NCBI GenBank assembly: GCA_003577245.1 | Contig: QEVS01000002.1 | Location: forward strand, 124,001-188,000 | DNA: 64,000 bases | From: a bacterium | Lineage (GTDB): Bacteria; Chloroflexota; Dehalococcoidia; Tepidiformales; Tepidiformaceae | Direction: 5' to 3' | Part shown: positions 1 through 64,000 of the stretch, piece after piece | How positions within the stretch are numbered: the stretch's first letter is position 1 | Layout: every line of letters starts with the position of its first letter | The notes under the pieces: generated by a model | Databases searched by the model: none | What the model was told of the DNA's origin: nothing | Seen by the model: only the letters and a program-made list of their open reading frames with translations | Program-made: the position numbers and the translations under genes

Positions 1-973
1 GCAGGTGTTCGGCCAGCGAGGCGAGAAGCAGGAGGACGAGCGCGGCCGCGACGAACCACTGGAAGCGCTCGATAGGGATGGAGCTGACCTTTTCGTCAAG
101 GCGGGCGCGCTCCAACGCGGCCACCTGGCCGGATACCACACCGGGCACCACCCGGGGGTCGGCCCCGAGGTAGCGCCCATCCGAGGCCGCTGCGAGCGCC
201 TGCAGGAACGGCTCGTTCAGCTTCGACAGCAGCGGCTTGCCGTCGGCGCCGAGCTTATCGGTGAAGGTGCGGTTTGTGGCATCAAACTCCGGGACACGAG
301 CGCCAGCGCTGGTTCCTGCCCCCGCAATGAGAAGCTTGATGCCCGCGGCGCGGAACCTCACCGCCGCGGAGGCCGGGTCTGGACCGATGTTTTCGCCATC
401 GGTGATGAGGAGCACGATGCGCCCGGCGCGAGATTCGGAATCGAATGCGTTGACCGCCACATCGAGGGCGGAGGCGGTATCGGTCCCGCCAGAAACGAAA
501 ACCGGGCCCGGTTCGAGGGTGCTGACCACGGCAGCGGCGGCGTCAAGGTCGGTGGTTAGCGGGAAGCGGAGGCGGGCGCTGCCGCCAAAGACAACGAGGC
601 CAACGCGGTCGCCGGAGAGCAGCTTCAGCGACTGAGTAACGGCGTCTTTGGCGGCCTGGAGGCGGCTGGGAGCCACGTCGGTGGCCGCCATGCTGCGCGA
701 AACATCGAGCACGACAACGACGTCGGCTCCTTCGCGACGGAGCGCGGTCTGCTCGCTCCCCCAGCGCGGCGCGGCGGCAGCGACGGCCAGGCAGGCGGCA
801 GCGGCAGCCAGCAGGACCGCCGGCGTTCGACCACGACCGGGCGCGGCTGCGCGAGTCACGGCCCGGGCGCGCGCAATGGCCCGGCGAGTGCCAAGCTCCC
901 AAAGGGCGAAGGCGCCCAGCGCCAGGGGCAGAGCGAGCAACACCAGGGGGTTCCCGAAGCTGAGGCCGCTCAT
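1..973 (-). CDS. VWA domain membrane protein (BatB-like), C-terminus cut by window edge
   Basis: Membrane-anchored von Willebrand factor A protein, last gene seen in the moxR operon. It starts at an ATG overlapping the stop of the preceding VWA gene (ATGA) and is open to base 1, so the end is missing. The visible 324 residues show N-terminal hydrophobic segments at about 10-25 and 52-68, a MIDAS motif DVSRS at residues 90-94, a TDGEN strand typical of the VWA fold, and another hydrophobic segment near residue 310. Such proteins act with MoxR AAA+ ATPases, probably in metal-dependent protein assembly or envelope stress. The specific partner cannot be read from sequence. Confidence 0.85.
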   Translation of the reverse strand, partial: MSGLSFGNPLVLLALPLALGAFALWELGTRRAIARARAVTRAAAPGRGRTPAVLLAAAAACLAVAAAAPRWGSEQTALRREGADVVVVLDVSRSMAATDVAPSRLQAAKDAVTQSLKLLSGDRVGLVVFGGSARLRFPLTTDLDAAAAVVSTLEPGPVFVSGGTDTASALDVAVNAFDSESRAGRIVLLITDGENIGPDPASAAVRFRAAGIKLLIAGAGTSAGARVPEFDATNRTFTDKLGADGKPLLSKLNEPFLQALAAASDGRYLGADPRVVPGVVSGQVAALERARLDEKVSSIPIERFQWFVAAALVLLLLASLAEHL

Positions 974-1911
974 CCAGTTGCCCTCCTGAGCCAGGTGCCG
1001 CGCAGCACCAGCTCCGAGAGCAGGAGCGCGGCCCCTGCCAGGGCGAGCCATGGTCCGTATTCCACGAACCGTTCGTAGCGCTCATGGTCGAGGCGGCTGG
1101 TTTCGAGCTTGCCGATCTCGGCGTAGACATCGGCCAGCTCACTGCCGCTGCGAGCGAGGAAGTACTTGCCGCCCGTGCGGCTGGCGATGGACTTGAGGAG
1201 CTCCTCGTCAAAGCTGTGCCCGCGCGCCCCGGTCGCGCCTTCAACGCCGATTGTGTAGACGCGGATGCGCAGGGCTTCGGCCATGGCTGCGGCATCGTTG
1301 GGGTGGATTGACTTCGCATTGTGCTCGCCGTCGGTGAGGAGGATGACGATGCGGCTGCGAGCGGGGGAATCCCTGAGCATGGTCAGGGCACTGGAGAGCC
1401 CGACGCCGATACCTGTGCCGTCGGGGAGGATGCCGCTATTGATCTCCGCCACCACCCTGTCGAGAGCGGCGTAGTCGAGGGTGAGGGGGGCCATGGGAAG
1501 GGCGTCTTCCTGGAACACAACCAGCCCGATGCGGTCGTTGGTTCTGCCCTTGATGAAGTCGCGGATGACCTCCCTGGTGACGTCGAGCCGCGACTTGCCG
1601 CCGCCGAGGGAGTTCGCGTCCATGGAGCTGGAGATGTCGAGCGAGAGGGCGATGTCGATTCCTTCGGCGGGCACGAGGGCCTCCGCGCGCCCTGCCCGCG
1701 GGCGGGCCAGCCCAACGACGAGCAGGAGGACCGCGGCCACCCGGAGCGCGGGGAGCCAGCGCGCGGCGCGCAGGCGGAACGTCGACGGCGCACCGGAGAG
1801 GCCGGCAGCCGAAGGAACAGGGTGAGGGGCGTCCCGCCGCCTCATGGCAAGCAGAGCGACGGGGAGGGCAAGGAGGGCGAAGGGAAGCAGGTACGGGTGC
1901 GCGAGCTCCAT
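970..1911 (-). CDS. VWA domain membrane protein (BatA-like)
   Basis: A 313-residue VWA protein with hydrophobic segments at about 5-22 and 52-70, a complete MIDAS (DISSS at 92-96, a later DGTG and TDGEH) and a C-terminal transmembrane segment followed by a short basic tail. The frame is open further upstream, but the ATG at 1911 fits best: it shares one base with the stop of the upstream gene (TGATG) and begins directly with the hydrophobic N-terminus. The two adjacent VWA genes look like the BatA/BatB pair of aerotolerance-type operons. Membrane topology suggests the VWA domain sits outside the membrane bilayer between the two anchors. The role is inferred from family and operon context. Confidence 0.88.
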   Translation of the reverse strand: MELAHPYLLPFALLALPVALLAMRRRDAPHPVPSAAGLSGAPSTFRLRAARWLPALRVAAVLLLVVGLARPRAGRAEALVPAEGIDIALSLDISSSMDANSLGGGKSRLDVTREVIRDFIKGRTNDRIGLVVFQEDALPMAPLTLDYAALDRVVAEINSGILPDGTGIGVGLSSALTMLRDSPARSRIVILLTDGEHNAKSIHPNDAAAMAEALRIRVYTIGVEGATGARGHSFDEELLKSIASRTGGKYFLARSGSELADVYAEIGKLETSRLDHERYERFVEYGPWLALAGAALLLSELVLRGTWLRRATG

Positions 1912-2810
1912 CAGGCGCCCCCTTCCAGGATCTCGCGCGCCATGTTCAGGTCGGCGAGGCGGCGCTCGGCGGCCGGGCGGTAGCCGGCGTAGATGACGGC
2001 GTCGCACTCATCGAGCAGGCCGCTCACGAGCCTTGCCTGCCAGCGATTGAGGCCGAGGGCTTCCATGCGCCGGGCGATCTCGGCGGCGGTCAGGGCAGCC
2101 GCCGGAAAGCCATAGCGGCCGGCAAGCACGGACCTGACGCCGAGGGCCATCTCCCGGTAGGCGTGGGCCGGGTTCGTTTGAATGGCTGCTTCGATCAAGG
2201 CGAGGTCGGGCATAGCCGGCGGCGCCGGCGGCAGCTCTGGAACGGCCGGAGGCGGGCGGGAGCGCCACCTGCGCAGGACGAGGCTCCCGCCCAGGAGAAG
2301 CAAGGCAGCACCCAGGACAGCGCCGGTGGCGATGGCCGGACGCAGCAGCGGCGACTCTCCGCCGGCGATGGAGCGCGGTCCTGGGAGTGGCGAGAGCTCG
2401 CTTGGCTGATCGACGGTCAGGGTCTGGTTTACGGCGAGCGACACCTCGGGAAGCGTTCGAGACTCCACTTTGGGTCCGTTCAGCACCAGGAGGCCGGGCG
2501 CGAAGCGGACGTCTCCGGGCCAGAAGGGCGCGACCACCAGCTCGAGAACGTGGAGGGTGCCGCCGTCCTGATCGCGGGAGCTGCGAGAGGCCACGCGGAC
2601 GAACTCGACGGTTCCCCACGAGCGGGCAAGCGGGTCGGCCTCAACGGTTGCCCCAGGGGGAGTGAAGACTTCGACAACGAGCGAGAGCTGCTGCCCGATA
2701 AGGGCCGAGGTTGTGGAGAGGGTGGCCCGGTCCCGCTCATCAGCGGCGGCGGAGGATACGGCGGTAAGCGCAAAGAGGATGGCCATGAGCGCGCAGGCGT
2801 ACCGGCTCAT
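1911..2810 (-). CDS. BatD/DUF4381-like membrane protein
   Basis: A 299-residue protein with a signal peptide (about 1-23), an extracytoplasmic beta-rich region, one transmembrane segment at about 157-180, a Pro-rich linker and a helical cytoplasmic tail. It sits between DUF58 and the two VWA genes, overlapping both neighbours by 1-4 nt, which is the usual place of BatD or DUF4381-type proteins in moxR operons. No catalytic motif is visible. I assign it by position and architecture rather than by a diagnostic motif. Its likely role is to scaffold or link the cytoplasmic MoxR ATPase to the membrane VWA proteins. Confidence 0.7.
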   Translation of the reverse strand: MSRYACALMAILFALTAVSSAAADERDRATLSTTSALIGQQLSLVVEVFTPPGATVEADPLARSWGTVEFVRVASRSSRDQDGGTLHVLELVVAPFWPGDVRFAPGLLVLNGPKVESRTLPEVSLAVNQTLTVDQPSELSPLPGPRSIAGGESPLLRPAIATGAVLGAALLLLGGSLVLRRWRSRPPPAVPELPPAPPAMPDLALIEAAIQTNPAHAYREMALGVRSVLAGRYGFPAAALTAAEIARRMEALGLNRWQARLVSGLLDECDAVIYAGYRPAAERRLADLNMAREILEGGA

Positions 2811-3754
2811 CCCGCCACCGCCACCGCTCGCTTGCGGAAGAAACGCAGGAGGGCGGGAACATAGTCGGCGCCAACGGTGACGTCGATCTCATCGATGCCT
2901 GCCTGCCCGAAGAGGAGCCTGCGTTCCGCGTCCAGGCGGCGGACGTGCGCCGCGTAGGCCTCGCGCACAGCGGCGCTGGAGCTGTCAACATCGGTCAACG
3001 CGCCGGTCTCGGAGTCGCTGAGAAGGATGAGGCCGGCATCGGGCAGAGCCTCATCGACGGGCTCGCGTACGCGGATGCCGATCAGGTCGTGACGGCGCGC
3101 GGCGGAGCGGAGTGCAGCGGCATAGCCTGTGGAGAGGAAATCGGAGACGAGGAAAACGGTCGCCTTTCGCTTCTGCACATCGGCCAGGTACTGCAGCGCG
3201 GCTGCGATGTCGGTGCCGGGTGTCCGGGGCTGCGACCAGAGCATCTCCCGCACCACGCGAAAGACGTTCCCGACGCCGCCGGCAGGGCGGATGTAGAGTT
3301 CGGGCTGGCCGGCGAAGAGCAGCAGGCCGACCCGGTCCTTGTTGCGGATGGCCGCGAGGGCAAGGACGGCGCAGATCTCGGCGGCAAGGTCGCCCTTGGT
3401 GGAGGGCAGAGCGCCGGCACGTTGTGAGGCGCTCACGTCGACGGCAAAGATAACGGTGAGGTCGCGGTCTTCGCGGTAGTGGCGCACAAACGGTTCGCCG
3501 GTACGCGCGAGCGCCTTCCAGTCGATGGAGCGGATATCGTCGCCGGGGACGTAAGGGCGCAGCTCATCGAATTCAATGCCGGACCCGCGGAAGATGGCGT
3601 GGTATTCGCCGAGGAAGAGGTCATCGACCAAGCGGCGGGCTTTGAGCTCGATGAGCTTCACCCGCTGCAGCAATTCGGGCGGGATGCCGGGAGCGCGGCC
3701 ATTGCCCGGCGGTTCCGCTGCCGCGGCCGGGGCTGTCCTGCTCCAGAGCTTCAC
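2807..3754 (-). CDS. DUF58 domain-containing protein
   Basis: A 315-residue protein with a clear DUF58 signature at residues 49-84 (GEYHAIFRGSG, then FDELRPYVPGDD and IDWKALART), followed by a VWA-like segment with DVSAS at 106-110. DUF58 proteins are almost always encoded next to a MoxR AAA+ ATPase and are thought to be its substrate or adaptor. The start codon is GTG, preceded by a G-rich stretch; the gene follows moxR after 21 nt and overlaps the next gene by 4 nt, so the five genes are co-transcribed and translationally coupled. Confidence 0.93.
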   Translation of the reverse strand: MKLWSRTAPAAAAEPPGNGRAPGIPPELLQRVKLIELKARRLVDDLFLGEYHAIFRGSGIEFDELRPYVPGDDIRSIDWKALARTGEPFVRHYREDRDLTVIFAVDVSASQRAGALPSTKGDLAAEICAVLALAAIRNKDRVGLLLFAGQPELYIRPAGGVGNVFRVVREMLWSQPRTPGTDIAAALQYLADVQKRKATVFLVSDFLSTGYAAALRSAARRHDLIGIRVREPVDEALPDAGLILLSDSETGALTDVDSSSAAVREAYAAHVRRLDAERRLLFGQAGIDEIDVTVGADYVPALLRFFRKRAVAVAG

Positions 3755-3775
3755 GTCCGTACCCCCTTCGCGGCC

Positions 3776-4765
3776 CTATGGGATAGCGACGCTTTCGAGC
3801 ACGCGCTCGATGAGGTCGTCGCTGGTCAGTTCCTCGGCCTCGGCTTCATAGGTGGTGACAATGCGATGCCGGAGGACGTCATGGGCGAGGGCCTTGATGT
3901 CGTCGGGGGTCACGTAGCCCCGGCCCATGAGGAAGGCGTGGGCCCGGGCCGCCCGGGCAAGCGCGATGCTCGCACGGGGAGAGGCGCCATAGGCGATGAG
4001 CGGTTCCAGCGAGGGCAGCTGGTAAGAGGCCGGCTGCCTCGTGGCATAGACGACCTGAACGATGTACTCCTTGAGAGAGTCGTCCATGGCAACTTCGCCC
4101 AGGGCTGTACGGGCGGCAACGATGTCCTCCCGGGAGGCGACGGTAGCGGGAGCGGGGAGGCGCCCGTCGAGGTTCATCTCCATGATGCGGAGCTCTTCCT
4201 GGCGGGATGGGTAGCCGATGCGCGCCTTGAGGAGGAAGCGGTCGAGTTGCGCTTCGGGGAGGGGGTACGTGCCCTCCTGCTCGATAGGGTTCTGGGTGGC
4301 CATGACGAGGAAGGGGTCGTCCAGGGGGAAGGTCTGCCCGCCGATGCTCACATGGCGCTCCTCCATCGCCTCAAGGAGGGCAGACTGGACTTTCGCCGGA
4401 GCGCGGTTTATCTCATCGGCGAGGACGATGCTGGAGAAGATTGGTCCCTTGCGGACCTGGAAACGCCCATCGGCGGGGCTGAATACCTCGGTTCCGACAA
4501 GATCGGCCGGCAGCAGGTCAGGGGTGAACTGGATGCGCACGAACGGCAGGTGGAGCGTGCGCGCGAGAGTGGAAACGGCGAGCGACTTGGCAAGCCCGGG
4601 CACGCCTTCGACCAGGATGTGGCCGTTGCAGAGGAGGCCGATGAGAAGGCGGTCGACAAGGGCGTCTTGCCCGACAATGACGCGGTGCACCTGCTCGCGG
4701 ACGCGCGCCAGGGCTTCGGAAGCGGAGGTAGCCTGCGGAGAGAGGGTGCGGGCACCGGCGGTCAT
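3776..4765 (-). CDS. MoxR-family AAA+ ATPase
   Basis: A 329-residue AAA+ ATPase of the MoxR group. Walker A is GVPGLAKS at residues 54-61, Walker B IVLADE at 112-117, and the sensor region carries the MATQNP motif typical of the family. The ATG at 4765 is chosen because the upstream in-frame extension runs into non-conserved, low-complexity sequence. It is the first gene of a five-gene operon (moxR, DUF58, BatD-like, VWA, VWA). The complex is expected to be a cytoplasmic chaperone or metal-insertion machine acting on VWA-domain clients; the client is unknown here. Confidence 0.95.
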   Translation of the reverse strand: MTAGARTLSPQATSASEALARVREQVHRVIVGQDALVDRLLIGLLCNGHILVEGVPGLAKSLAVSTLARTLHLPFVRIQFTPDLLPADLVGTEVFSPADGRFQVRKGPIFSSIVLADEINRAPAKVQSALLEAMEERHVSIGGQTFPLDDPFLVMATQNPIEQEGTYPLPEAQLDRFLLKARIGYPSRQEELRIMEMNLDGRLPAPATVASREDIVAARTALGEVAMDDSLKEYIVQVVYATRQPASYQLPSLEPLIAYGASPRASIALARAARAHAFLMGRGYVTPDDIKALAHDVLRHRIVTTYEAEAEELTSDDLIERVLESVAIP

Positions 4766-4814
4766 GGCGGCTCCGGCGGTGGTATCCCGGCCAGGAGCCG
4801 GCCGGGTGCCCTCA

Positions 4815-4820
4815 ATTGTA
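4815..4820 (-). promoter_or_regulatory. -10 box of the moxR operon
   Basis: TACAAT on the minus strand lies about 50 nt upstream of the moxR ATG. No convincing -35 hexamer is visible at normal spacing. Confidence 0.4.
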
Positions 4821-4844
4821 GGGCTCGGCAGCGCCAGCCGTGAG

Positions 4845-4865
4845 AAAAGGGGGATTAACCACCCC
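4845..4865 (-). terminator. Possible terminator of comF
   Basis: On the minus strand a GGGG...CCCC hairpin with an AT-containing loop is followed by a CTTTTC stretch, immediately after the comF stop codon. The stem is short (4-5 bp), so confidence is modest. Confidence 0.4.
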
Positions 4866-4869
4866 GGCC

Positions 4870-5574
4870 TTAATCGAGGATGGGAGCATCGACCGAATGG
4901 TCGTAGTTGGCGCGGGCGAAGGCCGCAATGCGCACGGTTCGCGCGCCATGGTCCTTGAGGACGCGCGCGCATTCGTTTGCGGTCGCTCCCGTGGTGACCA
5001 CGTCATCGACCAGAATGACGTTGAGGCCATCGAGAGCGGGGCCCGTGTAGCGGAACGCGCCTCTAACGTTGGCGCGGCGTTCGGCGTGGCGCATGCCGAC
5101 CTGGGTACCCGTCTTGCGGATGCGTTCGAGACGCCCCGGGCCCCCAACCCAGCCGATGCGGTTGAGGATGAGCGCGGCCTGGTTGAAGCCACGCCTGCGC
5201 TGGCGGGAGCGGTGAAGCGGCACCGGGTAAGCGATGTCGAACGAGGCTGCAGGGGGCAGCTTCGCCACCGATTCCGACATCACCCCCGCGAGCGCCTCGA
5301 CGTAGCGGTACTTTAGGCCGTGGACCACACGGCGGGCCGACCCTTCAAGGTCGAATGCAGTGATGGCGCCATCGAGCGCGTCCCAGGCGAAGCACCGGGG
5401 GCAGTTGCCACCGTCTTCCCATCTCCCGGAGCAGTTGGGGCAACGGCCCCCCTGGCTGCAGGGGGTCATCCCTGCCTCGCAGGGTTCGCAGAGGGGCAGG
5501 CCAAAGGCGCCGCAGGCGACGCAGCGTTCCGGGTAGAGGATGTTGAGCAGAGCCGACGCAAGCCGGGTGGCCAC
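4870..5574 (-). CDS. comF: ComF-family phosphoribosyltransferase-like protein
   Basis: A 234-residue protein with eight cysteines in CxxC-type pairs in the first 61 residues (C18/C21, C29/C32, C45/C48, C58/C61), expected to bind zinc, followed by a type I phosphoribosyltransferase fold with the PRPP loop VILVDDVVTTGAT at about 190-202. ComF proteins take part in DNA uptake in competent bacteria, but in many genomes they stand alone and their role is unclear. No other competence gene is present here. The GTG start lies 9 nt after a TACGCT -10 box (5584-5589, minus strand), so the leader is very short. Confidence 0.92.
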   Translation of the reverse strand: MATRLASALLNILYPERCVACGAFGLPLCEPCEAGMTPCSQGGRCPNCSGRWEDGGNCPRCFAWDALDGAITAFDLEGSARRVVHGLKYRYVEALAGVMSESVAKLPPAASFDIAYPVPLHRSRQRRRGFNQAALILNRIGWVGGPGRLERIRKTGTQVGMRHAERRANVRGAFRYTGPALDGLNVILVDDVVTTGATANECARVLKDHGARTVRIAAFARANYDHSVDAPILD

Positions 5575-5616
5575 AGCGGCCCCAGCGTAGCGCCATCCCG
5601 GGAGGGATGCATCGCC

Positions 5617-5622
5617 TACAAT
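5617..5622 (+). promoter_or_regulatory. -10 box of leaderless moaD mRNA
   Basis: TACAAT followed by exactly 6 nt and then the GTG start. This geometry places the transcription start at or next to the start codon. Confidence 0.6.
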
Positions 5623-5628
5623 GGGTTT

Positions 5629-5874
5629 GTGAACGTGACCGTGCTTCTCTTCGCTTCGCTGTCGGACAGGGCGGGGCTGCGGCGAATCGAGCTCGACTAC
5701 CAGCCGGGCGACACGGTGCGCTCGGTTTGCGACCGGCTTATGGACGCCTACCCCGCGCTGCGCAGCTTCAGGCCCAGTCTCCTCTACGCCGTGAACGAGG
5801 AGTACGTGCGCCCCGGCGACTCCGTGCCACCCGGGGCCACGCTCGCACTCATCCCACCGGTCTCTGGAGGTTAG
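5629..5874 (+). CDS. moaD: Molybdopterin synthase small subunit MoaD
   Basis: An 81-residue ubiquitin-like sulfur carrier ending in the diagnostic Gly-Gly (PPVSGG). The C-terminal glycine is thiocarboxylated and donates sulfur to cyclic pyranopterin monophosphate inside the MoaD/MoaE heterotetramer, giving molybdopterin. The GTG start at 5629 follows a TACAAT box by 6 nt and leaves a normal-length MoaD; the open frame upstream is not MoaD-like. moaE follows after 3 nt, so the two subunits are co-expressed. No molybdoenzyme gene is present in this window. Confidence 0.93.
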   Translation: MNVTVLLFASLSDRAGLRRIELDYQPGDTVRSVCDRLMDAYPALRSFRPSLLYAVNEEYVRPGDSVPPGATLALIPPVSGG

Positions 5875-5877
5875 GAG

Positions 5878-6333
5878 ATGCTCATCCGCGTGACGAGCGA
5901 GCCGCTAGACACGGCCGAGGCCGTTGCCCACGTTGCTTCGCCCGAGGCAGGGGCGGTCAATGTCTTTCTTGGCGTCGTGCGCGACAACAACCTCGGGCGG
6001 CGGGTGGACCATCTCGTCTACGAGGCTTACGACGCCATGGCGGAGAAGGTGATGCGGGAGATTGCGGAGGAGGCGCGGGAACGGTTCGGGCTGCTGGGCT
6101 GCGCCGTGCTGCACCGGACCGGGCGGCTGGAGATCGGTGAGACGAGCCTCCTCATCGCGATCAGCAGCGGCCACCGGGCAGAGTCGTTCGAAGGCGGGCA
6201 CTGGCTTGTCAACGAGATCAAGAAGCGCGTGCCGGTGTGGAAGAAGGAAGTGTGGGAGGACGGCGAAGAGTGGATAGAGGGGCCCGAATCCCTGGGGAAG
6301 AGCCAGGCCACGGCAGGCCAGGCGGGGCAGTGA
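5878..6333 (+). CDS. moaE: Molybdopterin synthase catalytic subunit MoaE
   Basis: A 151-residue MoaE protein. The conserved GxVRDNN loop, the SSGHR segment and the lysine-rich VPVWKKE region that forms the active site are present. It binds precursor Z and receives sulfur from the MoaD C-terminus. It lies 3 nt downstream of moaD and its stop codon overlaps the GTG start of the following NUDIX gene (GTGA), so the three genes form a tight operon. The last 15 or so residues are a low-complexity tail beyond the usual family end. Confidence 0.95.
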   Translation: MLIRVTSEPLDTAEAVAHVASPEAGAVNVFLGVVRDNNLGRRVDHLVYEAYDAMAEKVMREIAEEARERFGLLGCAVLHRTGRLEIGETSLLIAISSGHRAESFEGGHWLVNEIKKRVPVWKKEVWEDGEEWIEGPESLGKSQATAGQAGQ

Positions 6334-6869
6334 GCAGCCACCCGCACAGCTTCGGCCGGTTCTGCATGCAGTGCGGCCAGAGGCTGGCTTCGGCGATCCC
6401 GGAAGGGGACACGAAGCGCCGCCTGGTGTGCATGGACTGCGGCTTCATTCACTATGTGAACCCGCGGCCGGTGGCGGCCACTATCCCGGAGCGGGCCGAC
6501 GGGCGAATCCTGCTGACGCGGCGCGCGATCGAGCCCCGCAAGGGAACCTGGGTGTTCCCGGGCGGGTACATGGATGTGGGGGAGACGGCGGAAGAGGCAG
6601 CCATCCGGGAGACGCTGGAGGAGGCTCACCTTGAGGTGCGCGACCTGTCGCTGCTGGGAGTGTACACGCGTCCCGGCCCGGGCGTGGTGGTGATCGTCTT
6701 TCGCGCTGTTGCTCTCGGGCAGGGCCGGGCTGGCCACGAAACCGCGGAGGTGGAGTGGTTCGGGCCCGACGAGATCCCGTGGGGCGAGCTGGCCTTTGAC
6801 TCGACCGAATCGGCCCTGCGCGACTTCGTGCGCGCGCGGATGAGGGGGGCGTCGGGGGAGTCTTTCTGA
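6330..6869 (+). CDS. Zinc-ribbon NUDIX hydrolase
   Basis: A 179-residue NUDIX pyrophosphatase with an N-terminal zinc ribbon (CMQC at 12-15, CMDC at 34-37). The Nudix box spans about 78-100: GGYMDVGE then RETLEE, followed by H where the consensus has G. The metal-binding REXXEE glutamates are intact. The architecture resembles NudC-like NADH or ADP-ribose pyrophosphatases, but the substrate cannot be assigned. I take the GTG at 6330, which overlaps the moaE stop, because a later ATG would cut off the first cysteine pair. Whether its presence in the molybdopterin operon is functional is unknown. Confidence 0.85.
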   Translation: MSSHPHSFGRFCMQCGQRLASAIPEGDTKRRLVCMDCGFIHYVNPRPVAATIPERADGRILLTRRAIEPRKGTWVFPGGYMDVGETAEEAAIRETLEEAHLEVRDLSLLGVYTRPGPGVVVIVFRAVALGQGRAGHETAEVEWFGPDEIPWGELAFDSTESALRDFVRARMRGASGESF

Positions 6870-6873
6870 GCGG

Positions 6874-6893
6874 GCGCGCGAGTGGCCGCGCGC
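6874..6893. terminator. GC-rich hairpin between convergent genes
   Basis: Perfect 7-bp stem GCGCGCG/CGCGCGC with a 6-nt loop between the NUDIX stop and the dnaC-like stop. There is no T-run, so it is only a possible two-way terminator. Confidence 0.35.
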
Positions 6894-6907
6894 TGACGGC
6901 TTCGGGC

Positions 6908-8308
6908 TCAGCGGCCGCGGCGGGGGGCGGGTGGCGCAGGCCTTTGCGCGAGTGAGTGCCCGAGGCGGTAGTGCGGGGCGATGATATTGACCAGGGTCCC
7001 GGTGTGGGGGTCGGCGATGCGGGCGACGATGCGCTGGTGAGCCGCGCCCAGCTCCGCCATCGACTGGTCGCTGGCGACCACCGTGGGCAGGCCGGCGACG
7101 GTGCGGTAGTTCACGATCTGGTAGAGCTTCTCCTGCGCCCAGGGTGAGCCAGCCTGGGCCCCGAGGTCGTCGAGCACGAGCAGGCCGGCGTTGCGCACGC
7201 GGTCGAACAGATCGTCGTAGCCGACCTCCGTTCCGGGAGCAAAGGAGGCGCGCAGGTGATCGATGAGGTCGGGAACGACGGCGAAGAACACACTCTGCCC
7301 CCGGCCCAGGGCACGGTTGGCGATAGCGGCAGCGAGATGGGTCTTGCCGCAGCCATTGGGGCCGAGCATGACGAGCCAGCCCTGGGGGTCGTCGGCGTAG
7401 GCGAGGGCGGAGCGAAAGGCGGCGTCGAGCGAATCGCGCTCGTCGGGGTGCAGCCCGGCGCCGCGGAGGTCGAAGTTGTGGAACTGCATCTCGGCGAGGC
7501 GTTCCCTGGTCATGCCTCCGACCTGGTGGTAGGTGGCCTGGCCGGCGCCTTCGAGGATGAACACCCGGGAAAGGCGTTCGTCGCAGAGGCGCGTGGCCTG
7601 GCGTTCTTCGAGCAGGCGCGGGCGCACCGAGCAGGTAAAGACGGTGGGCAGCTCGGCGTTGTAGCGGTGATTCACCACCTGGAAGAGCTTTTCACGGGCC
7701 CACGGCGTGCCGGAAGCGGCGTCGATGTCATCGAGCAACAGCAGGGGGGCGTTTCGCACCTGCTCGAAGAGTTGCTCGAAGCTCATCTCTTCATCGGTGG
7801 CCTCGTAGCCGGCGCGGAGGTGGTCGAGGAGGTCGGGAACGACCATGAAGAGCGCGGGGGCGCCCAGGCCGACCCGGGCGTTGGCGATGGCGGCGGCCAG
7901 GTGGGTCTTGCCGCTGCCGCTGGGGCCGGAGAAAACGAGCCAGCCGGCGGGTTCCCTCGCGAAGGCACGGGCCGCTTCGGCAGCGGCGCGAAACCAGTCG
8001 CTTTCGCCGTCGCGCCCCCCTGGGACCAGGTTTTCGAAGGTGAACCGGGTGAGGGAGCCGAGGTTGCTGATGCGCTCAAGGCGTTGACGGCGAGCGTCGT
8101 CGGCCTCGTCGAGAGCGCAGTCGCAGGGCTCGGCCTTGCCGAAGCGGGGGTGGTCGACGGGGCGTTCGCGGCGCACGAACCCGGCGCCGCCGCACAGGGA
8201 GCAGGTGGGGTGGGCGGGCTCGTCAGAAGCTTCGTTTGATGGGGTTGAGGCTTCCGCCAAGATACCTTCTCTTGCGCTCTTCGAGAGTATCTCCTTCAGC
8301 TCCTTCAT
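6908..8308 (-). CDS. DnaC-like helicase loader with two AAA+ domains
   Basis: A 466-residue protein with an N-terminal cysteine cluster (C36/C39, C62/C64) and two similar DnaC/IstB-type ATPase domains. Walker A motifs are GPSGSGKT (128-135) and GPNGCGKT (317-324); Walker B motifs are LLLLDDIDA (190-198) and LLVLDDLGA (377-385). Both domains share a VVPDL(L/I)DHLRA block, so this is an internal duplication. Ordinary DnaC/DnaI loaders have one such domain in about 250-310 residues. It is last in rplI-dnaB-dnaD-dnaC, implying loading of the DnaB helicase. The ATG at 8308 has an AGGAGG 9 nt upstream but overlaps dnaD by 86 nt; a TTG at 8260 is an alternative. Confidence 0.85.
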   Translation of the reverse strand: MKELKEILSKSAREGILAEASTPSNEASDEPAHPTCSLCGGAGFVRRERPVDHPRFGKAEPCDCALDEADDARRQRLERISNLGSLTRFTFENLVPGGRDGESDWFRAAAEAARAFAREPAGWLVFSGPSGSGKTHLAAAIANARVGLGAPALFMVVPDLLDHLRAGYEATDEEMSFEQLFEQVRNAPLLLLDDIDAASGTPWAREKLFQVVNHRYNAELPTVFTCSVRPRLLEERQATRLCDERLSRVFILEGAGQATYHQVGGMTRERLAEMQFHNFDLRGAGLHPDERDSLDAAFRSALAYADDPQGWLVMLGPNGCGKTHLAAAIANRALGRGQSVFFAVVPDLIDHLRASFAPGTEVGYDDLFDRVRNAGLLVLDDLGAQAGSPWAQEKLYQIVNYRTVAGLPTVVASDQSMAELGAAHQRIVARIADPHTGTLVNIIAPHYRLGHSLAQRPAPPAPRRGR

Positions 8309-8939
8309 TGCGGCGGCCCTCCTCGGCCCAGCGTGCGAGGATGCGTTCGACGTAACGCCAGTTGCGCACGTTCAGCTCCGCGGCCTGGCGGAACGCTTCC
8401 TCGAACCATTCAGCAGGGTATTGTTCGGCGGCTTCGAGAAGCCGTTCGCCCACAAGGGGCGTGATGGTGCCGATGTTCTCTTCGTAGAGGCGAAAGATGC
8501 CAGGCCGGGCCTGGAGGACAACCTCGTGGGCCACGGTCTCGGGCTTCAGCCGCAGCTCCCCGGCGCGGGCCCGAGTCACGGCCCGGCGAGAGCCCGGGTT
8601 GTTGACGAAGTAGACGGTCTCGTCGTTTTCGGGGCCGGTTAGCCGGAGGCCAAGCAGGGCCCCCAGCTCGAGGCAGCCAAGAAGACCCTCCGCGAGCCCA
8701 TTCTGCCCCCCGGCGAGCTGATTGAACGATTCGGCAGCGCCTTCGGCCGCCCACACCTGGCTGGCGGAGACAAAGCGCACGGCGCCCTGCTGTTCCTGCA
8801 CAAGCCGCGAGACCCAGAGGAACGCGAGCAGCTCGCCCGGGTTGCGCATCTCGGGCAGGAGGGCGGCGAAGAAGAGGTTCGGGATGGCCGTGGCGCGGGT
8901 AACCCCGGGGAAGCCGCGAAAGGGCTCATTGCGGCTCAT
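8223..8939 (-). CDS. dnaD: DnaD-domain primosomal protein
   Basis: A 238-residue protein with a DnaD C-terminal (DnaB_2) domain: FRLYEENIGTITPLV, then EWFEEAFRQA and NWRYVERILARW, matching the YxxxIG and NWxYxxxIL signatures. The N-terminal part looks like a winged-helix oligomerisation domain. DnaD-type proteins bind origin or forked DNA and help recruit the helicase loader. The gene overlaps dnaB by 14 nt and the loader gene by 86 nt, so expression is coupled. This gene order supports a replication-initiation or restart module in which DnaB, DnaD and the double-AAA+ loader work together. Confidence 0.88.
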   Translation of the reverse strand: MSRNEPFRGFPGVTRATAIPNLFFAALLPEMRNPGELLAFLWVSRLVQEQQGAVRFVSASQVWAAEGAAESFNQLAGGQNGLAEGLLGCLELGALLGLRLTGPENDETVYFVNNPGSRRAVTRARAGELRLKPETVAHEVVLQARPGIFRLYEENIGTITPLVGERLLEAAEQYPAEWFEEAFRQAAELNVRNWRYVERILARWAEEGRRNEGAEGDTLEERKRRYLGGSLNPIKRSF

Positions 8940-10323
8940 GGGGTTCTTCCGTTCGCAAGATCCAGTCTTCGAACTTCGCCAGCTTTTCGCGGAAGCGGAG
9001 CTCGACCGAGCCAGTGGGGCCGTTGCGGTGCTTGGCCACGATTACCTGCGCCACGCCTTTGGGATAGGCGCTCATGGGGAGGTCGGGGTGCTGCTGAGCC
9101 CACTGTTCGGGGGTGGTGTACATCTCCTCGCGGCTGAGGAACATGACGACGTCGGCGTCCTGCTCGATGGAACCAGAATCGCGAAGGTCCGAGAGCATGG
9201 GGATGCGGGGGTGGCGGCTCTCGATGGCGCGGGAGAGCTGGGCAAGGGCGATGATGGGCACGTTCAGCTCGCGGGCAAGCCCCTTGAGCGTGCGCGAGAT
9301 GTAGCTGATCTCCTGCACGCGGTTCTCACGCGAGCCGCTGGTCTCTCCCTGCATGAGCTGGAGGTAGTCGATGAGAATGAGGTCAAGGCCGCGCTCGCCG
9401 GCGAGCCTGCGGGCCCGGGCGCGCAGCTCGGCCACGGTGAGCACGGGGGAGTCGTCGAACCAGATGTTGGCTTCGGCCAGTTCGCCCGAGGCGCGGATGA
9501 TGCGGCGCTCTTCAAGCTCGCTGTGCTGGCCGAGGCGGAGCCGGTTCTGGTCCACACCCGACTCCGCCGAAAGCAGGCGGATAGCGAGTTGCTCACCCGA
9601 CATTTCAAGGGAGAAGAAGGCGACGTTGGCCTGCTGGGCCACGGCCGCGTTGCGGGCGATGCCGAGGGCGAAACTGGACTTGCCCACGCTGGGTCGGGCG
9701 CCGACGATCACCAGGTCGGAGCGCTTGAGGCCGCCGAGGAGCACATCGAGGTCGCCGTAGCCGGTGCGAATGGCGGCCAGCTCGCGACGCTCGACGGCCT
9801 CGATGTCTTCTTCGAGGTAGGCCTGGAGCAGCTGACGGATGTGAACGAAGTCGCGAAAGTTTTCGCCGCCGCGCAGGCGGGCGAGCAGGTCCTCGGAGCG
9901 GCTGAAGACGTTCTCGATCTCGGCGGGCGCCTCATAGGCCATCTGGAGGATGGCCGTGGCGGCATGGATGAGGCCGCGGTAGGTGCTGTCGCGGCGGACG
10001 ATCTGGGCATAGAACTCCACGCCAACGCTTGTGGGCAGGCGGCGGATGGTCTCGGCAAGGTAAGTCTGGCCGCCGACGGTTTCGAGGCGGTCCTTGCGGG
10101 CCAGCTCGTGCGCGACGGTGATCTGGTTGATCGCCTCGTCGCGGTTCCAGAGGTCAAGGCAGGCCTCGTAGACCCAGCCGTTCTTCTCCCGGAAGAAGTC
10201 TTCGGGCTTGAGGATGGGGGCGATGTGGTAGATGGCCTCGCTGTCGACGAGGAGGGCGGCGACAACAGCCTCTTCGGCCTCGATGTCGTGCGGGGGCAGT
10301 TGTTCGAGGACTGGCAGAGTCAT
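8926..10323 (-). CDS. dnaB: Replicative DNA helicase DnaB
   Basis: A 465-residue DnaB helicase. The N-terminal helical domain (about 10-110) is followed by the RecA-like ATPase with Walker A GARPSVGKS (208-216), the FFSLEMS helix and Walker B LILIDYLQLM. The DRDSGSIEQDAD region and the KHRNGPTG arginine-finger loop are intact. It unwinds the replication fork 5' to 3' as a hexamer. It is preceded by rplI, a conserved neighbour in many bacteria, and followed by overlapping dnaD and loader genes. The length is normal and I see no intein or insertion. Confidence 0.97.
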   Translation of the reverse strand: MTLPVLEQLPPHDIEAEEAVVAALLVDSEAIYHIAPILKPEDFFREKNGWVYEACLDLWNRDEAINQITVAHELARKDRLETVGGQTYLAETIRRLPTSVGVEFYAQIVRRDSTYRGLIHAATAILQMAYEAPAEIENVFSRSEDLLARLRGGENFRDFVHIRQLLQAYLEEDIEAVERRELAAIRTGYGDLDVLLGGLKRSDLVIVGARPSVGKSSFALGIARNAAVAQQANVAFFSLEMSGEQLAIRLLSAESGVDQNRLRLGQHSELEERRIIRASGELAEANIWFDDSPVLTVAELRARARRLAGERGLDLILIDYLQLMQGETSGSRENRVQEISYISRTLKGLARELNVPIIALAQLSRAIESRHPRIPMLSDLRDSGSIEQDADVVMFLSREEMYTTPEQWAQQHPDLPMSAYPKGVAQVIVAKHRNGPTGSVELRFREKLAKFEDWILRTEEPHEPQ

Positions 10324-10405
10324 GGGTGGAGGAGGAAACCGGGTGCGGAGAGACGTGGCTGATACAGCGGCACGAGGCCCGGCTACCTGTCACCTCCTCC
10401 CGGCG

Positions 10406-10999
10406 TTACTCGGCGTCTTCAGGCTCGTGGCCGCCCCGGGCGGACTTTTCGGCAGCCTCGGCGGCGTAGGCGGCTTCGGCGGCGCGCTTCGCTTCGGCAG
10501 CCTCGGCGGCCTTCTTTTCGGCAAGGAGCTTCTCCACCACGGGCTTCGACTCCTCGTCGGGCTGAACGTCGACCGTGACATCGACGGTGACGTTGCGGGT
10601 GAACTTGATGGTGACTTCGCGGGCGCCGAGCTCGCGGATGGGCTCGGGGAGAAGCACGAGGTGGGGGTCGATCTCAAGCTGAGTGGCGGCGTGGAGCTTC
10701 TCGGCGATGTCACGGTTGGTAATGGAGCCGAAGAGGCGGCCGCTCTCACCGACGCGGGCTTCGAGGGTGACGGTGTAGCCTGCCAGGCGGTCGGCAATCT
10801 TGCGCGCATCGCCATCGAGCTTTTCCTGGCGGCGCGCTTCCTTCTGGGCAAGCGCCTGGGCGTGCTGCAGATTGTCCTTGGTGGTGGGGCCGGCGAGGCC
10901 GCGGGGGAGGAGGAAGTTGCGAGCGAAGCCGTTCTTCACTTCCTTCACATCGCCGACCTGGGCAGTGCCTTGAACGTCTTCGAAAAAGACGACCTTCAT
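10406..10999 (-). CDS. rplI: 50S ribosomal protein bL9
   Basis: A 197-residue bL9. The N-terminal domain has the typical GDVKEVKNGFARNFLLPRG segment, then the long connecting helix and the C-terminal rRNA-binding domain (GESGRLFGSIT). About 50 extra residues rich in Ala, Glu and Lys extend the C-terminus beyond the usual ~150, probably a disordered or helical tail. bL9 binds 23S rRNA domain V and stabilises the L1 stalk base. It is first in the rplI-dnaB-dnaD-dnaC cluster, with two good sigma-70 promoters upstream. Confidence 0.96.
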   Translation of the reverse strand: MKVVFFEDVQGTAQVGDVKEVKNGFARNFLLPRGLAGPTTKDNLQHAQALAQKEARRQEKLDGDARKIADRLAGYTVTLEARVGESGRLFGSITNRDIAEKLHAATQLEIDPHLVLLPEPIRELGAREVTIKFTRNVTVDVTVDVQPDEESKPVVEKLLAEKKAAEAAEAKRAAEAAYAAEAAEKSARGGHEPEDAE

Positions 11000-11087
11000 G
11001 GGGAGACCTCAAATGTTCGGGGTTGCCTGCCCCTGCCTTGGAAGCTGGGGCGGACGCGGCCTCCCGGAGCGGGACCGTACCGGGGGC

Positions 11088-11116
11088 AACGTAGAACACT
11101 CATGGTAGCCACTCAA
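11088..11116 (-). promoter_or_regulatory. Proximal sigma-70 promoter of rplI-dnaB
   Basis: Minus strand TTGAGT (11111-11116), 17-nt spacer, TACGTT (11088-11093), about 89 nt upstream of the rplI ATG. Confidence 0.6.
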
Positions 11117-11176
11117 CGCGTTATCGTCGCGTGTGCCCACCTTTAGCGCTTTCTTCATCCCGTTCACGCCTTATGT

Positions 11177-11205
11177 TTATTAGCACATTTGTACGAAAGT
11201 GTCAA
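11177..11205 (-). promoter_or_regulatory. Distal sigma-70 promoter of rplI-dnaB
   Basis: Minus strand TTGACA (11200-11205, perfect -35), 17-nt spacer, TAATAA (11177-11182), in the only AT-rich patch of this intergenic region. With the proximal promoter it gives tandem promoters for the ribosomal/primosome operon. Confidence 0.6.
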
Positions 11206-11242
11206 CCGGTAGCCTCTACTCGCGCCCCGGCGGGACGCACCC

Positions 11243-11248
11243 TAGGCT
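11243..11248 (+). promoter_or_regulatory. -10 box of a leaderless mRNA
   Basis: TAGGCT followed by 6 nt and the ATG at 11255. Confidence 0.5.
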
Positions 11249-11254
11249 AGCGCA

Positions 11255-12376
11255 ATGGCAGGCGCGCGCCCGGTGCTCATCATCTTGCACGGCGGAACGG
11301 GTCACGGAGAGGCGGAGACGATGATGGCGCGCGCGCGTGTGTCCGCGGCGCGCGACACGGCCACGGCGGCGCTGGCGGGGGGATTCGGGGCGGTGATCAT
11401 GGTGACCAGCGCGCCCCGTGCCTTCGAGCCTGTACCGGCGGGCATGCTGGTAGATGTAGATCCGCCCGGCGAGCCATTCGACTACTCGGCCCGGCTGCGG
11501 GGGATTGTTGCCCGTTACGCCATCGAGAAGCCGGCCGTCATGGGCTCGGGCGCCGTCCCGCTGCTGGGGGCGAGCGAGTTCGCGCTCGTCTGCGAACAGC
11601 TTGAGGCGGGTGACGAGCGGCTGGTGACCAACAACTTCTACTCCGCGGACCTCACGGCGTGGACACCGGGAGAGGCCATCGAGCGGGCCGGTCACTTCGA
11701 GCGCGACAACGTGCTGCCCCGGCGGCTGCGCGACGAGGCGGGCCTTGCGCCCGTCGTCTTGCCGCGCACCACAGTCACGCAATTCGACCTCGACACGCCT
11801 TCGGACCTGGCGGTGCTGGCAGTCACGGAGGGCTTGCCCGGCGAACTGGCAGCGGCGGTGCGCGAGCCGGGAATCGATACGAGCCGCTGCCGCGCGCTCA
11901 TGCCGCTCTTCTGCGACCCCCGGGCGCAGGTGGTGGTAGCCGGCCGCGTGGGCAGCCAGGCCTGGCAACACCTCGAGCGGGAGACTGCCTGCCGTGTGCG
12001 CATGTTCAGCGAAGAACGAGGACTGGCGACGGCCCCGGCCGGCCACCGGGCGCGGTCGGCCCTGGGCTTTCTGCTGGAAGCGGTGGGGGTGGAAGGCTTC
12101 TTTGCCAGGATGGCCGAGCTGGGCGACGCGCTGGTGCTCGATACGCGCGTGGTGGAAGCGCACATGGGCGTTACACCTTCGCGCGAAGACCGATTCCAGA
12201 GCGACCTGCTGAACTACGAACGGATAGCGGACCCGTTCCTGCGGCGCTTCACCGAAGGGGCGGCGAAAGCGCCGAAGCCCGTGCTGCTGGGGGGGCACTC
12301 GCTGGTAGCCGGCGGCCTGATGGCCCTCATCGACCAGTCGTGGCGCGAGAACGACCGCCGCCTGGGACTGGCCTGA
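11255..12376 (+). CDS. Putative nucleotidyltransferase-like protein
   Basis: A 373-residue soluble protein that I do not recognise as a named family. The first half resembles MobA/CofC-like nucleotidyltransferases in outline: a hydrophobic first strand, a GSGAVPLL segment near residue 97 where those enzymes have the acidic metal-binding strand, VTNN, and a FDLDTPSDLAVL segment near 190. The expected catalytic aspartate at the GSGAVPLL strand is not obvious. The second half has no recognisable motif. It is monocistronic, with a -10 box 6 nt before the ATG, and converges on the GNAT gene with a 4-nt gap. The function is open. Confidence 0.55.
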   Translation: MAGARPVLIILHGGTGHGEAETMMARARVSAARDTATAALAGGFGAVIMVTSAPRAFEPVPAGMLVDVDPPGEPFDYSARLRGIVARYAIEKPAVMGSGAVPLLGASEFALVCEQLEAGDERLVTNNFYSADLTAWTPGEAIERAGHFERDNVLPRRLRDEAGLAPVVLPRTTVTQFDLDTPSDLAVLAVTEGLPGELAAAVREPGIDTSRCRALMPLFCDPRAQVVVAGRVGSQAWQHLERETACRVRMFSEERGLATAPAGHRARSALGFLLEAVGVEGFFARMAELGDALVLDTRVVEAHMGVTPSREDRFQSDLLNYERIADPFLRRFTEGAAKAPKPVLLGGHSLVAGGLMALIDQSWRENDRRLGLA

Positions 12377-12380
12377 GTGG

Positions 12381-12995
12381 CTACCGGTGCGCCGGCGCCG
12401 GCCGCCGCATGAGTGTTGTCCGCACCTCCCAGCGGCCACGCTGGAACCGCACGTGACCATCCACCTGGCTTCGTTGAGCGGGCGCCAGGCGACGGAGGGC
12501 GGCATCGAGGGCGGGGTCGAACTGCCAGCGCGTTTCGGCCGGGAGGAAGCCGAGCCGTTCATAGATGCGCCGGGCGTGGTGCGCGAAGGAGTTGACGGAG
12601 AGCACGAGCTCGCTGCCCCCGTCGCGTGCGTCAAGCCAGGCGAGGAGCGCCTCCAGCATCCTGGTGCAGACGCCCCGGCCGCCGTGCTCGGGAGGAACAT
12701 GCACGCCCCAGATGTAGATCCCGGCGGGGTCGCGCATGTTGACCGACACGCGCCCCACGGCGCGGTCCGCTTCGAAAGCGGCGAGGTGGAGATGACGCTC
12801 GTCCCGCACGAGCCAGTCGAGGAATTCGGCCATCCTCGCCGGCTCCCGCAGGAACCCCATGTCGAAGGCGCTGTCGGGGAAGCCGCGCTCATCCCAGGCG
12901 GCCATTTGCCGCAGGGTGGCGGTATCCCATGGGCGCAGGCTGAGACCATTGCCCGGGATGAGAAGGGCTTCGATTCCTGCTTCTGCGCCTGCCAC
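12381..12995 (-). CDS. GNAT-family N-acetyltransferase
   Basis: An approximately 204-residue GNAT acetyltransferase. The acetyl-CoA binding motif A is visible as VPPEHGGRGVCTRMLEAL (usual Q/RxxGxG/A), preceded by a beta strand (IYIWGVHV) and followed by NSFAHHARRIYERLGF, which matches motif B. The substrate is unknown. The frame is open to 13232, overlapping the neighbouring gene; the GTG at 12995 is my choice because it leaves a normal GNAT length, but no clear ribosome-binding site supports it and GTGs at 13064 or further up are alternatives. Confidence 0.78.
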   Translation of the reverse strand: MAGAEAGIEALLIPGNGLSLRPWDTATLRQMAAWDERGFPDSAFDMGFLREPARMAEFLDWLVRDERHLHLAAFEADRAVGRVSVNMRDPAGIYIWGVHVPPEHGGRGVCTRMLEALLAWLDARDGGSELVLSVNSFAHHARRIYERLGFLPAETRWQFDPALDAALRRLAPAQRSQVDGHVRFQRGRWEVRTTLMRRPAPAHR

Positions 12996-13117
12996 AGTCG
13001 TCAACCGGATACCCGCTATGAGTCGGTCAGGTACGGCTCCCGGCGCCGCTCTGCGACCATACACCGTGGGCGCCGGGATCACGAGACCCGCGGCGCCCAC
13101 GGCGGTTGCCCGGCAGG

Positions 13118-14275
13118 CTAGCGTTGAATCGAACCGGTGGTTACCGCCTCGAACGCGGATCCGGGCACCGTCTTGAGCTGGTCCAGGTCGTCGTCGTTCC
13201 AGCGGCTGTCGGTGGCGCCGGTAATGAACCACGAGCTTCCGTTGTCGGCGACGATCATCCCGTAGGTCTTCAGTGCCTCAAGGATGACGCGGGCCTGGCC
13301 GTGGTATCCCGAGATGTCGAATCCAGGCTTGAGCCGCAGCCTCAGGCCCATGGGCGGCAGGTTCGGGTCCGTGGATGAGGATGCGAAGTGGGTCGCGGGG
13401 TGAATGTAGCCCCGCTGCGTGCGGGACACAGTGAAGCGGAGGGCGTGGTCGATGCGGCCCGCGGCCACCTCCTCGTAACGCACCAGCCCCGGGAGAATGG
13501 GCAACCCGGCGGCGTCGGCGCTCGTCCAGCCGTCGGGGCGGAGCGCGTTGGAGCGCAGGTCGAACACTGCACCGGAACCTGCCGACCAGCCGGCACCCGA
13601 GCGCACGGCGTGGTAGAGCTCATAGAGCTTGCAGGCATCCTGCTGAACGACAAGCACGTGCTTGTCGCCGCCGGCCTCGACGGGCGCATTGAGCGGAACG
13701 GGATACGGTCCGGGGTCGCTTTCGTCCCCGTATTCGTTGAAGACGATGGGAACCATGGGCTGCGTGCCGGGAACGACCACATAGGGAATGCCGTAAGTGG
13801 GGTCGGAGCCGAAATCCGCGTGGAGGAAGCCATTCCCGCCACTGCTGTTGATGGAGGCAACATAGGCGGATGAGCGCGAGTCGACGGGAAGGGAGTCGAC
13901 GCGCATGTTCCAGGCGTTATCGGCGGGGAAGACGGGGCAGTTGCCGATCATGGGCGAGCTGCCGCCACCACCGGGGGGCGTGGTTGGAGTGGCAGTGGGA
14001 GCGACAGTAGGCGTTTTCGTGGGAGTGGTGGTTGGGGTCTTCGTGGGAGCGGCGGCTGTTGATGTTCGTGTGGGGGTTGCGGCCAGGCCCTTGCAGGAGG
14101 CCACGACCTCCTTCGTGTTGACCCGGGTGATGGAGAGCTTCGTGCCCTCACAAGTCACCCGGAGCTGGTCACCGGAGCGGATGGTGGTGGTTGTGCTGGC
14201 GGCAAAGGCGGCAAAGGCGCCGAATGCCAGGAGGCCGGCGGTTGCGACCGCGGCAGGAAGGAGGGAGCGCTTCAC
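13118..14275 (-). CDS. Secreted protein with Thr/Pro linker, unknown domain
   Basis: A 385-residue exported protein starting at GTG. It has a signal peptide (1-26), a short beta-rich segment with two cysteines, a Thr/Pro/Ala-rich linker at about 65-105 resembling extracellular spacer sequences, and a 270-residue C-terminal domain beginning CPVFPADNAWN. That domain contains several short aromatic-Gly-Asp motifs (NEYGDESDPGPYP, GYIHPATHFASS) and looks globular and enzymatic or carbohydrate-binding, but I cannot name its family. It is probably cell-surface or released. It is the third-to-last gene of a loose minus-strand run. Confidence 0.7.
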   Translation of the reverse strand: MKRSLLPAAVATAGLLAFGAFAAFAASTTTTIRSGDQLRVTCEGTKLSITRVNTKEVVASCKGLAATPTRTSTAAAPTKTPTTTPTKTPTVAPTATPTTPPGGGGSSPMIGNCPVFPADNAWNMRVDSLPVDSRSSAYVASINSSGGNGFLHADFGSDPTYGIPYVVVPGTQPMVPIVFNEYGDESDPGPYPVPLNAPVEAGGDKHVLVVQQDACKLYELYHAVRSGAGWSAGSGAVFDLRSNALRPDGWTSADAAGLPILPGLVRYEEVAAGRIDHALRFTVSRTQRGYIHPATHFASSSTDPNLPPMGLRLRLKPGFDISGYHGQARVILEALKTYGMIVADNGSSWFITGATDSRWNDDDLDQLKTVPGSAFEAVTTGSIQR

Positions 14276-14378
14276 AGGCTACCTTTCTTGGGGGCGAGGC
14301 TGCCTGCAAGTACGGCTCCATCCGGGGGCCGGTAGAGTGCAGCCCGGTTGAGATGGAGGGGCCGCCCGGGTGCCGGTT

Positions 14379-14612
14379 CTACGCGTCCCAGGTCACATCG
14401 AGCGAGCCATCTTCGGCGATAGCGGCCTGGAGAAGCTGGATGAGGGATGGGTCCACTCCCTGTTCCGCCATGTATTCGAGTGTGTCCTCATCCAGGAAGT
14501 ACTCCGTGTCCTCGGCCGATTCCTCGACGAGTGCGCCTTTGAGCTGCTGAAGCTGCACGTCGGAGAGGGCACAGATGGACTGGCCGGTGGTGGCGCGATA
14601 GAGGTGGGGCAT
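14379..14612 (-). CDS. Small acidic conserved protein, 77 aa
   Basis: A 77-residue acidic protein of unknown function with no cysteine pairs or membrane segment. It begins MPHLYRATTG, which resembles small conserved proteins that I recall from Chloroflexota and other phyla. The ATG at 14612 has a GGAGG 6 nt upstream and avoids an unlikely N-terminal extension. It lies between the DUF2269 membrane gene and the secreted protein gene on the same strand. Confidence 0.7.
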   Translation of the reverse strand: MPHLYRATTGQSICALSDVQLQQLKGALVEESAEDTEYFLDEDTLEYMAEQGVDPSLIQLLQAAIAEDGSLDVTWDA

Positions 14613-14705
14613 GGTGACCCTCCGCACTGGGGATGAAGCCAGCTTACCCGCCCGGGCACCGGTTACCACGGCCCAAAGGCCCTGTTCTGCGCGCAGGATG
14701 CCCGC

Positions 14706-15185
14706 TCAGGAGCCCGGGCGCAGCACCATGAGCACCAGGAATACGACGAAGAGAAGGTCGAGGGCGATGCCGATCGCCTTTACTATCGGTGAGCCAAGGC
14801 TGGCCTGGATCTCACTGATGGCATCGGAACCGGCGGCGCGGAGCTCGAGAGCCCGGGCGCGGTGCCTCTTCACGAAGGGCAGGAACCAGCCATGATCGAT
14901 GGCCATAGCGACCAGCCAGAGGGTGTAGGCAGCAGAGATCCACACTTCGCTGAACTCATAACCCGCCTCGGAGACGAGCCAGCTCCCGAAGACGATGGCG
15001 ATGATGGCGCCGGGGGTGGTAACGAAGAGTTCGCTGGCCCGCTGCAGGCTGAGCCAGGAGACGAGCTCGCCGGACGTGCGTGCGCGGCCGGCCATCACTG
15101 CGGCGGCCGTCGTGATGCCCGCGGCCGCGACCATGAGGAATGCGCCCAGGATGTGGGCGATGACCAGGAATTCGTAAAGAGACAA
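14706..15185 (-). CDS. DUF2269-like integral membrane protein
   Basis: A 159-residue protein with four predicted transmembrane segments (about 7-30, 55-75, 82-100, 135-157), consistent with the DUF2269 family of small membrane proteins. The start is TTG with an AGGAG 7 nt upstream. It follows the first RetSat-like gene by 33 nt on the same strand, so it may be co-transcribed with the two flavoenzymes. The function is unknown; no charged or metal-binding motif stands out inside the membrane segments. Confidence 0.75.
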   Translation of the reverse strand: MSLYEFLVIAHILGAFLMVAAAGITTAAAVMAGRARTSGELVSWLSLQRASELFVTTPGAIIAIVFGSWLVSEAGYEFSEVWISAAYTLWLVAMAIDHGWFLPFVKRHRARALELRAAGSDAISEIQASLGSPIVKAIGIALDLLFVVFLVLMVLRPGS

Positions 15186-15218
15186 GAGCGACTCCTGCGG
15201 ATTGGTGCCGTCCGGCTG

Positions 15219-16850
15219 CTAGCGGCTCGCCTCCCAGGGGTCACCCGGAGGTGGGCCGAGCTTGGCCGGGTTGCCAAAGATCGTACCGGAATGGGCCTCG
15301 CCCAGCAGGTCGCGGCCCACGATGGCGCCGGCCGTGAGGATACCACCGCGCATGACGCCCGAGATGCCGTGGCCGAAGACGGTGCTGGCCCCGGCGAGGT
15401 AGAGGCCGGGGATCTCCGTCTTTGGCGAAGGGCGATTGGGGCCGAACTGGTCGGTCGCAAGCTCGATGCCGTAGGACGTGCCGCCCGTCGAGAGGGTGTA
15501 ACGCTCGTGGGTGACGGGCGTGGCCGCCTCCTTCCAGACGATGTGCTCACGTAGCCCCGGGATGACCTTCTCAGCCTCATCGATGAGCCGCTCCGCCAGC
15601 TCGTCCTTGGTGCTCCGGTAGTCGCGGTTGCGGTGGTAACGCTCGCCCCGGGCAGGGCCTTCATCAACCGACCAGGCTGCGTAGCCGGCGGGAACGAGCG
15701 ACATGATCTCCAGGCTAGTGTACCCCTTCGGCGCGATTGTCTCGGTTTCGGGGTCCTTCACCGAGCCCACGGAGATGAAGAGGAAGTTGTCTTCGGGAAC
15801 CTGCCCGCCGGAAGCTTCCGCGTAAAGCTTCTCAAGGTCGAACGAGGTGTAGCACCAGTAGTTGGTGTTGGGCATGCGCTCGCGAAGGTCGATATCGAGT
15901 CCCAGGTAGACCACGAAGATGGGCAGCGCCATGCGGTAGGAATCGATCTTTTCGGTGGTGGCAGGCGAAAGGTGTTCGGGTCCAACCATGTCGAGCATGG
16001 TGCGCTTGAGGTCGGCGTTCGAGACAACGATTGGCGCCCGGAGAGTCTCTCCTCCCTCCAGGCACACGCCGGAGACCATCCCGTCTTCGATGGTGATCCG
16101 TTCGACGCGGGCGCGGGTGCGGAGCTCGCCGCCGTTGGCGCGGAGCGCGGCCACCAGGGCAGCGGGGATGACCTGGCCTCCGCCCTTCGGGTAGTAGGCG
16201 CCCTTCATGTAGCCCGCGATAACGCCGCCGTGGAGCACGACCGGGGTCTTCGAAGGTGGCAGCGCATAATCGCCGCATTCGGCGGCAAGCACGGCGCGCA
16301 CCCTGGTCCCCAGCGCGCATTCATCGAAGAGCTGGGAAAGCGGCCGCAGGGCCCACGCCAGGAAGTTGGGCGCCTCCTCCATCAAGCGGGGCAGGTCGGC
16401 CGGCTCGACCGGCAGCCGCACCTTGCCCGATTCGCGGATGACGGCGTGGAGGATATCGAGGAAGCGGTGGATGCCCGTTTCGTCGTCGGGGAATGTCTCC
16501 ACCAGGCGCTGCCGGTAGAGATCCCAGTTTGCGGGAACCTTGAACTCGATACCCGGGAAGTGAAGGGTGTCGAAGCCATCAGGGTCAAGGGGCAGCCATT
16601 CGACGCGGTCGTCGACGCCGAGGCCCTTGAGAATGGTGGGCAGCGTGCCGCCGGGATTGCAGTCGCCCACGTAGTGGACGCCGACATCAAACTCGAACTT
16701 CTTCATGCGGCGGAAGACGTGGGCGTTGCCGCCGGCAACGTAGTGCTGTTCGAGCACCAGGGTCTTCTTGCCGAGGGCGGCCAGGTAGGCGGCCGCGGTC
16801 AGCCCTCCCAGGCCTGACCCGATGACAATGGCATCCCAATCAGTGTTCAT
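15219..16850 (-). CDS. Phytoene desaturase/RetSat-like FAD oxidoreductase (copy 1)
   Basis: A 543-residue NAD(P)/FAD-dependent oxidoreductase of the CrtI/retinol saturase superfamily. The FAD-binding GSGLGGLTAAAYL motif lies at about 10-22, preceded by the beta strand AIVI, and a C-terminal GLYLAGAST...HGISG segment closes the flavin site. Such enzymes desaturate, saturate or isomerise polyene chains; the substrate cannot be told and no other carotenoid gene is nearby. The ATG at 16850 has a GGAGGAG ribosome-binding site. It is closely similar along its whole length to the upstream gene at 16933-18582, a tandem duplication. Confidence 0.88.
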   Translation of the reverse strand: MNTDWDAIVIGSGLGGLTAAAYLAALGKKTLVLEQHYVAGGNAHVFRRMKKFEFDVGVHYVGDCNPGGTLPTILKGLGVDDRVEWLPLDPDGFDTLHFPGIEFKVPANWDLYRQRLVETFPDDETGIHRFLDILHAVIRESGKVRLPVEPADLPRLMEEAPNFLAWALRPLSQLFDECALGTRVRAVLAAECGDYALPPSKTPVVLHGGVIAGYMKGAYYPKGGGQVIPAALVAALRANGGELRTRARVERITIEDGMVSGVCLEGGETLRAPIVVSNADLKRTMLDMVGPEHLSPATTEKIDSYRMALPIFVVYLGLDIDLRERMPNTNYWCYTSFDLEKLYAEASGGQVPEDNFLFISVGSVKDPETETIAPKGYTSLEIMSLVPAGYAAWSVDEGPARGERYHRNRDYRSTKDELAERLIDEAEKVIPGLREHIVWKEAATPVTHERYTLSTGGTSYGIELATDQFGPNRPSPKTEIPGLYLAGASTVFGHGISGVMRGGILTAGAIVGRDLLGEAHSGTIFGNPAKLGPPPGDPWEASR

Positions 16851-16882
16851 GGTGCAGCTCCTCCGTTGCGCAGACGAGCATA

Positions 16883-16900
16883 TATTCAAATTATTGAGTA
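16883..16900. promoter_or_regulatory. Candidate operator upstream of RetSat-like copy 1
   Basis: An inverted repeat TATTCAA-ATTA-TTGAGTA (one mismatch) in an AT-rich patch immediately upstream of a TATGCT -10-like box on the minus strand. The divergent PadR regulator nearby is a plausible binder, but the motif is not repeated at the padR promoter. Confidence 0.4.
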
Positions 16901-16932
16901 GTACAGCTCCCGGCGAGGGACTGTCGGGGGCG

Positions 16933-18582
16933 TTAGTCTGAGATTCTGCTCGCCTCCCAGGGGTCCCACTGCGGGCCGTGGGCAGGCAGCCGGGCAGGGT
17001 CGACGAAACGGGTTCCCGAGCGTACCTCGGCCATCAGGTCGCGCCCGGCAACCGTCGAGGCGGTGGCGATGCCGCCCTTGATAACTCCCGAGATGCCGTG
17101 CCCGGTGCCCGTGCTGGCGCCCGTGAGGTAGAGCCCATCGATCTCCGTCTTTGCGCCGGGGCGGTTGGGCCCGAGCTGATCGAGGGCAAGCTCGATGCCG
17201 TAGGAGGTACCGCCGGTAGAGGAGGTGTAGCGCTCGTGGGTGATGGGGGTCGAGGCTTCCTTCCAGACGATGTGCTCTCTGAGGTCTGGGATCACGGCGG
17301 AAACGGCATCAACGACGCGCTCGGTGAACTCATCCTTGAGGGAGCGGTAGTCGCGGTTGCGGTGGTAGCGTTCGCCGGCGACCGGCCCTTCGGCCACGTG
17401 CCAGAGGGCATGGCCGGGCGGCACAAGGGTCATTGCCTGGAGCGCAGTGCATCCTACGGGAGCGAGCGTGTGGGTGCCGGGGTCCTTCACCGAGCCGGCC
17501 GTGATGAGCAGGAGCAGCTTCTCGGGGACCTCGCCTGAGAAGGTCTGCTGGTAGATCCCTTCGATGTCGAGGGATTCGCTGAGCCAGTAGTTGGTGCGGG
17601 GCCAGCGTTCGCGCAGGTCGATATCGAGCCCCAGGTAGACGACGAAGAAGGGGAGCGCCATGCGGTAGCCGCCGATTCGTTCCGCCGTGGCAGCGGAGAC
17701 GTGCTCGCGGCCCACGAGGTCGAGCATGGTGCGCTTCAGGTCGCCGTTCGAGATGACGACCGGCGCGCGCAGCACTTCACCATCGGCCAGGCAGACGCCT
17801 GTCACGGCGCCGTCTTCGACCAGGATCTTCTGGACGCCGGTACGCAGCCGGATTTCGCCGCCGGTGGCGCGGAGCGCTTCCACCAGGTTGGCGGCGATCA
17901 CCTGTCCGCCTCCCCGGGGGTAGTGCGCGCCCTTCAGGTAGCCATCAAGGAACCCGGCTTCAAGGACGACGGCCGTGCGCGATGGCGGGGTGGCATAGGC
18001 CGGTCCCTGGGCGAGCAGCACGGCCCGGGGCCGCGCGCCGAGCTCGCAGTGGTCAAAGAGTTCGGTGACAGGGCGCATTCCCCAGCGCACGAGGGTAGGG
18101 GCAACCTCCACCACGCGGGCGAAGTCATTCGGGTTTTCGAGGGCGCGCACGGCCTGCCCTTCGCGGATGACGGCTTCGAGGATATCCAGGCACCGGTGCA
18201 AGGCCGACTCGTCGTCGGGGAAGGCCTCGACCAGGTTGCGGCGGTAGTTCTCCCAGCCGTAGGGCACCTTCACGGTGGCGCCGGGCACGACGATGGTGTC
18301 GAACCCCTCTGGGTCGAGTTCGAGGAACTCGATTCGCTCGTCGAGCCCAAGGCCGCCAAGGATACGAGGGATGGCGGCGCCGGGTCCGCATTCGGCGAGG
18401 TAGTGGACGCCGACATCGAATTCGAATTTGTGCAGGCGGCGGAAGACGCTGGCGTTCCCCCCGGCAAGGTAGTGCTTCTCGAGCACCAGGGTTCGCTGCC
18501 CGAGGGCGGACAGGTAGGCGCCGGCGGTCAGGCCTCCGAGGCCGGAGCCAATCACGATCACATCCCAATCATTCGCAGTCAC
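16933..18582 (-). CDS. Phytoene desaturase/RetSat-like FAD oxidoreductase (copy 2)
   Basis: A 549-residue paralogue of the downstream flavoenzyme with the same FAD motif (GSGLGGLTAGAYL), FRRLHKFEFDVGVHY block and C-terminal flavin-closing segment. The GTG at 18582 is chosen because the encoded protein begins five residues before the first beta strand and matches copy 1; the longer open frame overlaps padR on the other strand. It is divergently transcribed from padR, 120 bp away, so PadR is its most likely regulator. It ends 82 nt before copy 1 starts. Confidence 0.88.
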   Translation of the reverse strand: MTANDWDVIVIGSGLGGLTAGAYLSALGQRTLVLEKHYLAGGNASVFRRLHKFEFDVGVHYLAECGPGAAIPRILGGLGLDERIEFLELDPEGFDTIVVPGATVKVPYGWENYRRNLVEAFPDDESALHRCLDILEAVIREGQAVRALENPNDFARVVEVAPTLVRWGMRPVTELFDHCELGARPRAVLLAQGPAYATPPSRTAVVLEAGFLDGYLKGAHYPRGGGQVIAANLVEALRATGGEIRLRTGVQKILVEDGAVTGVCLADGEVLRAPVVISNGDLKRTMLDLVGREHVSAATAERIGGYRMALPFFVVYLGLDIDLRERWPRTNYWLSESLDIEGIYQQTFSGEVPEKLLLLITAGSVKDPGTHTLAPVGCTALQAMTLVPPGHALWHVAEGPVAGERYHRNRDYRSLKDEFTERVVDAVSAVIPDLREHIVWKEASTPITHERYTSSTGGTSYGIELALDQLGPNRPGAKTEIDGLYLTGASTGTGHGISGVIKGGIATASTVAGRDLMAEVRSGTRFVDPARLPAHGPQWDPWEASRISD

Positions 18583-18655
18583 ACAACCATCTCCCACCGT
18601 CAGGTGCGGGAATCGTGGCGTACCGCGAGCGGTGGAACAACCCGCGAGGAGCTCT

Positions 18656-18668
18656 TGGCGCTGCGCCA
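18656..18668. promoter_or_regulatory. Candidate operator upstream of padR
   Basis: Perfect inverted repeat TGGCGC-T-GCGCCA, 15 bp upstream of a TACGAT -10 box (18684-18689) of padR. It may serve autoregulation. Confidence 0.35.
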
Positions 18669-18702
18669 GGGACGCGTTGGGGGTACGATCGGGACCACAT
18701 CG

Positions 18703-19287
18703 ATGGCACTGAAGTACGCGGTCCTTGCGACGCTGCTCGACGGAGAGGCAAGCGGGTACGACCTGGCGAAGCGGTTCGACATCTCGGTGTCGAACGTCTG
18801 GCACGCCCTGCCGCAGCAGATCTATGCCGAATTGGGGGCCCTTGAGAAGCTGGGGCTGGTGACCGGCAAGGTGGTGGTGCAGGAGTCGCGCCCGAACAAG
18901 CGTCTCTACTCGCTCAACGACAGTGGGCGCGCAGCCCTGGTCGAATGGGTGGCGGGCGAGTCGCGCCCTTCGGCGGTGAAGGACGAGGCGCTGGTGCGGT
19001 GCTTCGCGGCCGACCTTGTGGACCCATCAAAGCTGATGCCCGGTTTCGAAGTGCGCCGTGAACACGCGCGCAACAAGCTCAATCACTACCTTGAAGTGCA
19101 GCGAAGCTTTCTGAAGGGGCGCACGGAAGAGGAGTACGTACGTTCAGCGCGGCGGGTTGGGCCGTACCTGGCGCTCAAGCGCGGCCTGATTTTCGAGCAG
19201 GAGAACCTGGCCTGGATTGACTGGGTGCTAGAGATCCTGCGGCAGCGGGCAGAGGCAGGCGCAGGGGCCCGGCCCTCGGCGTCATGA
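18703..19287 (+). CDS. PadR-family transcriptional regulator
   Basis: A 194-residue PadR regulator: an N-terminal winged helix (ALKYAVLATLLDGEASGYDL, then NVWHALPQQIYAELGALEKLG and the wing with RPNKRLYSL) followed by a C-terminal coiled-coil dimerisation domain (VirR/PadR C-terminal type). PadR proteins usually repress a neighbouring gene and are released by small hydrophobic or phenolic ligands. The divergent flavoenzyme pair is the obvious target. The ATG at 18703 follows a TACGAT -10 box by 13 nt; the in-frame extension upstream is antisense to the flavoenzyme gene and was rejected. Confidence 0.9.
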   Translation: MALKYAVLATLLDGEASGYDLAKRFDISVSNVWHALPQQIYAELGALEKLGLVTGKVVVQESRPNKRLYSLNDSGRAALVEWVAGESRPSAVKDEALVRCFAADLVDPSKLMPGFEVRREHARNKLNHYLEVQRSFLKGRTEEEYVRSARRVGPYLALKRGLIFEQENLAWIDWVLEILRQRAEAGAGARPSAS

Positions 19288-19297
19288 ATCCGGCCGG

Positions 19298-21781
19298 CTA
19301 GACGGCCCGGCCGCGCAGGGCCTCCGCTTCCTTGGGGCGCGCAACAAGGATATCGATGATCTGCTGCCAGTAGCGGCTGATTATGTACTGGCCGGCAAGC
19401 GCTCCGAGCACGGATAGACCCACGACCACCCAGTCACCCGGCCGCACCTCCACGAAGTCGAAGAAGCTTCGCAGGAACGGGGTGTAGATAGTGAGCAGGA
19501 AGCCGCCGACGAGCAGCGTGCCGAGCACGGTTGTAAGGACCGGCCTGGTCAGGCTGCGCCAGGAGGCGCCTTCGAAGCCGAGGACTTCGACCATGAAGCA
19601 GAGCGCGGTGATCCCGATTGTCAGGGAGACCAGTGTCCGCGCGCGCTCGACGTCTTCGCCGAGCAGGCCCTCGACGAACAGGTGGACGAGGATTGCGGCG
19701 CTTGCCAGCGCCAGGGAAGCAGGAATGGCGAAGCGGAGAACGTTGCGGTTGAAGTCGCGGCCGGCGTCGGGCGGGGGAACGCTGATGGAGATGAAGACGG
19801 CCGGGATTCCGAGGGTGAGCAGCGAGGTGAGCGAGCCGTGCCGGGGGAGGAAGGGGAAGGTGAGACCGAGCATATTGGTGGCCACGATCAGGAGGTAGGC
19901 GTAGAGGCTCTTGGCGATGAAGAGCTTGCTCAGGCGCGCGGAATTGCCGAGGACGGCGGTGGCCTCCTTCGTGCCGCGAATGAACGCCTCAAAGGAGTCG
20001 CGCAGCAGCACGATCCCGGCAACGGCGCGCGCGGTCGCCGTCCCGGAAGCCATGGCCACGGCCACATCGGCAGCGCGAAGAGCCTGCACATCGTTTGCGC
20101 CGTCGCCGACCATGGAGACGAAGTGCCCCCTGGCCTTGAGTGCCCGCACGATTTCGGCCTTCTGGGCGGGGGCGATTCGGCCGAAGACGGAGTTCACTTC
20201 AACTGCTTCGCTGAAGGCTGCCTCATCGAGCCCTGCCAGCTGGGCGCCTGAGACCACGCCGCCCTTGATTTCGATGCCAAGCTGCTTGAGGAGCGCCGCC
20301 ACCGTGTGGGGGTTGTCGCCGCTGATGAGCTTCGGTTCAATCTCGAGCTTCCGCATGGTGGCGAAGGCTTCCTTGACTTCCGGGCGCAGCACGTCGGCGA
20401 GGGTGATGAGAGCCAGGGGCCTGAGGCCTGTGAGCGCGACGCCGAAGTCGGGAAGCCGGTCTCCTTCGGCGAAGAGCACGCCGCGAAGGCCGCGCTCGGC
20501 GGCCACATCGTAGGCCGCGCGCAGCTCCTGTCCGCCGTCGCAGAGGGGGAGCACCGTTTCGGGCGCGCCCAGCACGAAGACGCGCCTTTCGTCTCCCAGG
20601 ACGAGGCGCTGCGCGCTCCAGCGCCTCTCGGAGTTGAAGGGCACGCCGCCATCGGGGCGGGCCCCGTTGTTCTCGGGGGCAAGAGCTTCGGCGAGTGCGC
20701 CCGAGGTCTTGCTTTCGCCGGCGCTGGCGGCCAGGAAGGCAGCGAGCCACGGCTGCCGGCCGGCCTGTCCCGGGGCCCAGAAAATGCCCTCAAGGGTGAG
20801 GCGGTTAGCGGTTATGGTACCGGTCTTGTCCAGGCAGATGACGTCGATGTAGTTGAGCGCTTCGACGGCATTGATGTCCTGCACGATGGCTCCGGCACGA
20901 GAGACACGCAGCGCGCCAACGGCGAAGGCGACGGTGAGCCCCAGCAAGAGACCTTCGGGGACTACGGTGGTGAGGGTTGCGGTGGTGCTCCGCAGCGATT
21001 CACCCAGGCCTTTGCTCTCGACGTTGTAGGAGATCATGAGCGCCACACCGAGCACCCCGGTGGCGGTGAGCAGCACCCGCAGCAGGCGCTTGAAGCGCAG
21101 TTGCAGGGGCGACTGGCGGTGGACAACCTGGCGGGCTTCGCCGGTGAGACGCATGGCATAGGCATCGGCGCCAACGTGCTCGGCGTTGTAGTAGCAGTCA
21201 CCGGCCGTGCAGAAGCTGCCGGAGCGGAGCTCATCACCGGGGTTCTTGCGCACGGAATCCGACTCGCCGGTGAGAAGGGACTCATCGACCTCCGCCGACT
21301 TCGCAATGACCCTGCCGTCGGCCACTACCTGGTCGCCGTGTTTGAGATGGAGGAGGTCGCCCTGCACGACGTGCTCGGCAAGGATGGGGGCCTCCACGCC
21401 ATCACGTACCACGTGGGCGCGCGGCGCTGTAAGCGCGACCAACTCGCGGAGGGCGCGCATGGCGCGGATCTCCTGGAAGGTGGCCACGGCCACGTTGGCG
21501 GCGACGACCACGCCGACGAAGAGGCCATCCTGGAAGTAGCTCACCTTCCGCTCGGCGATACCGACGGCAAAGAGAGCCAGGATGAGCGAGGCGAGGACCA
21601 TGTTGAAGAAGGTGAGCGTATTGGCGCGCACGACATCGCCATCGGTGCGCTGCCGCGAGGTGTCGACATTGGCCAGGCCGGCGGCCGTCTTTGCGGCAAC
21701 CTGGGCGCTGGTGAGGCCACGCATCACAGCGTCGGATGGCTCCGCGAGCGGGGACTCCTGCGGCCGTGGGGAAGTGGACAC
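19298..21781 (-). CDS. Cation-transporting P-type ATPase (CtpE-like)
   Basis: A P-type ATPase of about 827 residues with LTGES in the actuator domain, VPEGL in transmembrane helix 4, the phosphorylated aspartate in DKTGT, and MVGDGANDV in the P domain. About ten transmembrane helices are predicted. The PEGL motif and overall layout resemble the CtpE group rather than heavy-metal P1B pumps (no CPC motif and no N-terminal metal-binding domain); ion specificity is therefore uncertain, with Ca2+ possible. The start is unclear: GTG 21781 gives a normal N-terminus, ATG 21724 and GTG 21892 are alternatives. It converges on padR with a 10-nt gap. Confidence 0.9.
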   Translation of the reverse strand: MSTSPRPQESPLAEPSDAVMRGLTSAQVAAKTAAGLANVDTSRQRTDGDVVRANTLTFFNMVLASLILALFAVGIAERKVSYFQDGLFVGVVVAANVAVATFQEIRAMRALRELVALTAPRAHVVRDGVEAPILAEHVVQGDLLHLKHGDQVVADGRVIAKSAEVDESLLTGESDSVRKNPGDELRSGSFCTAGDCYYNAEHVGADAYAMRLTGEARQVVHRQSPLQLRFKRLLRVLLTATGVLGVALMISYNVESKGLGESLRSTTATLTTVVPEGLLLGLTVAFAVGALRVSRAGAIVQDINAVEALNYIDVICLDKTGTITANRLTLEGIFWAPGQAGRQPWLAAFLAASAGESKTSGALAEALAPENNGARPDGGVPFNSERRWSAQRLVLGDERRVFVLGAPETVLPLCDGGQELRAAYDVAAERGLRGVLFAEGDRLPDFGVALTGLRPLALITLADVLRPEVKEAFATMRKLEIEPKLISGDNPHTVAALLKQLGIEIKGGVVSGAQLAGLDEAAFSEAVEVNSVFGRIAPAQKAEIVRALKARGHFVSMVGDGANDVQALRAADVAVAMASGTATARAVAGIVLLRDSFEAFIRGTKEATAVLGNSARLSKLFIAKSLYAYLLIVATNMLGLTFPFLPRHGSLTSLLTLGIPAVFISISVPPPDAGRDFNRNVLRFAIPASLALASAAILVHLFVEGLLGEDVERARTLVSLTIGITALCFMVEVLGFEGASWRSLTRPVLTTVLGTLLVGGFLLTIYTPFLRSFFDFVEVRPGDWVVVGLSVLGALAGQYIISRYWQQIIDILVARPKEAEALRGRAV

Positions 21782-21913
21782 AGCGTAAGCGTGAACGATC
21801 GGAAGGAACGGCGGAAGGGCTGCGGCAGGCGGCGAGCGCCAACTCCCAAGGGTCCGTACCATGTCGGCAGTGAATCCCGGCCCCACCAGCACGCCAACCG
21901 AGAGTGCTCAGCG

Positions 21914-22513
21914 ATGAGCGAGCCGCTCGTCGCCCGTGTGATCTTCAGGCCGGTTCTAGGGGCCCTGGCCCGTGCGCCTCTGCCACCGGCAGGTGTGACT
22001 CTGCTGTTTGCCCTGCTTGCGAGCGGTGCGGGCACCGCTGTGGCGAGCGGGCGCGAGGTCGCGGGCGGGGCGGCGGTGGTGGCAGCAGCGCTCGTGGCCG
22101 CGATTCCAGGCGAGCTCGCCCGCCAGGGGCAGCCGGGCAGACCGTTCGCCAGGGTGTTGCACGCCGTCACCGGGCGGTACGCGGACGCGGCCGTGCTCGG
22201 TGGAATGACGGTTTACGCTGTGCGCTTTGAGGAGTGGCCGCGCGCCGAAGTAGTAGGCGGCCTTGCCCTGGCATCGACGCTCGTGGTCGCCTACGCAACG
22301 GCACGGGTCGAGGCCTCTTTGGGCACGGGGAGCCGGACCTCGGCGCCGGGGTCGTTCCTGGTTTCGGATGAGATTCGTTGGGCAGTCGCGGCGGTGGGCG
22401 CCTTAACAGGGCAATGTTTCTGGGCGCTTGCGGTGGTGGGGGCTTCGGGGGGAATCGCCACCGCCTGGCGGCTGGCCTACCTCCGCCTGAGAAGGGTCGG
22501 ACTGGAGCCCTGA
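21914..22513 (+). CDS. Degenerate CDP-alcohol phosphatidyltransferase-like membrane protein
   Basis: A 199-residue membrane protein with several hydrophobic helices. It has the spacing of the CDP-alcohol phosphatidyltransferase motif, but key residues are replaced: PGELAR where the family has DGxxAR, then eight residues, A for G, three residues, H for D, three residues, G for D. The nearby RYAD, GG and aromatic residues still resemble the family. A family member without the metal-binding aspartates would be catalytically inactive, so the protein may have another role. It is divergent from the P-type ATPase. Confidence 0.6.
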   Translation: MSEPLVARVIFRPVLGALARAPLPPAGVTLLFALLASGAGTAVASGREVAGGAAVVAAALVAAIPGELARQGQPGRPFARVLHAVTGRYADAAVLGGMTVYAVRFEEWPRAEVVGGLALASTLVVAYATARVEASLGTGSRTSAPGSFLVSDEIRWAVAAVGALTGQCFWALAVVGASGGIATAWRLAYLRLRRVGLEP

Positions 22514-22571
22514 ACCGGCGCTTTCCGGCGGGCGCTGCTCCTTTCCGCCGCGCTGTGGTTCAATCGAAACC

Positions 22572-23135
22572 GTGAAGCCCGGCATCCGCGACCTTGTACC
22601 GGTGGCATTGCTGCTGGTCGCGCTGGCGATCGCGTTCAACTTCCTGGACCCCTCGAAGGGGGCCTCGGACGGCGGACGGCCGACGATCTCGCTGGGGGAG
22701 CCGCCGCCGACGGCCACACCAACGGCCACACCTGCGCCGACTGAGGCGCCGATTTCCGATGTCCCACCGCCTTCGACGTGGGTGGTGATGTTCGTTTCCA
22801 TCAGCCCCGCCGGCAGCGAGACGATCGACGGGCGCTACGCGTTCGACAGCCTGGACTTCGAGTTCCCGGGGCCGCCGTTCCCGGACATGCGCGACGACGC
22901 CTGGAAGATCGTGGCCGAAGGGACCGTCACCATCGCCGAGGGAGGGCGGCAGGCGTTCACGTTCGACCATGACGGCGAGGCGCGCGTGTTTGTCGATGGC
23001 CGCGAAGTGGGCTTCCAGCCAGACGGCGGGAAGGCGCAGGCGCTACGCTCGGTGTTCGACCGGGCGCCCGGGCAGGCCATCATCCGGGTGGAAGTGCGGG
23101 ACACGGGCGGTACGCTGCTGCTCAAGACTCGCTGA
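22572..23135 (+). CDS. Membrane-anchored protein with Pro/Thr linker and PA14-like domain
   Basis: A 187-residue protein with an N-terminal membrane anchor (about 8-25), a Pro/Thr/Ala linker (about 45-68) and a C-terminal beta-sandwich. The segment FTFDHDGEARVFVDGREVG matches the strand-turn-strand core seen in PA14 domains, which often bind sugars on the cell surface; this assignment is tentative. The start is GTG, preceded at 7 nt by TTCAAT, a weak -10-like box. It is likely exposed outside the cell. The next gene, a phosphoesterase, has its own promoter. Confidence 0.65.
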   Translation: MKPGIRDLVPVALLLVALAIAFNFLDPSKGASDGGRPTISLGEPPPTATPTATPAPTEAPISDVPPPSTWVVMFVSISPAGSETIDGRYAFDSLDFEFPGPPFPDMRDDAWKIVAEGTVTIAEGGRQAFTFDHDGEARVFVDGREVGFQPDGGKAQALRSVFDRAPGQAIIRVEVRDTGGTLLLKTR

Positions 23136-23147
23136 CCGGCGAGCGTG

Positions 23148-23153
23148 TACGCT
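23148..23153 (+). promoter_or_regulatory. -10 box of a leaderless mRNA
   Basis: TACGCT followed by 7 nt and the ATG at 23161. Confidence 0.5.
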
Positions 23154-23160
23154 TTCTGCA

Positions 23161-23742
23161 ATGCTCATCGGCCTGATTTCCGACACGCACATTCCCGAGG
23201 CGCGGCACGAGCTCTGGCCACAGGTGTTCGACGCCTTTCGCGGGGTGGACGCCATCCTTCACGCCGGCGATATCCACGATCTCGTCGTTATCGACCAGCT
23301 GCACGACATCGCGCCGACCTACGCTGCTCGCGGCAACGGTGATGACGGCTCGGGCGGGCGCCCAATCCAGCCCTTTGACCATCGCCTGAAGGAGGCGTGG
23401 GTGCTGGAGTTCGATGGCGTGCGAGTGGGGATGACGCACGACGTTCCCATCCCGGAGTACCCGCCTAACCTGACGCTCGACCGGGCCCTGCTGCGTTACT
23501 TCGGTACGACCGAGTTGGACGTCCTCATCTATGGGGACACCCACGTGGAAGCTATCGACCAGATCAACGGGACTCTCTGCGTTAACCCCGGCTCACCGAC
23601 CTATCCCCACAACCTGGAGACGCAGCTCGGCACTATTGGCTTCCTGGAAACGAGCGGCGGGAAGGCCGAAGCAACGATCTGGCAGTTGACCGGCGATGGC
23701 ATTGCGCCGTTCGACTGGGGGAAATGGAAGCGCCCCTGGTGA
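23161..23742 (+). CDS. YfcE/MJ0936-like metallophosphoesterase
   Basis: A 193-residue calcineurin-like phosphoesterase with the family's metal-binding motifs: SDTH at 7-10, HAGDIHD, ARGNGDD, MTHD, then GDTH and NPGSPT near the C-terminus (most relatives have GHTH where this has GDTH). Proteins of this type hydrolyse phosphodiesters with Mn2+ or Ni2+ in vitro; the cellular substrate is unknown. It is cytoplasmic, apparently monocistronic, and converges with the ABC permease gene 12 nt downstream. Confidence 0.88.
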   Translation: MLIGLISDTHIPEARHELWPQVFDAFRGVDAILHAGDIHDLVVIDQLHDIAPTYAARGNGDDGSGGRPIQPFDHRLKEAWVLEFDGVRVGMTHDVPIPEYPPNLTLDRALLRYFGTTELDVLIYGDTHVEAIDQINGTLCVNPGSPTYPHNLETQLGTIGFLETSGGKAEATIWQLTGDGIAPFDWGKWKRPW

Positions 23743-23754
23743 GGCCGGTTCGGG

Positions 23755-24618
23755 TCATTTCGCGGGCGAGTCGACGGGGCCCGGCCGTGCCTCTCGCAGG
23801 CGGAGGAGCCGCCTGAGCGAGAGGCCGCGACTGCCGGCCGCGATGTCACGCTTCTCAAAGCTGACCACGGCCAACGCCAGCATGGCTGCCGCCACTGCCA
23901 GCAATCCGCCAGCGCGGAGCGGGTCAAACCCGTGCACGAGCACGTGCGAACCATCGGCCCAGTAGAAGGGCGAGAGCTTGCGTGGTACTTCGAGCACATC
24001 GACTACCGCGCCGACGGTGTTGAGGAAGTACGCGGCCACAACGGCGCCGATGCAGACAATCGCGGCCGGGCCGCGTCCGGGCAGGGCAGCGCTGCCCCAG
24101 AGCGCAAGGGCAAGATAGAGCAGGGTGACCGGCATCATGTTGAGAACTGCTGCGACGAGACGCACGTAGCCGATTTCGAAGTCGACAGCGAGCTTCCCCA
24201 GCGCAAACCCGGGGATGGAGAAGAGCGCCGCCACGAGCAAAGCAAGGGAGAGACCTGCGGTCTTTTCGAGAAGGAGCCTCCGCCTGGTGATTGGCTGAGC
24301 GAGGAGAAGGTCGAGTGTCCCGGCGGCCTCTTCTCCGGCCAGCGCGCCCGTGCCGCCGATGATCGCCACCGTAATAAGCAGGAGCGGGATCCACGAGAAG
24401 AACTCGGCCGAAAGGAACCCTTCAGGCGAGGCGAAGGTGCCGGCTTCACCAAGGAAGCCCTCGTAGAAGCCCATCTCGTCGAAATCGGCCAGGGACTCCT
24501 CGAACTGGGGATAGAGAACGATGTCGAAGGCGGCCATGATGAGCATCACGACGGCAACGGCAACGGTGGAGGTGCGCACGTCGCGCAGCGTCTTCCGGAG
24601 CAGGCCGAAGCGCGTCAA
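23755..24618 (-). CDS. ABC-type exporter permease
   Basis: A 287-residue ABC-2-like permease with about six transmembrane segments and the GEEAAGTLDLLLAQPITRRRLL motif characteristic of this class, in which the permease is told apart by the E..GT..LLL..P..R pattern. Its ATG overlaps the stop of the ATPase gene by 4 nt. Together they form a small exporter whose substrate (drug, lipid or peptide) cannot be predicted. The gene converges on the phosphoesterase. Confidence 0.85.
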   Translation of the reverse strand: MTRFGLLRKTLRDVRTSTVAVAVVMLIMAAFDIVLYPQFEESLADFDEMGFYEGFLGEAGTFASPEGFLSAEFFSWIPLLLITVAIIGGTGALAGEEAAGTLDLLLAQPITRRRLLLEKTAGLSLALLVAALFSIPGFALGKLAVDFEIGYVRLVAAVLNMMPVTLLYLALALWGSAALPGRGPAAIVCIGAVVAAYFLNTVGAVVDVLEVPRKLSPFYWADGSHVLVHGFDPLRAGGLLAVAAAMLALAVVSFEKRDIAAGSRGLSLRRLLRLREARPGPVDSPAK

Positions 24619-25511
24619 GGATGCGCCTCCTCGTAGAAGCCAAGCAGGATTTCGTCGAGTGAGGGCTGCTGGGTGCGCAGGTCGAGCACATGGAAGGGTG
24701 CGAGGGCCTTGAGCAGGCGATCGATCTCACCGGCGACCTCGAATTCGGCGATCGACCGTTCGCGCCGGAGTTCCCGAACGCCGGGCAGCATGAAGGCAGC
24801 GGGCGGGGGCGTTTCGCCGGCGAAGCTCACCTCGACGTGCCGGAACTGGCGCGCCTTCAGGCCGGAGACGGGCTCTACTGCCACGAGTTGCCCTGCGCGC
24901 AGGATGCCGACGCGCTCGCAGACCTGGTCCACTTCGCTGAGGACATGGGAGGAGAAGAAGACCGTGACGCCACGCTTCGCCTCCTCGCGGAGGATGTTCC
25001 AGACGGTGTGCTGGACGATCGGGTCGAGGCCCGAGGTGGGTTCGTCGAGGAGGAGCAGGGGCGGGCGGCCAATCAGTGCCAGCAGAAGGCCGAGCTTCTG
25101 GCGGTTGCCCCTGGAGAGGCTTCCGGCGGGCTTCTCGAGGTCGAGGCCTATGCGCTCGGCCAGTCCCAGCACGAACTCGCGGTCGACTGGGGACTTCCGC
25201 AGCCCGGCCATGAGGCCGGCCATCTCGCGTCCGCGAAGCCCTGGGTAGAGGCGGAGATCGCCCGGGAGGTAGCCAGTGCTGGCGCGCACGGCCACCGATT
25301 GGCGCCGGCAATCCATGCCGAGAACCAGGGCCCGCCCCGCCGTGGGACGGATAAGGTCGAGAAGCAGCCTGATAGTAGTGCTCTTGCCGGCGCCGTTGGG
25401 GCCAAGGAAGCCGAAGATCTCGCCACGTTCGACGCGGAGGTCGAGGCGGTCGAGGGCGACAGTCGCGCCATACGTCTTGCCGAGGCCTTCTGCCAGGATC
25501 GCCGGCTCCAC
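24615..25511 (-). CDS. ABC transporter ATP-binding protein
   Basis: A 298-residue ABC ATPase with Walker A GPNGAGKST, a signature motif of the variant form SLSRGNRQ (usual LSGGQ), Walker B LLLLDEPTSGLDP, and the switch histidine in FFSSH. It ends with a DUF4162-like C-terminal domain common in ABC-2 exporters. The GTG at 25511 is chosen since TACTAT lies exactly 6 nt upstream and the remaining N-terminus (ILAEGLGKTYG) fits the family; the longer frame would overlap the rRNA methylase gene. It is coupled to the downstream permease. Confidence 0.92.
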   Translation of the reverse strand: MEPAILAEGLGKTYGATVALDRLDLRVERGEIFGFLGPNGAGKSTTIRLLLDLIRPTAGRALVLGMDCRRQSVAVRASTGYLPGDLRLYPGLRGREMAGLMAGLRKSPVDREFVLGLAERIGLDLEKPAGSLSRGNRQKLGLLLALIGRPPLLLLDEPTSGLDPIVQHTVWNILREEAKRGVTVFFSSHVLSEVDQVCERVGILRAGQLVAVEPVSGLKARQFRHVEVSFAGETPPPAAFMLPGVRELRRERSIAEFEVAGEIDRLLKALAPFHVLDLRTQQPSLDEILLGFYEEAHP

Positions 25512-25517
25512 GGGCCG

Positions 25518-25523
25518 ATAGTA
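25518..25523 (-). promoter_or_regulatory. -10 box of the leaderless ABC exporter mRNA
   Basis: Minus strand TACTAT followed by 6 nt and the GTG at 25511. Confidence 0.55.
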
Positions 25524-25587
25524 CACGCGGCGCGGTGCCGCGGCGAAAGGGCCACCAGGGACACAGTGGAAAGGCCGGGCGCCGCCT

Positions 25588-26385
25588 CTAGGCCTGGTTC
25601 CCCCACTGGCGCTTCCAGAGGTAGGCAAGTGCCCCGAAGGCGACCCCCACGTTCAGCGACTCGACGCGGGGGTCCATGGGCAGTGCCACGCGGAAGTCGC
25701 TCAGGTCGAGCAGAAGGCGCCCGACGCCTTCGCCTTCGCTGCCGAGGATGAGAGCCGTGCGCTTCGGCCAGTCGAAGGCAGTGGCGGAATCGACCCCGTC
25801 GCCGGTGGCCGCGGCCACCACCCAGTAGCCGGCATCCTTGAGGTGACGGACCGCCTGGGCCAGGTTCGAAGGGGCGGCCACGGGGGCGATGAAGCTGAGC
25901 CCCGCGCTCGCCCTGTGAACGCCGGGGCCGAGGGCAGCCCCCCTTCGATGGGGAAGGACGACCGCGTCGACGCCCACCGCCACAGCCGTTCTGAGCACGG
26001 CGCCCACGTTCTGCGGGTCGGTGACGCTATCGAGGAGGACCACGAGCGACGCTCTGGTGGCGTCGCGCGTGACGGCGCCGAGATCAAGCGGATCAATCTG
26101 CTTGAGGCGCACGAGCACGCCCTGGTGCACGCCAAAGGCCGTGAGTTCGTCAAGGCGGCGTTCATCGACCGCGCTGACTGCGAGGCCGCCCCGGCTCGCA
26201 CGCTCGACGAGCGCCAGGACCCGCTCGTTGCGGGTATCGCGCAGGTACATGAGCGAGCGGGCGACGCCGTATTCGAGAGCCATGGCGCAAGGGTTGACGC
26301 CAAATGCGAGGTCGTCCGGGGTGGCATTGGGCTTGGGGCGAGGCATCGCACTGGCCATTCTGGAGGGTGACGGTGGCGGGCGCAT
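25588..26385 (-). CDS. rlmB: TrmH/SpoU-family 23S rRNA (Gm2251)-methyltransferase-like
   Basis: A 265-residue SPOUT RNA methyltransferase with an N-terminal substrate-binding domain (FGVNPCAMAL) and the knotted catalytic domain: LLDSVTDPQNVGAVLRTA (motif 1, with the catalytic Arg), LILGSEGEGVGRL (motif 2) and LPMDPRVESLNVGVAFGA (motif 3). These motifs fit RlmB, which methylates the ribose of G2251 in 23S rRNA, but TrmH-type targets on tRNA cannot be excluded. Start codons at 26385, 26358 and 26346 are all possible; CATTCT sits 7 nt before the first. Confidence 0.88.
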   Translation of the reverse strand: MRPPPSPSRMASAMPRPKPNATPDDLAFGVNPCAMALEYGVARSLMYLRDTRNERVLALVERASRGGLAVSAVDERRLDELTAFGVHQGVLVRLKQIDPLDLGAVTRDATRASLVVLLDSVTDPQNVGAVLRTAVAVGVDAVVLPHRRGAALGPGVHRASAGLSFIAPVAAPSNLAQAVRHLKDAGYWVVAAATGDGVDSATAFDWPKRTALILGSEGEGVGRLLLDLSDFRVALPMDPRVESLNVGVAFGALAYLWKRQWGNQA

Positions 26386-26476
26386 CTTTACCAGAATGCA
26401 CAACTTGCCCTGGCCTTTCCTCGCTCCAAACCGGGCCCGACCGTACACTCAGGCCACCAACACCCCCGGAGCAGAC

Positions 26477-27253
26477 ATGGTTCGCAGGCTTGCGCTGGCC
26501 CTCTGCGCCTGCACGCTCATCGCCTCAATTGCCGTTGCCTGTGGCGACGACGACGCAGCCCCGCCTTCCGATGGGGGCGAAAACCCGGCCACCCCGGGGA
26601 AAGCCTCCTCTACGAGTGATGCCAGGTCCGAACCCATGTTGACCATGCCTGCGAGCCGCTTCGCGATCAGCGTCGACGACATGGGGACTGACCCCTCGAC
26701 GGGCAATGCCGCCTACATGACCGACCTCAAGGCGACGTACGTGCTCGACGCTGCCAGCTACGGGAAAACGAGCATCTTCCCATCGCCGGCCGAGGGTGAG
26801 AAAACGCTGAAGCAGTGGGGGTACCTTGGAGGTTACGAGACGGGGCTGATCCCCGAGGGGCGTGACACGGCCGTGTTGAACGGCGCGTTCTACGTAAACG
26901 TGGAGGTCCACCTCTTCTCATCGGTGGATGGGGCGAAGAAGGCGTTCGATCACTTCGAGTCGAGATTGCGGGACTCGGGCCGGGGGCAATTCGTCCCGTC
27001 CCAGGGCGTTGGGAGCAAGTCCAGCACTTGGACGCTGACGGAGGGCTACGTGGGCACCTCCACCGTGGGACGCGTGTACCACCAGACGGTCTTCCGGCGG
27101 GGAAACCTGGTGGCGGTGGTGCTCACGAGCGGCGCAGAAGGGTTCATGAAGGTGGACACGGCGCGCACGATGGCCGGGATCATCGACCAGAAGGCGCTTG
27201 GCCAGAAGCAGGCGGTTGAACCAACGCCCATTGCCAAGGCCAGCGGCCAGTGA
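26477..27253 (+). CDS. Lipoprotein of unknown function (paralogue 1)
   Basis: A 258-residue lipoprotein: a signal peptide with lipobox AVAC (cysteine at about 22), then a low-complexity Pro/Ser spacer and a globular domain. The domain shares with the next gene an EGxxxxxxWGYxxGY block, a VEVHLFxxxxGAKxAFDxFESR block and a VYHQxxxRRGNLxAxV block, so the two are paralogues. It resembles no family I can name. A GGAG ribosome-binding site lies 5 nt before the ATG; a TACACT -10 box is at 26444-26449. It overlaps the next gene (GTGA). Confidence 0.78.
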   Translation: MVRRLALALCACTLIASIAVACGDDDAAPPSDGGENPATPGKASSTSDARSEPMLTMPASRFAISVDDMGTDPSTGNAAYMTDLKATYVLDAASYGKTSIFPSPAEGEKTLKQWGYLGGYETGLIPEGRDTAVLNGAFYVNVEVHLFSSVDGAKKAFDHFESRLRDSGRGQFVPSQGVGSKSSTWTLTEGYVGTSTVGRVYHQTVFRRGNLVAVVLTSGAEGFMKVDTARTMAGIIDQKALGQKQAVEPTPIAKASGQ

Positions 27254-28050
27254 GGGGTGAGCGCATCCTGGGGCGGCGGGCGGCGCTGGCTGCCATAGGG
27301 GGCGCCGGGGCGGCGCTTCTGCTCACGGCCTGCGGCGGTGGTTCGAGCGCGACCTCGCAGAGCGCGGCAACGCTGGCGGCCAGGGGAAGCTCAACTCCGA
27401 ATTCCGGGGCGAGCACGGGCGGGGTGGAAGGCGGGCCGGAGCCCCTGCTTTCGGGGCCGGCGGCGAAGTATGCGCCCGCCCAGGCGGAGCTTGAAGCGCC
27501 CTACAAGGTGGCGCCCAACGAGACCTTTGGCATGGGGCTCGATACCTACGCGGCCAGCACCTTCTTCCCGGGGGCCACCGAGGGCCGGGATCTGGCAGAG
27601 AGCTGGGGCTTCGCCGAGGGGTACCAGGTCACGCTGAATCCGGACGGGTTGCTGGCCGGCGTTCTCAAGGGTGGGTACTACGTCGTCGTCGAGGTGTACC
27701 TCTTCGGTGACCAGTCCGGGGCAAAGTCAGCGTTCGACTACTACGAGTCGCGCTACGGCTCGACGGCCGGGTCCGAGGAGGCTTCGGCGAAGGGCCTGGC
27801 CAACCAGTCCGGGAGCTGGCAGTTGATAAAGGGGCCGGTGGGCACATCGAGCCTTGTGGGGGTTTACCACCGGTTCCTGTTGCGACGCGGGAACATGCTG
27901 GCAAGCGTGCAGACGTACGGGGCCCAGCCCTTCATGACGATAGACAAAGCCCGTGACATCGCGGTTATCATCGACGAGCGGGCACTGGGCACACGCCAGG
28001 CGACGGAACCCACCCCGGCCGGGACGACGGTCCCCGGATTGCCCAGGTGA
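27250..28050 (+). CDS. Lipoprotein of unknown function (paralogue 2)
   Basis: A 266-residue lipoprotein starting at GTG, coupled to the preceding stop. The signal peptide has two arginines (LGRRAALAAIGG) and a lipobox LTAC, so it could be exported by the Tat route. The domain is homologous to paralogue 1 (WGFAEGY, VEVYLFGDQSGAKSAFDYYESRY, VYHRFLLRRGN). Adjacent duplicated lipoproteins followed by a secreted protease suggest an envelope function, but nothing in the sequence shows a ligand. Confidence 0.78.
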   Translation: MRGERILGRRAALAAIGGAGAALLLTACGGGSSATSQSAATLAARGSSTPNSGASTGGVEGGPEPLLSGPAAKYAPAQAELEAPYKVAPNETFGMGLDTYAASTFFPGATEGRDLAESWGFAEGYQVTLNPDGLLAGVLKGGYYVVVEVYLFGDQSGAKSAFDYYESRYGSTAGSEEASAKGLANQSGSWQLIKGPVGTSSLVGVYHRFLLRRGNMLASVQTYGAQPFMTIDKARDIAVIIDERALGTRQATEPTPAGTTVPGLPR

Positions 28051-28074
28051 GCGGATACGCCAACGGGAGGGAAC

Positions 28075-30264
28075 GTGCAGAAGCGATGGGTCGGACTCCT
28101 TCTTTGCTTCCTTGCGGCGGCGGCATTCCCGGCCACCGGGCGCGCTGAGGGGCCCGGGGACGGGGGCGAAGGCTGGGTCATAGTCCAGTACCGGGCTGAG
28201 CCCGGTGCGGCGTGGGCGGGCGGGAGCGGGGGAGGTGAGCCCCTTTCCACCACCTACCGTTCCGTTCCCGTGCCGCAGGGGGTCTCGCCCGATGAGTTCG
28301 CGGCGCTGCTCCGGCTCGACCCGGGGGTGGTCTCCGCGCAGGCCGATGCGACGGTATACGCCTCGGGCACCCCGAACGACCCTTACTACTCGACGGAGCA
28401 GGCGAGCTACCTCGGCCAGATCGGTGCACCCAGGGCATGGGACACGGCGACGGGGCGGAACACGGTCACGGTGGCGGTGCTTGATACGGGGCTGGACCTC
28501 GGGCACGAGGACTTCGCCGGGCGGCTCTGGGAGAACCCCGCCGACGCCAACAGCAACGGAATTGATGACGATGGCAACGGCTGCATCGACGACCGCTACG
28601 GCTGCCGCTTCATCAACCTTGACAAGAACCGGGAACGCGACTGCGGCTACACCTCGAGCGAGCGGACGGGGGCGGTGACCGACGACCACGGGAAGCCGGG
28701 GGCTTCCAGCCACAGCCACGGCACGATGGTGTCGGGCATCATCGGGGCGGCGGGCAACAACGGAACGGGCGTGGCGGGCATCGCCTGGGACGTGAGGATC
28801 ATGGCGATCAAGGTGCTCGACTGCGGAACCCTTGCTCACGGTGGCCTCCCCTCGGGAGAGATGTTCAACGTTGCGGAGGGGATCCGTTACGCGCAGAGGA
28901 TGGGCGCGCACATCATCAACCTCAGCCTTGCCAGCGCACCGGGTGACCAGAAAGCGGACAACCCGGCGCTCCGGGAAGCGATTCAATCGGCCCAGAGCGC
29001 CGGGATTCTAATCGTGACGGCGGCAGGCAACCACGGCTCGAATCCTTCGCAGCCGGGGCCCGGCTACCCGGCCGCCTATACGCAGTTCCCCAATGTGGTC
29101 GCGGTGGGTTCGTTCGACAACACGGCCGGCAACACGTGGGCTACCTTCAGCGCCTACGGACCGGCAATCGACTTCGCAGCGCCGGGGTACAACATCGCCA
29201 GCACCACGCGCATGGCGCTTGGCGGCTATGGACGCGACAAGGGAACGAGCTATTCCACGCCGCTTGTGACAGGGATGTTCGCGCTCATGATGGTGCGCAA
29301 TTCCGGGCTCTCCTACACCGACTTCCTCCAGATAGCGGCGAGCGCGGCCAGCCCGGCGCCACCCGCCAGTCACGGGCAGAACTGGGCCGGGGCGGGGATC
29401 ATCAACATCGGCGCCGCCCTCGACCTGGTGCCGATGGCGGTGACTGGCACGCCGATGCATAACTGGAAGGATCTCCCACCGGGCACGGAGGTGCGGGCAA
29501 CGGTAGACGGCACCGAATGCGGGAGCACCACGGCGTTTGGATTCGGCCCGGTGACGCGGTTCGCGCTGAAGGTGAAGGCGGCCACGGAGGCAGCCGGATG
29601 TGGCGCTCCGGGGAAGACCGTACAGCTCCACTTCGGAGGAACGCCTGCTCTGCCCACACTCGTGTGGGGTGGGTTGAACGTTGATCTATCGGTCATCAAC
29701 AAGGACATCAGCACTGTCTCCCCCGACCCGGGGGCGATTGTGGTCCAGCCGCTGGGGAATTCGTGGAGCAACATAGCGCACCTCGATTCCGATGGGCCGC
29801 TGCCCAACGCGCTTTCATACCTGCCAAACAACTGGGTGGCAGCGATGAAGTGGAACCCGGGCAGCCCGGGCGAAGGCGGGAGCAGCGGCTTCCTTGTGGC
29901 CGCCCGCGGCGCGCCCACATACGTCAGTAACTGGCCGGCGATCCAGCGCTACGAGGCGCTCTGGATTGATGCCGTGGCCGCGAACGTGGCAACGCTGAAT
30001 CCCAACCCGGCGCCCGGGCGCACCGTCCAGCTGATGCCCGGCTGGAACAACATCGTCTACACGGGGACAAGCCGCTCGGTGAGCGATGCCCTTGCGAGCA
30101 TGGCCGGCAAGTACGCGCAGGTGATGCAGTTCGACAACGCGACGGGCACGTGGCTCTCGCACATCCCCGGCCGCTCGCGCTACCTGAACGACTTCGGCGG
30201 GCTGCTCAAGCTGCAGGTCTACTGGATTCTCGTGACACAGCCGGCGACGCTGACCATGGACTGA
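28075..30264 (+). CDS. Secreted subtilisin-like (S8) serine protease
   Basis: A 729-residue extracellular protease. After a signal peptide (1-24) comes a prodomain-like region (about 32-96), then the S8 domain with catalytic D137 (VAVLDTG), H215 (SHSHGT) and S392 (GTSYSTP) and the oxyanion Asn in AAGNHG. A Ca2+-loop-like stretch (NSNGIDDDGNG) lies at about 159-169. The C-terminal 270 residues form beta-rich domains with repeated PGWNNI/NWV-type motifs, probably for surface or substrate binding. It starts at GTG with a GGGAGG 4 nt upstream and is 24 nt after the lipoprotein pair, so likely in one operon. Confidence 0.93.
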   Translation: MQKRWVGLLLCFLAAAAFPATGRAEGPGDGGEGWVIVQYRAEPGAAWAGGSGGGEPLSTTYRSVPVPQGVSPDEFAALLRLDPGVVSAQADATVYASGTPNDPYYSTEQASYLGQIGAPRAWDTATGRNTVTVAVLDTGLDLGHEDFAGRLWENPADANSNGIDDDGNGCIDDRYGCRFINLDKNRERDCGYTSSERTGAVTDDHGKPGASSHSHGTMVSGIIGAAGNNGTGVAGIAWDVRIMAIKVLDCGTLAHGGLPSGEMFNVAEGIRYAQRMGAHIINLSLASAPGDQKADNPALREAIQSAQSAGILIVTAAGNHGSNPSQPGPGYPAAYTQFPNVVAVGSFDNTAGNTWATFSAYGPAIDFAAPGYNIASTTRMALGGYGRDKGTSYSTPLVTGMFALMMVRNSGLSYTDFLQIAASAASPAPPASHGQNWAGAGIINIGAALDLVPMAVTGTPMHNWKDLPPGTEVRATVDGTECGSTTAFGFGPVTRFALKVKAATEAAGCGAPGKTVQLHFGGTPALPTLVWGGLNVDLSVINKDISTVSPDPGAIVVQPLGNSWSNIAHLDSDGPLPNALSYLPNNWVAAMKWNPGSPGEGGSSGFLVAARGAPTYVSNWPAIQRYEALWIDAVAANVATLNPNPAPGRTVQLMPGWNNIVYTGTSRSVSDALASMAGKYAQVMQFDNATGTWLSHIPGRSRYLNDFGGLLKLQVYWILVTQPATLTMD

Positions 30265-30286
30265 TCCGCCGCCGAAAGCGGGACGC

Positions 30287-30316
30287 TTGACGGAATTCGA
30301 ACGTTTGTTCTATTCT
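30287..30316 (+). promoter_or_regulatory. Sigma-70 promoter of the ImuB-like gene
   Basis: TTGACG (30287-30292), 18-nt spacer, TATTCT (30311-30316). The LexA-type box lies inside the spacer and touches the -10. Confidence 0.7.
30298..30311 (+). promoter_or_regulatory. LexA (SOS) box
   Basis: CGAAC-GTTT-GTTCT: an exact GAAC-N4-GTTC core, the operator known for LexA in Gram-positive bacteria. It overlaps the promoter so that bound repressor would block RNA polymerase, in front of a Y-family polymerase gene, a classical SOS target. Confidence 0.75.
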
Positions 30317-30344
30317 GATGCGAACCCCTCTTTCGAGGTGAACG

Positions 30345-31289
30345 ATGCGCCTGCTCTGCCTGTATTTCCCGCGGCTGGAAATCGAGATTGCCCTGCGGCA
30401 CTCGCCCCACCTGAGCGGCCGGAGCATCGCGCTGCTCTCCCGGCCGGGCGAGGACGGCCTGGTAACGGCCGTCTCGGCAAGGGCGGCCGGACACGGCCTC
30501 ATGGCCGGCATGGTCGCCGCCGAGGCCCGCCGCCGAGACCCGGGCTGTGTGTTTCTGCCCGACAACGCCGGGGCGGCGTTCGACGAGCTGGAGCGAATTG
30601 CATCCATCATCCGTCGCCGTTCTACGCCATTGGTGGAAGTGGGCGGGACCTCGCACCTGTTCGTCGACCTCGAATCTATGGGCGATGCGTACGGCAGCGA
30701 GGCTATGGCGGCCCGGCGGCTCCAGCAGCTCGCGGGCGCGTGGGCGGGCATGAGCGTGCGCGTAGGTGCCGGGAGCACGCGCGGCGCCGCCCGGGCCGCC
30801 GCGATGCGCGGCATATTCTCGGAAGCCCCGAGCGACGGCGGCGACAATGAGACCGAGCCGCCCGTCGCACCCTTCGTCGAGCGGACGCTTTCGGTGTCGA
30901 TCGTCCTCAGAGGCGGGATGGCGGCCCCGGGCAGCAGGGAACAGGCCGCGCGCGCCCTCGCACGCCTGCAAGCGGTGCTCGATGCGCGCGCGGAGGCCTT
31001 CCGCGAGGTGCGCATTTGCGTTGATTGCGGAGACGGCCCCCGCGAGACGGTCGAGCGGTACCTCAACCCGGTAGGCGCAACGGACCGCGCCCTTTCGGCC
31101 ATCGAGGCTCACGCCTGCGACTCGCACGACGGCGCCCCGCACGCCGTTCGCGTGACACTCGGGCGGCTGTGCCCGGGGACCCGGGACGGCATGAAAAGCA
31201 CGGCCGGAGAGGCCGGCCTGCCGGGCGGTGGCGTGACCGCGGGACCACGTGCGCGGTTCCTGCAGATGATGTTGCGGGCCGCCGGTTAG
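30345..31289 (+). CDS. ImuB-like inactive Y-family DNA polymerase
   Basis: A 314-residue protein related to Y-family DNA polymerases, closest in character to ImuB. It starts MRLLCLYFPRLEIEIA where active polymerases have a catalytic DxD/E-containing strand, and at about 100-110 it has VEVGGTSHLFVDL where they have the SxDE motif. The three catalytic acidic residues therefore seem to be missing, so it is unlikely to synthesise DNA itself. ImuB acts as a platform linking the beta clamp to the ImuC/DnaE2 polymerase in mutasomes; neither imuA nor imuC lies nearby. A LexA box overlaps the promoter. A GAGGTGA ribosome-binding site precedes the ATG. Confidence 0.75.
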   Translation: MRLLCLYFPRLEIEIALRHSPHLSGRSIALLSRPGEDGLVTAVSARAAGHGLMAGMVAAEARRRDPGCVFLPDNAGAAFDELERIASIIRRRSTPLVEVGGTSHLFVDLESMGDAYGSEAMAARRLQQLAGAWAGMSVRVGAGSTRGAARAAAMRGIFSEAPSDGGDNETEPPVAPFVERTLSVSIVLRGGMAAPGSREQAARALARLQAVLDARAEAFREVRICVDCGDGPRETVERYLNPVGATDRALSAIEAHACDSHDGAPHAVRVTLGRLCPGTRDGMKSTAGEAGLPGGGVTAGPRARFLQMMLRAAG

Positions 31290-31324
31290 GTTCGGCGAGG
31301 TTCGGTCGAACCCGGACCTGCTGG

Positions 31325-31355
31325 TACACTGGACATCCGGCGGCGATAAGCCGCC
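31325..31355 (+). promoter_or_regulatory. valS -10 box and leader hairpin
   Basis: TACACT (31325-31330) followed by a perfect 6-bp GC stem (GGCGGC/GCCGCC, loop GATAA, 31339-31355) in the leader, 28 nt before the valS ATG. It is not a T-box and its role is unclear. Confidence 0.4.
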
Positions 31356-31383
31356 AGATTCATACCTCCAGTTAGGGACGGCC

Positions 31384-34089
31384 ATGACCACGCTACCGGC
31401 TCGCAAGGAACTACCTCCTGCTTACGAGCCGGCCACAGTAGAGGGCCGCATCTACCAGTTCTGGGAGGAGCAGGGCTACTTCCAGCCGCGCATCGATCCG
31501 GCCCAGAAGCCGTATACGATCATCATGCCGCCGCCAAATGTGACGGGTGAGCTTCACCTTGGGCACGGGCTTGAAGACGCCATCACCGATGCGCTCGTGC
31601 GCTGGCACCGCATGCAGGGCGAGCCCACGCTCTGGCTCCCGGGCGAGGACCACGCCGGGATCGCCACTCAGAACGTGATTGAACGCGAGCTGGCGAAGGA
31701 GGGCCTCAGCCGCCACGACCTGGGGCGCGAAGGTTTCGTCGAACGTACATGGATGTGGGTACGCAAGTACCGGAGCCGCATCGCCGACCAGCACCGCAAG
31801 CTGGGGGCGAGCGCCGACTGGTCGCGTGATGTGTTCACGCTCGACCCGGGAATCGTGAAGGCGGTAAGGACGACATTCGTCAATCTCTACCGTGACGGGC
31901 TCATCTACCGCGGGCTGCGGATGATCAACTGGTGTCCTCGCTGCGAGACGGCGCTCTCGGACCTCGAAGTCGATTACGTGGATGTCGCCTCGAAGCTCTA
32001 CTACGTGCGCTATCCGCTCGTGGGCGAAGGGGGAATGCCCCTGCCGGCCTACGTGGTGGTGGCGACTACCCGGCCCGAGACCATGGTCGCGGACACGGGC
32101 GTTGCCGTGAACCCGGCCGATGAGAGGTACGAGGAGAAGATCGGGCGCATGCTCCTCCTGCCGATCATCGGGCGCGAGATCCCAATCGTTGCCGATGACG
32201 CGGTGAAGACGGAGTTCGGCACGGGAGCGGTGAAGGTGACGCCTGGTCACGACCCGAACGACTGGGAGATCGGGCAGCGGCACAACCTGGAAGTCATCAT
32301 CGCCATGGACCGCCAGGCGCGCATGAACGATGAGGCGGGTCCGTACACGGGGATGACGGATGAGGAGGCGCGCGCCGCCATTCTCCATGACCTTGAGGAT
32401 GAGGGCTTCCTGGACCACATTGAGGAGTACACCCACAGTGTGGGGCATTGCAGCCGCTGCAAGTCGGTGCTGCAGCCCATCCCGAGCGAACAGTGGTGGA
32501 TAGACGTCCGGCGCGAGTACGAGCCGGGGCGTTCGCTGGCCGGCGAAGCGGCGAAGGCGGTTCGCGAGGGGCGGATCCGCATCGTTCCGCAGCGCTTCGA
32601 GAAGGTGTACCTGAACTGGATGGACAACATCCGCGACTGGTGCATCAGCAGGCAGCTGTGGTGGGGGCACCAGATCCCTGTCTGGTACTGCCCAGATGGC
32701 CACATGACGGTGGTGGTGGAGGACCCGGGGGCGTGCGCGCAGTGCGGTTCCACGGCCTTGCGGCAGGACGAAGATGTGCTCGATACGTGGTTCTCGTCGG
32801 GGCTTGCTCCGCATGCCGACCTGGGCTGGCCGGGCGACACGGAGGACCTGCGCTACTTCTACCCGACAGGCGACATGCAGATGGGCTACGACATCATGTT
32901 TTTCTGGTGCGCCCGCATGGTCATGTTCGCTCTCTACAACATGCGGCACCTGGGCCCGGAGAACGAAGTTCCCTTCCGCACGGTGCTCTTCCACGGGCTA
33001 ATTCGCGACGCCAACAACGAGAAGATGACCAAATCGCGGGGCAACGTGGTCGACCCGCTGGTGGCCGCCGCCCAGTATGGCGCGGATGCCTTCCGGTTCG
33101 CCGTGCTCACCGGGGCAGCCATGGGGGCGGACCAGCGCTACCAGGACGAACGGATGGCGGCGGCACGGAACTTCGCCAACAAGCTGTGGAACAGTGCCCG
33201 GTACGTGCTCATGAAGCTCGAATCGCGGAGCGTTGGGCGTCCTCACCCGCGGGACCGGGACGCCTTCGCCATCGAGGATCGCTGGATCCTCTCGCGGCTG
33301 GAGAGGCTGGAAGGCGAGGTTGACCAGCTTCTTGCCAGTTACCAGCTGAACGAAGCAGGGCGCGCCATCGAGGAGTTCCTCTGGAACGACTTCTGCGACT
33401 GGTACATCGAAATGACCAAGGTGCGGCTGAACGCGGGCGATGAACGTCCGCGGGCAGTGCTGGCGCACGTGCTGGACCACGGCCTGCGCCTGCTCCATCC
33501 GATCATGCCGTTCATCACGGAAGAGCTCTGGCAGGCGTTGCGCGGCCACATGGAGGCGGAAACGCCCAACGCGCTCATGGTGGCGTGGTTTCCGAAGAGC
33601 GCAGGCAACTGGCGTGACGGGGCTGCGGAGGCCGCAATGGAGCACGTGATCGAAGTCAATCGTGCCATCCGCAACCTGCGTGCCGAGAAGAAAGTACCCG
33701 CGGGGGCACGGCTCGATGTCTACCTGCAGGCGGGTGGGCACGCTGCAGCGCTGAGAGAGACGGCGGCGGCGACCGCCTTCACATCGCGGGTGCAGCCGCA
33801 CGTGGTGGAGCCGGGAGCAACGCTGCCCGCCGGGGATTACGCCTACGCACGGATCGCCGACACCGAGGTTGCGCTTGCCCTTCCCCGGGTGGACTCCGGC
33901 GCCGAACGGGCGCGCCTGGAGAAGGAGATCGGTGAGGCGGCCGCACACATGGGGCGGCTGGAGAAGCAGCTCGCGAACGATGCTTTCCGGGCGAAGGCGC
34001 CGGGGCACGTCATCGCCGGCATGGAGGCGACTCTGGCGGAGACGCGCACGAAGGTTGAGGGGCTTCGCGAGCGGCTGGACGTGCTGTAG
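31384..34089 (+). CDS. valS: Valyl-tRNA synthetase
   Basis: A 901-residue class Ia aminoacyl-tRNA synthetase that attaches valine to tRNA-Val. The HIGH-type motif is HLGHG at 58-62 (within NVTGELHLGHG) and the KMSKS motif is KMTKS near residue 548. The editing (CP1) domain with the TTRPETM motif, cysteine-rich insertions (CPRC, CSRC, CAQC), the anticodon-binding domain and the C-terminal coiled coil (ERARLEKEIGEA region) are present, so it is full length. It is monocistronic. Confidence 0.98.
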   Translation: MTTLPARKELPPAYEPATVEGRIYQFWEEQGYFQPRIDPAQKPYTIIMPPPNVTGELHLGHGLEDAITDALVRWHRMQGEPTLWLPGEDHAGIATQNVIERELAKEGLSRHDLGREGFVERTWMWVRKYRSRIADQHRKLGASADWSRDVFTLDPGIVKAVRTTFVNLYRDGLIYRGLRMINWCPRCETALSDLEVDYVDVASKLYYVRYPLVGEGGMPLPAYVVVATTRPETMVADTGVAVNPADERYEEKIGRMLLLPIIGREIPIVADDAVKTEFGTGAVKVTPGHDPNDWEIGQRHNLEVIIAMDRQARMNDEAGPYTGMTDEEARAAILHDLEDEGFLDHIEEYTHSVGHCSRCKSVLQPIPSEQWWIDVRREYEPGRSLAGEAAKAVREGRIRIVPQRFEKVYLNWMDNIRDWCISRQLWWGHQIPVWYCPDGHMTVVVEDPGACAQCGSTALRQDEDVLDTWFSSGLAPHADLGWPGDTEDLRYFYPTGDMQMGYDIMFFWCARMVMFALYNMRHLGPENEVPFRTVLFHGLIRDANNEKMTKSRGNVVDPLVAAAQYGADAFRFAVLTGAAMGADQRYQDERMAAARNFANKLWNSARYVLMKLESRSVGRPHPRDRDAFAIEDRWILSRLERLEGEVDQLLASYQLNEAGRAIEEFLWNDFCDWYIEMTKVRLNAGDERPRAVLAHVLDHGLRLLHPIMPFITEELWQALRGHMEAETPNALMVAWFPKSAGNWRDGAAEAAMEHVIEVNRAIRNLRAEKKVPAGARLDVYLQAGGHAAALRETAAATAFTSRVQPHVVEPGATLPAGDYAYARIADTEVALALPRVDSGAERARLEKEIGEAAAHMGRLEKQLANDAFRAKAPGHVIAGMEATLAETRTKVEGLRERLDVL

Positions 34090-34358
34090 CCGCAAGAGCA
34101 GGGCATCCCCAACACCGGAGACACGGCCAGGCTGCTCCGGCGCAGACTATGCGCCCGGCGTTCATCGCGGCAGCTTTGGACGCGGCCAGGCGGAGAGGCA
34201 CAGACGGGGACCGGGTCCGTGACCGGGAGTGGAAACTGCAGACCCGATTTCGAACGCTGGAGGAAACCGGCTCCTCCGCGCGTGGGGTATCCTACGGCGC
34301 ACGCGTAGAGGGCGACTCGGGGCCGTCCGGCGTCATCGAAGCAGAAGGGGATGCCACC

Positions 34359-35504
34359 ATGCCTGACTTTGGTTTTTCCAGCGACGAGGAGCAGTTCCGG
34401 GCTGAGGTCCGGGAGTTTGCCGAACGGGTGCTGGGCCCGTTGCGCAAGGTCTGGGACCAGGAGCGCCAGTATCCCGTGGAACAGATGCAGAAGCTGCTGG
34501 AGTCGGGGTTGCCTGAGCGCGCCCGCGAAATCGGCCGGTCGAATGTCCTGCGGGGGATCTTCGCGGAAGAGGTGGCGCGCGTGGACTTCAACTGCGTTTA
34601 CCCGTTGCTGCCGCTCTGGGCCGGACCGGGCGGCTCGATGGAGGGGATGGGGCTGCCGCCGCAGATGGCCGAACAGGTGGCTCGCGGGGAGAAGCTCCAG
34701 GCGCTGGCCATCACCGAGGCGGGGACGGGCTCTGACGCCGGGCATGTCGGGGCTACGGCAGTGCGGGATGGAGATGATTGGGTACTCAACGGTGAGAAGA
34801 ACAGCGTTTCGACGCTGAACGCGGACTACTTCGTGGTGTTCGCGCGAACGGGGCCGGTAGAGGAAGGAGCAAGAGGCGTCAGCGGCTTCCTGGTGACCAG
34901 GGATTCGCCGGGGGTCACCACTTCAGAGCCCCTGGCCGACATGGGCAACCGGGCCACGCCGCGCGGAGTCCTGACGTTGAAGAACGTACGGGTCGCGGCT
35001 TCGAACCAGCTGAGCGGGGCGGGCATGAAGACTTCGGGATTCGAGCACATCGGCAGGATCCTGGACACGAACCGGGCGATTATCGGACTTATCTGCCTGG
35101 GAGCGGCAGCGGCCTCGGTAGAGGAGACCGTGGCCTATGCCCGGGAGCGGGTGCTCTTCGGGCGTCCCATATCTGTGAACCAGGGCGTTGCCTTCCCGCT
35201 GGTGGAGGCGAGCACGCTGATGGAAGCGGCGCGACTGCTCTGTTACAAGGCACTGTGGATGGCCGACCAGGGCATGCGGCACACAACGGAGGGGGCGATG
35301 ATCAAATGGTGGGTGCCGCGCCTGGCGGGGGACGTCATCCGCGAGTGCATCGTGCTGCGGGGGCACCTGGGCTACACCGAAGCGCTGCCGCTGGAGCAGA
35401 GGCTGCGGGACGTGCTTGGCTGGGAGATAGGCGACGGGACGCCGCAGATCTGCAAGCTTGTGGTCGCCCGATCGTTATTTGGCCGGGACGCGGCCCCGCT
35501 GTAG
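34359..35504 (+). CDS. Acyl-CoA dehydrogenase
   Basis: A 381-residue flavoprotein of the acyl-CoA dehydrogenase family. It has the FAD/substrate motif ALAITEAGTGSDAG, the central beta domain, and the C-terminal four-helix domain with CYKALWMADQG and RGHLGYTEALPLEQRLRD. The catalytic base cannot be fixed: where many ACADs have Glu in YEG, this one has a different loop. It oxidises acyl-CoA to enoyl-CoA and hands electrons to EtfAB, whose genes are 26 kb away. The ATG at 34359 starts with the typical PDFGFSSDEEQF; the longer open frame is spurious. Confidence 0.92.
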   Translation: MPDFGFSSDEEQFRAEVREFAERVLGPLRKVWDQERQYPVEQMQKLLESGLPERAREIGRSNVLRGIFAEEVARVDFNCVYPLLPLWAGPGGSMEGMGLPPQMAEQVARGEKLQALAITEAGTGSDAGHVGATAVRDGDDWVLNGEKNSVSTLNADYFVVFARTGPVEEGARGVSGFLVTRDSPGVTTSEPLADMGNRATPRGVLTLKNVRVAASNQLSGAGMKTSGFEHIGRILDTNRAIIGLICLGAAAASVEETVAYARERVLFGRPISVNQGVAFPLVEASTLMEAARLLCYKALWMADQGMRHTTEGAMIKWWVPRLAGDVIRECIVLRGHLGYTEALPLEQRLRDVLGWEIGDGTPQICKLVVARSLFGRDAAPL

Positions 35505-35824
35505 GGCTATGCGTGAAGGCCGGCGTTACCCCGGACGGGACCGGCAGGTACGAGCGGGGTAGGGCGCAAACGGGGAATGGCCGGGGGCCGGCCAGGTGTG
35601 ATATCATCTCGCTAGCGAATCGGCCAGTACTCATTCCGTGAACAGTGAGTACGCTTGAAATGGTGCTCACCGGCGATTACGCCCGGGAGAGCTGACGACC
35701 TGTGAACCAGCGCCCATGTGCGCCAGGCCGCCTGAACTTCTTCTCCCCGGCTGTTTGGGATCGTTCTGCCAGTGGCGCAGAGCGGCTCCGCACATCCATG
35801 ACGATCGCTCGAAAGGAGGCGTTC
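35505..35824 (+). other. 320-bp region with structured 5' leader
   Basis: No gene is seen. An extended -10 (TG-A-TATCAT, 35599-35607) starts a leader of about 210 nt in front of the small gene at 35825. The leader contains GTACTCA/TGAGTAC (arms 35627-35633 and 35646-35652), a GCGC/GCGC hairpin, and distant GATCGT/ACGATC arms. It may be a regulatory RNA, but I recognise no known riboswitch class in it. Confidence 0.45.
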
Positions 35825-36088
35825 ATGACGACCATCAACCAATCACTCGCCAGGGTTTCCCACGTGCCGCGCGTGCGGTGCGGGCAATCGGTCCACCTTC
35901 GTCGCGGAAAGCTCCTGGGAACGGTTAGCCAGGTTCATCCTGACCGCTTCAGCGTCGAGCTCGCCGATGGGCGCGAGGTCTGGTTGCGTGCGAACAGCGT
36001 CGCTGCAAGCGGAGTGGATAGAGTCATGCTCGTCTTCGAGGCGTACCGTCTCGGTCGTTACGTGGTCGAGGCGCCAGCGGCCCACTGA
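35825..36088 (+). CDS. Small PRC-barrel-like protein, 87 aa
   Basis: An 87-residue protein rich in beta strands. The pattern GKLLGTVSQVHPDRFSVEL, then GREVWLRANSV, resembles the PRC-barrel fold (RNA processing and photosynthetic reaction centre H-subunit family); the assignment is tentative. The ATG is preceded by a strong AAAGGAGG ribosome-binding site (35812-35819, spacing 5), while the longer in-frame extension starts without one. A long structured leader precedes it and a bidirectional terminator-like hairpin follows. Its function is unknown. Confidence 0.65.
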   Translation: MTTINQSLARVSHVPRVRCGQSVHLRRGKLLGTVSQVHPDRFSVELADGREVWLRANSVAASGVDRVMLVFEAYRLGRYVVEAPAAH

Positions 36089-36101
36089 CCGCTCATACAT
36101 A

Positions 36102-36124
36102 GCGGCCCGCAGGTTGCGGGCCGC
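36102..36124. terminator. Hairpin terminator between convergent genes
   Basis: Perfect 9-bp stem GCGGCCCGC/GCGGGCCGC with loop AGGTT, between the stops of the small PRC-barrel-like gene and the HAD gene. No long T-run is present, but position and strength suggest transcription from both sides ends here. Confidence 0.55.
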
Positions 36125-36127
36125 CTG

Positions 36128-36808
36128 CTAGCCCAGCAGCACTTCGAGGACGCGTTCGGTGGCGGCCAGGTCCGGCAGCACCCACTCGGCGCCGGCCTCG
36201 GACAACGCTGCGGGCTGGTGGGCGCCTGTAGCGACGGCGAGTGACCGGGCGCCGGCAAGATGAGCGGCCTCCACATCCAGTGGCGTGTCGCCGACGACGA
36301 TCGCCTCGGCAGCGGTAGCACTGATGCCGTGGTGCGCCGCGAGCGCCTCGATTGCCTCCCGTACGACGTCCACGCGGAAGGCCGTGTTGTCGCCAAAGCC
36401 GCCCGTTGCGAACCTCTCCCAGAGGCCGAAGTAGCCGAGCTTCGCCCGCGCGCCGAGGCGCATGTTCCCGGTTGCGAGCCCCACGGGAATGTCCGCGCGC
36501 TGGAGGGCGTCGAGGAGTTCGGGCACACCCGGGAGTATGCGGCCGCCCTTTGCGTCGAGCGAAGCGGGGAGCAGGTCGAGGTAACCCCCGACCGCGCGGT
36601 GATAGACCTCGCCGCCATCCGAGGCGAGACCATGGGCGGCAAGGGTCTCCAGAAAGATGGCGCGGTCGGTGCGGCCGTCGAAGCGGATGCCTTCGGTGGC
36701 GTTGGCAATCCCGAAGAGCTGCTGGAAGGCCCCGGTCATAGCAGACCTGCCGGCCCCGTTCGTGGTGACGAGGGTGAGGTCGATGTCAAAGAGGACGAGG
36801 CGGGTCAT
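36128..36808 (-). CDS. HAD-family hydrolase
   Basis: A 226-residue haloacid dehalogenase-like phosphatase. Motif I is FDIDLTLV at about 7-14 (nucleophilic Asp and the next Asp intact), motif II ATGN, and motif IV VGDTPLDVEAA. The cap domain is alpha-helical, similar to phosphoglycolate phosphatase and beta-phosphoglucomutase types. The substrate is unknown. The ATG at 36808 places it 7 nt after the upstream gene stop, so they form an operon. The longer in-frame extension overlaps the preceding gene and lacks HAD features. Confidence 0.9.
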   Translation of the reverse strand: MTRLVLFDIDLTLVTTNGAGRSAMTGAFQQLFGIANATEGIRFDGRTDRAIFLETLAAHGLASDGGEVYHRAVGGYLDLLPASLDAKGGRILPGVPELLDALQRADIPVGLATGNMRLGARAKLGYFGLWERFATGGFGDNTAFRVDVVREAIEALAAHHGISATAAEAIVVGDTPLDVEAAHLAGARSLAVATGAHQPAALSEAGAEWVLPDLAATERVLEVLLG

Positions 36809-36815
36809 TGCGCCA

Positions 36816-38183
36816 TCAGCGGTAATGGGTCTCGTCGAGAGTAACCCAGAAGAAGTCGCGTTCCTGGGCCTTGAGGAACCTGGCCGGCGAGTCGGGCATA
36901 TTGTCCATGAACCGTTCGGCCTTGGGCGTGCCGCCGGGCTGGGCGAAGAAGGCGGAGATGAGCACGTACGGGCTGTTGATGTCGAGCTGCATGGCGGTGT
37001 GCGCCCCCGCGGCCCAGAGCGCTTTCGCAAGCGTCTCGGCGCTGAGCGAGTTGCCGGCGGCGAAGAGGAGGTTGCCGTCCTTTGTCAGGCCAATAGCCGA
37101 GCGCCAGGTGATGAACTCCGAGGAATCGACTTCAACGTAGCCCCAGGTGTCATTCCCCTCGGCCGTGCGAGGGCTCACCTCGCCGCCCTGCACGAGCAGC
37201 ACTGCATTTTGCCGCACGGCGACGGTATTTTCGTCCCAGCTCAGGTCCTTGCCCCACTCGCCCATCTTGATGGCGCCATCTTTCATCACCGCGATGGAGG
37301 CGAGGCCATTGCGCAGGGGGCGGTATTCCTTGCCATCGGCGTACATGCCGAATCCACCATGAGGCCCCTTGAAACCACCGTTGATGGCGGCCAGCAGGTT
37401 GGCGTACTGGTCAGCCGGGATGTTCCCCGAACCCTTCACTCCCCGGTCGCCGCCGGGGTCGACGGTGCCGCCGGTCATGTGGAGGCGGATGCGACGCGCA
37501 TCCATAAGGAGGACGGCGACTGTCGAGTAGGGCCGAGACCTATCGGGGTGGATGAACGTCTTGGCCATGAGGACATCGTTGGGCGACGTCCGGGGCAGGC
37601 CGGCCGTGCTCCACTGCCCCTCTCCGGGCGCCGCGGAGTCCCGGAGCAGGCGGGTTTGCGGCAGCACCAGGGGCACGGGGCCGAGGGTATCGGGGCTGAG
37701 GAGAGCGGCCGGCGGCTTGCCGCCCGTGTCGAGGTAGTAGAGGATTGCGCGCGGCCCGGGCCGGGGGATGTAGTCGATTCGCGGGCGGCCCGTCTCGAAG
37801 GGGTTGGTGTCGCCACCCAGCACGCGGTATTTCAGCTTTGTGAGGCGGTCGTCGACGCTGAAATACCAGCTTTCCAGGCGGGCGGTTCTCTCATCGCCGA
37901 TGAGGCGGCGGCAGAGGTCGGCGCCCTGGGCCGAGAAGGCGTGGCGCTGCGAGTAGGCGACCCCGCCCGCCACCAACAGCACCAGGAGGAGGGCAAGGAG
38001 GGCCCTTCGCAGTGTCAGCAGGCGTGCGCGTGCGGGCCGGCTTTCGCTCTCGGATTCGCCCGGCAGTTCAGTGATTGAGAGAGGGTGTTCTGCTAACGGA
38101 GCCTCGGAGAGCGGGACGGCGGGCGCATCAGCATCCGCGGCGCCGGCCTGTGCGCGGCGAAAGGTGAGCGTCCTCCACAACAC
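36816..38183 (-). CDS. Membrane-anchored phosphodiester glycosidase (NAGPA)-like protein
   Basis: A 455-residue protein with a Ser/Pro-rich cytoplasmic N-terminus, one transmembrane helix at about 58-77 and an extracytoplasmic domain. The LLAAINGGFKGPHGGFGMY block and the following GLASIAVMKDG and LLVQGGE blocks match the phosphodiester glycosidase (NAGPA/DUF2233) family, enzymes that cleave sugar-1-phosphodiesters. It may act on wall teichoic or capsular polymers, but that is inference. The start is GTG, 6 nt after TAGATT on the minus strand, a leaderless configuration. Confidence 0.78.
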   Translation of the reverse strand: MLWRTLTFRRAQAGAADADAPAVPLSEAPLAEHPLSITELPGESESESRPARARLLTLRRALLALLLVLLVAGGVAYSQRHAFSAQGADLCRRLIGDERTARLESWYFSVDDRLTKLKYRVLGGDTNPFETGRPRIDYIPRPGPRAILYYLDTGGKPPAALLSPDTLGPVPLVLPQTRLLRDSAAPGEGQWSTAGLPRTSPNDVLMAKTFIHPDRSRPYSTVAVLLMDARRIRLHMTGGTVDPGGDRGVKGSGNIPADQYANLLAAINGGFKGPHGGFGMYADGKEYRPLRNGLASIAVMKDGAIKMGEWGKDLSWDENTVAVRQNAVLLVQGGEVSPRTAEGNDTWGYVEVDSSEFITWRSAIGLTKDGNLLFAAGNSLSAETLAKALWAAGAHTAMQLDINSPYVLISAFFAQPGGTPKAERFMDNMPDSPARFLKAQERDFFWVTLDETHYR

Positions 38184-38189
38184 ATGCGT

Positions 38190-38195
38190 AATCTA
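38190..38195 (-). promoter_or_regulatory. -10 box of a leaderless mRNA
   Basis: Minus strand TAGATT followed by 6 nt and the GTG at 38183. Confidence 0.55.
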
Positions 38196-38274
38196 GGCAA
38201 CCGCAGTCAACGGCGCAATGACGGGAGGGGGTTGGGCACATTCCCGGCCGGGCGGGAGTGCGGCAACGGCAGGC

Positions 38275-39270
38275 CTAGCGGAGCAGTGTCTCCACCGCGC
38301 GGCCGAATTCCACGGGGTCACGAGTGTCGATAGTGATGCTGTGGATGTTGACACCGGCGGCTTCCTCTTCCTGGATGCGCCGAAGGCACGCCTGGGCATT
38401 CCCGGCAAACCCCAGCTGGTCGAGCAGTTCGGGGGAAAGGGCGGCGGCCCCGGCGGCTGAGCCCTGCTGGTCGAACGCCATCTTCACCGCCGCTGCCTCG
38501 TCGCCGAAGCCAAACCGGGCGAGCTGGTTGTAGTAGAAGGTTCCCATCCGGGCGATGTAAAAGGCGAGGAAGCCCCGGCCGGCGTCGCGGGCTCCCGGGT
38601 TGTCGCTCACCGTCACTCCACCGGGCGACTTGACCATCACCTGCGAGGGGTCCCGCCCGGCCTCGGCCACCCAGGCGCGGAACTGGCCGATCTCCTGCTT
38701 GAGGCCGCTCAGGGGGATCATCACGGGCATCCAGCCATCGGCGATTTGCGCCGTCTGCTTCACGCTCTTCGGGTTGAGCGCGGCGATGAAGATGGGGATA
38801 TGCGGCCGCGGCGGGGTGAAGCGGAGGGTGAAGCCGCGGTCCATGTTGAACCACTTCCCGGAGTGCACCAGCTTTTCGCCGCGCATGAGGGTGTTGATGA
38901 TCTCTACGGTTTCGCGGATGCGCGCGAGGGAGGGCTGGAAGGGCACCCCGTGGAACTGCTCGATCACGTTGGCGCTCGAAGCGCCGAGGCCGATGATGGC
39001 GCGGCCCCCGCTCCATTCGTCGAGCGTGGCGAAGTGCTGGGCAAGCGCCCCGGGCGTGCGCGAGTAGACGTTGACGATTCCGGTGGCGAGCTTGATGCGC
39101 TCGGTCTTCTCAGCGATGGAGATGAGCAGCGAGAAGGCGTCGCGTGCCCACCCTTCGGGGACCCAGAACGAGTCGACGCCGCATTCGTCGGCGATCTTCG
39201 CCAGGGCGATAGCGTCTTCCCTCTTCATATCGAACTGCCAGGTGATCATGATGGCGAGCTTGCGGGTCAT
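38275..39270 (-). CDS. LLM-class F420-dependent oxidoreductase
   Basis: A 331-residue luciferase-like monooxygenase/F420 oxidoreductase. The TIM-barrel features are visible: DECGVDSFWVPEGWARDAF, IKLATGIVNVYSRTPGALAQHFATLDE, GGRAIIGLGAS. These enzymes use F420H2 or FMNH2 for two-electron redox steps on varied substrates. No F420 biosynthesis gene is in the window except the distant NTP-transferase-like protein. The ATG at 39270 has a GGAGG 8 nt upstream; the longer frame is unnecessary. Confidence 0.9.
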   Translation of the reverse strand: MTRKLAIMITWQFDMKREDAIALAKIADECGVDSFWVPEGWARDAFSLLISIAEKTERIKLATGIVNVYSRTPGALAQHFATLDEWSGGRAIIGLGASSANVIEQFHGVPFQPSLARIRETVEIINTLMRGEKLVHSGKWFNMDRGFTLRFTPPRPHIPIFIAALNPKSVKQTAQIADGWMPVMIPLSGLKQEIGQFRAWVAEAGRDPSQVMVKSPGGVTVSDNPGARDAGRGFLAFYIARMGTFYYNQLARFGFGDEAAAVKMAFDQQGSAAGAAALSPELLDQLGFAGNAQACLRRIQEEEAAGVNIHSITIDTRDPVEFGRAVETLLR

Positions 39271-39377
39271 AGAATGGGCCTCCGTGTCGTTCCCCTTAGC
39301 TTCGGGTGCCGCGCGCCATTGCGCCAACGTTCGGCCGGATTATCGACAGGCGCGCCACCGCAATCGAAAATCGATCC

Positions 39378-40478
39378 ATGCGCATCCTCGCCATTGACAT
39401 GGGAACCGGCACGCAGGACATCCTCCTCTTCGATTCGCGCAAGCCGGTTGAGAACAACATCAAGATGGTGATGCCTTCGGCGACGGAGATCGCGGCGCGG
39501 CGCATTCGGCGGGCGGCTGTGGCCGGTCGTGCCGTGGTACTGACCGGCACGGTGGCCGGGGGCGGGCCGTGCAGCTGGGCTCTCGAGGAGTTCATTGCAG
39601 GAGGGGGACGCGCATTTGCGACCCCTGAAGCCGCGCAAACCTTCAACGACGACCTCGACCGTGTGCGCGAGTCCGGTGTGGAGATAATCGCCGAGGATGA
39701 AGCGCGCCGGCTGGACGCCGAGCGGGTGGTGCTGCAGGACCTGGACCTGGAGGCCGTGCGAACAGCGCTCGCGGCCTTCGAGGAGCCGGCCGGCTTCGAT
39801 GGCCTGGCACTGGGCTGCCTCGACCACGGCGCGGCGCCGCCGGATGTATCGGACCGGCTCTTTCGCTTCGAGCATCTAAAGCGAACGGTGAGCGCGCGGA
39901 ACGACCTGCTCGCTTTCGCCGCGGGCCCCACAGACCTGGCCCCTTACCTCACACGGGCGCTGGCGATGGTCAACTCGGCAAACGGAGAGGCGCCGGTGGC
40001 GTTCATGGACACAGGCCCGGCCGCGGCCCTGGGCGCGCTGCACGATGAACGCGTCGGAGGAGCGGAAGAACAGGTGGTGCTGAACCTGGGCAACATGCAC
40101 CTGCTCGGCTTTCACCTTCGCGGCCGGCGGATTGCAAGCCTGTTCGAGCACCACACGGGGGAGATGGAGACCGGCCAGATGGTCGACTTCACGCTTCGCC
40201 TCGCGGGGGGCGAGCTGACGCACCGGGAGGTGTTCGAAACGAGCGGTCACGGCGCCTACCACCACGATCGGAGCATCGTGGCGAAGGGGCTGCCGGCGAT
40301 GGTCGCGGTCACAGGGCCGCAGCGCCAGCGGCTTCGCGGTACCGCGCTAGAGCCGTACTTCGCGGCGCCTTTCGGCGACATGATGATCAGCGGCTGCTTC
40401 GGGCTGCTGCGGGGGTTCGCGGAAGTCTACGAATGGTCGGGCGACGCGATCGAGGCGCGGCTCGGGCCGCTGCCCTGA
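39378..40478 (+). CDS. DUF1786 domain-containing protein
   Basis: A 366-residue protein of the DUF1786 family: it begins MRILAIDMGTGTQDILLFD, an actin/ASKHA-like phosphate-1 strand, and contains a second such region (LNLGNMHLLGF) and an LGCLDHG motif. The domain is found in methanogens, Chloroflexota and other anaerobes and has no confirmed function; the ASKHA resemblance suggests nucleotide binding. It has no clear ribosome-binding site. The following DinB-like gene starts 7 nt after its stop, so the pair is an operon. Confidence 0.85.
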   Translation: MRILAIDMGTGTQDILLFDSRKPVENNIKMVMPSATEIAARRIRRAAVAGRAVVLTGTVAGGGPCSWALEEFIAGGGRAFATPEAAQTFNDDLDRVRESGVEIIAEDEARRLDAERVVLQDLDLEAVRTALAAFEEPAGFDGLALGCLDHGAAPPDVSDRLFRFEHLKRTVSARNDLLAFAAGPTDLAPYLTRALAMVNSANGEAPVAFMDTGPAAALGALHDERVGGAEEQVVLNLGNMHLLGFHLRGRRIASLFEHHTGEMETGQMVDFTLRLAGGELTHREVFETSGHGAYHHDRSIVAKGLPAMVAVTGPQRQRLRGTALEPYFAAPFGDMMISGCFGLLRGFAEVYEWSGDAIEARLGPLP

Positions 40479-40485
40479 GGTGACG

Positions 40486-41037
40486 ATGACGCCGGAGATC
40501 GCCGTGATCGTTCAGAGGGCTTCGGCCCGGAGGCAGGTGCTGGAGGGGCTGCTCGATGCCCTCCCCGGGGAGTACTGGGAACAGCGCGCGCCGGGCGACT
40601 CCTGGAGCGTGCGCAACCATGTCGAACACCTGGCCACCGTGGACCGGCCGCTCGTGTCGCTCCTCGAGGACGCACACCGGGGCGCGACCGAGTGCTGGCT
40701 CGGTGGTCCCGGCGCGGGGGCTCTCCTCGATGCGCGCGAGGCGGGCATGGTAGCCCTGGCCGGCGTGGAGGCCCGGGAGTTGCGTTTGCTCCTCAGAAGA
40801 GAGCGGGCCGCCGTCGAATCGGCCCTGGCGGCACTCCCCCCTTCGGCCTGTGATTGCACCGTCCGCATTGCGGGCGCGATCGGCAGCGGGGGCGAGCCGG
40901 CCGCATGGCCGCTGCGCACGTACCTGGCTTCGTGGGCCGAGCACGATGGACTGCATGAGGCAGCCATTCGCGTGGCCATCGCGGCGCCACCCGACCTGGC
41001 CACCGTGATGCTCGTTCGCGCGGCGCGATCAGGCTGA
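40486..41037 (+). CDS. DinB-like (DUF664-type) protein
   Basis: A 183-residue helical protein with the DinB superfamily pattern: SWSVRNHVEHLATVDRPL near the N-terminus and WAEHDGLHEAAIRV at the C-terminus, giving the three metal-binding histidines. Such four-helix bundles include thiol-dependent transferases (bacillithiol or mycothiol type), but many are uncharacterised. The ATG at 40486 is preferred over a GTG two codons earlier. It converges with the GGDEF gene with a 9-bp overlap of coding ends. Confidence 0.75.
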   Translation: MTPEIAVIVQRASARRQVLEGLLDALPGEYWEQRAPGDSWSVRNHVEHLATVDRPLVSLLEDAHRGATECWLGGPGAGALLDAREAGMVALAGVEARELRLLLRRERAAVESALAALPPSACDCTVRIAGAIGSGGEPAAWPLRTYLASWAEHDGLHEAAIRVAIAAPPDLATVMLVRAARSG

Positions 41038-42072
41038 CCGGGGAAGCGGCTCGCCGGCCTGGATGCGGTTCTTGCCGGTGCGCTTGGCCGCGAGGAGCAT
41101 GGCGTCTGCCCGGCGGATGACACTTTCGGCATCTTCGCCGGGATAGCGCACAGCGCAGCCAATGGAAACTGTGGCCGGCGTGGCTGCGGCCACCCCCAGC
41201 CGGAGGCGGTCGGCAACGGCCCGGGTGTCGGCGTCACTCGCATCGGGCATGGCGATCACAAACTCCTCACCGCCGTAGCGGGCAAGCAGGTCTTCGCTTC
41301 TCAGGTTGGCCGCCAGCACGCGGGCGACGCGGGCGAGCACGTCGTCGCCATGCAGGTGGCCGAAGTCATCGTTGAGTCTCTTGAAGTCGTCGAGATCAAG
41401 CATCAGGATGGCGAACCGGCTGCGGGCATCACGAGCGATGGAGGCTATGCGGTCGTGGAAGACGCGGCGATTTGCGATGCCGGTGAGGGGATCGATCTCG
41501 GCCAAGGTGCGTGCGGCCCGTTCGGCATCACGCCAGGCGGTGCCAATGGCGTTTGAGACGAGTGCCACGGCAACGAGCAGGGCCAATGAGATGCAGGCGC
41601 TGGCATCGAGCACAGGGGCGCTGCTGGCGGACGAAATGAACAGCCTGCCCGCAACGAAATTGGCCGCCACAAACAGGACCAGGGCCGCGTAGGCAGCGCC
41701 AAACACACGGCGCGAGTAACTGACGACCGCGTAAAGGAAGACTCCCGCGAGCGCGGAGGAAGGGTCGCCGATAGCGACCCACCCGGCGGTGATACAGGTG
41801 ATATCGAGCAGGGGGGTGACCGCTTCGATGGTCCCGTTTCGCCGTCCCGGGAGCCTGCAGGCGAGCACATACCAGGCGTGGAAGGCGTGGTAGGAGGCAA
41901 TCCAGGCCACGGACCATTTCCATGCCTGGCCGGGCGAAGGGACGACTCCCAGGAGGACGAGCGTGCAATATGTGGCTGCGATTGCAGTCTGGAGTGCGAG
42001 CACCTGCAGTTCCAGCCGCCTGTTCATCCCGGACAGCGCAATCCGCTCGTTGTAACTGTGCGCACCGGGCAT
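41029..42072 (-). CDS. Membrane-bound diguanylate cyclase (GGDEF)
   Basis: A 347-residue protein with six or so transmembrane helices in the first 170 residues followed by a GGDEF domain. The active-site motif is YGGEEF, with the preceding DPLTGIANR and LDLDDFKRLND blocks all intact, so it should make cyclic di-GMP from two GTP. No EAL domain is present and no RxxD inhibitory site is seen at the usual place (the residues five before GGEEF read EDLLARY). The membrane part resembles MASE-like sensors but I cannot name it. The ATG at 42072 is preferred. Confidence 0.92.
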   Translation of the reverse strand: MPGAHSYNERIALSGMNRRLELQVLALQTAIAATYCTLVLLGVVPSPGQAWKWSVAWIASYHAFHAWYVLACRLPGRRNGTIEAVTPLLDITCITAGWVAIGDPSSALAGVFLYAVVSYSRRVFGAAYAALVLFVAANFVAGRLFISSASSAPVLDASACISLALLVAVALVSNAIGTAWRDAERAARTLAEIDPLTGIANRRVFHDRIASIARDARSRFAILMLDLDDFKRLNDDFGHLHGDDVLARVARVLAANLRSEDLLARYGGEEFVIAMPDASDADTRAVADRLRLGVAAATPATVSIGCAVRYPGEDAESVIRRADAMLLAAKRTGKNRIQAGEPLPRSA

Positions 42073-42489
42073 CTGCCACCATCCCCGCAAGTGCAATTGA
42101 TGTGTTCTAGTTCGACACCGGGCGGTAACCGGCAAAGTGAAATGTCGGTGGACAAATGCCGCGGCCGATGAGGCCCATGCGGGCGGGGAATGAGCTTCCA
42201 TCGAAGCCGTGCCGGCCAGCCGAGGTTCGCCAACAGGACCGCGCTCGAATGGGCCGGACGTGGGCACTGGTCAGCGCCGCGGGCCGGCGCGTGAACAGGA
42301 CGTTGAGCCGGCGAAAGGGCCCCTCAATCGCCGGGACTTCGGGCCGATAATCACTGGCCGCGTGGGCTGCGCGCCGCGATGGCAAGGCGGCAGGTGGCAC
42401 GGAAAGTCAGATCCCTCGCGGTCATCTATTCAGACTATGGATAGATAGCCGAGAATCGAGATAGGACGAACACGAAAGGGGGCAACGCC
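42073..42489. other. 417-bp intergenic region without recognised gene
   Basis: Divergent spacer between the GGDEF gene and the small gene at 42490. Short open frames here have no conserved features and no ribosome-binding sites. A G-rich AAAGGGGG stretch (about 42475-42482) upstream of the GTG at 42490 may be its ribosome-binding site. I see nothing else. Confidence 0.5.
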
Positions 42490-42696
42490 GTGAGCGGCAT
42501 CTTCTACGACCCTCATGCCCGCTGCCTCCGCCGCGTCCAGGGCAGGCCGGAGCCGGGATGGACTTTCGTGACGCACAACCTGGGAGCCAGCGTCCACCAC
42601 TGCCGCCGGATCATGCGCGAGTGGGTCAGCAGTGAGGAGCTGTTTGCTATCGACTGGTCGGGCATCGAGCCGGGCGGGGAGCTCCGCTCGGCCTGA
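42490..42696 (+). CDS. Small conserved-looking protein, 68 aa
   Basis: A 68-residue basic protein starting at GTG. It begins with an aromatic-rich stretch (FYDPHARCLRRVQG) and contains a THNLGASVHHC segment. It has no membrane segment and no recognised domain. The 30-nt gap to the NadD-like gene contains that gene's own -10 box. I consider it real because of the G-rich upstream stretch and codon pattern, but the evidence is moderate. Confidence 0.55.
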   Translation: MSGIFYDPHARCLRRVQGRPEPGWTFVTHNLGASVHHCRRIMREWVSSEELFAIDWSGIEPGGELRSA

Positions 42697-42712
42697 GGGC
42701 GCGTGGTCTTCG

Positions 42713-42718
42713 TACAAT
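42713..42718 (+). promoter_or_regulatory. -10 box of a leaderless mRNA
   Basis: TACAAT followed by 8 nt and the ATG at 42727. Confidence 0.5.
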
Positions 42719-42726
42719 GGCAAGGG

Positions 42727-43437
42727 ATGTCCGAGCCTTTCATCGTCCACCTGCTGAACGAGCTGGAGCAGACACCATTCCCGGCCGTGGCCCGCTTTGA
42801 TCGCGGGGAACCGTTTCCGGGGCGCGTGGCGGTGCTGCCTTCGGCCTTCAACCCTCCCACCGTGGCCCACATGGAGCTGCTTGAACTCGCACGGGATGTA
42901 GAGGGCATCGACACAACGGCCGCCCTGCTCACGACCCGAAACGTCGACAAGGGGCTGCACGGAGCCACGCTCGCGCAGCGGGTCGCGATGCTGCTGGCAG
43001 CGGTGCAACCGGGAACGAATCGAGCCGTGCTCGCGGCCAACGCCGCCCGGATTGCCGGCCAGGGGGAGGCGCTGCGGCGCCAGTTCCCGGGCGTGGCGTT
43101 CGACTTCGTGGCGGGATACGACACGCTCGTGCGGCTTTTCGATGCGCGCTACTACGAGGACATGGGCGCCACACTCGCCGATTTCTTTGCCCATCACCGT
43201 GTTTTGGCCACGAATCGCGGCGAGGCGACCATCGAAGTGGTGCGAGAGTTCATTGAAAGCACCCCGGCGGCGCGGGAGTTCAGGGAGCGCATCCTGGTTC
43301 GCGAGCTGCACGCGCACCCGGCGTCACTCTCGTCGACGCTGGCGAGGGATGCGGCCGCAAGGGGGGAGCAGCACCCGGCGGTCCCGGCGGCGGTGGCGGA
43401 GTACATACGCCGTCACGGGCTCTACCGCGAGAGCTGA
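42727..43437 (+). CDS. NadD-like nicotinate/nicotinamide nucleotide adenylyltransferase-type protein
   Basis: A 236-residue nucleotidylyltransferase. The HxGH-type motif is present as AFNPPTVAHMELL (the second position is V and the fourth H), and the C-terminal LSSTLARDA plus VAEYIRRHGLY matches the ISSTxIR and IxxxxLY ends of NadD. It should transfer AMP to a nicotinate or related mononucleotide, but the long central region departs from standard NadD so the substrate is unsure. It converges on the CoA transferase gene with a 3-nt gap. Confidence 0.75.
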   Translation: MSEPFIVHLLNELEQTPFPAVARFDRGEPFPGRVAVLPSAFNPPTVAHMELLELARDVEGIDTTAALLTTRNVDKGLHGATLAQRVAMLLAAVQPGTNRAVLAANAARIAGQGEALRRQFPGVAFDFVAGYDTLVRLFDARYYEDMGATLADFFAHHRVLATNRGEATIEVVREFIESTPAAREFRERILVRELHAHPASLSSTLARDAAARGEQHPAVPAAVAEYIRRHGLYRES

Positions 43438-43440
43438 CTC

Positions 43441-44673
43441 TCAGCCCGTGATGGCGCCAATATCGGGGCCGCCGGAGGTGGCGACCACGCCTCTCTCTTC
43501 GAGTTCGGCGACCTCGCCGGCGGTGATTCCGAGCATCTCCCCAAGAACCGCGACCGTATCAGCGCCCAAGTCCGGGGGTGAGCCTTTGATGCCGGCCTCG
43601 CTGCGGGACAGGCGGAAGGGGGTGTTGGCGATTGGTATGGTCCCGGCACGGGGATGGGATACTTCCCGGATCATTCCGCGCTCGCGCACCTGGGGGTCGG
43701 TCACCACCTGAGGAATGGTGTTGATGGGCCCGCAGGGGATGCCCATCGGGCCGAGCATATCGAGCCACTCCGCAGTTGTGCGGGCGCGGAAAGCGGCTTC
43801 GAGGATGGGCTCGAGCTCTGCGTGACGGGAGGTGCGCCGCGGGCTGGTGGCGAAGCGTTCGTCGTCGATGAGTTCGGGCAGGCCCAGGGCCCCGCAAAGG
43901 AGCTGCCACTGGTTCTCTTCGCCGAAGCTGAGCGCCACCACCAGGTAGCCATCGGCGGTGGGAAAGGCCTGGAACGGGGTGGCGCTGGGGTGACGGGTCC
44001 CGAGGGGACCGGGGGGCGAACCGGTGACGAAGTAGCGCATGATGGCGTTTTCGAGCACCGAGACCTGGCAATCGAGCATGCTGATGTCGATGGCCTGCCC
44101 AAGGCCGCTGCGCTCGCGCTCGAAGAGCGCCGACAGGATGCCGACGGCCGTGAAGAGCCCGGCAGAGATATCGCCCATGGAAGCGCCCGGGCGCACGGGA
44201 CGCCCCCCGGCTTCGCCCGTGATCGACATGATGCCGCCCATGGCCTGGACAATGATGTCGAGCGCGGGGCGCTCCCGGTAGGGACCGGTCTGGCCGAAGC
44301 CGGAGGTACTCGCGAAGATGAGCCGCGGGTTGCGCCGCGCGAGGTCTTCGTAGCCGATGCCAAGGCGCTCCATTGTCCCGGGGGTGAAGTTCTCCATCAC
44401 CACGTCGGCTTTTTCGGCGAGCCGCCGGAAGAGCTCCCTACCCTCTTCGCCACGCAGATCTATGGCGATGGACCGCTTGCCGCGGTTCACGCTGAAGAAG
44501 TAGCCGCTCCAGCCGTTGGAATAGGGCCCGGTGGTGCGGGCGATGTCGCCCCAGGGAGGGCGCTCCACCTTGATCACGTCGGCGCCGAGGTCGCATAGCA
44601 GCATTGCCGCATAGGGGCCCGAGAGCACCCATGTCAGGTCGAGGATGGTGATGCCTTCAAGCGGTCTGGCCAT
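43441..44673 (-). CDS. CaiB/BaiF-type (class III) CoA transferase
   Basis: A 410-residue class III CoA transferase. N-terminal LxDLTWVLSGPYAAMLLCDLGADVIKVE and the catalytic Asp in PALDIIVQAMGG (the aspartyl-CoA thioester residue) are present, with GASMGDISAGLFT downstream. These enzymes move CoA between carboxylic acids, for example formyl, carnitine or bile-acid derivatives; the acyl group is not predictable. A TAACCT -10 box lies 6 nt before the ATG on the minus strand. It fits with acyl-CoA metabolism elsewhere in the window. Confidence 0.93.
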   Translation of the reverse strand: MARPLEGITILDLTWVLSGPYAAMLLCDLGADVIKVERPPWGDIARTTGPYSNGWSGYFFSVNRGKRSIAIDLRGEEGRELFRRLAEKADVVMENFTPGTMERLGIGYEDLARRNPRLIFASTSGFGQTGPYRERPALDIIVQAMGGIMSITGEAGGRPVRPGASMGDISAGLFTAVGILSALFERERSGLGQAIDISMLDCQVSVLENAIMRYFVTGSPPGPLGTRHPSATPFQAFPTADGYLVVALSFGEENQWQLLCGALGLPELIDDERFATSPRRTSRHAELEPILEAAFRARTTAEWLDMLGPMGIPCGPINTIPQVVTDPQVRERGMIREVSHPRAGTIPIANTPFRLSRSEAGIKGSPPDLGADTVAVLGEMLGITAGEVAELEERGVVATSGGPDIGAITG

Positions 44674-44679
44674 ACGCGC

Positions 44680-44685
44680 AGGTTA
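44680..44685 (-). promoter_or_regulatory. -10 box of a leaderless CoA transferase mRNA
   Basis: Minus strand TAACCT followed by 6 nt and the ATG at 44673. Confidence 0.55.
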
Positions 44686-44700
44686 CAGCGGCGAACCCGG

Positions 44701-46017
44701 CTACTTGAACCTGTACTTGATCCCGCCGAGGGTCAGGAAGCCGGCGGTGAACCGCAGCTCCGTGGGCTCGGCATCGCGGGGGATGATGAAAACGGCCTGC
44801 ACACGGTCGCCATCGTCGCCTGCGATCTTGCCGGGCGCGACTTCGCCACCGACCACGATCAGCGATGCATCGTAGGTCTCGATCTCGCCATCGGTTTCCG
44901 CTTTGAGCCGTATCTCGCCCGGCCTGACCCAGGCGCTGTCGTCGCTGAAGTTGTCGACCTGCCAGGTGAACACGATCATCCGCTCGTCCCGCTCAACGTC
45001 GAGGATGGGAACGAGGTCGTCGCCTGGGTCTGTGACCTCATCCAGCCAGACGTCGATGTTCCCGCTGAAGGTTTCGACGGTGACGCCTCCCTGGGGGACG
45101 CCCCTGGCCAGCTGGTCGTAGTCGACAGACTCCACGTGCGGCTCGTTCGCCATGGCCGCGGCCACGCCGATGAGGACCGCCAGGCCACCGGCGGCCAGCG
45201 CGCCGAGGACGCCGCTGATGACGACGGTGGAGCTGGCTGCAGGGCCCGCCGCGGCGGAGAGCACGAAAGGAGGGAAGCGGTCATGGAACGAGGCGAAGTA
45301 GCCGAGCACGCGGAAATACCAGCGGGTCACGCCGGTGACGAAACCGAACAGCCCACGCGGGTAGCGTCCCGTGAACAGGATCGCCCACCAGGAAAGGAAG
45401 ACGACCACCACGACGCCGACCATGAGGAAGCTGAGCAGGATGAAGTGGGGTATCAGGAGGACGCCCTTCCAGAAGAAGACACGCCAGCGGCTGAGCTCGC
45501 CCTGGGGCGGGTCGTCGTACTCAAGGGTGACGGGGCTGGTGCCGGTATCAAAGCTCGGGAAGCGGTCGGTTAGCAGGAGCGCATACGACCATGCGCGGGC
45601 CTCGAAGCCGAATGCTCCGCTGTTCGCAGCGAAGAGCCAGCGCGGATAGCGCCGGCGGAGGAAGACGGTGAGCCACCCGGCCGGCATCGCGGCGTACTGG
45701 AGCGTCTGCACCAGGTAGAGGAAGAACCAGACGGGGATGATGAGGAAGCCGCGGAAAAACGTGCTCAGCCGGCTGAGGCGTTCGGGATAGGCGACCTCGA
45801 AGCGCATGGGGAATGGAGCGGAGGTCAGGGTTTCGGGTGGCGACGGTGGGGGAGGAGGTGGAGGAGACGGGGCCGAGTCCGGTGCGCTCCCCTGTGCTTG
45901 GGCCGGCAGCCCGGAAGGCGCGGCCTCGTGAGGTGGCTTTTGGCGGCCCAGGGCGCCCGGGTCGAAGAACGGCTGCCTTTCGGGAGACGCGTCAGGGCCC
46001 TCACCCGGGCTGGACAT
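44701..46017 (-). CDS. DUF4389 membrane protein with Pro-rich N-terminus
   Basis: A 438-residue protein. A Pro-rich cytoplasmic region (about 1-70, including a run of prolines) leads into a DUF4389 membrane region (about 75-260) with the repeated pattern ILFTGRYPRGLFGF...RW...DRFPPF. A further transmembrane helix at about 270-290 precedes a 130-residue C-terminal beta-rich domain (DUF4352-like in appearance). The ATG at 46017 avoids a low-quality extension. The gene follows a smaller DUF4389 gene on the same strand. The family function is unknown. Confidence 0.8.
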   Translation of the reverse strand: MSSPGEGPDASPERQPFFDPGALGRQKPPHEAAPSGLPAQAQGSAPDSAPSPPPPPPPSPPETLTSAPFPMRFEVAYPERLSRLSTFFRGFLIIPVWFFLYLVQTLQYAAMPAGWLTVFLRRRYPRWLFAANSGAFGFEARAWSYALLLTDRFPSFDTGTSPVTLEYDDPPQGELSRWRVFFWKGVLLIPHFILLSFLMVGVVVVVFLSWWAILFTGRYPRGLFGFVTGVTRWYFRVLGYFASFHDRFPPFVLSAAAGPAASSTVVISGVLGALAAGGLAVLIGVAAAMANEPHVESVDYDQLARGVPQGGVTVETFSGNIDVWLDEVTDPGDDLVPILDVERDERMIVFTWQVDNFSDDSAWVRPGEIRLKAETDGEIETYDASLIVVGGEVAPGKIAGDDGDRVQAVFIIPRDAEPTELRFTAGFLTLGGIKYRFK

Positions 46018-46100
46018 GGGACACCTCCGGCGGCGGGCCGGCCCCACCGCGTGCCAGTTTGACCGGCGCCCCGCACCGGGCGGCACGGGGCGCTAATGCA

Positions 46101-46685
46101 CTAGTTCAGGCTGAAGGGCGGGTACTGGTCCACATGCATGTACATGTATGAGGTGACCCGCGTCTGCCAGCGCAGCCAGCCAACGATGAAGTTGTGCAAG
46201 CCTTCGGGAACGGACCCGGTGAAGAGGGCCACAAACCATGAGATGAGCACGCAGACTTCGGCGGCGATGGTGACGAACCAGAGGACGATGATCTGCGGAA
46301 TCACCATGAGGATTCGGAAAAAGCAGGTGAGGCGGTTCCGGCCGTCCACCTGCCCATCGACTGCCACCCGCACGGGATAGGCGGGGTCGTCTTCGAGGCT
46401 GAAAGGCGGGTAGCGGTCGGTGAGGAGCACAAGGTAGGCCCCGACCCGCGTCTGCCAGCGGAGAGCGCCGATGCTGAACTTGAGCATCCCTTCCGGGTAC
46501 CTGCCGGTGAACAGGATCACCCACCAGGCGATGAACGTCACCACGCTGGCGGCGAGCTGCACGAAATAGGAGACGATGTACTGCGGTATGGCGAAGATGA
46601 TGCGCAGGAACACCGAAAGGCGGCTCTGTGGGGCTGCCGGGTCGGCGTCGAGCACAACTGGATAGGCTCCTGCAGCGCTTGCCAT
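46101..46685 (-). CDS. DUF4389 membrane protein with internal duplication
   Basis: A 194-residue membrane protein made of two DUF4389 repeats of about 75 residues: each has two hydrophobic helices, the ILFTGRYPEG or ALFTGSVPEG turn, an xxxRWQTRVxxY helix and ends DRYPPFSL or DQYPPFSL. The repeats suggest an internal duplication, and the larger downstream protein carries two related units plus a C-terminal domain. It is probably co-expressed with that gene (84-nt gap). No function is known. Confidence 0.85.
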   Translation of the reverse strand: MASAAGAYPVVLDADPAAPQSRLSVFLRIIFAIPQYIVSYFVQLAASVVTFIAWWVILFTGRYPEGMLKFSIGALRWQTRVGAYLVLLTDRYPPFSLEDDPAYPVRVAVDGQVDGRNRLTCFFRILMVIPQIIVLWFVTIAAEVCVLISWFVALFTGSVPEGLHNFIVGWLRWQTRVTSYMYMHVDQYPPFSLN

Positions 46686-46783
46686 GCTCTGTCCCTCAAT
46701 TCACGGCCGGGCGTCTGCCGCGCCCCGCGCCGGGGTCCCCGAGAATGGTCCCCACACCGCCACCAGGTTCCGCTCGACAGGTG

Positions 46784-47485
46784 CTAGCCGACGACGGCCA
46801 GCGAAGCTTTCATGATCGATTCCCAGATCCGGTTTCCATCAACGCCGCCGACGAGGTGCTCCCCGGCGCGCTCGGGATGCGGCATCATGCCGAGCACGTT
46901 GCCGCGGGCGTTGATGATGCCGGCGATGTTGTGGGCGCTGCCGTTGGGGTTGGCTTCCGGCGCCGGCCGGCCGGCGGCATCGACGTAACGAAACACCACC
47001 CGGCCTTCCTGTTCCAGGGCCGCCAGCGTGGCCTCGTCGGCGAAGTAGTTGCCGTCGCCGTGGCTGATGGGGATGCGCAGCACTTCACCTTCGCGGATGT
47101 TGCTGGCCCAGGGGGTGTGGCCCCCTTCCCGGCGCAGGTAGGTCCACTCACAGCGAAACTGGAGGCTGTCGTTGCGCATGAGCGCCCCCGGCAGCAGGCC
47201 GCTTTCGCAGAGGACCTGGAAGCCGTTGCAGATTCCAATCACCGGGCCGCCACGGCTGGCGAAGCGAGTGACCAGTTCCATGATGGGTGAGAAGCGCGCG
47301 ATGGCGCCGCAGCGCAGGTAATCGCCGTAAGAGAAGCCGCCGGGAAGGACCACGGCGTCGTAGCCTTCAAGGCTGGTTTCGCGGTGCCAGAGGATGTCCG
47401 CCTCGCATCCCAGCACGTCTTTCAGGACGTGATGGCAATCCCGGTCGCTCCACGTTCCGGGAAAGCGGATGATGGCGAAACGCAT
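46784..47485 (-). CDS. purQ: Phosphoribosylformylglycinamidine synthase subunit PurQ
   Basis: A 233-residue class I glutamine amidotransferase subunit of FGAM synthase, which supplies ammonia in the fourth step of purine synthesis. The nucleophile lies in GICNGFQ and the catalytic His-Glu in MPHPER. It is typical length. PurS and PurL are not adjacent in this window, so the genes are dispersed. A GGAGGG ribosome-binding site and an extended -10 (TGG-TATACT) precede it. Confidence 0.96.
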   Translation of the reverse strand: MRFAIIRFPGTWSDRDCHHVLKDVLGCEADILWHRETSLEGYDAVVLPGGFSYGDYLRCGAIARFSPIMELVTRFASRGGPVIGICNGFQVLCESGLLPGALMRNDSLQFRCEWTYLRREGGHTPWASNIREGEVLRIPISHGDGNYFADEATLAALEQEGRVVFRYVDAAGRPAPEANPNGSAHNIAGIINARGNVLGMMPHPERAGEHLVGGVDGNRIWESIMKASLAVVG

Positions 47486-47514
47486 GAACCCTCCGGCCTC
47501 CCGTTACTGCGCGC

Positions 47515-47520
47515 AGTATA
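47515..47520 (-). promoter_or_regulatory. Extended -10 box of purQ
   Basis: Minus strand TATACT preceded by TGG (extended -10), about 29 nt upstream of the purQ ATG with a good ribosome-binding site between. Confidence 0.55.
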
Positions 47521-47542
47521 CCAACGCTAGATGTGCATCTGT

Positions 47543-49729
47543 CTACACGGTTTCCACGGATTGTGAGCGCGATGCGCCGGGATCTTCGGCCAGGCGGGCG
47601 ATAACTGCAACCTCATCGACGGTAGCGGCGGGATACTCGATGCGCGGGTGATACACGGCGCGCAGGGTGGCCTTGAAACTGGCGGCCACCTGCTGGATCT
47701 CCTTCATGGTTATGTCGCATTCATCGAGCTGGCCTTCGGCGAGCCTTTCCGCGATCACGCTATCCACGACCTCGTCGATATGCGACTGGGCGCGCTCCTG
47801 CCGGGCGCGGATCACGGCCTCGCAGGAATCGGAGAGCATGACGATGGCGGCCTCCTTGGACTGGGGCAGGGGGCCGGCGTAACGGAAGTCGCTGGCCGAC
47901 ACATCGTCGCCGTCCTGGATGGCGCGGCGATAGAAGTAGGTTACAAGGCGCGTCCCATGATGCTGGGGAATAAAGTCCCGCACCACCTGGGGCACGCGGT
48001 AGCGGCGCGCGATTTCGAGCCCGTTGGTCACGTGCTCGCGAATGAGCCGGGCGCTTTCGGCAGGGGGCAGGTCCGTGTGGGGGCTTGCCAGCCCATCGAG
48101 GGAGTTTTCAATGTAGTAGCGGGGCTGGGCGAGCTTGCCGATGTCGTGGTAGTGGGAACCGGCGCGCACCACAAGCGCATCGGCTCCGATACGTGTGGCG
48201 GCGCGTTCGGCGAGGGCGCTCACCATCATGCTGTGGTGGTAGGTACCGGGCGCCTCTTCCTGCAACCTGAGGAGAAGGGGATGGTCGGCCCTCACGAGCT
48301 CCATGAGCTGGAGCCTCGTGGTGACGCCAAGTGCCATTGAGAGCAGGACAAACACTCCCACAGCGAGCACGGCAGAAGCAGCGCCATTGATTCCCGCGGC
48401 CAGGCTCAACCAGCCGAGGTCTTCCACGGCGCGCATTTCGCCAAGCATCCAGAACGCTGCAAGCACAACCCAGGTCGCCCCGGAAACGGCAACGGCGGAG
48501 AAGGCGAAGCGGGAGAGCCTTTCGGCCCGGTAGACGGTCACGGCGCCCAGCAGCCCGCCGGCCGTGTAGGCGATGGCCAGCTCAAGCGCCTCAATTGGCC
48601 CGGTGAACGTTGCACCGGCGAGGTCTGGCGCGGTGATGCCGATGAAGGTTGCGAGCAGGCCCGTCACGACCGCTACCAGGGCGGCGAAGGAGAGGTCGGC
48701 GAACGAAGCGGTGACCATTGCCACCGCGGCCACAGGGATGGCGAAGACCAGGTAGTGATCGCCCCGCCCGGGTCCCACTTCGAGCAGGAGGAAGCGCACG
48801 GCCAGCAGTACCACCGCGGCGGTCAGCACGGTGACGGCCATTCTGCGGCCCGCGGGCGTGGGGAAGGGCTGCAGCTGAAAGACGAAGATGGCAAGCAAGA
48901 GGCCCGCGCCGAGGGCGAAGAGGCCACCCCCCGCGACGTCGTACCAGTCGATGCCGGTCTCTATCAGGCCGGCGGCCTGGAGGGCTTCGATGTCGGCCTC
49001 GGAGAGCGCTTGCCCTTCGGCAACAATGACCTGCCCCACGGCATAGGTCTGGTAGACGAGCGCCGTGGCTGCGCGAGCTTCGTCCCGGGCTCGCCGGGTT
49101 GCCTCTTCGTCCAGGCGCACGTTCGGAGCGACGAAGGCTCGCATGAGCTCGCGCAGGGCCGTCTGCTCCGCTGTTGAGGCGGGGGCGTTGGCGGGCGTGG
49201 CGAGGAACTGGTCGACGCGGGCTTCGATCTCGGAGTCCTTTACGCCCGCCTTCATGATTCCTTCGAGGGCGGATGCTGCCCGGGTCACGAAGGCATCGAA
49301 CTCCGAACGCTCAATGGCCACCAGGCTGGTCCTGCCCGCCGCGGCGAGACCGGAGCCGCTGGCGAGCGCTCCGATCTGAACCACCTGCTCCTGGCTGCTC
49401 AGGCCGGGTCGCATGCGAATGGCCCGCACTTCTTCGAGGAAGGCCTTCAGAGCGCTTGCCCGTTGCTGGGAAACAGCAGAATCGGGCGGGAGGAAGACAC
49501 CGGGAACGTCGGCAGCGGCCTGGTCCCGGGCTGCGGCGGTCAGGGCATTTGAGGCATAGGTGACGCTCTCAGTCGCCTCGATGGTGCGCGGCGCAGCAGC
49601 TCCCACCTTGAGCTCGTCGCCAAAGGGAAAGACGGGCATTAGGAGGGGGGCAGAAACGAGCGCAATGGCGAGGCCGAACAGCAAAGCCGCAGCACGCGAG
49701 ACCACGGGAAGGGGACGGCGACGGAACAT
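47543..49729 (-). CDS. pgpH: PgpH/7TM-HD cyclic di-AMP phosphodiesterase
   Basis: A 728-residue membrane protein of the 7TMR-HD family: an N-terminal anchor (about 12-32), a large extracellular region (to about 275), seven transmembrane helices (about 275-490) and a cytoplasmic HD domain with EEAPGTYHHSMMVSALAE and the metal-binding HYHDIGK. Members of this type hydrolyse cyclic di-AMP. In many bacteria the gene lies near rpsU and yqeY, as here (HAD gene between). A TATCAT box lies 11 nt before the ATG on the minus strand. Confidence 0.93.
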   Translation of the reverse strand: MFRRRPLPVVSRAAALLFGLAIALVSAPLLMPVFPFGDELKVGAAAPRTIEATESVTYASNALTAAARDQAAADVPGVFLPPDSAVSQQRASALKAFLEEVRAIRMRPGLSSQEQVVQIGALASGSGLAAAGRTSLVAIERSEFDAFVTRAASALEGIMKAGVKDSEIEARVDQFLATPANAPASTAEQTALRELMRAFVAPNVRLDEEATRRARDEARAATALVYQTYAVGQVIVAEGQALSEADIEALQAAGLIETGIDWYDVAGGGLFALGAGLLLAIFVFQLQPFPTPAGRRMAVTVLTAAVVLLAVRFLLLEVGPGRGDHYLVFAIPVAAVAMVTASFADLSFAALVAVVTGLLATFIGITAPDLAGATFTGPIEALELAIAYTAGGLLGAVTVYRAERLSRFAFSAVAVSGATWVVLAAFWMLGEMRAVEDLGWLSLAAGINGAASAVLAVGVFVLLSMALGVTTRLQLMELVRADHPLLLRLQEEAPGTYHHSMMVSALAERAATRIGADALVVRAGSHYHDIGKLAQPRYYIENSLDGLASPHTDLPPAESARLIREHVTNGLEIARRYRVPQVVRDFIPQHHGTRLVTYFYRRAIQDGDDVSASDFRYAGPLPQSKEAAIVMLSDSCEAVIRARQERAQSHIDEVVDSVIAERLAEGQLDECDITMKEIQQVAASFKATLRAVYHPRIEYPAATVDEVAVIARLAEDPGASRSQSVETV

Positions 49730-49782
49730 GGGTCAATCCGATGATACCAGAGCCAACCGGGCCCCCGGCCGGGAGTGCCGGC

Positions 49783-50487
49783 CTACACTTCGCCGAGAAT
49801 CTCGTTGAGTGCGCCGAGTCGTTCGACCACCAGGTAGCCGGCAGCCTCACGCGGGCGGCCGTTCCGCTGCAGGAGCACGGCACGGAGCCCGGCAGCCCGG
49901 GCCCCGGCGACGTCGGTCTCCACCCGGTCGCCCACGAAAAGCGCCTCGTGCGACTCCACGGCGAGTTCAGCGAGCGCCTTCTGGTAGATCCCGGGGTGCG
50001 GCTTCGCCAGTCCTACATCGGCCGAAGAGACGATGCAATCGAGGTAGCCGGCGAGCCCGAGCTGGTTCACCTTCACTTCCAGCAGCCGCGCGGGGAAGAT
50101 GGAGTTTGTGACGATGCCGGTCCGGTAGTCCCTGTAGCGGAGAGAAGGAAGCAGGGCTCGGGCGTCATCGTAGACGGTGTACCCTTCGTAGGCGGCATCG
50201 AAGAAGAGGCGGGCGCAGGCGTCGACGTCGCTGGTCCCGACGGTCCATCCGAGCCAGGTGAACGCGCTCGCGATGATCGCGTGAATGGAAGGCGCCGGTT
50301 CTCCGGGGGCAGGATCACGGTCCGGCATCACGGCCTCGAGCGCCCGTTCGAAGTCGGCGTCGCGCAAGGCGAAGTGGAGGTGCTTGCGTCCATAGGCGGC
50401 GACGGCCCCGGCCGGGTACGAGGTCACGAGCTGCTGCTCGCGTACAAGGGTTCCGCCCCAGTCGAACAGGACCGCCCGGATGCTCAC
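49783..50487 (-). CDS. HAD-superfamily hydrolase
   Basis: A 234-residue HAD hydrolase with motif I FDWGGTLV (second Asp replaced by Gly, which is tolerated in some subfamilies), motif II IVTNS, the Lys in AKPHPGIYQKAL, and motif IV VGDRVETDVAGA. The replacement of the general acid Asp by Gly may lower or change phosphatase activity. It overlaps yqeY by 4 nt and precedes pgpH by 53 nt, so it is part of the yqeY-HAD run. Confidence 0.88.
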   Translation of the reverse strand: MSIRAVLFDWGGTLVREQQLVTSYPAGAVAAYGRKHLHFALRDADFERALEAVMPDRDPAPGEPAPSIHAIIASAFTWLGWTVGTSDVDACARLFFDAAYEGYTVYDDARALLPSLRYRDYRTGIVTNSIFPARLLEVKVNQLGLAGYLDCIVSSADVGLAKPHPGIYQKALAELAVESHEALFVGDRVETDVAGARAAGLRAVLLQRNGRPREAAGYLVVERLGALNEILGEV

Positions 50488-50936
50488 TGGCCTGCCAGGA
50501 GCTCCCTGACGATGTCGCTCACCATCTTGCCATCGGTTCGGCCGGCGAACTGTTGCATGAGCCCTGGCATGACCTTGCCGATATCGCGCGGGCCGCTGGC
50601 GCCGGTTTCGGCGACCGCGCGCCTGGCAGCCGCCTCGATCTCTTCGCGTGTGGCCTGCCGTGGCAGGTAGGCCTCAAGCCAGGCGAGCTCGCCCTCTTCT
50701 TTTGCCACCAGGTCTTCGCGACCCCCCTTGCGGAACTCGACGATGCTATCGCGACGCTGCTTGACCTGCTTCTGGACCACAGCCAGCACGCCGGCATCGT
50801 CAAGCTCGTGCCGCAGTTCGATCTCGGTATTGCGGATGGCTGCGGTGAGCATCCGCAGGGCGACCTTGCGGATCTCGTCGCGAGCGCGGATCGCGTCGTG
50901 GAGATCGGCCTGGACCTGGTCCTTCAAGGCAGTCAT
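50484..50936 (-). CDS. GatB/YqeY-domain protein
   Basis: A 150-residue YqeY protein: LKDQVQADLHDAIRARDEIRKVALRMLTAAIRNTEI, the alpha-helical linker with EFRKGGREDLVAKEEGELAWLEAYLPRQ and the C-terminal GKVMPGLMQQFAGRTDGKMVSDIV. It is related to the tRNA-binding tail of GatB but its own function is unsettled. It lies downstream of rpsU, the standard location, separated by a strong palindrome. Confidence 0.92.
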   Translation of the reverse strand: MTALKDQVQADLHDAIRARDEIRKVALRMLTAAIRNTEIELRHELDDAGVLAVVQKQVKQRRDSIVEFRKGGREDLVAKEEGELAWLEAYLPRQATREEIEAAARRAVAETGASGPRDIGKVMPGLMQQFAGRTDGKMVSDIVRELLAGQ

Positions 50937-50957
50937 CGGAGTCCTCCGGGAACGCTA

Positions 50958-50981
50958 CAGGCCCGGGCATGCCCGGGCCTG
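50958..50981. repeat. Perfect 24-bp palindrome between rpsU and yqeY
   Basis: Half-site CAGGCCCGGGCA and its exact reverse complement, with no loop. As RNA it would be a near-perfect 11-bp hairpin with an AT loop, without a T-run. It could act as an attenuator between rpsU and yqeY or as a DNA-binding site. Confidence 0.6.
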
Positions 50982-51009
50982 AGGTTGGGGCTGTTCGGAG
51001 CCCGGCCGG

Positions 51010-51231
51010 CTAGCGCCGGGCGGACTGCAGGGCGCGGGCTTCGCTTCGCATCTGCTTCTTGCGGAGCTTCCGGAGGCGCGCGGCTTCCTTCTTCTTCCGC
51101 TTTACGCTCGGCTTCTCGTAGTGTTCGCGACGCCTCGCTTCGGAGAGAATGCCATCCTGCTGCACGCGCTTGTTGAAGCGCTTGAGGGCGCCTTCGAACG
51201 ACTCGTTATCGCCGATGATGACTTCGGCCAA
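51010..51231 (-). CDS. rpsU: 30S ribosomal protein bS21
   Basis: A 73-residue bS21 (AEVIIGDNESFEGALKRFNKRV, then the strongly basic C-terminal KKKEAARLRKLRKK). The normal length requires a TTG start at 51231, immediately before AEVII; the GTG further upstream would add nine unconserved residues. It binds near the anti-Shine-Dalgarno end of 16S rRNA. yqeY and pgpH follow, as in many genomes. A possible promoter lies about 50 nt upstream. Confidence 0.95.
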   Translation of the reverse strand: MAEVIIGDNESFEGALKRFNKRVQQDGILSEARRREHYEKPSVKRKKKEAARLRKLRKKQMRSEARALQSARR

Positions 51232-51342
51232 CCAGCTATCACCCCGCCTTCTTGTCACAGATATCCGCCCCAGCGGGCGGCAACCAACACACACTAACAT
51301 CCCGGGACGACTCGCGAAAGCGCTTCGCACCGGGGCACGCAA

Positions 51343-51360
51343 ATGGGGCCAATGCCCCAT
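51343..51360 (-). terminator. Terminator-like hairpin after the small paralogues
   Basis: Minus strand 7-bp stem ATGGGGC/GCCCCAT with loop ATTG followed by TTGC, 28 nt after the stop at 51388. Confidence 0.45.
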
Positions 51361-51387
51361 CGGCGACCTGCAGAAGGACCCGGCCTG

Positions 51388-51531
51388 CTAGTCGGCCGAG
51401 GGGAGCACCTTGGGCTGCATCAGCTCCATGGCGCGGCCGTTGACTTTCAACTCGCAATTCCCGGGCTTGATGACCAGGAGCTCGATCCCGGTTTCCTCAT
51501 CCTTGTAGCGCTTGCCAAGCTGCACTGCCAT
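51388..51531 (-). CDS. Cysteine-poor desulforedoxin-like paralogue, 47 aa
   Basis: A 47-residue protein that pairs with the metal-binding one just upstream: MAVQLGKRYKDEETG aligns with MPAQTGKRYTCPACG, the following IELLVIKPGNCELKVNGRAMEL with SEFIVTKGGDGELTCGDTPLEL. The CPAC metal ligands are replaced by DEET, and the third ligand region has one Cys at a different place, so it should not bind metal the same way. A GAGAGGAACGAG sequence precedes the ATG. The two are 40 nt apart on the same strand. The family is related to desulforedoxin/zinc-ribbon proteins by my reading. Confidence 0.65.
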   Translation of the reverse strand: MAVQLGKRYKDEETGIELLVIKPGNCELKVNGRAMELMQPKVLPSAD

Positions 51532-51571
51532 ATCTCGTTCCTCTCCTTGTGGGTCTTTCGCTGTGGCGCTG

Positions 51572-51691
51572 TTACTTCTTCAGTTCGAGCGGCGTATCGC
51601 CACAGGTAAGTTCGCCGTCACCGCCCTTGGTGACAATGAACTCCGACCCACAGGCCGGGCATGTGTAGCGTTTTCCTGTTTGTGCTGGCAT
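51572..51691 (-). CDS. Desulforedoxin-like metal-binding protein, 39 aa
   Basis: A 39-residue protein with KRYTCPACGSEFIV and a later ELTCGD, giving CxxC plus one further cysteine, in the pattern of desulforedoxin or the N-terminal domain of desulfoferrodoxin, which bind iron or zinc by four cysteines as a dimer. Only three Cys are present here, so the ligand set is incomplete or completed by another residue. A GAGGT lies 9 nt before the ATG. It is followed by the cysteine-poor paralogue and preceded by the bc-complex operon. Confidence 0.65.
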   Translation of the reverse strand: MPAQTGKRYTCPACGSEFIVTKGGDGELTCGDTPLELKK

Positions 51692-51793
51692 GGGCCAATA
51701 CCTCTTTGTTGTACGTCCCGGCGGCCCTTTTCCGGTCCCCGCCTGGTTATGACGGGATCGTAAGCAGAGGCCAGAAGCCGGTCAAACCACTCA

Positions 51794-51824
51794 CGGGCGA
51801 GAGGCCAGGCCCGGCCTCTGCCCG
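51794..51824 (-). terminator. Hairpin after the cytochrome c fusion gene
   Basis: CGGGC-(G)-AGAGGCC pairs with GGCCTCTGCCCG (12 bp with one bulge, 6-nt loop), 17 nt beyond the stop of the cytochrome c fusion gene. Downstream on the minus strand is a weak GTTTG. Confidence 0.5.
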
Positions 51825-51840
51825 TAATGCGCAGCTGGAG

Positions 51841-53421
51841 CTACTGGACGAACACCCACGAGAGCATGTCGGGGTGGTAGTCACAGGTGATCTTGAAGTC
51901 GCCCTCTTTGTCGAAGGTGATTGTCCGCTTATCGCCCTGCTTGAGGTCGCCGTTGTCCTTCGTCCCGTTAATGGTGATGGTGTGAAGCCCTACGACGCTA
52001 TCGAACGCAATGGATGTCCCCTTAGCGATGAGGACGACGCCCTTGTTGATAGCCTGCGCGGTACCGTCGGCAACGACGGTCCAGTCATTCGCGTGGGCAT
52101 CTATCTTCACTTCTTTGGATGGCGTCTCGGGCACCGCGGGCTTCTCGCCCGCAGGGGCTTTGCCCGAGATGATCGTCTCAAACATGGTGGTGCTGACGGC
52201 GTATTGCACGCAGCCGGTGCCATCGTTCTTGGTATCGGCAGGGGCTGTACCCCAGGCCTCGTTGGGGAGCTTGAGCGTCTGGCCAATCTGCACGACCGCG
52301 TCTGAGGCAAGTCCGTTGGCGTCGCCAAGGCTCCCGGCGGTCACATTGCCATACCCGGCGGCCACCTCTTCAAGGGACTGACCCTTGACTACGTACTCCT
52401 TGATCTGAGGCAGAACGAGCGTGAGGTCGGGCGGGAGCTGGTCCTCTTCGGCAAGGGCTCCGACCATGTCTTTGTTCAGGTCAACCAGTGCGGCGACTGC
52501 GATAGAGTGGCGGCCCGCGACCGAAGCGAGCGTGTCACCCGCCACGGTTGCGTAGGTTGCCCCCTCGGGCAGTGCGAGCTTCTGCCCCGGGAAGAGGCCA
52601 AAGATGGCCTGTCCGCTGCTGTCGAGGAGGGTGAACGTGCCCCGCTTGGCGTCGATCTTGAACGGCAGCTTGTTGAGCTCGGCGACGATGGCGGCGCCTA
52701 CGTGCTGCGCTTCAGCGATCTTCCGGACGGTGTCGTTCTCGGTGTAGATGGTGACGATGCGCCCCTCGGGGAACTGGGGCGTGGGCGGGATCTTCGCCCG
52801 CGAACCCTTCACCACGGGGGCGTCGAAGAGCGCGGGGTCGTCGGTGGGGAGGCCGTTGTAGGCAGCAAGCTCTTTCGGCCCGATGTTGTGGGCTCGCGCA
52901 ATGGCCGCCAGTGTATCGCCGCTGACGATGGCCGAGAGGTCCTGGTTGAGGACGTGAGCGAACTCCACGGCCTCGAGCCAGCCTGTATTGGTGGGATTGC
53001 CATTCTCATCGACCAGCGTTGTATCGATGGGTGCGGTGAGGAAATCGACGATGTGTTCGATCTGCCGTTCGTTGAGCGCGCCGCCACTGGTGTTGAGCCA
53101 GGCTGGCATGAGGGTGCCTGCACGGCCGCAGGAAACGGTTCGTTCGAGAAGGTGCCGGTTGGCCTTGAGCTTGAGGGGGTCCTGGTCCTTGAAGGCAGCG
53201 GTATTGAGCGGGAGGCCAACCCCGCCTTCGCCGCTGTTGCCATGGCAGCTGCGGCAGTTATTGGCGAAGAGGAGGGCGCCACGCTCGATGGATTCTTCGA
53301 GGTGGTACTCCTCGCGGATGGGCGAGCGGTAAGGAAGGTCGACGACGGCGTAGGCGGCGCAGCTCCCTACGAAGAGGAAGAAGAGGACGACGACCAGGAA
53401 GATCTGTTTCTGAGTATTCAC
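51841..53421 (-). CDS. Cytochrome c - LysM - cupredoxin fusion protein
   Basis: A 526-residue exported protein, last gene of the bc-complex operon, starting at GTG. A signal anchor (about 7-27) leads to a class I cytochrome c domain with haem motif CRSCH (56-60) and likely axial Met105 (TLMPAW). Four LysM-like repeats follow (about 163-191, 223-250, 290-318, 341-370), then a Pro-rich linker and a C-terminal cupredoxin domain with type 1 copper ligands H480, C513, H516 and M519 (CDYHPDM). It could carry electrons from the Rieske/cytochrome b complex through haem to copper while the LysM domains tether it to peptidoglycan. I know of no standard family with this order. Confidence 0.88.
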   Translation of the reverse strand: MNTQKQIFLVVVLFFLFVGSCAAYAVVDLPYRSPIREEYHLEESIERGALLFANNCRSCHGNSGEGGVGLPLNTAAFKDQDPLKLKANRHLLERTVSCGRAGTLMPAWLNTSGGALNERQIEHIVDFLTAPIDTTLVDENGNPTNTGWLEAVEFAHVLNQDLSAIVSGDTLAAIARAHNIGPKELAAYNGLPTDDPALFDAPVVKGSRAKIPPTPQFPEGRIVTIYTENDTVRKIAEAQHVGAAIVAELNKLPFKIDAKRGTFTLLDSSGQAIFGLFPGQKLALPEGATYATVAGDTLASVAGRHSIAVAALVDLNKDMVGALAEEDQLPPDLTLVLPQIKEYVVKGQSLEEVAAGYGNVTAGSLGDANGLASDAVVQIGQTLKLPNEAWGTAPADTKNDGTGCVQYAVSTTMFETIISGKAPAGEKPAVPETPSKEVKIDAHANDWTVVADGTAQAINKGVVLIAKGTSIAFDSVVGLHTITINGTKDNGDLKQGDKRTITFDKEGDFKITCDYHPDMLSWVFVQ

Positions 53422-53433
53422 CCGTTCCTCCGC

Positions 53434-54057
53434 CTAGCCGTTGTATGCGACCGTGCGCAGCGGGTTGTCGGCCGCTCCGCCGGTGATCTTGCCTGTATCG
53501 ACGTTGAGAGACCCATCGGGGTTGATGGTGAGGGCCATGGTGTCCATGGGACGCGGCGCCGGCCCGTAGACGCGGATGCCGGCGCGGGAGTAGGTGGAAC
53601 CGTGGCAGGGGCAGCGGAACCAGCCTTTGATTCCCGGGAAGTTCACGGCGGCGCCATCGAAGTTGGGCGACCACGGGACCGTGCAACCAAGGTGGGGGCA
53701 CTTCCAGTAGAGGGCGAGCAGGCCGCCGGTGCCGCCCACGCCAAGCACATCACCTTCGGCGCCCTGCAGGTTGGCAAGCCAGAACTTGCCTTCGGAGATG
53801 CGCGCGGGGTCATCGCCGGCCGTTGGGATGCGGGCCTTCGTGACATTCACCACCCCGCCGAAACCGGTCGGGCGGCGCAGATTGAAGAAGGCGAGCGTTC
53901 CGGCAGCCATGGCGCCGATCGAGAGGGTGAGGCCGGCGAAAACGCTCACGCGCATGAAGGAGCGGCGTGCGAGGCGGCGGGCTTCCTGCTGGCGCACGTA
54001 CTCGATTTTTCCTGCCGGGGTCTTGCCGGGCGTTGCTGTCTGTTCGATCTGCGTCAT
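53434..54057 (-). CDS. Rieske [2Fe-2S] iron-sulfur protein
   Basis: A 207-residue Rieske protein. The cytoplasmic N-terminus ends in RRLARRSFMR before one transmembrane helix (about 38-58), a typical Tat-like signal anchor. The cluster ligands lie in CPHLGC and CPCHGST. It accepts electrons from quinol at the Qo site of the cytochrome b subunits and passes them to the haem c domain of the next gene product (12-nt gap). Normal length. Confidence 0.95.
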   Translation of the reverse strand: MTQIEQTATPGKTPAGKIEYVRQQEARRLARRSFMRVSVFAGLTLSIGAMAAGTLAFFNLRRPTGFGGVVNVTKARIPTAGDDPARISEGKFWLANLQGAEGDVLGVGGTGGLLALYWKCPHLGCTVPWSPNFDGAAVNFPGIKGWFRCPCHGSTYSRAGIRVYGPAPRPMDTMALTINPDGSLNVDTGKITGGAADNPLRTVAYNG

Positions 54058-54070
54058 GTTCGATGTGTTC

Positions 54071-54934
54071 CTAATGTTGACCGGGTATGCCTTCGCTGAC
54101 CTTCAGCTGCCACGGGAAGACGAGCTCCTGACCCTGTCCGCGGAAGGCTGTGCCCACGACTGTGAGGACGAGGTAGGCGCCGACAAAGCCGCTGAAGAGG
54201 ACGACAACAGCGTCGCGGCGGGTGAAGATCATTCCCGCCCGCCAGAGGGCGAAGATGAGGAGCGAGGGGAAGGCGACCATCACGCCGGTTGGGATGCCCT
54301 GTTCCACAAGCCAGCCGGGGAAGTCCAGGTTCTGGAAATCCTCGCCGATGATGACGATGTTCCAGGGCGAGTAGGTGATTTCGCGTGACCATTCGGGCCA
54401 GGGCAGCTGGGTCTGGATAGAGCGGACGTTTTCGAGGAAGCGGAAGGTATCGCCCCCCGAGAAGCCGAACCAGTCGTTGAGGAAGAAGGCGAGCTTGCCC
54501 GAGTCCCAGAGGATGAGGAACCAGGTGCCGACGATGCCAACGAGGCCGCCGATGATGGAGAGCTTGATGGAGTTTTCGGTGCCGAACCAGATTCCCTGGC
54601 CGTCATTATCCCGGTCGAAGTAGGGGAAAGCTCCCATGATCACGAGCCAGATGCTGGGGACGATGACGCCGGCAAGGGCGGCGTTCATGTGCAGCAGAAG
54701 TTCCTGGAGATTGAGCAGGTACCAGGGCGCCTTCGACGGGTTGGGCGTGACATCGGCGTTTGCCTGGTCGAGCAGCGGCGCGTTCATCAGGAAGGAAAGC
54801 AGGAAGAGCGCGAGGGTGAAGACCATGGCCGCGATGAATTCGATGAAGACGAGGTCGGGCCAGACGAGGACCTCTTCGTCGCGCGCGCGGGGCTGGGGCT
54901 TTGCGGCCGGCCGGGCTACTGCAGCAGTCGCCAT
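54071..54934 (-). CDS. Cytochrome b C-terminal domain protein (subunit IV-like)
   Basis: A 287-residue membrane protein with about four transmembrane helices, corresponding to the C-terminal half of cytochrome b or subunit IV. Where bc1/b6f proteins have PEWY, this one has KAPWY (NPSKAPWYLLNLQELLLHM), so the Qo-site glutamate is missing from its usual position. A long loop with acidic residues (FDRDNDGQG) follows. It is encoded 47 nt after the N-terminal half and before the Rieske gene. Confidence 0.88.
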   Translation of the reverse strand: MATAAVARPAAKPQPRARDEEVLVWPDLVFIEFIAAMVFTLALFLLSFLMNAPLLDQANADVTPNPSKAPWYLLNLQELLLHMNAALAGVIVPSIWLVIMGAFPYFDRDNDGQGIWFGTENSIKLSIIGGLVGIVGTWFLILWDSGKLAFFLNDWFGFSGGDTFRFLENVRSIQTQLPWPEWSREITYSPWNIVIIGEDFQNLDFPGWLVEQGIPTGVMVAFPSLLIFALWRAGMIFTRRDAVVVLFSGFVGAYLVLTVVGTAFRGQGQELVFPWQLKVSEGIPGQH

Positions 54935-54985
54935 ATTGCGATTCCTATCCTGCTCTGTACTTCGGGGTTACCGGTTAACTATGGC

Positions 54986-55738
54986 CTAGAGGGGCCGGGC
55001 GAGGCCGCCATCCCGGCGAATGCGCCAGAAGTGGACAGCCATGAAGATCGCGGCCAGCAGGGGCAGGCCGATGACGTGAAGGGTGTAGAAGCGGATGAGG
55101 GCGTTGGGGCCCACTTCAAACCCGCCGAGGAGCCAGAAGCGGGACTTGGGGCCAAGCACCGGGGCGGCGCCGGCGATGTTGGTGCCGACGGTGATGGCCC
55201 AGAAGGCCAGCTGGTCCCATGGGAGCAGATAGCCGGTGAAGCTGAGGAGGAATGTAAGGACGAGGAGGATGACCCCGATTACCCAGTTGAACTCACGCGG
55301 AGGCTTGTAGGCGCCCGTATAGAAGACACGCATCATGTGCATGAAAACGAGGATGACCATGGCGTGGGCCATCCAGCGGTGCATGTTCCTCATGAGCTGG
55401 CCGAACTGGACGGTGGTCTCGATGTTCTGCATATCGAGGTAGGCGCGTTCAACGCTCGGCACGTAGTAGAACATCAGGAGGATGCCCGTGACGGTGAGGC
55501 CAAGGAACATGAAGAACGAGAGCCCGCCGAGGCAGTAGGTGTGGGTCACCTTGACGTGGGTGCGGTGGAGCCTCGTTGGGTGCAGGTGAAGGAACACGTT
55601 CGTCGCGACAATCAGCATCTGGTTGCGCGGGGTGTTCGGGTAGCCAGTGCGGAAGATGGACTTCCACACGTAGTTGTGGAACATCTTGTCGTAGAGCTTG
55701 TCCGACAGGCTCGGCTTTGCAGGCGTCTCGACAGCCAA
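54986..55738 (-). CDS. Cytochrome b N-terminal (b6-type) subunit
   Basis: A 250-residue cytochrome b/b6 domain with four transmembrane helices and haem-b histidines in [17 protein letters not shown] and [26 protein letters not shown]. Split from its C-terminal half, as in b6f-type complexes. The TTG at 55738 is chosen because AGGAGG lies 6 nt upstream (55745-55750); the GTG at 55768 would overlap the preceding small gene. It passes electrons from quinol to the haems and back to the quinone pool. Confidence 0.95.
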
Positions 55739-55755
55739 TCCCTTCCTCCTCGGCC

Positions 55756-55875
55756 CTATTTCTGCCACCAGCGGCCCAGGGCCACCATAATGCCCAGCGA
55801 GGCGACCATCGTGATGAACACGAAGACCAGCTCGAGCGTTTCTGCGAAGTCATGCGGCAGGTTAGAGAATTCCAA
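55756..55875 (-). CDS. 39-residue single-helix membrane protein of the bc operon
   Basis: A short gene: TTG start with AGGAGG about 9 nt upstream and a stop before the cytochrome b gene. The product ([15 protein letters not shown]..., ending GRWWQK) has one transmembrane helix at about 13-33. It is first in the operon, right after the promoter. It resembles in size and position the small subunits of b6f-type or cytochrome oxidase complexes, so it is likely a structural accessory of the complex; homology is not established. Confidence 0.7.
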
Positions 55876-55958
55876 TCCGGCCGACCTCCTCTTTCGGTCG
55901 CCGGGCACACTCACCCGCGGGGCGGCGCCTGCGACTTTGTGAATGGCGTAGCAAAGGT

Positions 55959-55987
55959 GTTATACATCGGCCCCTTGGAGGGGTCAA
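55959..55987 (-). promoter_or_regulatory. Sigma-70 promoter of the bc-complex operon
   Basis: Minus strand TTGACC (55982-55987), 17-nt spacer, TATAAC (55959-55964), about 85 nt upstream of the TTG of the 39-residue gene. Confidence 0.7.
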
Positions 55988-56045
55988 ACGGACTTCACCG
56001 GGGTAAAGGCGCCCCTGCCCCCGGAGCACGACTGGCGCGCGATGG

Positions 56046-56780
56046 TCAGTCCCGCCGGAAGCGCATGCGGAGCAGGCCCCGGACGTCTTCAATCGCAGTC
56101 CTGACAATCTTTACCTTCGTATCGGGATCTTCGTCCCAGCGTACGGGGAGCTCGCAAATCTTGAAGCCCCGGCGGTGGGCCAGGATCAGCAGCTCGGTAT
56201 CGAAGAACCACATGCGGTTCTCGATGAGGGGAACCACCTCTTCGACCACGCGGCGATCGAGGGCCTTGAACCCGCACTGCGCATCGGTTATCCGCAGCCT
56301 GGGGAAGGTGGCTCGAATCAGGAAGACGTAGCCGCGAGAGGTGACCTCCCGCTTGAGCGACCGCCGCGTCTGCGAGCCCCGGGCCAGCCGCGAGCCGATG
56401 GCGACGTCGCAGCCTTCTTCCGCCACCATCCCTATGAGCCGCGGTAGGTGCTCGATGTCGGTGCTCAGGTCCACGTCCATGTAGGAGACGATGTCGGCGT
56501 CGCTCGCCATCCAGGCCTGCTTCAAGGCGAGGCCCCGCCCCTTGATGGTGAGCAGCTCGGCGCGGACCCGCCCCGGGAACTCCTGCTCAAGCTCCTGCGC
56601 CAGGGCTCCCGTGCCGTCGTTCGAGCCGTTATCGGCGATGACCACGCGCCAGTCGTGCTGAGGGTGTCCTTCGAGGAAGGTGAGGGTCCGCTCGACGCTT
56701 GCACGCAGCACGGCGACCTCGTTGTAGCAGGGGATGACGACATCCACCCGTTTGCGCGCCGCTTCGGCCGTCATATCCAC
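56046..56780 (-). CDS. Dolichyl-phosphate-sugar-type glycosyltransferase (GT2)
   Basis: A 244-residue GT2 glycosyltransferase. It begins with VDVVIPCYNEVAVL, has the DxD-type MDVDLSTD motif (SYMDVDLSTD), and ends with a QCGFKA...FFDTELL segment typical of DPM1/Alg5-like polyprenyl-phosphate sugar transferases (AQCGFKALDRR). It transfers a sugar from a nucleotide to a polyprenyl phosphate for envelope glycoconjugates. The start is GTG. It is upstream of the bc-operon promoter and transcribed in the same direction. Confidence 0.9.
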   Translation of the reverse strand: MDMTAEAARKRVDVVIPCYNEVAVLRASVERTLTFLEGHPQHDWRVVIADNGSNDGTGALAQELEQEFPGRVRAELLTIKGRGLALKQAWMASDADIVSYMDVDLSTDIEHLPRLIGMVAEEGCDVAIGSRLARGSQTRRSLKREVTSRGYVFLIRATFPRLRITDAQCGFKALDRRVVEEVVPLIENRMWFFDTELLILAHRRGFKICELPVRWDEDPDTKVKIVRTAIEDVRGLLRMRFRRD

Positions 56781-56887
56781 TGCATTGTGGTTTGCCGCGC
56801 CTGAACGCGCTATCGCGAACAGGAAGCCGCCGGCCGCGCGTCGCCCTCCGCAGAGCGGGGGGAAGGCGTTAACGCGGGGGCAGGTTG

Positions 56888-57148
56888 TTAGCTCTTCGCG
56901 ATAAGAGCGGCGAGGCGGCGCTTCTGCCTGTCGGCCTTGCCGACGTGGATGGCGCCCTTGCGGGCCGCACGGTCGAGCGCCGAATAGGCTGCGCTGAGGG
57001 CGGTTGCCGTGGCCTCGGGGTCACCCGAGGTGGCTGCTTCGCGCGCGGCGCGGACCCTGGTGCGCGTGAAGGACTTCGTGGCACGGTTCCGGTCGCGCCG
57101 CTTGAGGGACTGGTGCCACCGCTTGATTGCGGACTTGTTGTTCGCCAT
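56888..57148 (-). CDS. rpsT: 30S ribosomal protein bS20
   Basis: An 86-residue bS20: MANNKSAIKRWHQSLKRRDRNR, then the helical body ending RKGAIHVGKADRQKRRLAALI. It binds 16S rRNA early in 30S assembly. It is monocistronic, divergent from the crotonase gene, 107 nt from the upstream GT2. No clear Shine-Dalgarno is present directly before the ATG. Confidence 0.97.
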   Translation of the reverse strand: MANNKSAIKRWHQSLKRRDRNRATKSFTRTRVRAAREAATSGDPEATATALSAAYSALDRAARKGAIHVGKADRQKRRLAALIAKS

Positions 57149-57253
57149 GGGGCTGTGTTTTCCCGCAGTGATTCAGAGTTGCGAAGAGTGAGCATATCGC
57201 GAACGGCGCACGCGCGCAAAGGCGGCGCGCGGCCGGGGGCAAGCCCGGGCGCC

Positions 57254-57259
57254 TATAAT
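57254..57259 (+). promoter_or_regulatory. Perfect -10 box of the crotonase gene
   Basis: TATAAT with a 28-nt leader containing TGGAG before the TTG start. No -35 hexamer is visible. Confidence 0.55.
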
Positions 57260-57287
57260 CGGCCCACATCAACCCCTGGAGACAACC

Positions 57288-58181
57288 TTGGACCGCGAAT
57301 TCGAGAACCTGCTCGTCGACCGCGTGGGAACTGACGGCCGCGTTGCCCGCATCACGCTCAACCGGCCCGAGAAGATGAATTCCCTTTCGCAAGAGCTCCT
57401 CTATGACCTGTGGGAGTGCCTGCATGACCTCGAGGCCGACCCGGCGGCGCGCGTGATTGTGGTTCGCGGCGCGGGCCGGACTTTCAGCGCCGGCTACGAC
57501 CTGACCCCCGCTCGCGGAGGGGCAGACGCGATCGTGCGCCGCTACCAGGCGGTGGACGAGAACAGGCGCCGGCTGATGATGGGCATCCGCACGGGGATGC
57601 AGCAGATCAGCGATATCCACATGTACTTCTGGAACATGGCCAAGGTGACGATCGCCCAGGTTCACGGATATGCGCTCGCGGGCGGCTGCGAGCTGGCGAT
57701 GATGGCCGACCTGGTGACGGCCGCGGAGGATGCCCAGCTGGGCCATCCGGGGGTGCGCGCGCTGGGAACGAGCCGCACGGGCGTGATCTGGCCGCTGGTC
57801 ATTGGGATGCGAAAGGCGAAGGAGCTCTATTACACCGGCGATAGCATCAGCGGTGTCGAGGCGGAGCGAATCGGGATGGTGAACTACGCATTCCCGAAAG
57901 CGGAGCTGGAAGAGCGGACCATTGCCCTCGCCGACCACGTGGCGAACATGCCCGCCGACCACCTCGCCATCCTGAAGGTCAACATGAACCGCTTCTACGA
58001 GAACATGGGCATCTACTCATCGGTGAGGAGCTCGACCGACCTCGATGCCGCAGCCCAGTTCACGACGTTCTCCTACGGCTGGCAGGACAAGATGCGGGAA
58101 TCGATGGAGAGCGGGGTCGGCTTGAAAGGTGCTCTCGACTGGCGGGACGGGCCGTACCGGGGCTTTCGCGCGAAGGGATAG
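57288..58181 (+). CDS. Enoyl-CoA hydratase/isomerase family protein
   Basis: A 297-residue crotonase-fold protein starting at TTG with TGGAG 7 nt upstream. The first oxyanion-hole strand FSAGYDL and the second GYALAGGCELAMMADL are present, so the Glu144-equivalent (GGCELA) is kept, but the second catalytic glutamate is replaced (QLGHPGVRALG instead of the usual xxPE). It is probably a CoA-ester hydratase, isomerase or hydrolase of altered chemistry. The C-terminal helices extend for trimerisation. It is monocistronic. Confidence 0.85.
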   Translation: MDREFENLLVDRVGTDGRVARITLNRPEKMNSLSQELLYDLWECLHDLEADPAARVIVVRGAGRTFSAGYDLTPARGGADAIVRRYQAVDENRRRLMMGIRTGMQQISDIHMYFWNMAKVTIAQVHGYALAGGCELAMMADLVTAAEDAQLGHPGVRALGTSRTGVIWPLVIGMRKAKELYYTGDSISGVEAERIGMVNYAFPKAELEERTIALADHVANMPADHLAILKVNMNRFYENMGIYSSVRSSTDLDAAAQFTTFSYGWQDKMRESMESGVGLKGALDWRDGPYRGFRAKG

Positions 58182-58253
58182 GGTTGCTCTTCGGGGTGCA
58201 ATGGGCCCGGGAGAGCTCTAGACTGCGCCCATACGAAATCTCAGGAGTGCGCA

Positions 58254-58313
58254 ATGACGCAGGCAGCTGAGTCCGAAATCACCACCCGCAACGGGGTGCT
58301 TGTGGAGGCCGAG
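58254..58313 (+). pseudogene. Truncated 5' end of a plus-strand gene (OsmC-like?)
   Basis: An ATG with CAGGAG 6 nt upstream and a TAGACT -10-like box (58219-58224) starts a frame reading [19 protein letters not shown], after which it runs antisense to a DUF1028 fragment and has no further protein-like sequence. The NGVLVEA segment resembles the start of OsmC-type proteins. I interpret it as a surviving promoter and first exon-like 19 codons of a gene whose rest is missing. Low certainty. Confidence 0.4.
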
Positions 58314-58475
58314 CCCTTCGGGTCCGTAGGCGGGGTTCGTGAACGACTGTGTGGCGACGGCGCCCACACCGGCCTTGACCCATGGAACGACGGCTCCGGC
58401 ACAGGGCTGATGGGTGGCAACACCCACCCCCAGCTCACCACTTTGCGGGTCATGGGCGACGATCGAGAACGTCAC
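58305..58475 (-). pseudogene. Truncated DUF1028 (Ntn-hydrolase-like) gene
   Basis: The GTG at 58475 with GGAGG upstream starts [39 protein letters not shown] and [11 protein letters not shown], the N-terminal 57 residues of a DUF1028 protein. The reading then changes to unrelated sequence and stops at 58218, where the family normally runs for 200 or more residues. It is cut at the same place (about 58305-58313) as the plus-strand remnant. Confidence 0.7.
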
Positions 58476-58550
58476 GGCCGGCCTCCGGTGGTGACCGCAT
58501 TGGCCACCACCGGGGCAATGTAGCCGATCCGGGCCGGGCCCGGGCGTGCC

Positions 58551-59264
58551 TCAGGCGGTGCGGAGGCTGAGGGCCTGCGCGAGGTCGAGCCGGATGCCGG
58601 GGCCCATGGTGGTCGTGAGGGTGACGGAGCGGATGTACTGGCCCTTGGCGTCTTTGGGCTTGGCGGCGTTCACGGCCTCGATGAGCGTGGCCATGTTTTC
58701 GCGGATCTTCGCTTCGTCGAAGCTCACCTTGCCCAGGGGCACATGGATGTTCGCCAGGCGGTCGAGGCGGAACTCGACACGTCCCTGCTTGGCATCGGTG
58801 ACGGCCCTGGCGATGTCTTCACCGCCGACGACAGTCCCGGAGCGGGGGTTGGGCATGAGGCCACGCGGGCCGAGCACGCGGCCGAGGCGGCCGACCTTGC
58901 CCATCATCTCGCGGGTGGCGATGGCCACGTCGAAGTCGGTCCAGCCGCCTTCGATGCGCTTGATGAGGTCGTCGCTGCCGACGTGGTCTGCACCGGCATC
59001 CTGGGCGGCCTTTGCGGGTTCGCCTTCAGTGAAGACGAGCACGCGCATCACCTTGCCAAGGCCGTGAGGGAGCACTGTGCTGCCCCGGATCTGTTGTTCG
59101 GCGTGGCGCGGGTCGAGCCCGGTCTTGATGTGGAGCTCGACGGTCTCATCGAACTTTGCGGGGTGGACTTCGCGAGCCAGCGCGATCGCCTCATCGACGG
59201 CGTAGAGCCTGGACTTATCGACCTTCGCGGCAGCTTCGAGGTAGCGCTTTCCGTGTTTCGGCAT
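58551..59264 (-). CDS. rplA: 50S ribosomal protein uL1
   Basis: A 237-residue uL1 with the typical [16 protein letters not shown] start, TVLPHGLGK strand and [14 protein letters not shown] motif. It binds 23S rRNA at the L1 stalk and, in many bacteria, represses translation of its own operon by binding its mRNA. It follows rplK with 2 nt between. The normal neighbour rplJ is absent; instead a broken DUF1028 gene follows. Confidence 0.98.
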
Positions 59265-59266
59265 GG

Positions 59267-59689
59267 CTACACCACCTCGATGCCCATGCTGCGGGCAGTG
59301 CCTTCGATGATTTTGATGGCCTCATCAACGTCGTTGGCGTTGAGGTCGGCCATTTTGGTCTCGGCGATCTTGCGGAGGTCGGAGACCCTGACCTTGCCCA
59401 CCTTGTTAAGGCGGGGGTTGCCGCTCCCCTTGTCAATGCCGGCAGCCTTGCGGAGGAGGTCCGCGGCGGGCGGGGTCTTGAGAACGAAGGTGAAGGAGCG
59501 GTCTTCGAAGATCGTGAGCTGGGCCGGGATGATCTGGCCCACCTGGTTCTGCGTGCGAGCGTTGTACTCTTTGCAGAACTCCATGATGTTCACGCCGTGC
59601 TGGCCGAGTGCGGGGCCAATGGGCGGGGCCGGGTTCGCTTTCCCGGCCGGGATCTGCAGTGTCACCACTGCCCGGACTTTCTTTGCCAT
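59267..59689 (-). CDS. rplK: 50S ribosomal protein uL11
   Basis: A 140-residue uL11: [36 protein letters not shown] and the C-terminal rRNA-binding domain. It is part of the GTPase-associated centre and required for RelA activation. It is first in the pair with rplA. nusG and secE, which usually precede it, are not found upstream; the region instead is a divergent promoter area shared with the GH1 gene. Confidence 0.98.
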
Positions 59690-59865
59690 TTCGGGTTCCT
59701 TTGTGTGCTAGCGGCAGGCTCGGAGTCCCGCCTCCACGAACGCCGCCCGGCGGCGGCGCGAAATATCATTATCGCCCGGCAGGGGAAAGCCGGCAAACGC
59801 AGATCGTGGGAGATTCAGCCGTTCGTTCTTCCATTCAGAGAGGTCCGAGCTGTTAAGCTTCGGCA
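59690..59865. promoter_or_regulatory. Divergent promoter region with rplK leader
   Basis: For rplK (minus), TTTCCC-17-TATTTC-like promoter elements are followed by a leader of about 90 nt with two hairpins: a GC-rich CGCCGC/GCGGCG stem and GGAG/CTCC arms (59722-59735). The second could be the L1 autoregulatory site, but this is speculative. For the GH1 gene (plus) see the -10 box. Confidence 0.35.
59854..59859 (+). promoter_or_regulatory. -10 box of leaderless GH1 mRNA
   Basis: TAAGCT followed by 6 nt and the ATG at 59866. Confidence 0.55.
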
Positions 59866-61209
59866 ATGACTCTTCTCCGCTTTCCCGAAGGCTTTCAGTG
59901 GGGCGCCGCTACCGCCTCTTACCAGATCGAGGGCGCGTACAACGAGGACGACCGCGGCCTCTCGATCTGGGATACGTTCACTCACCAGCCGGACCGGATC
60001 CAGGATGGTTCCACGGGCGACGTGGCCTGTGACCATTACCACCGCTACCGGGAAGACGTGGACCTCATGGCGAGCCTGGGGCTGCAAACGTACCGCTTTT
60101 CCGTATCGTGGTCCCGGGTGATGCCGTTCGGCCGGGGCGCGATCAGCGAGAAGGGGCTCGCCTTCTACGACCGGCTCATCGATGCCCTGCTCGAAAAGGG
60201 GATCCAGCCGGCGGTCACGCTCTACCACTGGGATCTGCCGCAGTCGCTACAGGACCTGGGCGGCTGGGCGAACCGGGCGATTGCGGACTGGTTCGCGGAG
60301 TACGCCAGCCTCCTCTTCGAACGGTACGGCGACCGCGTGACGCGGTGGATCACGCTCAACGAGCCGATTGTCTTCACCGACATGGGCCACCGCATCGGGG
60401 TTATGGCCCCCGGCATCCGGGACCTGGGGATCTACGGCCGGTCGATTCACCACGCGCTGCTGGCCCACGGCCGGGCGGTCCGGGCGTTCCGGGCAAGTGG
60501 CAAGCAGGGCGAGATAGGGATCACGAACGCGAACACCAGCTTTGAGCCCGCCGACGATACGCCCGAGACGGCGCAGGCGGTGGAACTGGCGCGCGACTTC
60601 CAGTCGCGTCTCTTTCACGGGCCGGTATATGGAAAGGGGTACCCCCACAGCGTGCTCAGCCACCACGAGTCGCGGGGCACGCCGCTGCCCATCGAGCCGG
60701 GCGACATGGAGGTCATCGCCACGCCTACCGACTTCCTGGGGGTGAATCTGTATTCGCGGGGGCTGATCCAGGCCTCGCCGGGGCGCGGGGTGGGGTACGC
60801 CTACGCCGCTCCGCGGTTGCCCCTCCTGCCGATGGGCTACGAGGCCGCACCCCACGCCCTGGGGGATTTCGTCCGCTGGGTCTCGAACGAATACGGGCGC
60901 CCGCGCATCTACATCACCGAGAACGGGGTGTGCGACAACACGGAGCCCGGCCCTGATGGCGCGATCAACGACGCGCAGCGGGTGGAGCTGCTGACCGGCT
61001 TCCTTGCCGGTCTGCATGGCGCCATCCAGGACGGCGCCGACGTGCGCGCGTTCTACCAGTGGTCGCTTTACGACAACTTCGAGTGGGCGTTCGGCTATAC
61101 GAAGCGATTCGGCATGGTCTGGACGGACTTCGTGTCGCAGCGCCGCACCCCCAAGCGCAGCGCTGCCTGGTACAGCGAGGTGATCCGAAGGAATGGGGTA
61201 GAGGTGTAG
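59866..61209 (+). CDS. Family GH1 beta-glucosidase
   Basis: A 447-residue glycoside hydrolase family 1 enzyme. Acid/base Glu166 lies in TLNEP and nucleophile Glu352 in ITENG; the N-terminal FPEGFQWGAATASYQIEGA block and the C-terminal YDNFEWAFGYTKRFG block are intact. It removes terminal beta-linked glucose or related sugars with retention. No signal peptide is present, so it acts in the cytoplasm. It is apparently monocistronic, with no transporter nearby. Confidence 0.96.
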   Translation: MTLLRFPEGFQWGAATASYQIEGAYNEDDRGLSIWDTFTHQPDRIQDGSTGDVACDHYHRYREDVDLMASLGLQTYRFSVSWSRVMPFGRGAISEKGLAFYDRLIDALLEKGIQPAVTLYHWDLPQSLQDLGGWANRAIADWFAEYASLLFERYGDRVTRWITLNEPIVFTDMGHRIGVMAPGIRDLGIYGRSIHHALLAHGRAVRAFRASGKQGEIGITNANTSFEPADDTPETAQAVELARDFQSRLFHGPVYGKGYPHSVLSHHESRGTPLPIEPGDMEVIATPTDFLGVNLYSRGLIQASPGRGVGYAYAAPRLPLLPMGYEAAPHALGDFVRWVSNEYGRPRIYITENGVCDNTEPGPDGAINDAQRVELLTGFLAGLHGAIQDGADVRAFYQWSLYDNFEWAFGYTKRFGMVWTDFVSQRRTPKRSAAWYSEVIRRNGVEV

Positions 61210-61271
61210 CCGGGTCCCGCGCCTGCACCGGCAGCGCCCAACACGGCGGGCAGACGGGATGCTGTGCGAGA

Positions 61272-61300
61272 TTTCACAAACTCTGATTTTGTGGTAGTCT
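61272..61300 (+). promoter_or_regulatory. Sigma-70 promoter of etfBA
   Basis: TTTCAC (61272-61277), 17-nt spacer, TAGTCT (61295-61300), with TGG next to the -10. An inverted repeat fills the spacer. Confidence 0.6.
61275..61293 (+). promoter_or_regulatory. Candidate operator in the etfBA promoter
   Basis: CACAAA-N7-TTTGTG, a perfect 6-bp inverted repeat between the -35 and -10 of the etfBA promoter. A repressor bound here would block transcription. The regulator is unknown. Confidence 0.45.
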
Positions 61301-61307
61301 TCGCCGG

Positions 61308-61328
61308 GTTACCCCGAACGTTACCCCG
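61308..61328 (+). repeat. Direct repeats in the etfBA leader
   Basis: GTTACCCCG occurs twice (61308-61316 and 61320-61328) separated by AAC, just after the predicted transcription start. Confidence 0.5.
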
Positions 61329-61392
61329 GTACCCACACACATCCCCGGCCCCCACGCAGGGGCTGGTGCGCCGCAGGAGGCCCAGCGAAAGC

Positions 61393-62196
61393 GTGAACAT
61401 CATCGTTTGCGTCAAGCAGATCCCCGACCCCGAAACGCCGGCCGCGTCCTTCAAGGTGGACGAGGCGGCGAAAAAGGTCATCCCCGCCCAGGGCATCGCG
61501 CCCGTAGTGAACCCGTTCGACCCACAGGCAACCGAAGCCGCCCTGCGCCTGCGCGACGCCGCCGGCGAAGGGAAGATCACGGTCATCAGCCTTGGTCCCG
61601 ACAGCGCCCGCGACGCCATCAAGCACGCGCTGGCGATGGGCGCCGATGAAGGCGTGCTGCTCAACGACGCGGCTTTCGAAGGGATCGACAACTTTCAGAC
61701 GGCGGTCGCGCTGACAAAGGCGATCCAGAAGATCGGCGAGTACGACCTGGTGCTCATGGGCCGCTCCGCTGCCGACTGGGACATGGGCGTGGTACCGGCC
61801 GGCGTGGGGCAGCTGCTTGGCATCCCCGTGGTCACGGTGGCAAAGGGGATCGAGAAGAATGGCGCGGCTCTGAAAGTGGAGCGCGTGCTGGATGACGGCT
61901 TCCAGACCGTCGAGACACCGCTGCCGGCGGTGGTTTCGGTTTCGAACGAATTCGGCGAGCCGAGGTATCCGCAGCTCAGGCAGATCATGCTGGCCGCGAA
62001 GAAGACCGTGCAGGTCTGGAGCGCCGCCGACATCGGAATGGCCTCGGATGAGCTCGGCGCCGGCGGCCGCTGGCTGCCCCTCGATGCGCTCTACGTGCCG
62101 AAGGTGGAGAGCAACGTGGAGATCATCGAGGGCGATTCCCCTGAAGAGAAGGCCCGCAACCTCGCTCAGAAGCTGCGCGCCGCCAAGCTGATCTAA
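61393..62196 (+). CDS. etfB: Electron transfer flavoprotein subunit beta
   Basis: A 267-residue EtfB that carries AMP and pairs with EtfA. It begins NIIVCVKQIPDPET and contains the nucleotide-binding SLGPDSARDAIKHALAMGADE region. It accepts electrons from acyl-CoA dehydrogenases (one is in this window) and delivers them to ETF-quinone oxidoreductase. The GTG at 61393 is preferred; the open frame upstream is leader. AGGAGG lies 12 nt before it. etfA follows 15 nt downstream. Confidence 0.94.
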   Translation: MNIIVCVKQIPDPETPAASFKVDEAAKKVIPAQGIAPVVNPFDPQATEAALRLRDAAGEGKITVISLGPDSARDAIKHALAMGADEGVLLNDAAFEGIDNFQTAVALTKAIQKIGEYDLVLMGRSAADWDMGVVPAGVGQLLGIPVVTVAKGIEKNGAALKVERVLDDGFQTVETPLPAVVSVSNEFGEPRYPQLRQIMLAAKKTVQVWSAADIGMASDELGAGGRWLPLDALYVPKVESNVEIIEGDSPEEKARNLAQKLRAAKLI

Positions 62197-62211
62197 GGAG
62201 TCGAAGCCGAG

Positions 62212-63174
62212 ATGCCCGGAATCCTAGTCGTTGCAGAAACCAGCGAAGGGGCTGTCGCCCCGATTTCCTTCGAACTCCTTGGGGCTGCCCGGCAGCTTTC
62301 GGCGCAGGGCGGAGGAAGCGTGAGCGCGGTTGTGGCCGGTGGCGAGGCAGAGGCGAAGGCCCTCATTGCCCACGGCGCGGACAGCGTGTACACGGCCGAT
62401 GCCGCCCTTGCGGGCCAGTCGGCCGATGCGAGCCTGGCGGCGGTAGAGGCAGCGCTCCAGGGGTCGGGCGCCGATATCGTGCTCATTGGCACTACGAGCT
62501 TCGGCCGCGACCTGGGCCCGGCGCTGGCCTTCCGCCAGAAGACCGGCATTGCCATGGATTGCACCGAGCTGAAGTTCGATGGCGGGCGCCTGCGGGCAAC
62601 GCGCGGCTGCTATGGCGGCAACGCCCGCGCAGAGCACACGTGGAAGGCGCCGCTCCAGATTGCGACCGTGAAGCCGAAGTCGTTTGATGCTCCCGAGGCT
62701 GATGCGGGCCGCAGCGGTTCGGTCTCGGCCACTGGTGCGGCGGGCGAATCGAAGGTGAAGGTGCTTGGCGTGTCGAAGGCCGAATCCGCCGGCATCCGGC
62801 TGGAAGATGCCCAGGTGGTTGTCAGCGGCGGCCGGGGCCTCGGCGACGAGAACGGCTTCCGGGCGCTGGAGGAGCTGGCATCGGTGCTCCCGCAGGCAGC
62901 TGTAGGCGCCAGCCGCGCCGCCTGCGACCTCGGCTGGTACCCGCCGGCAGCCCAGGTGGGACTGACCGGAAAGGTGGTCTCGCCCAACCTGTACATCGCG
63001 GTGGCCATCAGCGGGGCGAGCCAGCACATGGCCGGGATGGCCGGCTCGAAGAACATTGTCGCCATCAACAAGGACCCCGATGCCAACATGGTGAAGGCGG
63101 CCAAGTTCGCAATCGTCGACGACTATAAGAAGGTCGTCCCGGCGCTTATCGAGGAGATCAAGAAGCTCGGTTAG
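62212..63174 (+). CDS. etfA: Electron transfer flavoprotein subunit alpha
   Basis: A 320-residue EtfA with the FAD-binding signature LYIAVAISGASQHMAGM followed by KNIVAINKDPDA and the N-terminal AETSEGAVAPISFELLGAAR. Together with EtfB it forms the soluble one- or two-electron carrier. It is of ordinary length and I see no bifurcating extension. A good intrinsic terminator follows 27 nt after its stop, ending the etfBA operon. Confidence 0.95.
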   Translation: MPGILVVAETSEGAVAPISFELLGAARQLSAQGGGSVSAVVAGGEAEAKALIAHGADSVYTADAALAGQSADASLAAVEAALQGSGADIVLIGTTSFGRDLGPALAFRQKTGIAMDCTELKFDGGRLRATRGCYGGNARAEHTWKAPLQIATVKPKSFDAPEADAGRSGSVSATGAAGESKVKVLGVSKAESAGIRLEDAQVVVSGGRGLGDENGFRALEELASVLPQAAVGASRAACDLGWYPPAAQVGLTGKVVSPNLYIAVAISGASQHMAGMAGSKNIVAINKDPDANMVKAAKFAIVDDYKKVVPALIEEIKKLG

Positions 63175-63200
63175 CACCGGGGCCGAGACGGATTCACTCA

Positions 63201-63231
63201 ACGGGGGTGGCCAGGTGGCTGCCCCCGTTTT
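63201..63231 (+). terminator. Intrinsic terminator of etfBA
   Basis: ACGGGGG/CCCCCGT stem (inner GCCA/TGGC also pairs) followed by TTTT and C, 27 nt after the etfA stop. Confidence 0.85.
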
Positions 63232-63300
63232 CGTGTGCCGGAGGCGGCGACGAGAGTCAGGGCCTGGTGGCGAGAGAGGTCCGGAGAAGAGGCCGGGGGC

Positions 63301-64000
63301 TCAGCCTTCGGCGGCGAGGCGGCGACGTTCGCGCCAGGCTCCCTGGATGAAGCCGAGACCGTAGCTGGCGTGCATGGTGGCCATGGCAGCGAAGGTGAGG
63401 AAGGGATTGGCACCTGTCTTTCGCGCAGCGCGGCTCGAAGCGGTCATGCCGCCTGCGACGTAGAGCACGGCCAGCACCTTCAGCAGGCGCCGTGGCCACT
63501 TTGAGCCAAGGCCCAGGACCAGCAGGGCCGGCCCTCCCGCGACCATGGCCGCGGGGGCGAAATGGCGCGGCTGGAGCGGCCTTCCGCGGCTGAGAAGGAC
63601 GCCCTTGGCGGCGCCGTACTCGTGGTACTGCTTGGCCAGCGCCCTGAGGGTGCGCCGCGGGTAGTAGGTGCTGCGGATGCCGGGGACCAGCACAATGCGC
63701 CCGCCTGCCTCGATGAGCCGGGCGTTGTAGCTGTCCTCATCGGCGCCGTCGACTGTCTCATCGAAGCGGCCTACCACCTCCCAGACGCGGCGGTGGTAGC
63801 AGCCAAACGGGACGGTATCGACTTCGCCCTCGTCGGCCGCATAGCGAAACCTGGCGTTGCCGACACCGAAGGGGGACGACATGGCAGCGGCGATTGCCCG
63901 CCCCACGGTTCCTTCGCCGATGGTCTGGATGGGGCCGCCCACGCAGGCGGCGCCGGTGCGGAGAAGCGCCTGCACGGATTCGCGCACGAAATCGGGCGGG
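63301..64000 (-). CDS. GT2-family glycosyltransferase, N-terminus beyond the window
   Basis: The C-terminal 232 residues of a GT2 glycosyltransferase (the reading continues off the right edge). It has FGCYHRRVWEVVGRFDETVDGADEDSYNARLIEAGGRIVLVP, matching the ED motif that positions the acceptor, and two or three C-terminal membrane helices. Similar proteins build exopolysaccharides. The visible 5' part (PPDFVRESVQALL) is not a real start. Confidence 0.85.
   Translation of the reverse strand, partial: PPDFVRESVQALLRTGAACVGGPIQTIGEGTVGRAIAAAMSSPFGVGNARFRYAADEGEVDTVPFGCYHRRVWEVVGRFDETVDGADEDSYNARLIEAGGRIVLVPGIRSTYYPRRTLRALAKQYHEYGAAKGVLLSRGRPLQPRHFAPAAMVAGGPALLVLGLGSKWPRRLLKVLAVLYVAGGMTASSRAARKTGANPFLTFAAMATMHASYGLGFIQGAWRERRRLAAEG

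Follow-up and report, generated by a model that had tools for sequence, protein, structure and literature searches.

A predicted carrier subunit of a bc complex that joins cytochrome c, LysM and cupredoxin domains in one membrane-anchored chain

What might a single protein with a haem c domain, four LysM repeats and a type 1 copper domain be doing at the end of an operon for a cytochrome bc complex? The gene in question (51841..53421, minus strand; 526 aa, GTG start) lies in a window of 64,000 nucleotides, by which we mean the whole stretch of DNA that was analysed, and the coordinates given below for its domains and operon partners are on the same strand. A preliminary description had placed all three kinds of domain in one chain, and Pfam, structure modelling and ligand conservation bear this out. 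In particular, the cytochrome c and LysM domains score above their Pfam cut-offs, and the cupredoxin domain, which falls below its own, is evident from its predicted structure. The closest named protein records come from the MAG H3_CFX4 (labelled Thermoflexaceae; 87% identical) and from bacterium HRbin29 (51%). The family to which the window belongs is probably Tepidiformaceae, in the order Tepidiformales of the Chloroflexota. (An Rfam search of the 64-kb window gave no matches.)

The GTG start is supported by the N-terminus that it yields, MNTxKQI, which is common to homologues in other families. Residues 1-28 (53338..53421) comprise MNTQKQI and a transmembrane helix; the MNTxKQ start is conserved, and the full-length AlphaFold model has a helix at residues ~3-27. 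(Note that the mean pLDDT of this full-length model is 52, that its domain arrangement is not usable, and that better pLDDT values are confined to the LysM and copper parts.) Given this helix, and given that no conserved cleavage site was seen after it, we take the protein to be anchored in the membrane; the preliminary description was right that there is such a protein, and its exported state is what we revise. A lipoprotein anchor was also considered. Cys21 fits a lax lipobox, yet it is missing from most relatives in the taxonomic class (hereafter, the class), and for this reason an uncleaved transmembrane anchor is preferred.

The haem domain (residues 40-130; 53032..53304) is over the cut-off for both Cytochrome_CBB3 (PF13442, 32.5 bits) and Cytochrom_C (PF00034, 31.3 bits). 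It contains the haem c attachment motif CRSCH (C56-R-S-C59-H60; 53242..53256) and, in the stretch MPAW, the likely axial ligand M105 (53107..53109); a CxxCH motif and an axial Met within a cytochrome c profile are what mark a class I cytochrome c. Over an alignment of 29 distinct members of the window's own family (f1), on which ligand conservation was scored, C56, C59 and H60 are present in 29/29 and M105 in 28/29, and mean pairwise identity is 69% for the cytochrome c domain, 53% for the cupredoxin domain and 41-49% for the LysM repeats. The window protein has a single CxxCH; some other members of the class have two. A further pair of cysteines outside the haem motif, C98 (53128..53130) and C404 (52210..52212, at the CGQ position of the class), is found in all 29 members, including five in which a regular expression did not catch the pair and the alignment settled the matter. 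Across the class both cysteines are present or, in six deep-branching relatives with at least two haems, both are absent. The simplest reading is that C98 and C404 would form a disulfide that closes the segment inserted between them.

The copper domain (residues 437-526; 51844..52113) gave a cupredoxin Pfam match of 15.2 bits, below the cut-off. An AlphaFold model of residues 428-526 is all-beta, with a pLDDT of 95.1 and a pTM of 0.85, and its top Foldseek matches are the purple cupredoxin 5fc9, a CuA/amicyanin chimera and amicyanin (best E 3e-6), with CuA domains also among the matches and plastocyanin lower in the list. The putative ligands are H480 (51982..51984) and those of the loop C513-x2-H516-x2-M519 (51865..51885), whose spacing is amicyanin-like; H480, C513 and H516 are present in 29/29 family members and M519 in 28/29, the one exception being Gln. 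(The f1 member L029 619-2541 has Gln in place of the axial copper Met, in CDFHPEQ, as in stellacyanin-type sites.) By model and by sequence, then, the C-terminal domain is a cupredoxin fold with the full His-Cys-His-(Met) set of type 1 ligands, and the predicted site would be expected to hold copper. Purple cupredoxin, amicyanin and plastocyanin share this fold and ligand pattern, amicyanin also the C-x2-H-x2-M spacing, but they are separate proteins that are not fused to a bc subunit.

The gene is the last of an operon, on one strand and with gaps of 12-51 bp, that runs from a cytochrome b6-like subunit (54986..55768; PF00033, 163.9 bits, the sole such match in the genome) through subunit IV, the C-terminal part of cytochrome b (54071..54934; assigned by synteny and by a PF00032 score of 20.1 bits against a cut-off of 20.7), to a Rieske [2Fe-2S] protein (53434..54057; PF00355 over the cut-off). 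It thus shares a b6-type bc operon with the genes for cytochrome b, subunit IV and the Rieske protein. The order cytochrome b-subunit IV-Rieske-carrier subunit is kept throughout the class, so that the place in a bc operon noted earlier for this gene holds both here and beyond it. Moreover, cytochrome b gave a single match per genome in 7/7 genomes, within the bc operon where location was compared. From this gene order we predict that the fusion protein is a physical part of the bc complex. (Two further observations on gene neighbourhoods can be recorded here. At the locus L046, an 888-aa open reading frame with eight CxxCH motifs, 14909-17575, is separated from a bc operon by about 6-8 kb, and in the window the adjacent membrane-protein genes at 44701-46086 and 46101-46685 have common RYP and FTGRYP-type repeats and look related.)

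A precedent exists for a bc subunit of this kind. QcrC (dihaem cytochrome cc) is a tethered subunit of the actinobacterial bcc complex; in cells that lack a free cytochrome c, it hands electrons straight on to the oxidase (PMC8361435). The fusion protein resembles it as a membrane-tethered bc subunit predicted to act as carrier to the oxidase. The two differ in that QcrC has two haems and neither copper nor LysM, whereas the fusion protein has one haem together with the copper domain. Because it has one haem, and because the NCBIfam QcrC profile scores it at 20.6 bits against a cut-off of 200 (a weak similarity that covers the haem domain only), we do not count it as a QcrC. In caa3 oxidases, too, complexes III and IV are connected by a tethered haem carrier, the fused cytochrome c. 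Membrane-anchored cytochrome cy is another such carrier (PMC8361435). Neither of these, however, is a subunit from a bc operon that also bears a copper domain, and neither has LysM repeats. That QcrC-like tethered carriers are known (PMC8361435) lends some weight to the idea that the protein is an ordinary tethered cytochrome c subunit of that type, with decorations that have no special role; but the fusion or fragments of it were found in 36/38 genomes of f1, the architecture being thus conserved in the family, and the metal ligands vary little or not at all, which makes this idea quite improbable.

The LysM profile matches the fusion protein in four stretches with 84.9 bits against a cut-off of 20.9 (E 3.6e-24), and on this basis we assign these parts to LysM. 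LysM 1 (residues ~161-213; 52783..52941) is matched by Pfam LysM and by our family HMM (4.7e-14), LysM 3 (~288-338; 52408..52560) by the family HMM at 3.1e-13, with a pLDDT of 71-86 over most of its length, and LysM 4 (~341-387; 52261..52401) at 2.1e-16. LysM 2 (~220-286; 52564..52764) is degenerate, with an insertion of ~30 residues, and the family HMM matches only residues 230-253 of it (5.6e-7); its matches to the other three repeats lie at about 164-212, 290-338 and 343-386. By the same HMM, every full-length f1 protein has LysM repeats, mostly 4-6 of them, with extremes of 3 and 7, and LysM repeats were found in 0/60 class loci outside f1. As f1 forms one clade (support 100) in a tree of the Rieske protein and first haem domain, the distribution fits an array that was acquired once, which would make it a later, f1-specific insertion into the subunit. 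LysM arrays are also found in bacterial wall proteins such as the cell wall-binding endopeptidase 4uz2 and LytE (8i2e); these are wall hydrolases, whereas the array of the fusion protein sits between two redox domains.

Is there a wall for the array to bind? Penicillin-binding-type transpeptidases are encoded in the f1 genomes that were searched, and cultured Tepidiforma is monoderm, with a peptidoglycan layer of ~20 nm in a periplasm of 40 nm and an S-layer (PMC10284905). The proposal that the host is a peptidoglycan-containing monoderm is thus supported. The f1 genomes also encode further LysM proteins with stronger scores. Peptidoglycan binding by the array is plausible; chitin and related glycans are also possible ligands of LysM modules. 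What does not hold is the suggestion that the array keeps the carrier near the membrane, since the N-terminal anchor does so; the array would instead add wall contact or reach.

Because LysM modules can have other glycan ligands, and because a different repeat occupies the same position in related families, the inserted segment may serve only as an arm. In such a case the array would be a spacer, stiff or flexible, by which the copper head gets as far as the oxidase; peptidoglycan binding would have been lost, and the haem-to-copper relay would be unchanged. Within the class, the paired cysteines can be as few as 65 or as many as 511 residues apart, and in f17, f34, f59, f66, f68 and others an unrelated beta-type repeat, ERGxxGTxxxxHxxGT, is found where f1 has LysM. 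Moreover, no other domains of the fusion protein are as poorly conserved as the LysM repeats, and LysM 2 is degenerate. Against this, LysM 1 has kept its G-D motif in 28-29/29 f1 members, 5-6 repeats are present in most of f1, and f1 has peptidoglycan to bind. We consider a pure spacer unlikely, if still the strongest of the alternatives discussed here, and favour an arm that would bind peptidoglycan. (Examples of the other repeat are at L067 3030-5303, protein residues ~200-605, and also at L069, L072 and L105; in the members scanned it had no Pfam match that would give it a name.)

Comparison across the class bears on the role of the copper domain. Outside f1 the anchor and the first haem domain are retained, as is, mostly, the cysteine pair, and haem-copper fusions without LysM are widespread. 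After the second cysteine, the 87 proteins in the tree end with one or more amicyanin-like copper domains (57), a second haem c (16), a sulfocyanin/auracyanin-like copper domain with the pattern CNxxxHYxxxM (10) or nothing further (4). On the tree of the Rieske protein and first haem domain, a quick tree with SH-aLRT support in which some f2 branches are weak, the second carrier changed at least nine times, and haem and copper endings both occur within the one family f2. (At L045 2214-3149 and L047 2209-3369, from two genera of one family, the same bc subunit ends in a second haem c and in a sulfocyanin-like copper domain, respectively.) Since the C-terminal domain is interchangeable with a haem domain in the same subunit elsewhere, it is most simply an electron carrier.

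Cupredoxin-like domains can also have roles in copper handling, and free cupredoxins encoded in the genome could carry electrons; the copper domain might accordingly be a store or chaperone for CuA assembly, with the haem domain alone reducing the oxidase. However, the type 1 ligand set H-C-H-M is complete, haem c domains exchange with the copper domain at the same position, and two different types of cupredoxin occupy that position, and we find a role in CuA assembly improbable. An electron-carrying copper domain remains the reading that we prefer.

Does the fusion protein make other carriers superfluous, as had been supposed? For cytochrome c this is supported. The fusion protein is the sole PF00034 match in G013 (one contig, 96% complete), G015, G007 and other genomes, and again the sole PF13442 match in G013 and G015, searches that would miss divergent or multihaem cytochromes. 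In G001, a genome of the same genus, the second cytochrome c match is a CopC-CopD-YtkA-cytochrome c fusion (L112 705-2969). For plastocyanin-like shuttles the supposition fails, given the free cupredoxin lipoproteins at L002 and L003; we thus gave up the idea that the fusion protein is the only carrier, copper included, and kept it for cytochrome c. (The window's genome also encodes a Sec-dependent nitrous oxide reductase at L111 4489-6522 (TIGR04246, 794 bits), which a cupredoxin lipoprotein, 6649-7299, adjoins.)

If the subunit hands electrons to an oxidase, its second carrier might be mirrored in oxidase subunit II. CoxB loci were taken from the same genomes as the carrier subunits and classed by script. 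Where the second carrier is a haem or is missing, CoxB is haem-fused in 13/15 genomes; the corresponding counts are 2/26 for an amicyanin-like copper carrier and 5/9 for the other copper type; five genomes of f2 break the pattern, combining a copper carrier with a haem-fused CoxB. Because the association is clustered by family and has these exceptions, the independent support that it gives is small: it corroborates delivery to the oxidase and does not prove it. In the window's genus the sole CoxB found is plain, with neither a haem nor a copper extension. Across the genomes compared, a haem-less CoxB often has a gene for a cupredoxin no more than about 5 kb away, in many cases on the opposite strand. 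Delivery of electrons to an oxidase by the fusion subunit is thus supported only indirectly. (In f1, at L107 4550-5743, L108 7805-8896 and L110 3447-4787, a membrane protein with a C-terminal cupredoxin comes right after CoxC and ends the aa3 operon; it apparently stands in for the cytochrome c of caa3-type oxidases. In other families of the class, at L144 4679-5743, L150 1417-2646 and L152 4687-5970, a type 1 copper domain is fused to the CuA subunit CoxB.)

A module of the wall-binding type between two redox centres, in cells with a periplasm as wide as 40 nm (PMC10284905), also brings to mind a relay that points outwards, in which an acceptor outside the cell would receive electrons that the LysM and copper parts take into the wall or beyond it. 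But the relatives without LysM retain the same carriers, and the type of oxidase tracks the type of carrier, so that we regard such a relay as very improbable, the least probable of the alternatives.

Our best reading, which we hold to be somewhat more probable than its negation, is that the fusion protein is the terminal carrier subunit of a b6-type bc complex, with a relay from haem to copper to oxidase and a LysM arm that binds peptidoglycan. The N-terminal helix would keep the subunit in the membrane, and the haem c would accept electrons from the Rieske head and pass them to the type 1 copper centre at the C-terminus, carried on an outreaching arm. From there they would go to the CuA centre of a haem-copper oxidase, with other cupredoxins, whether free or tethered to the oxidase, as possible intermediates; nitrous oxide reductase is perhaps a further destination. 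Lying in a loop that a disulfide between C98 and C404 probably closes, the LysM array would bind peptidoglycan and in this way position the complex or its copper head relative to the wall. The plain CoxB of the window's genus, and the free cupredoxins that could act as shuttles instead, count against this reading. On this reading the protein is best described as a carrier subunit tethered in the manner of QcrC but rebuilt to include copper and an arm that binds the wall. That the carrier subunit itself anchors the bc complex to peptidoglycan and contains the exit relay from haem c to type 1 copper, and that complex III and oxidase subunit II switch carrier metal more or less in step, is a more demanding proposition, to which we give a little less than even credence.

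We found no published description of a cytochrome c-LysM-cupredoxin bc subunit in the open-licence literature, a body of work that leaves most subscription journals out of scope. Copper and haem carriers are usually regarded as separate soluble proteins that replace one another. Here such replacement has taken place inside one subunit of complex III, and repeatedly within one class, and oxidase subunit II tends to match; for these reasons one can follow, gene by gene, how iron has been exchanged for copper where complexes III and IV meet. Judging from the open-licence literature searched, no link of complex III with the cell wall has been proposed before; a respiratory complex that bears LysM repeats would be the first. 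Both the carrier exchange and the wall link are testable in cultured strains of Tepidiforma. Taken together, these findings suggest that electrons would leave the complex not by a free cytochrome c but by a built-in haem-to-copper relay fastened to the wall.
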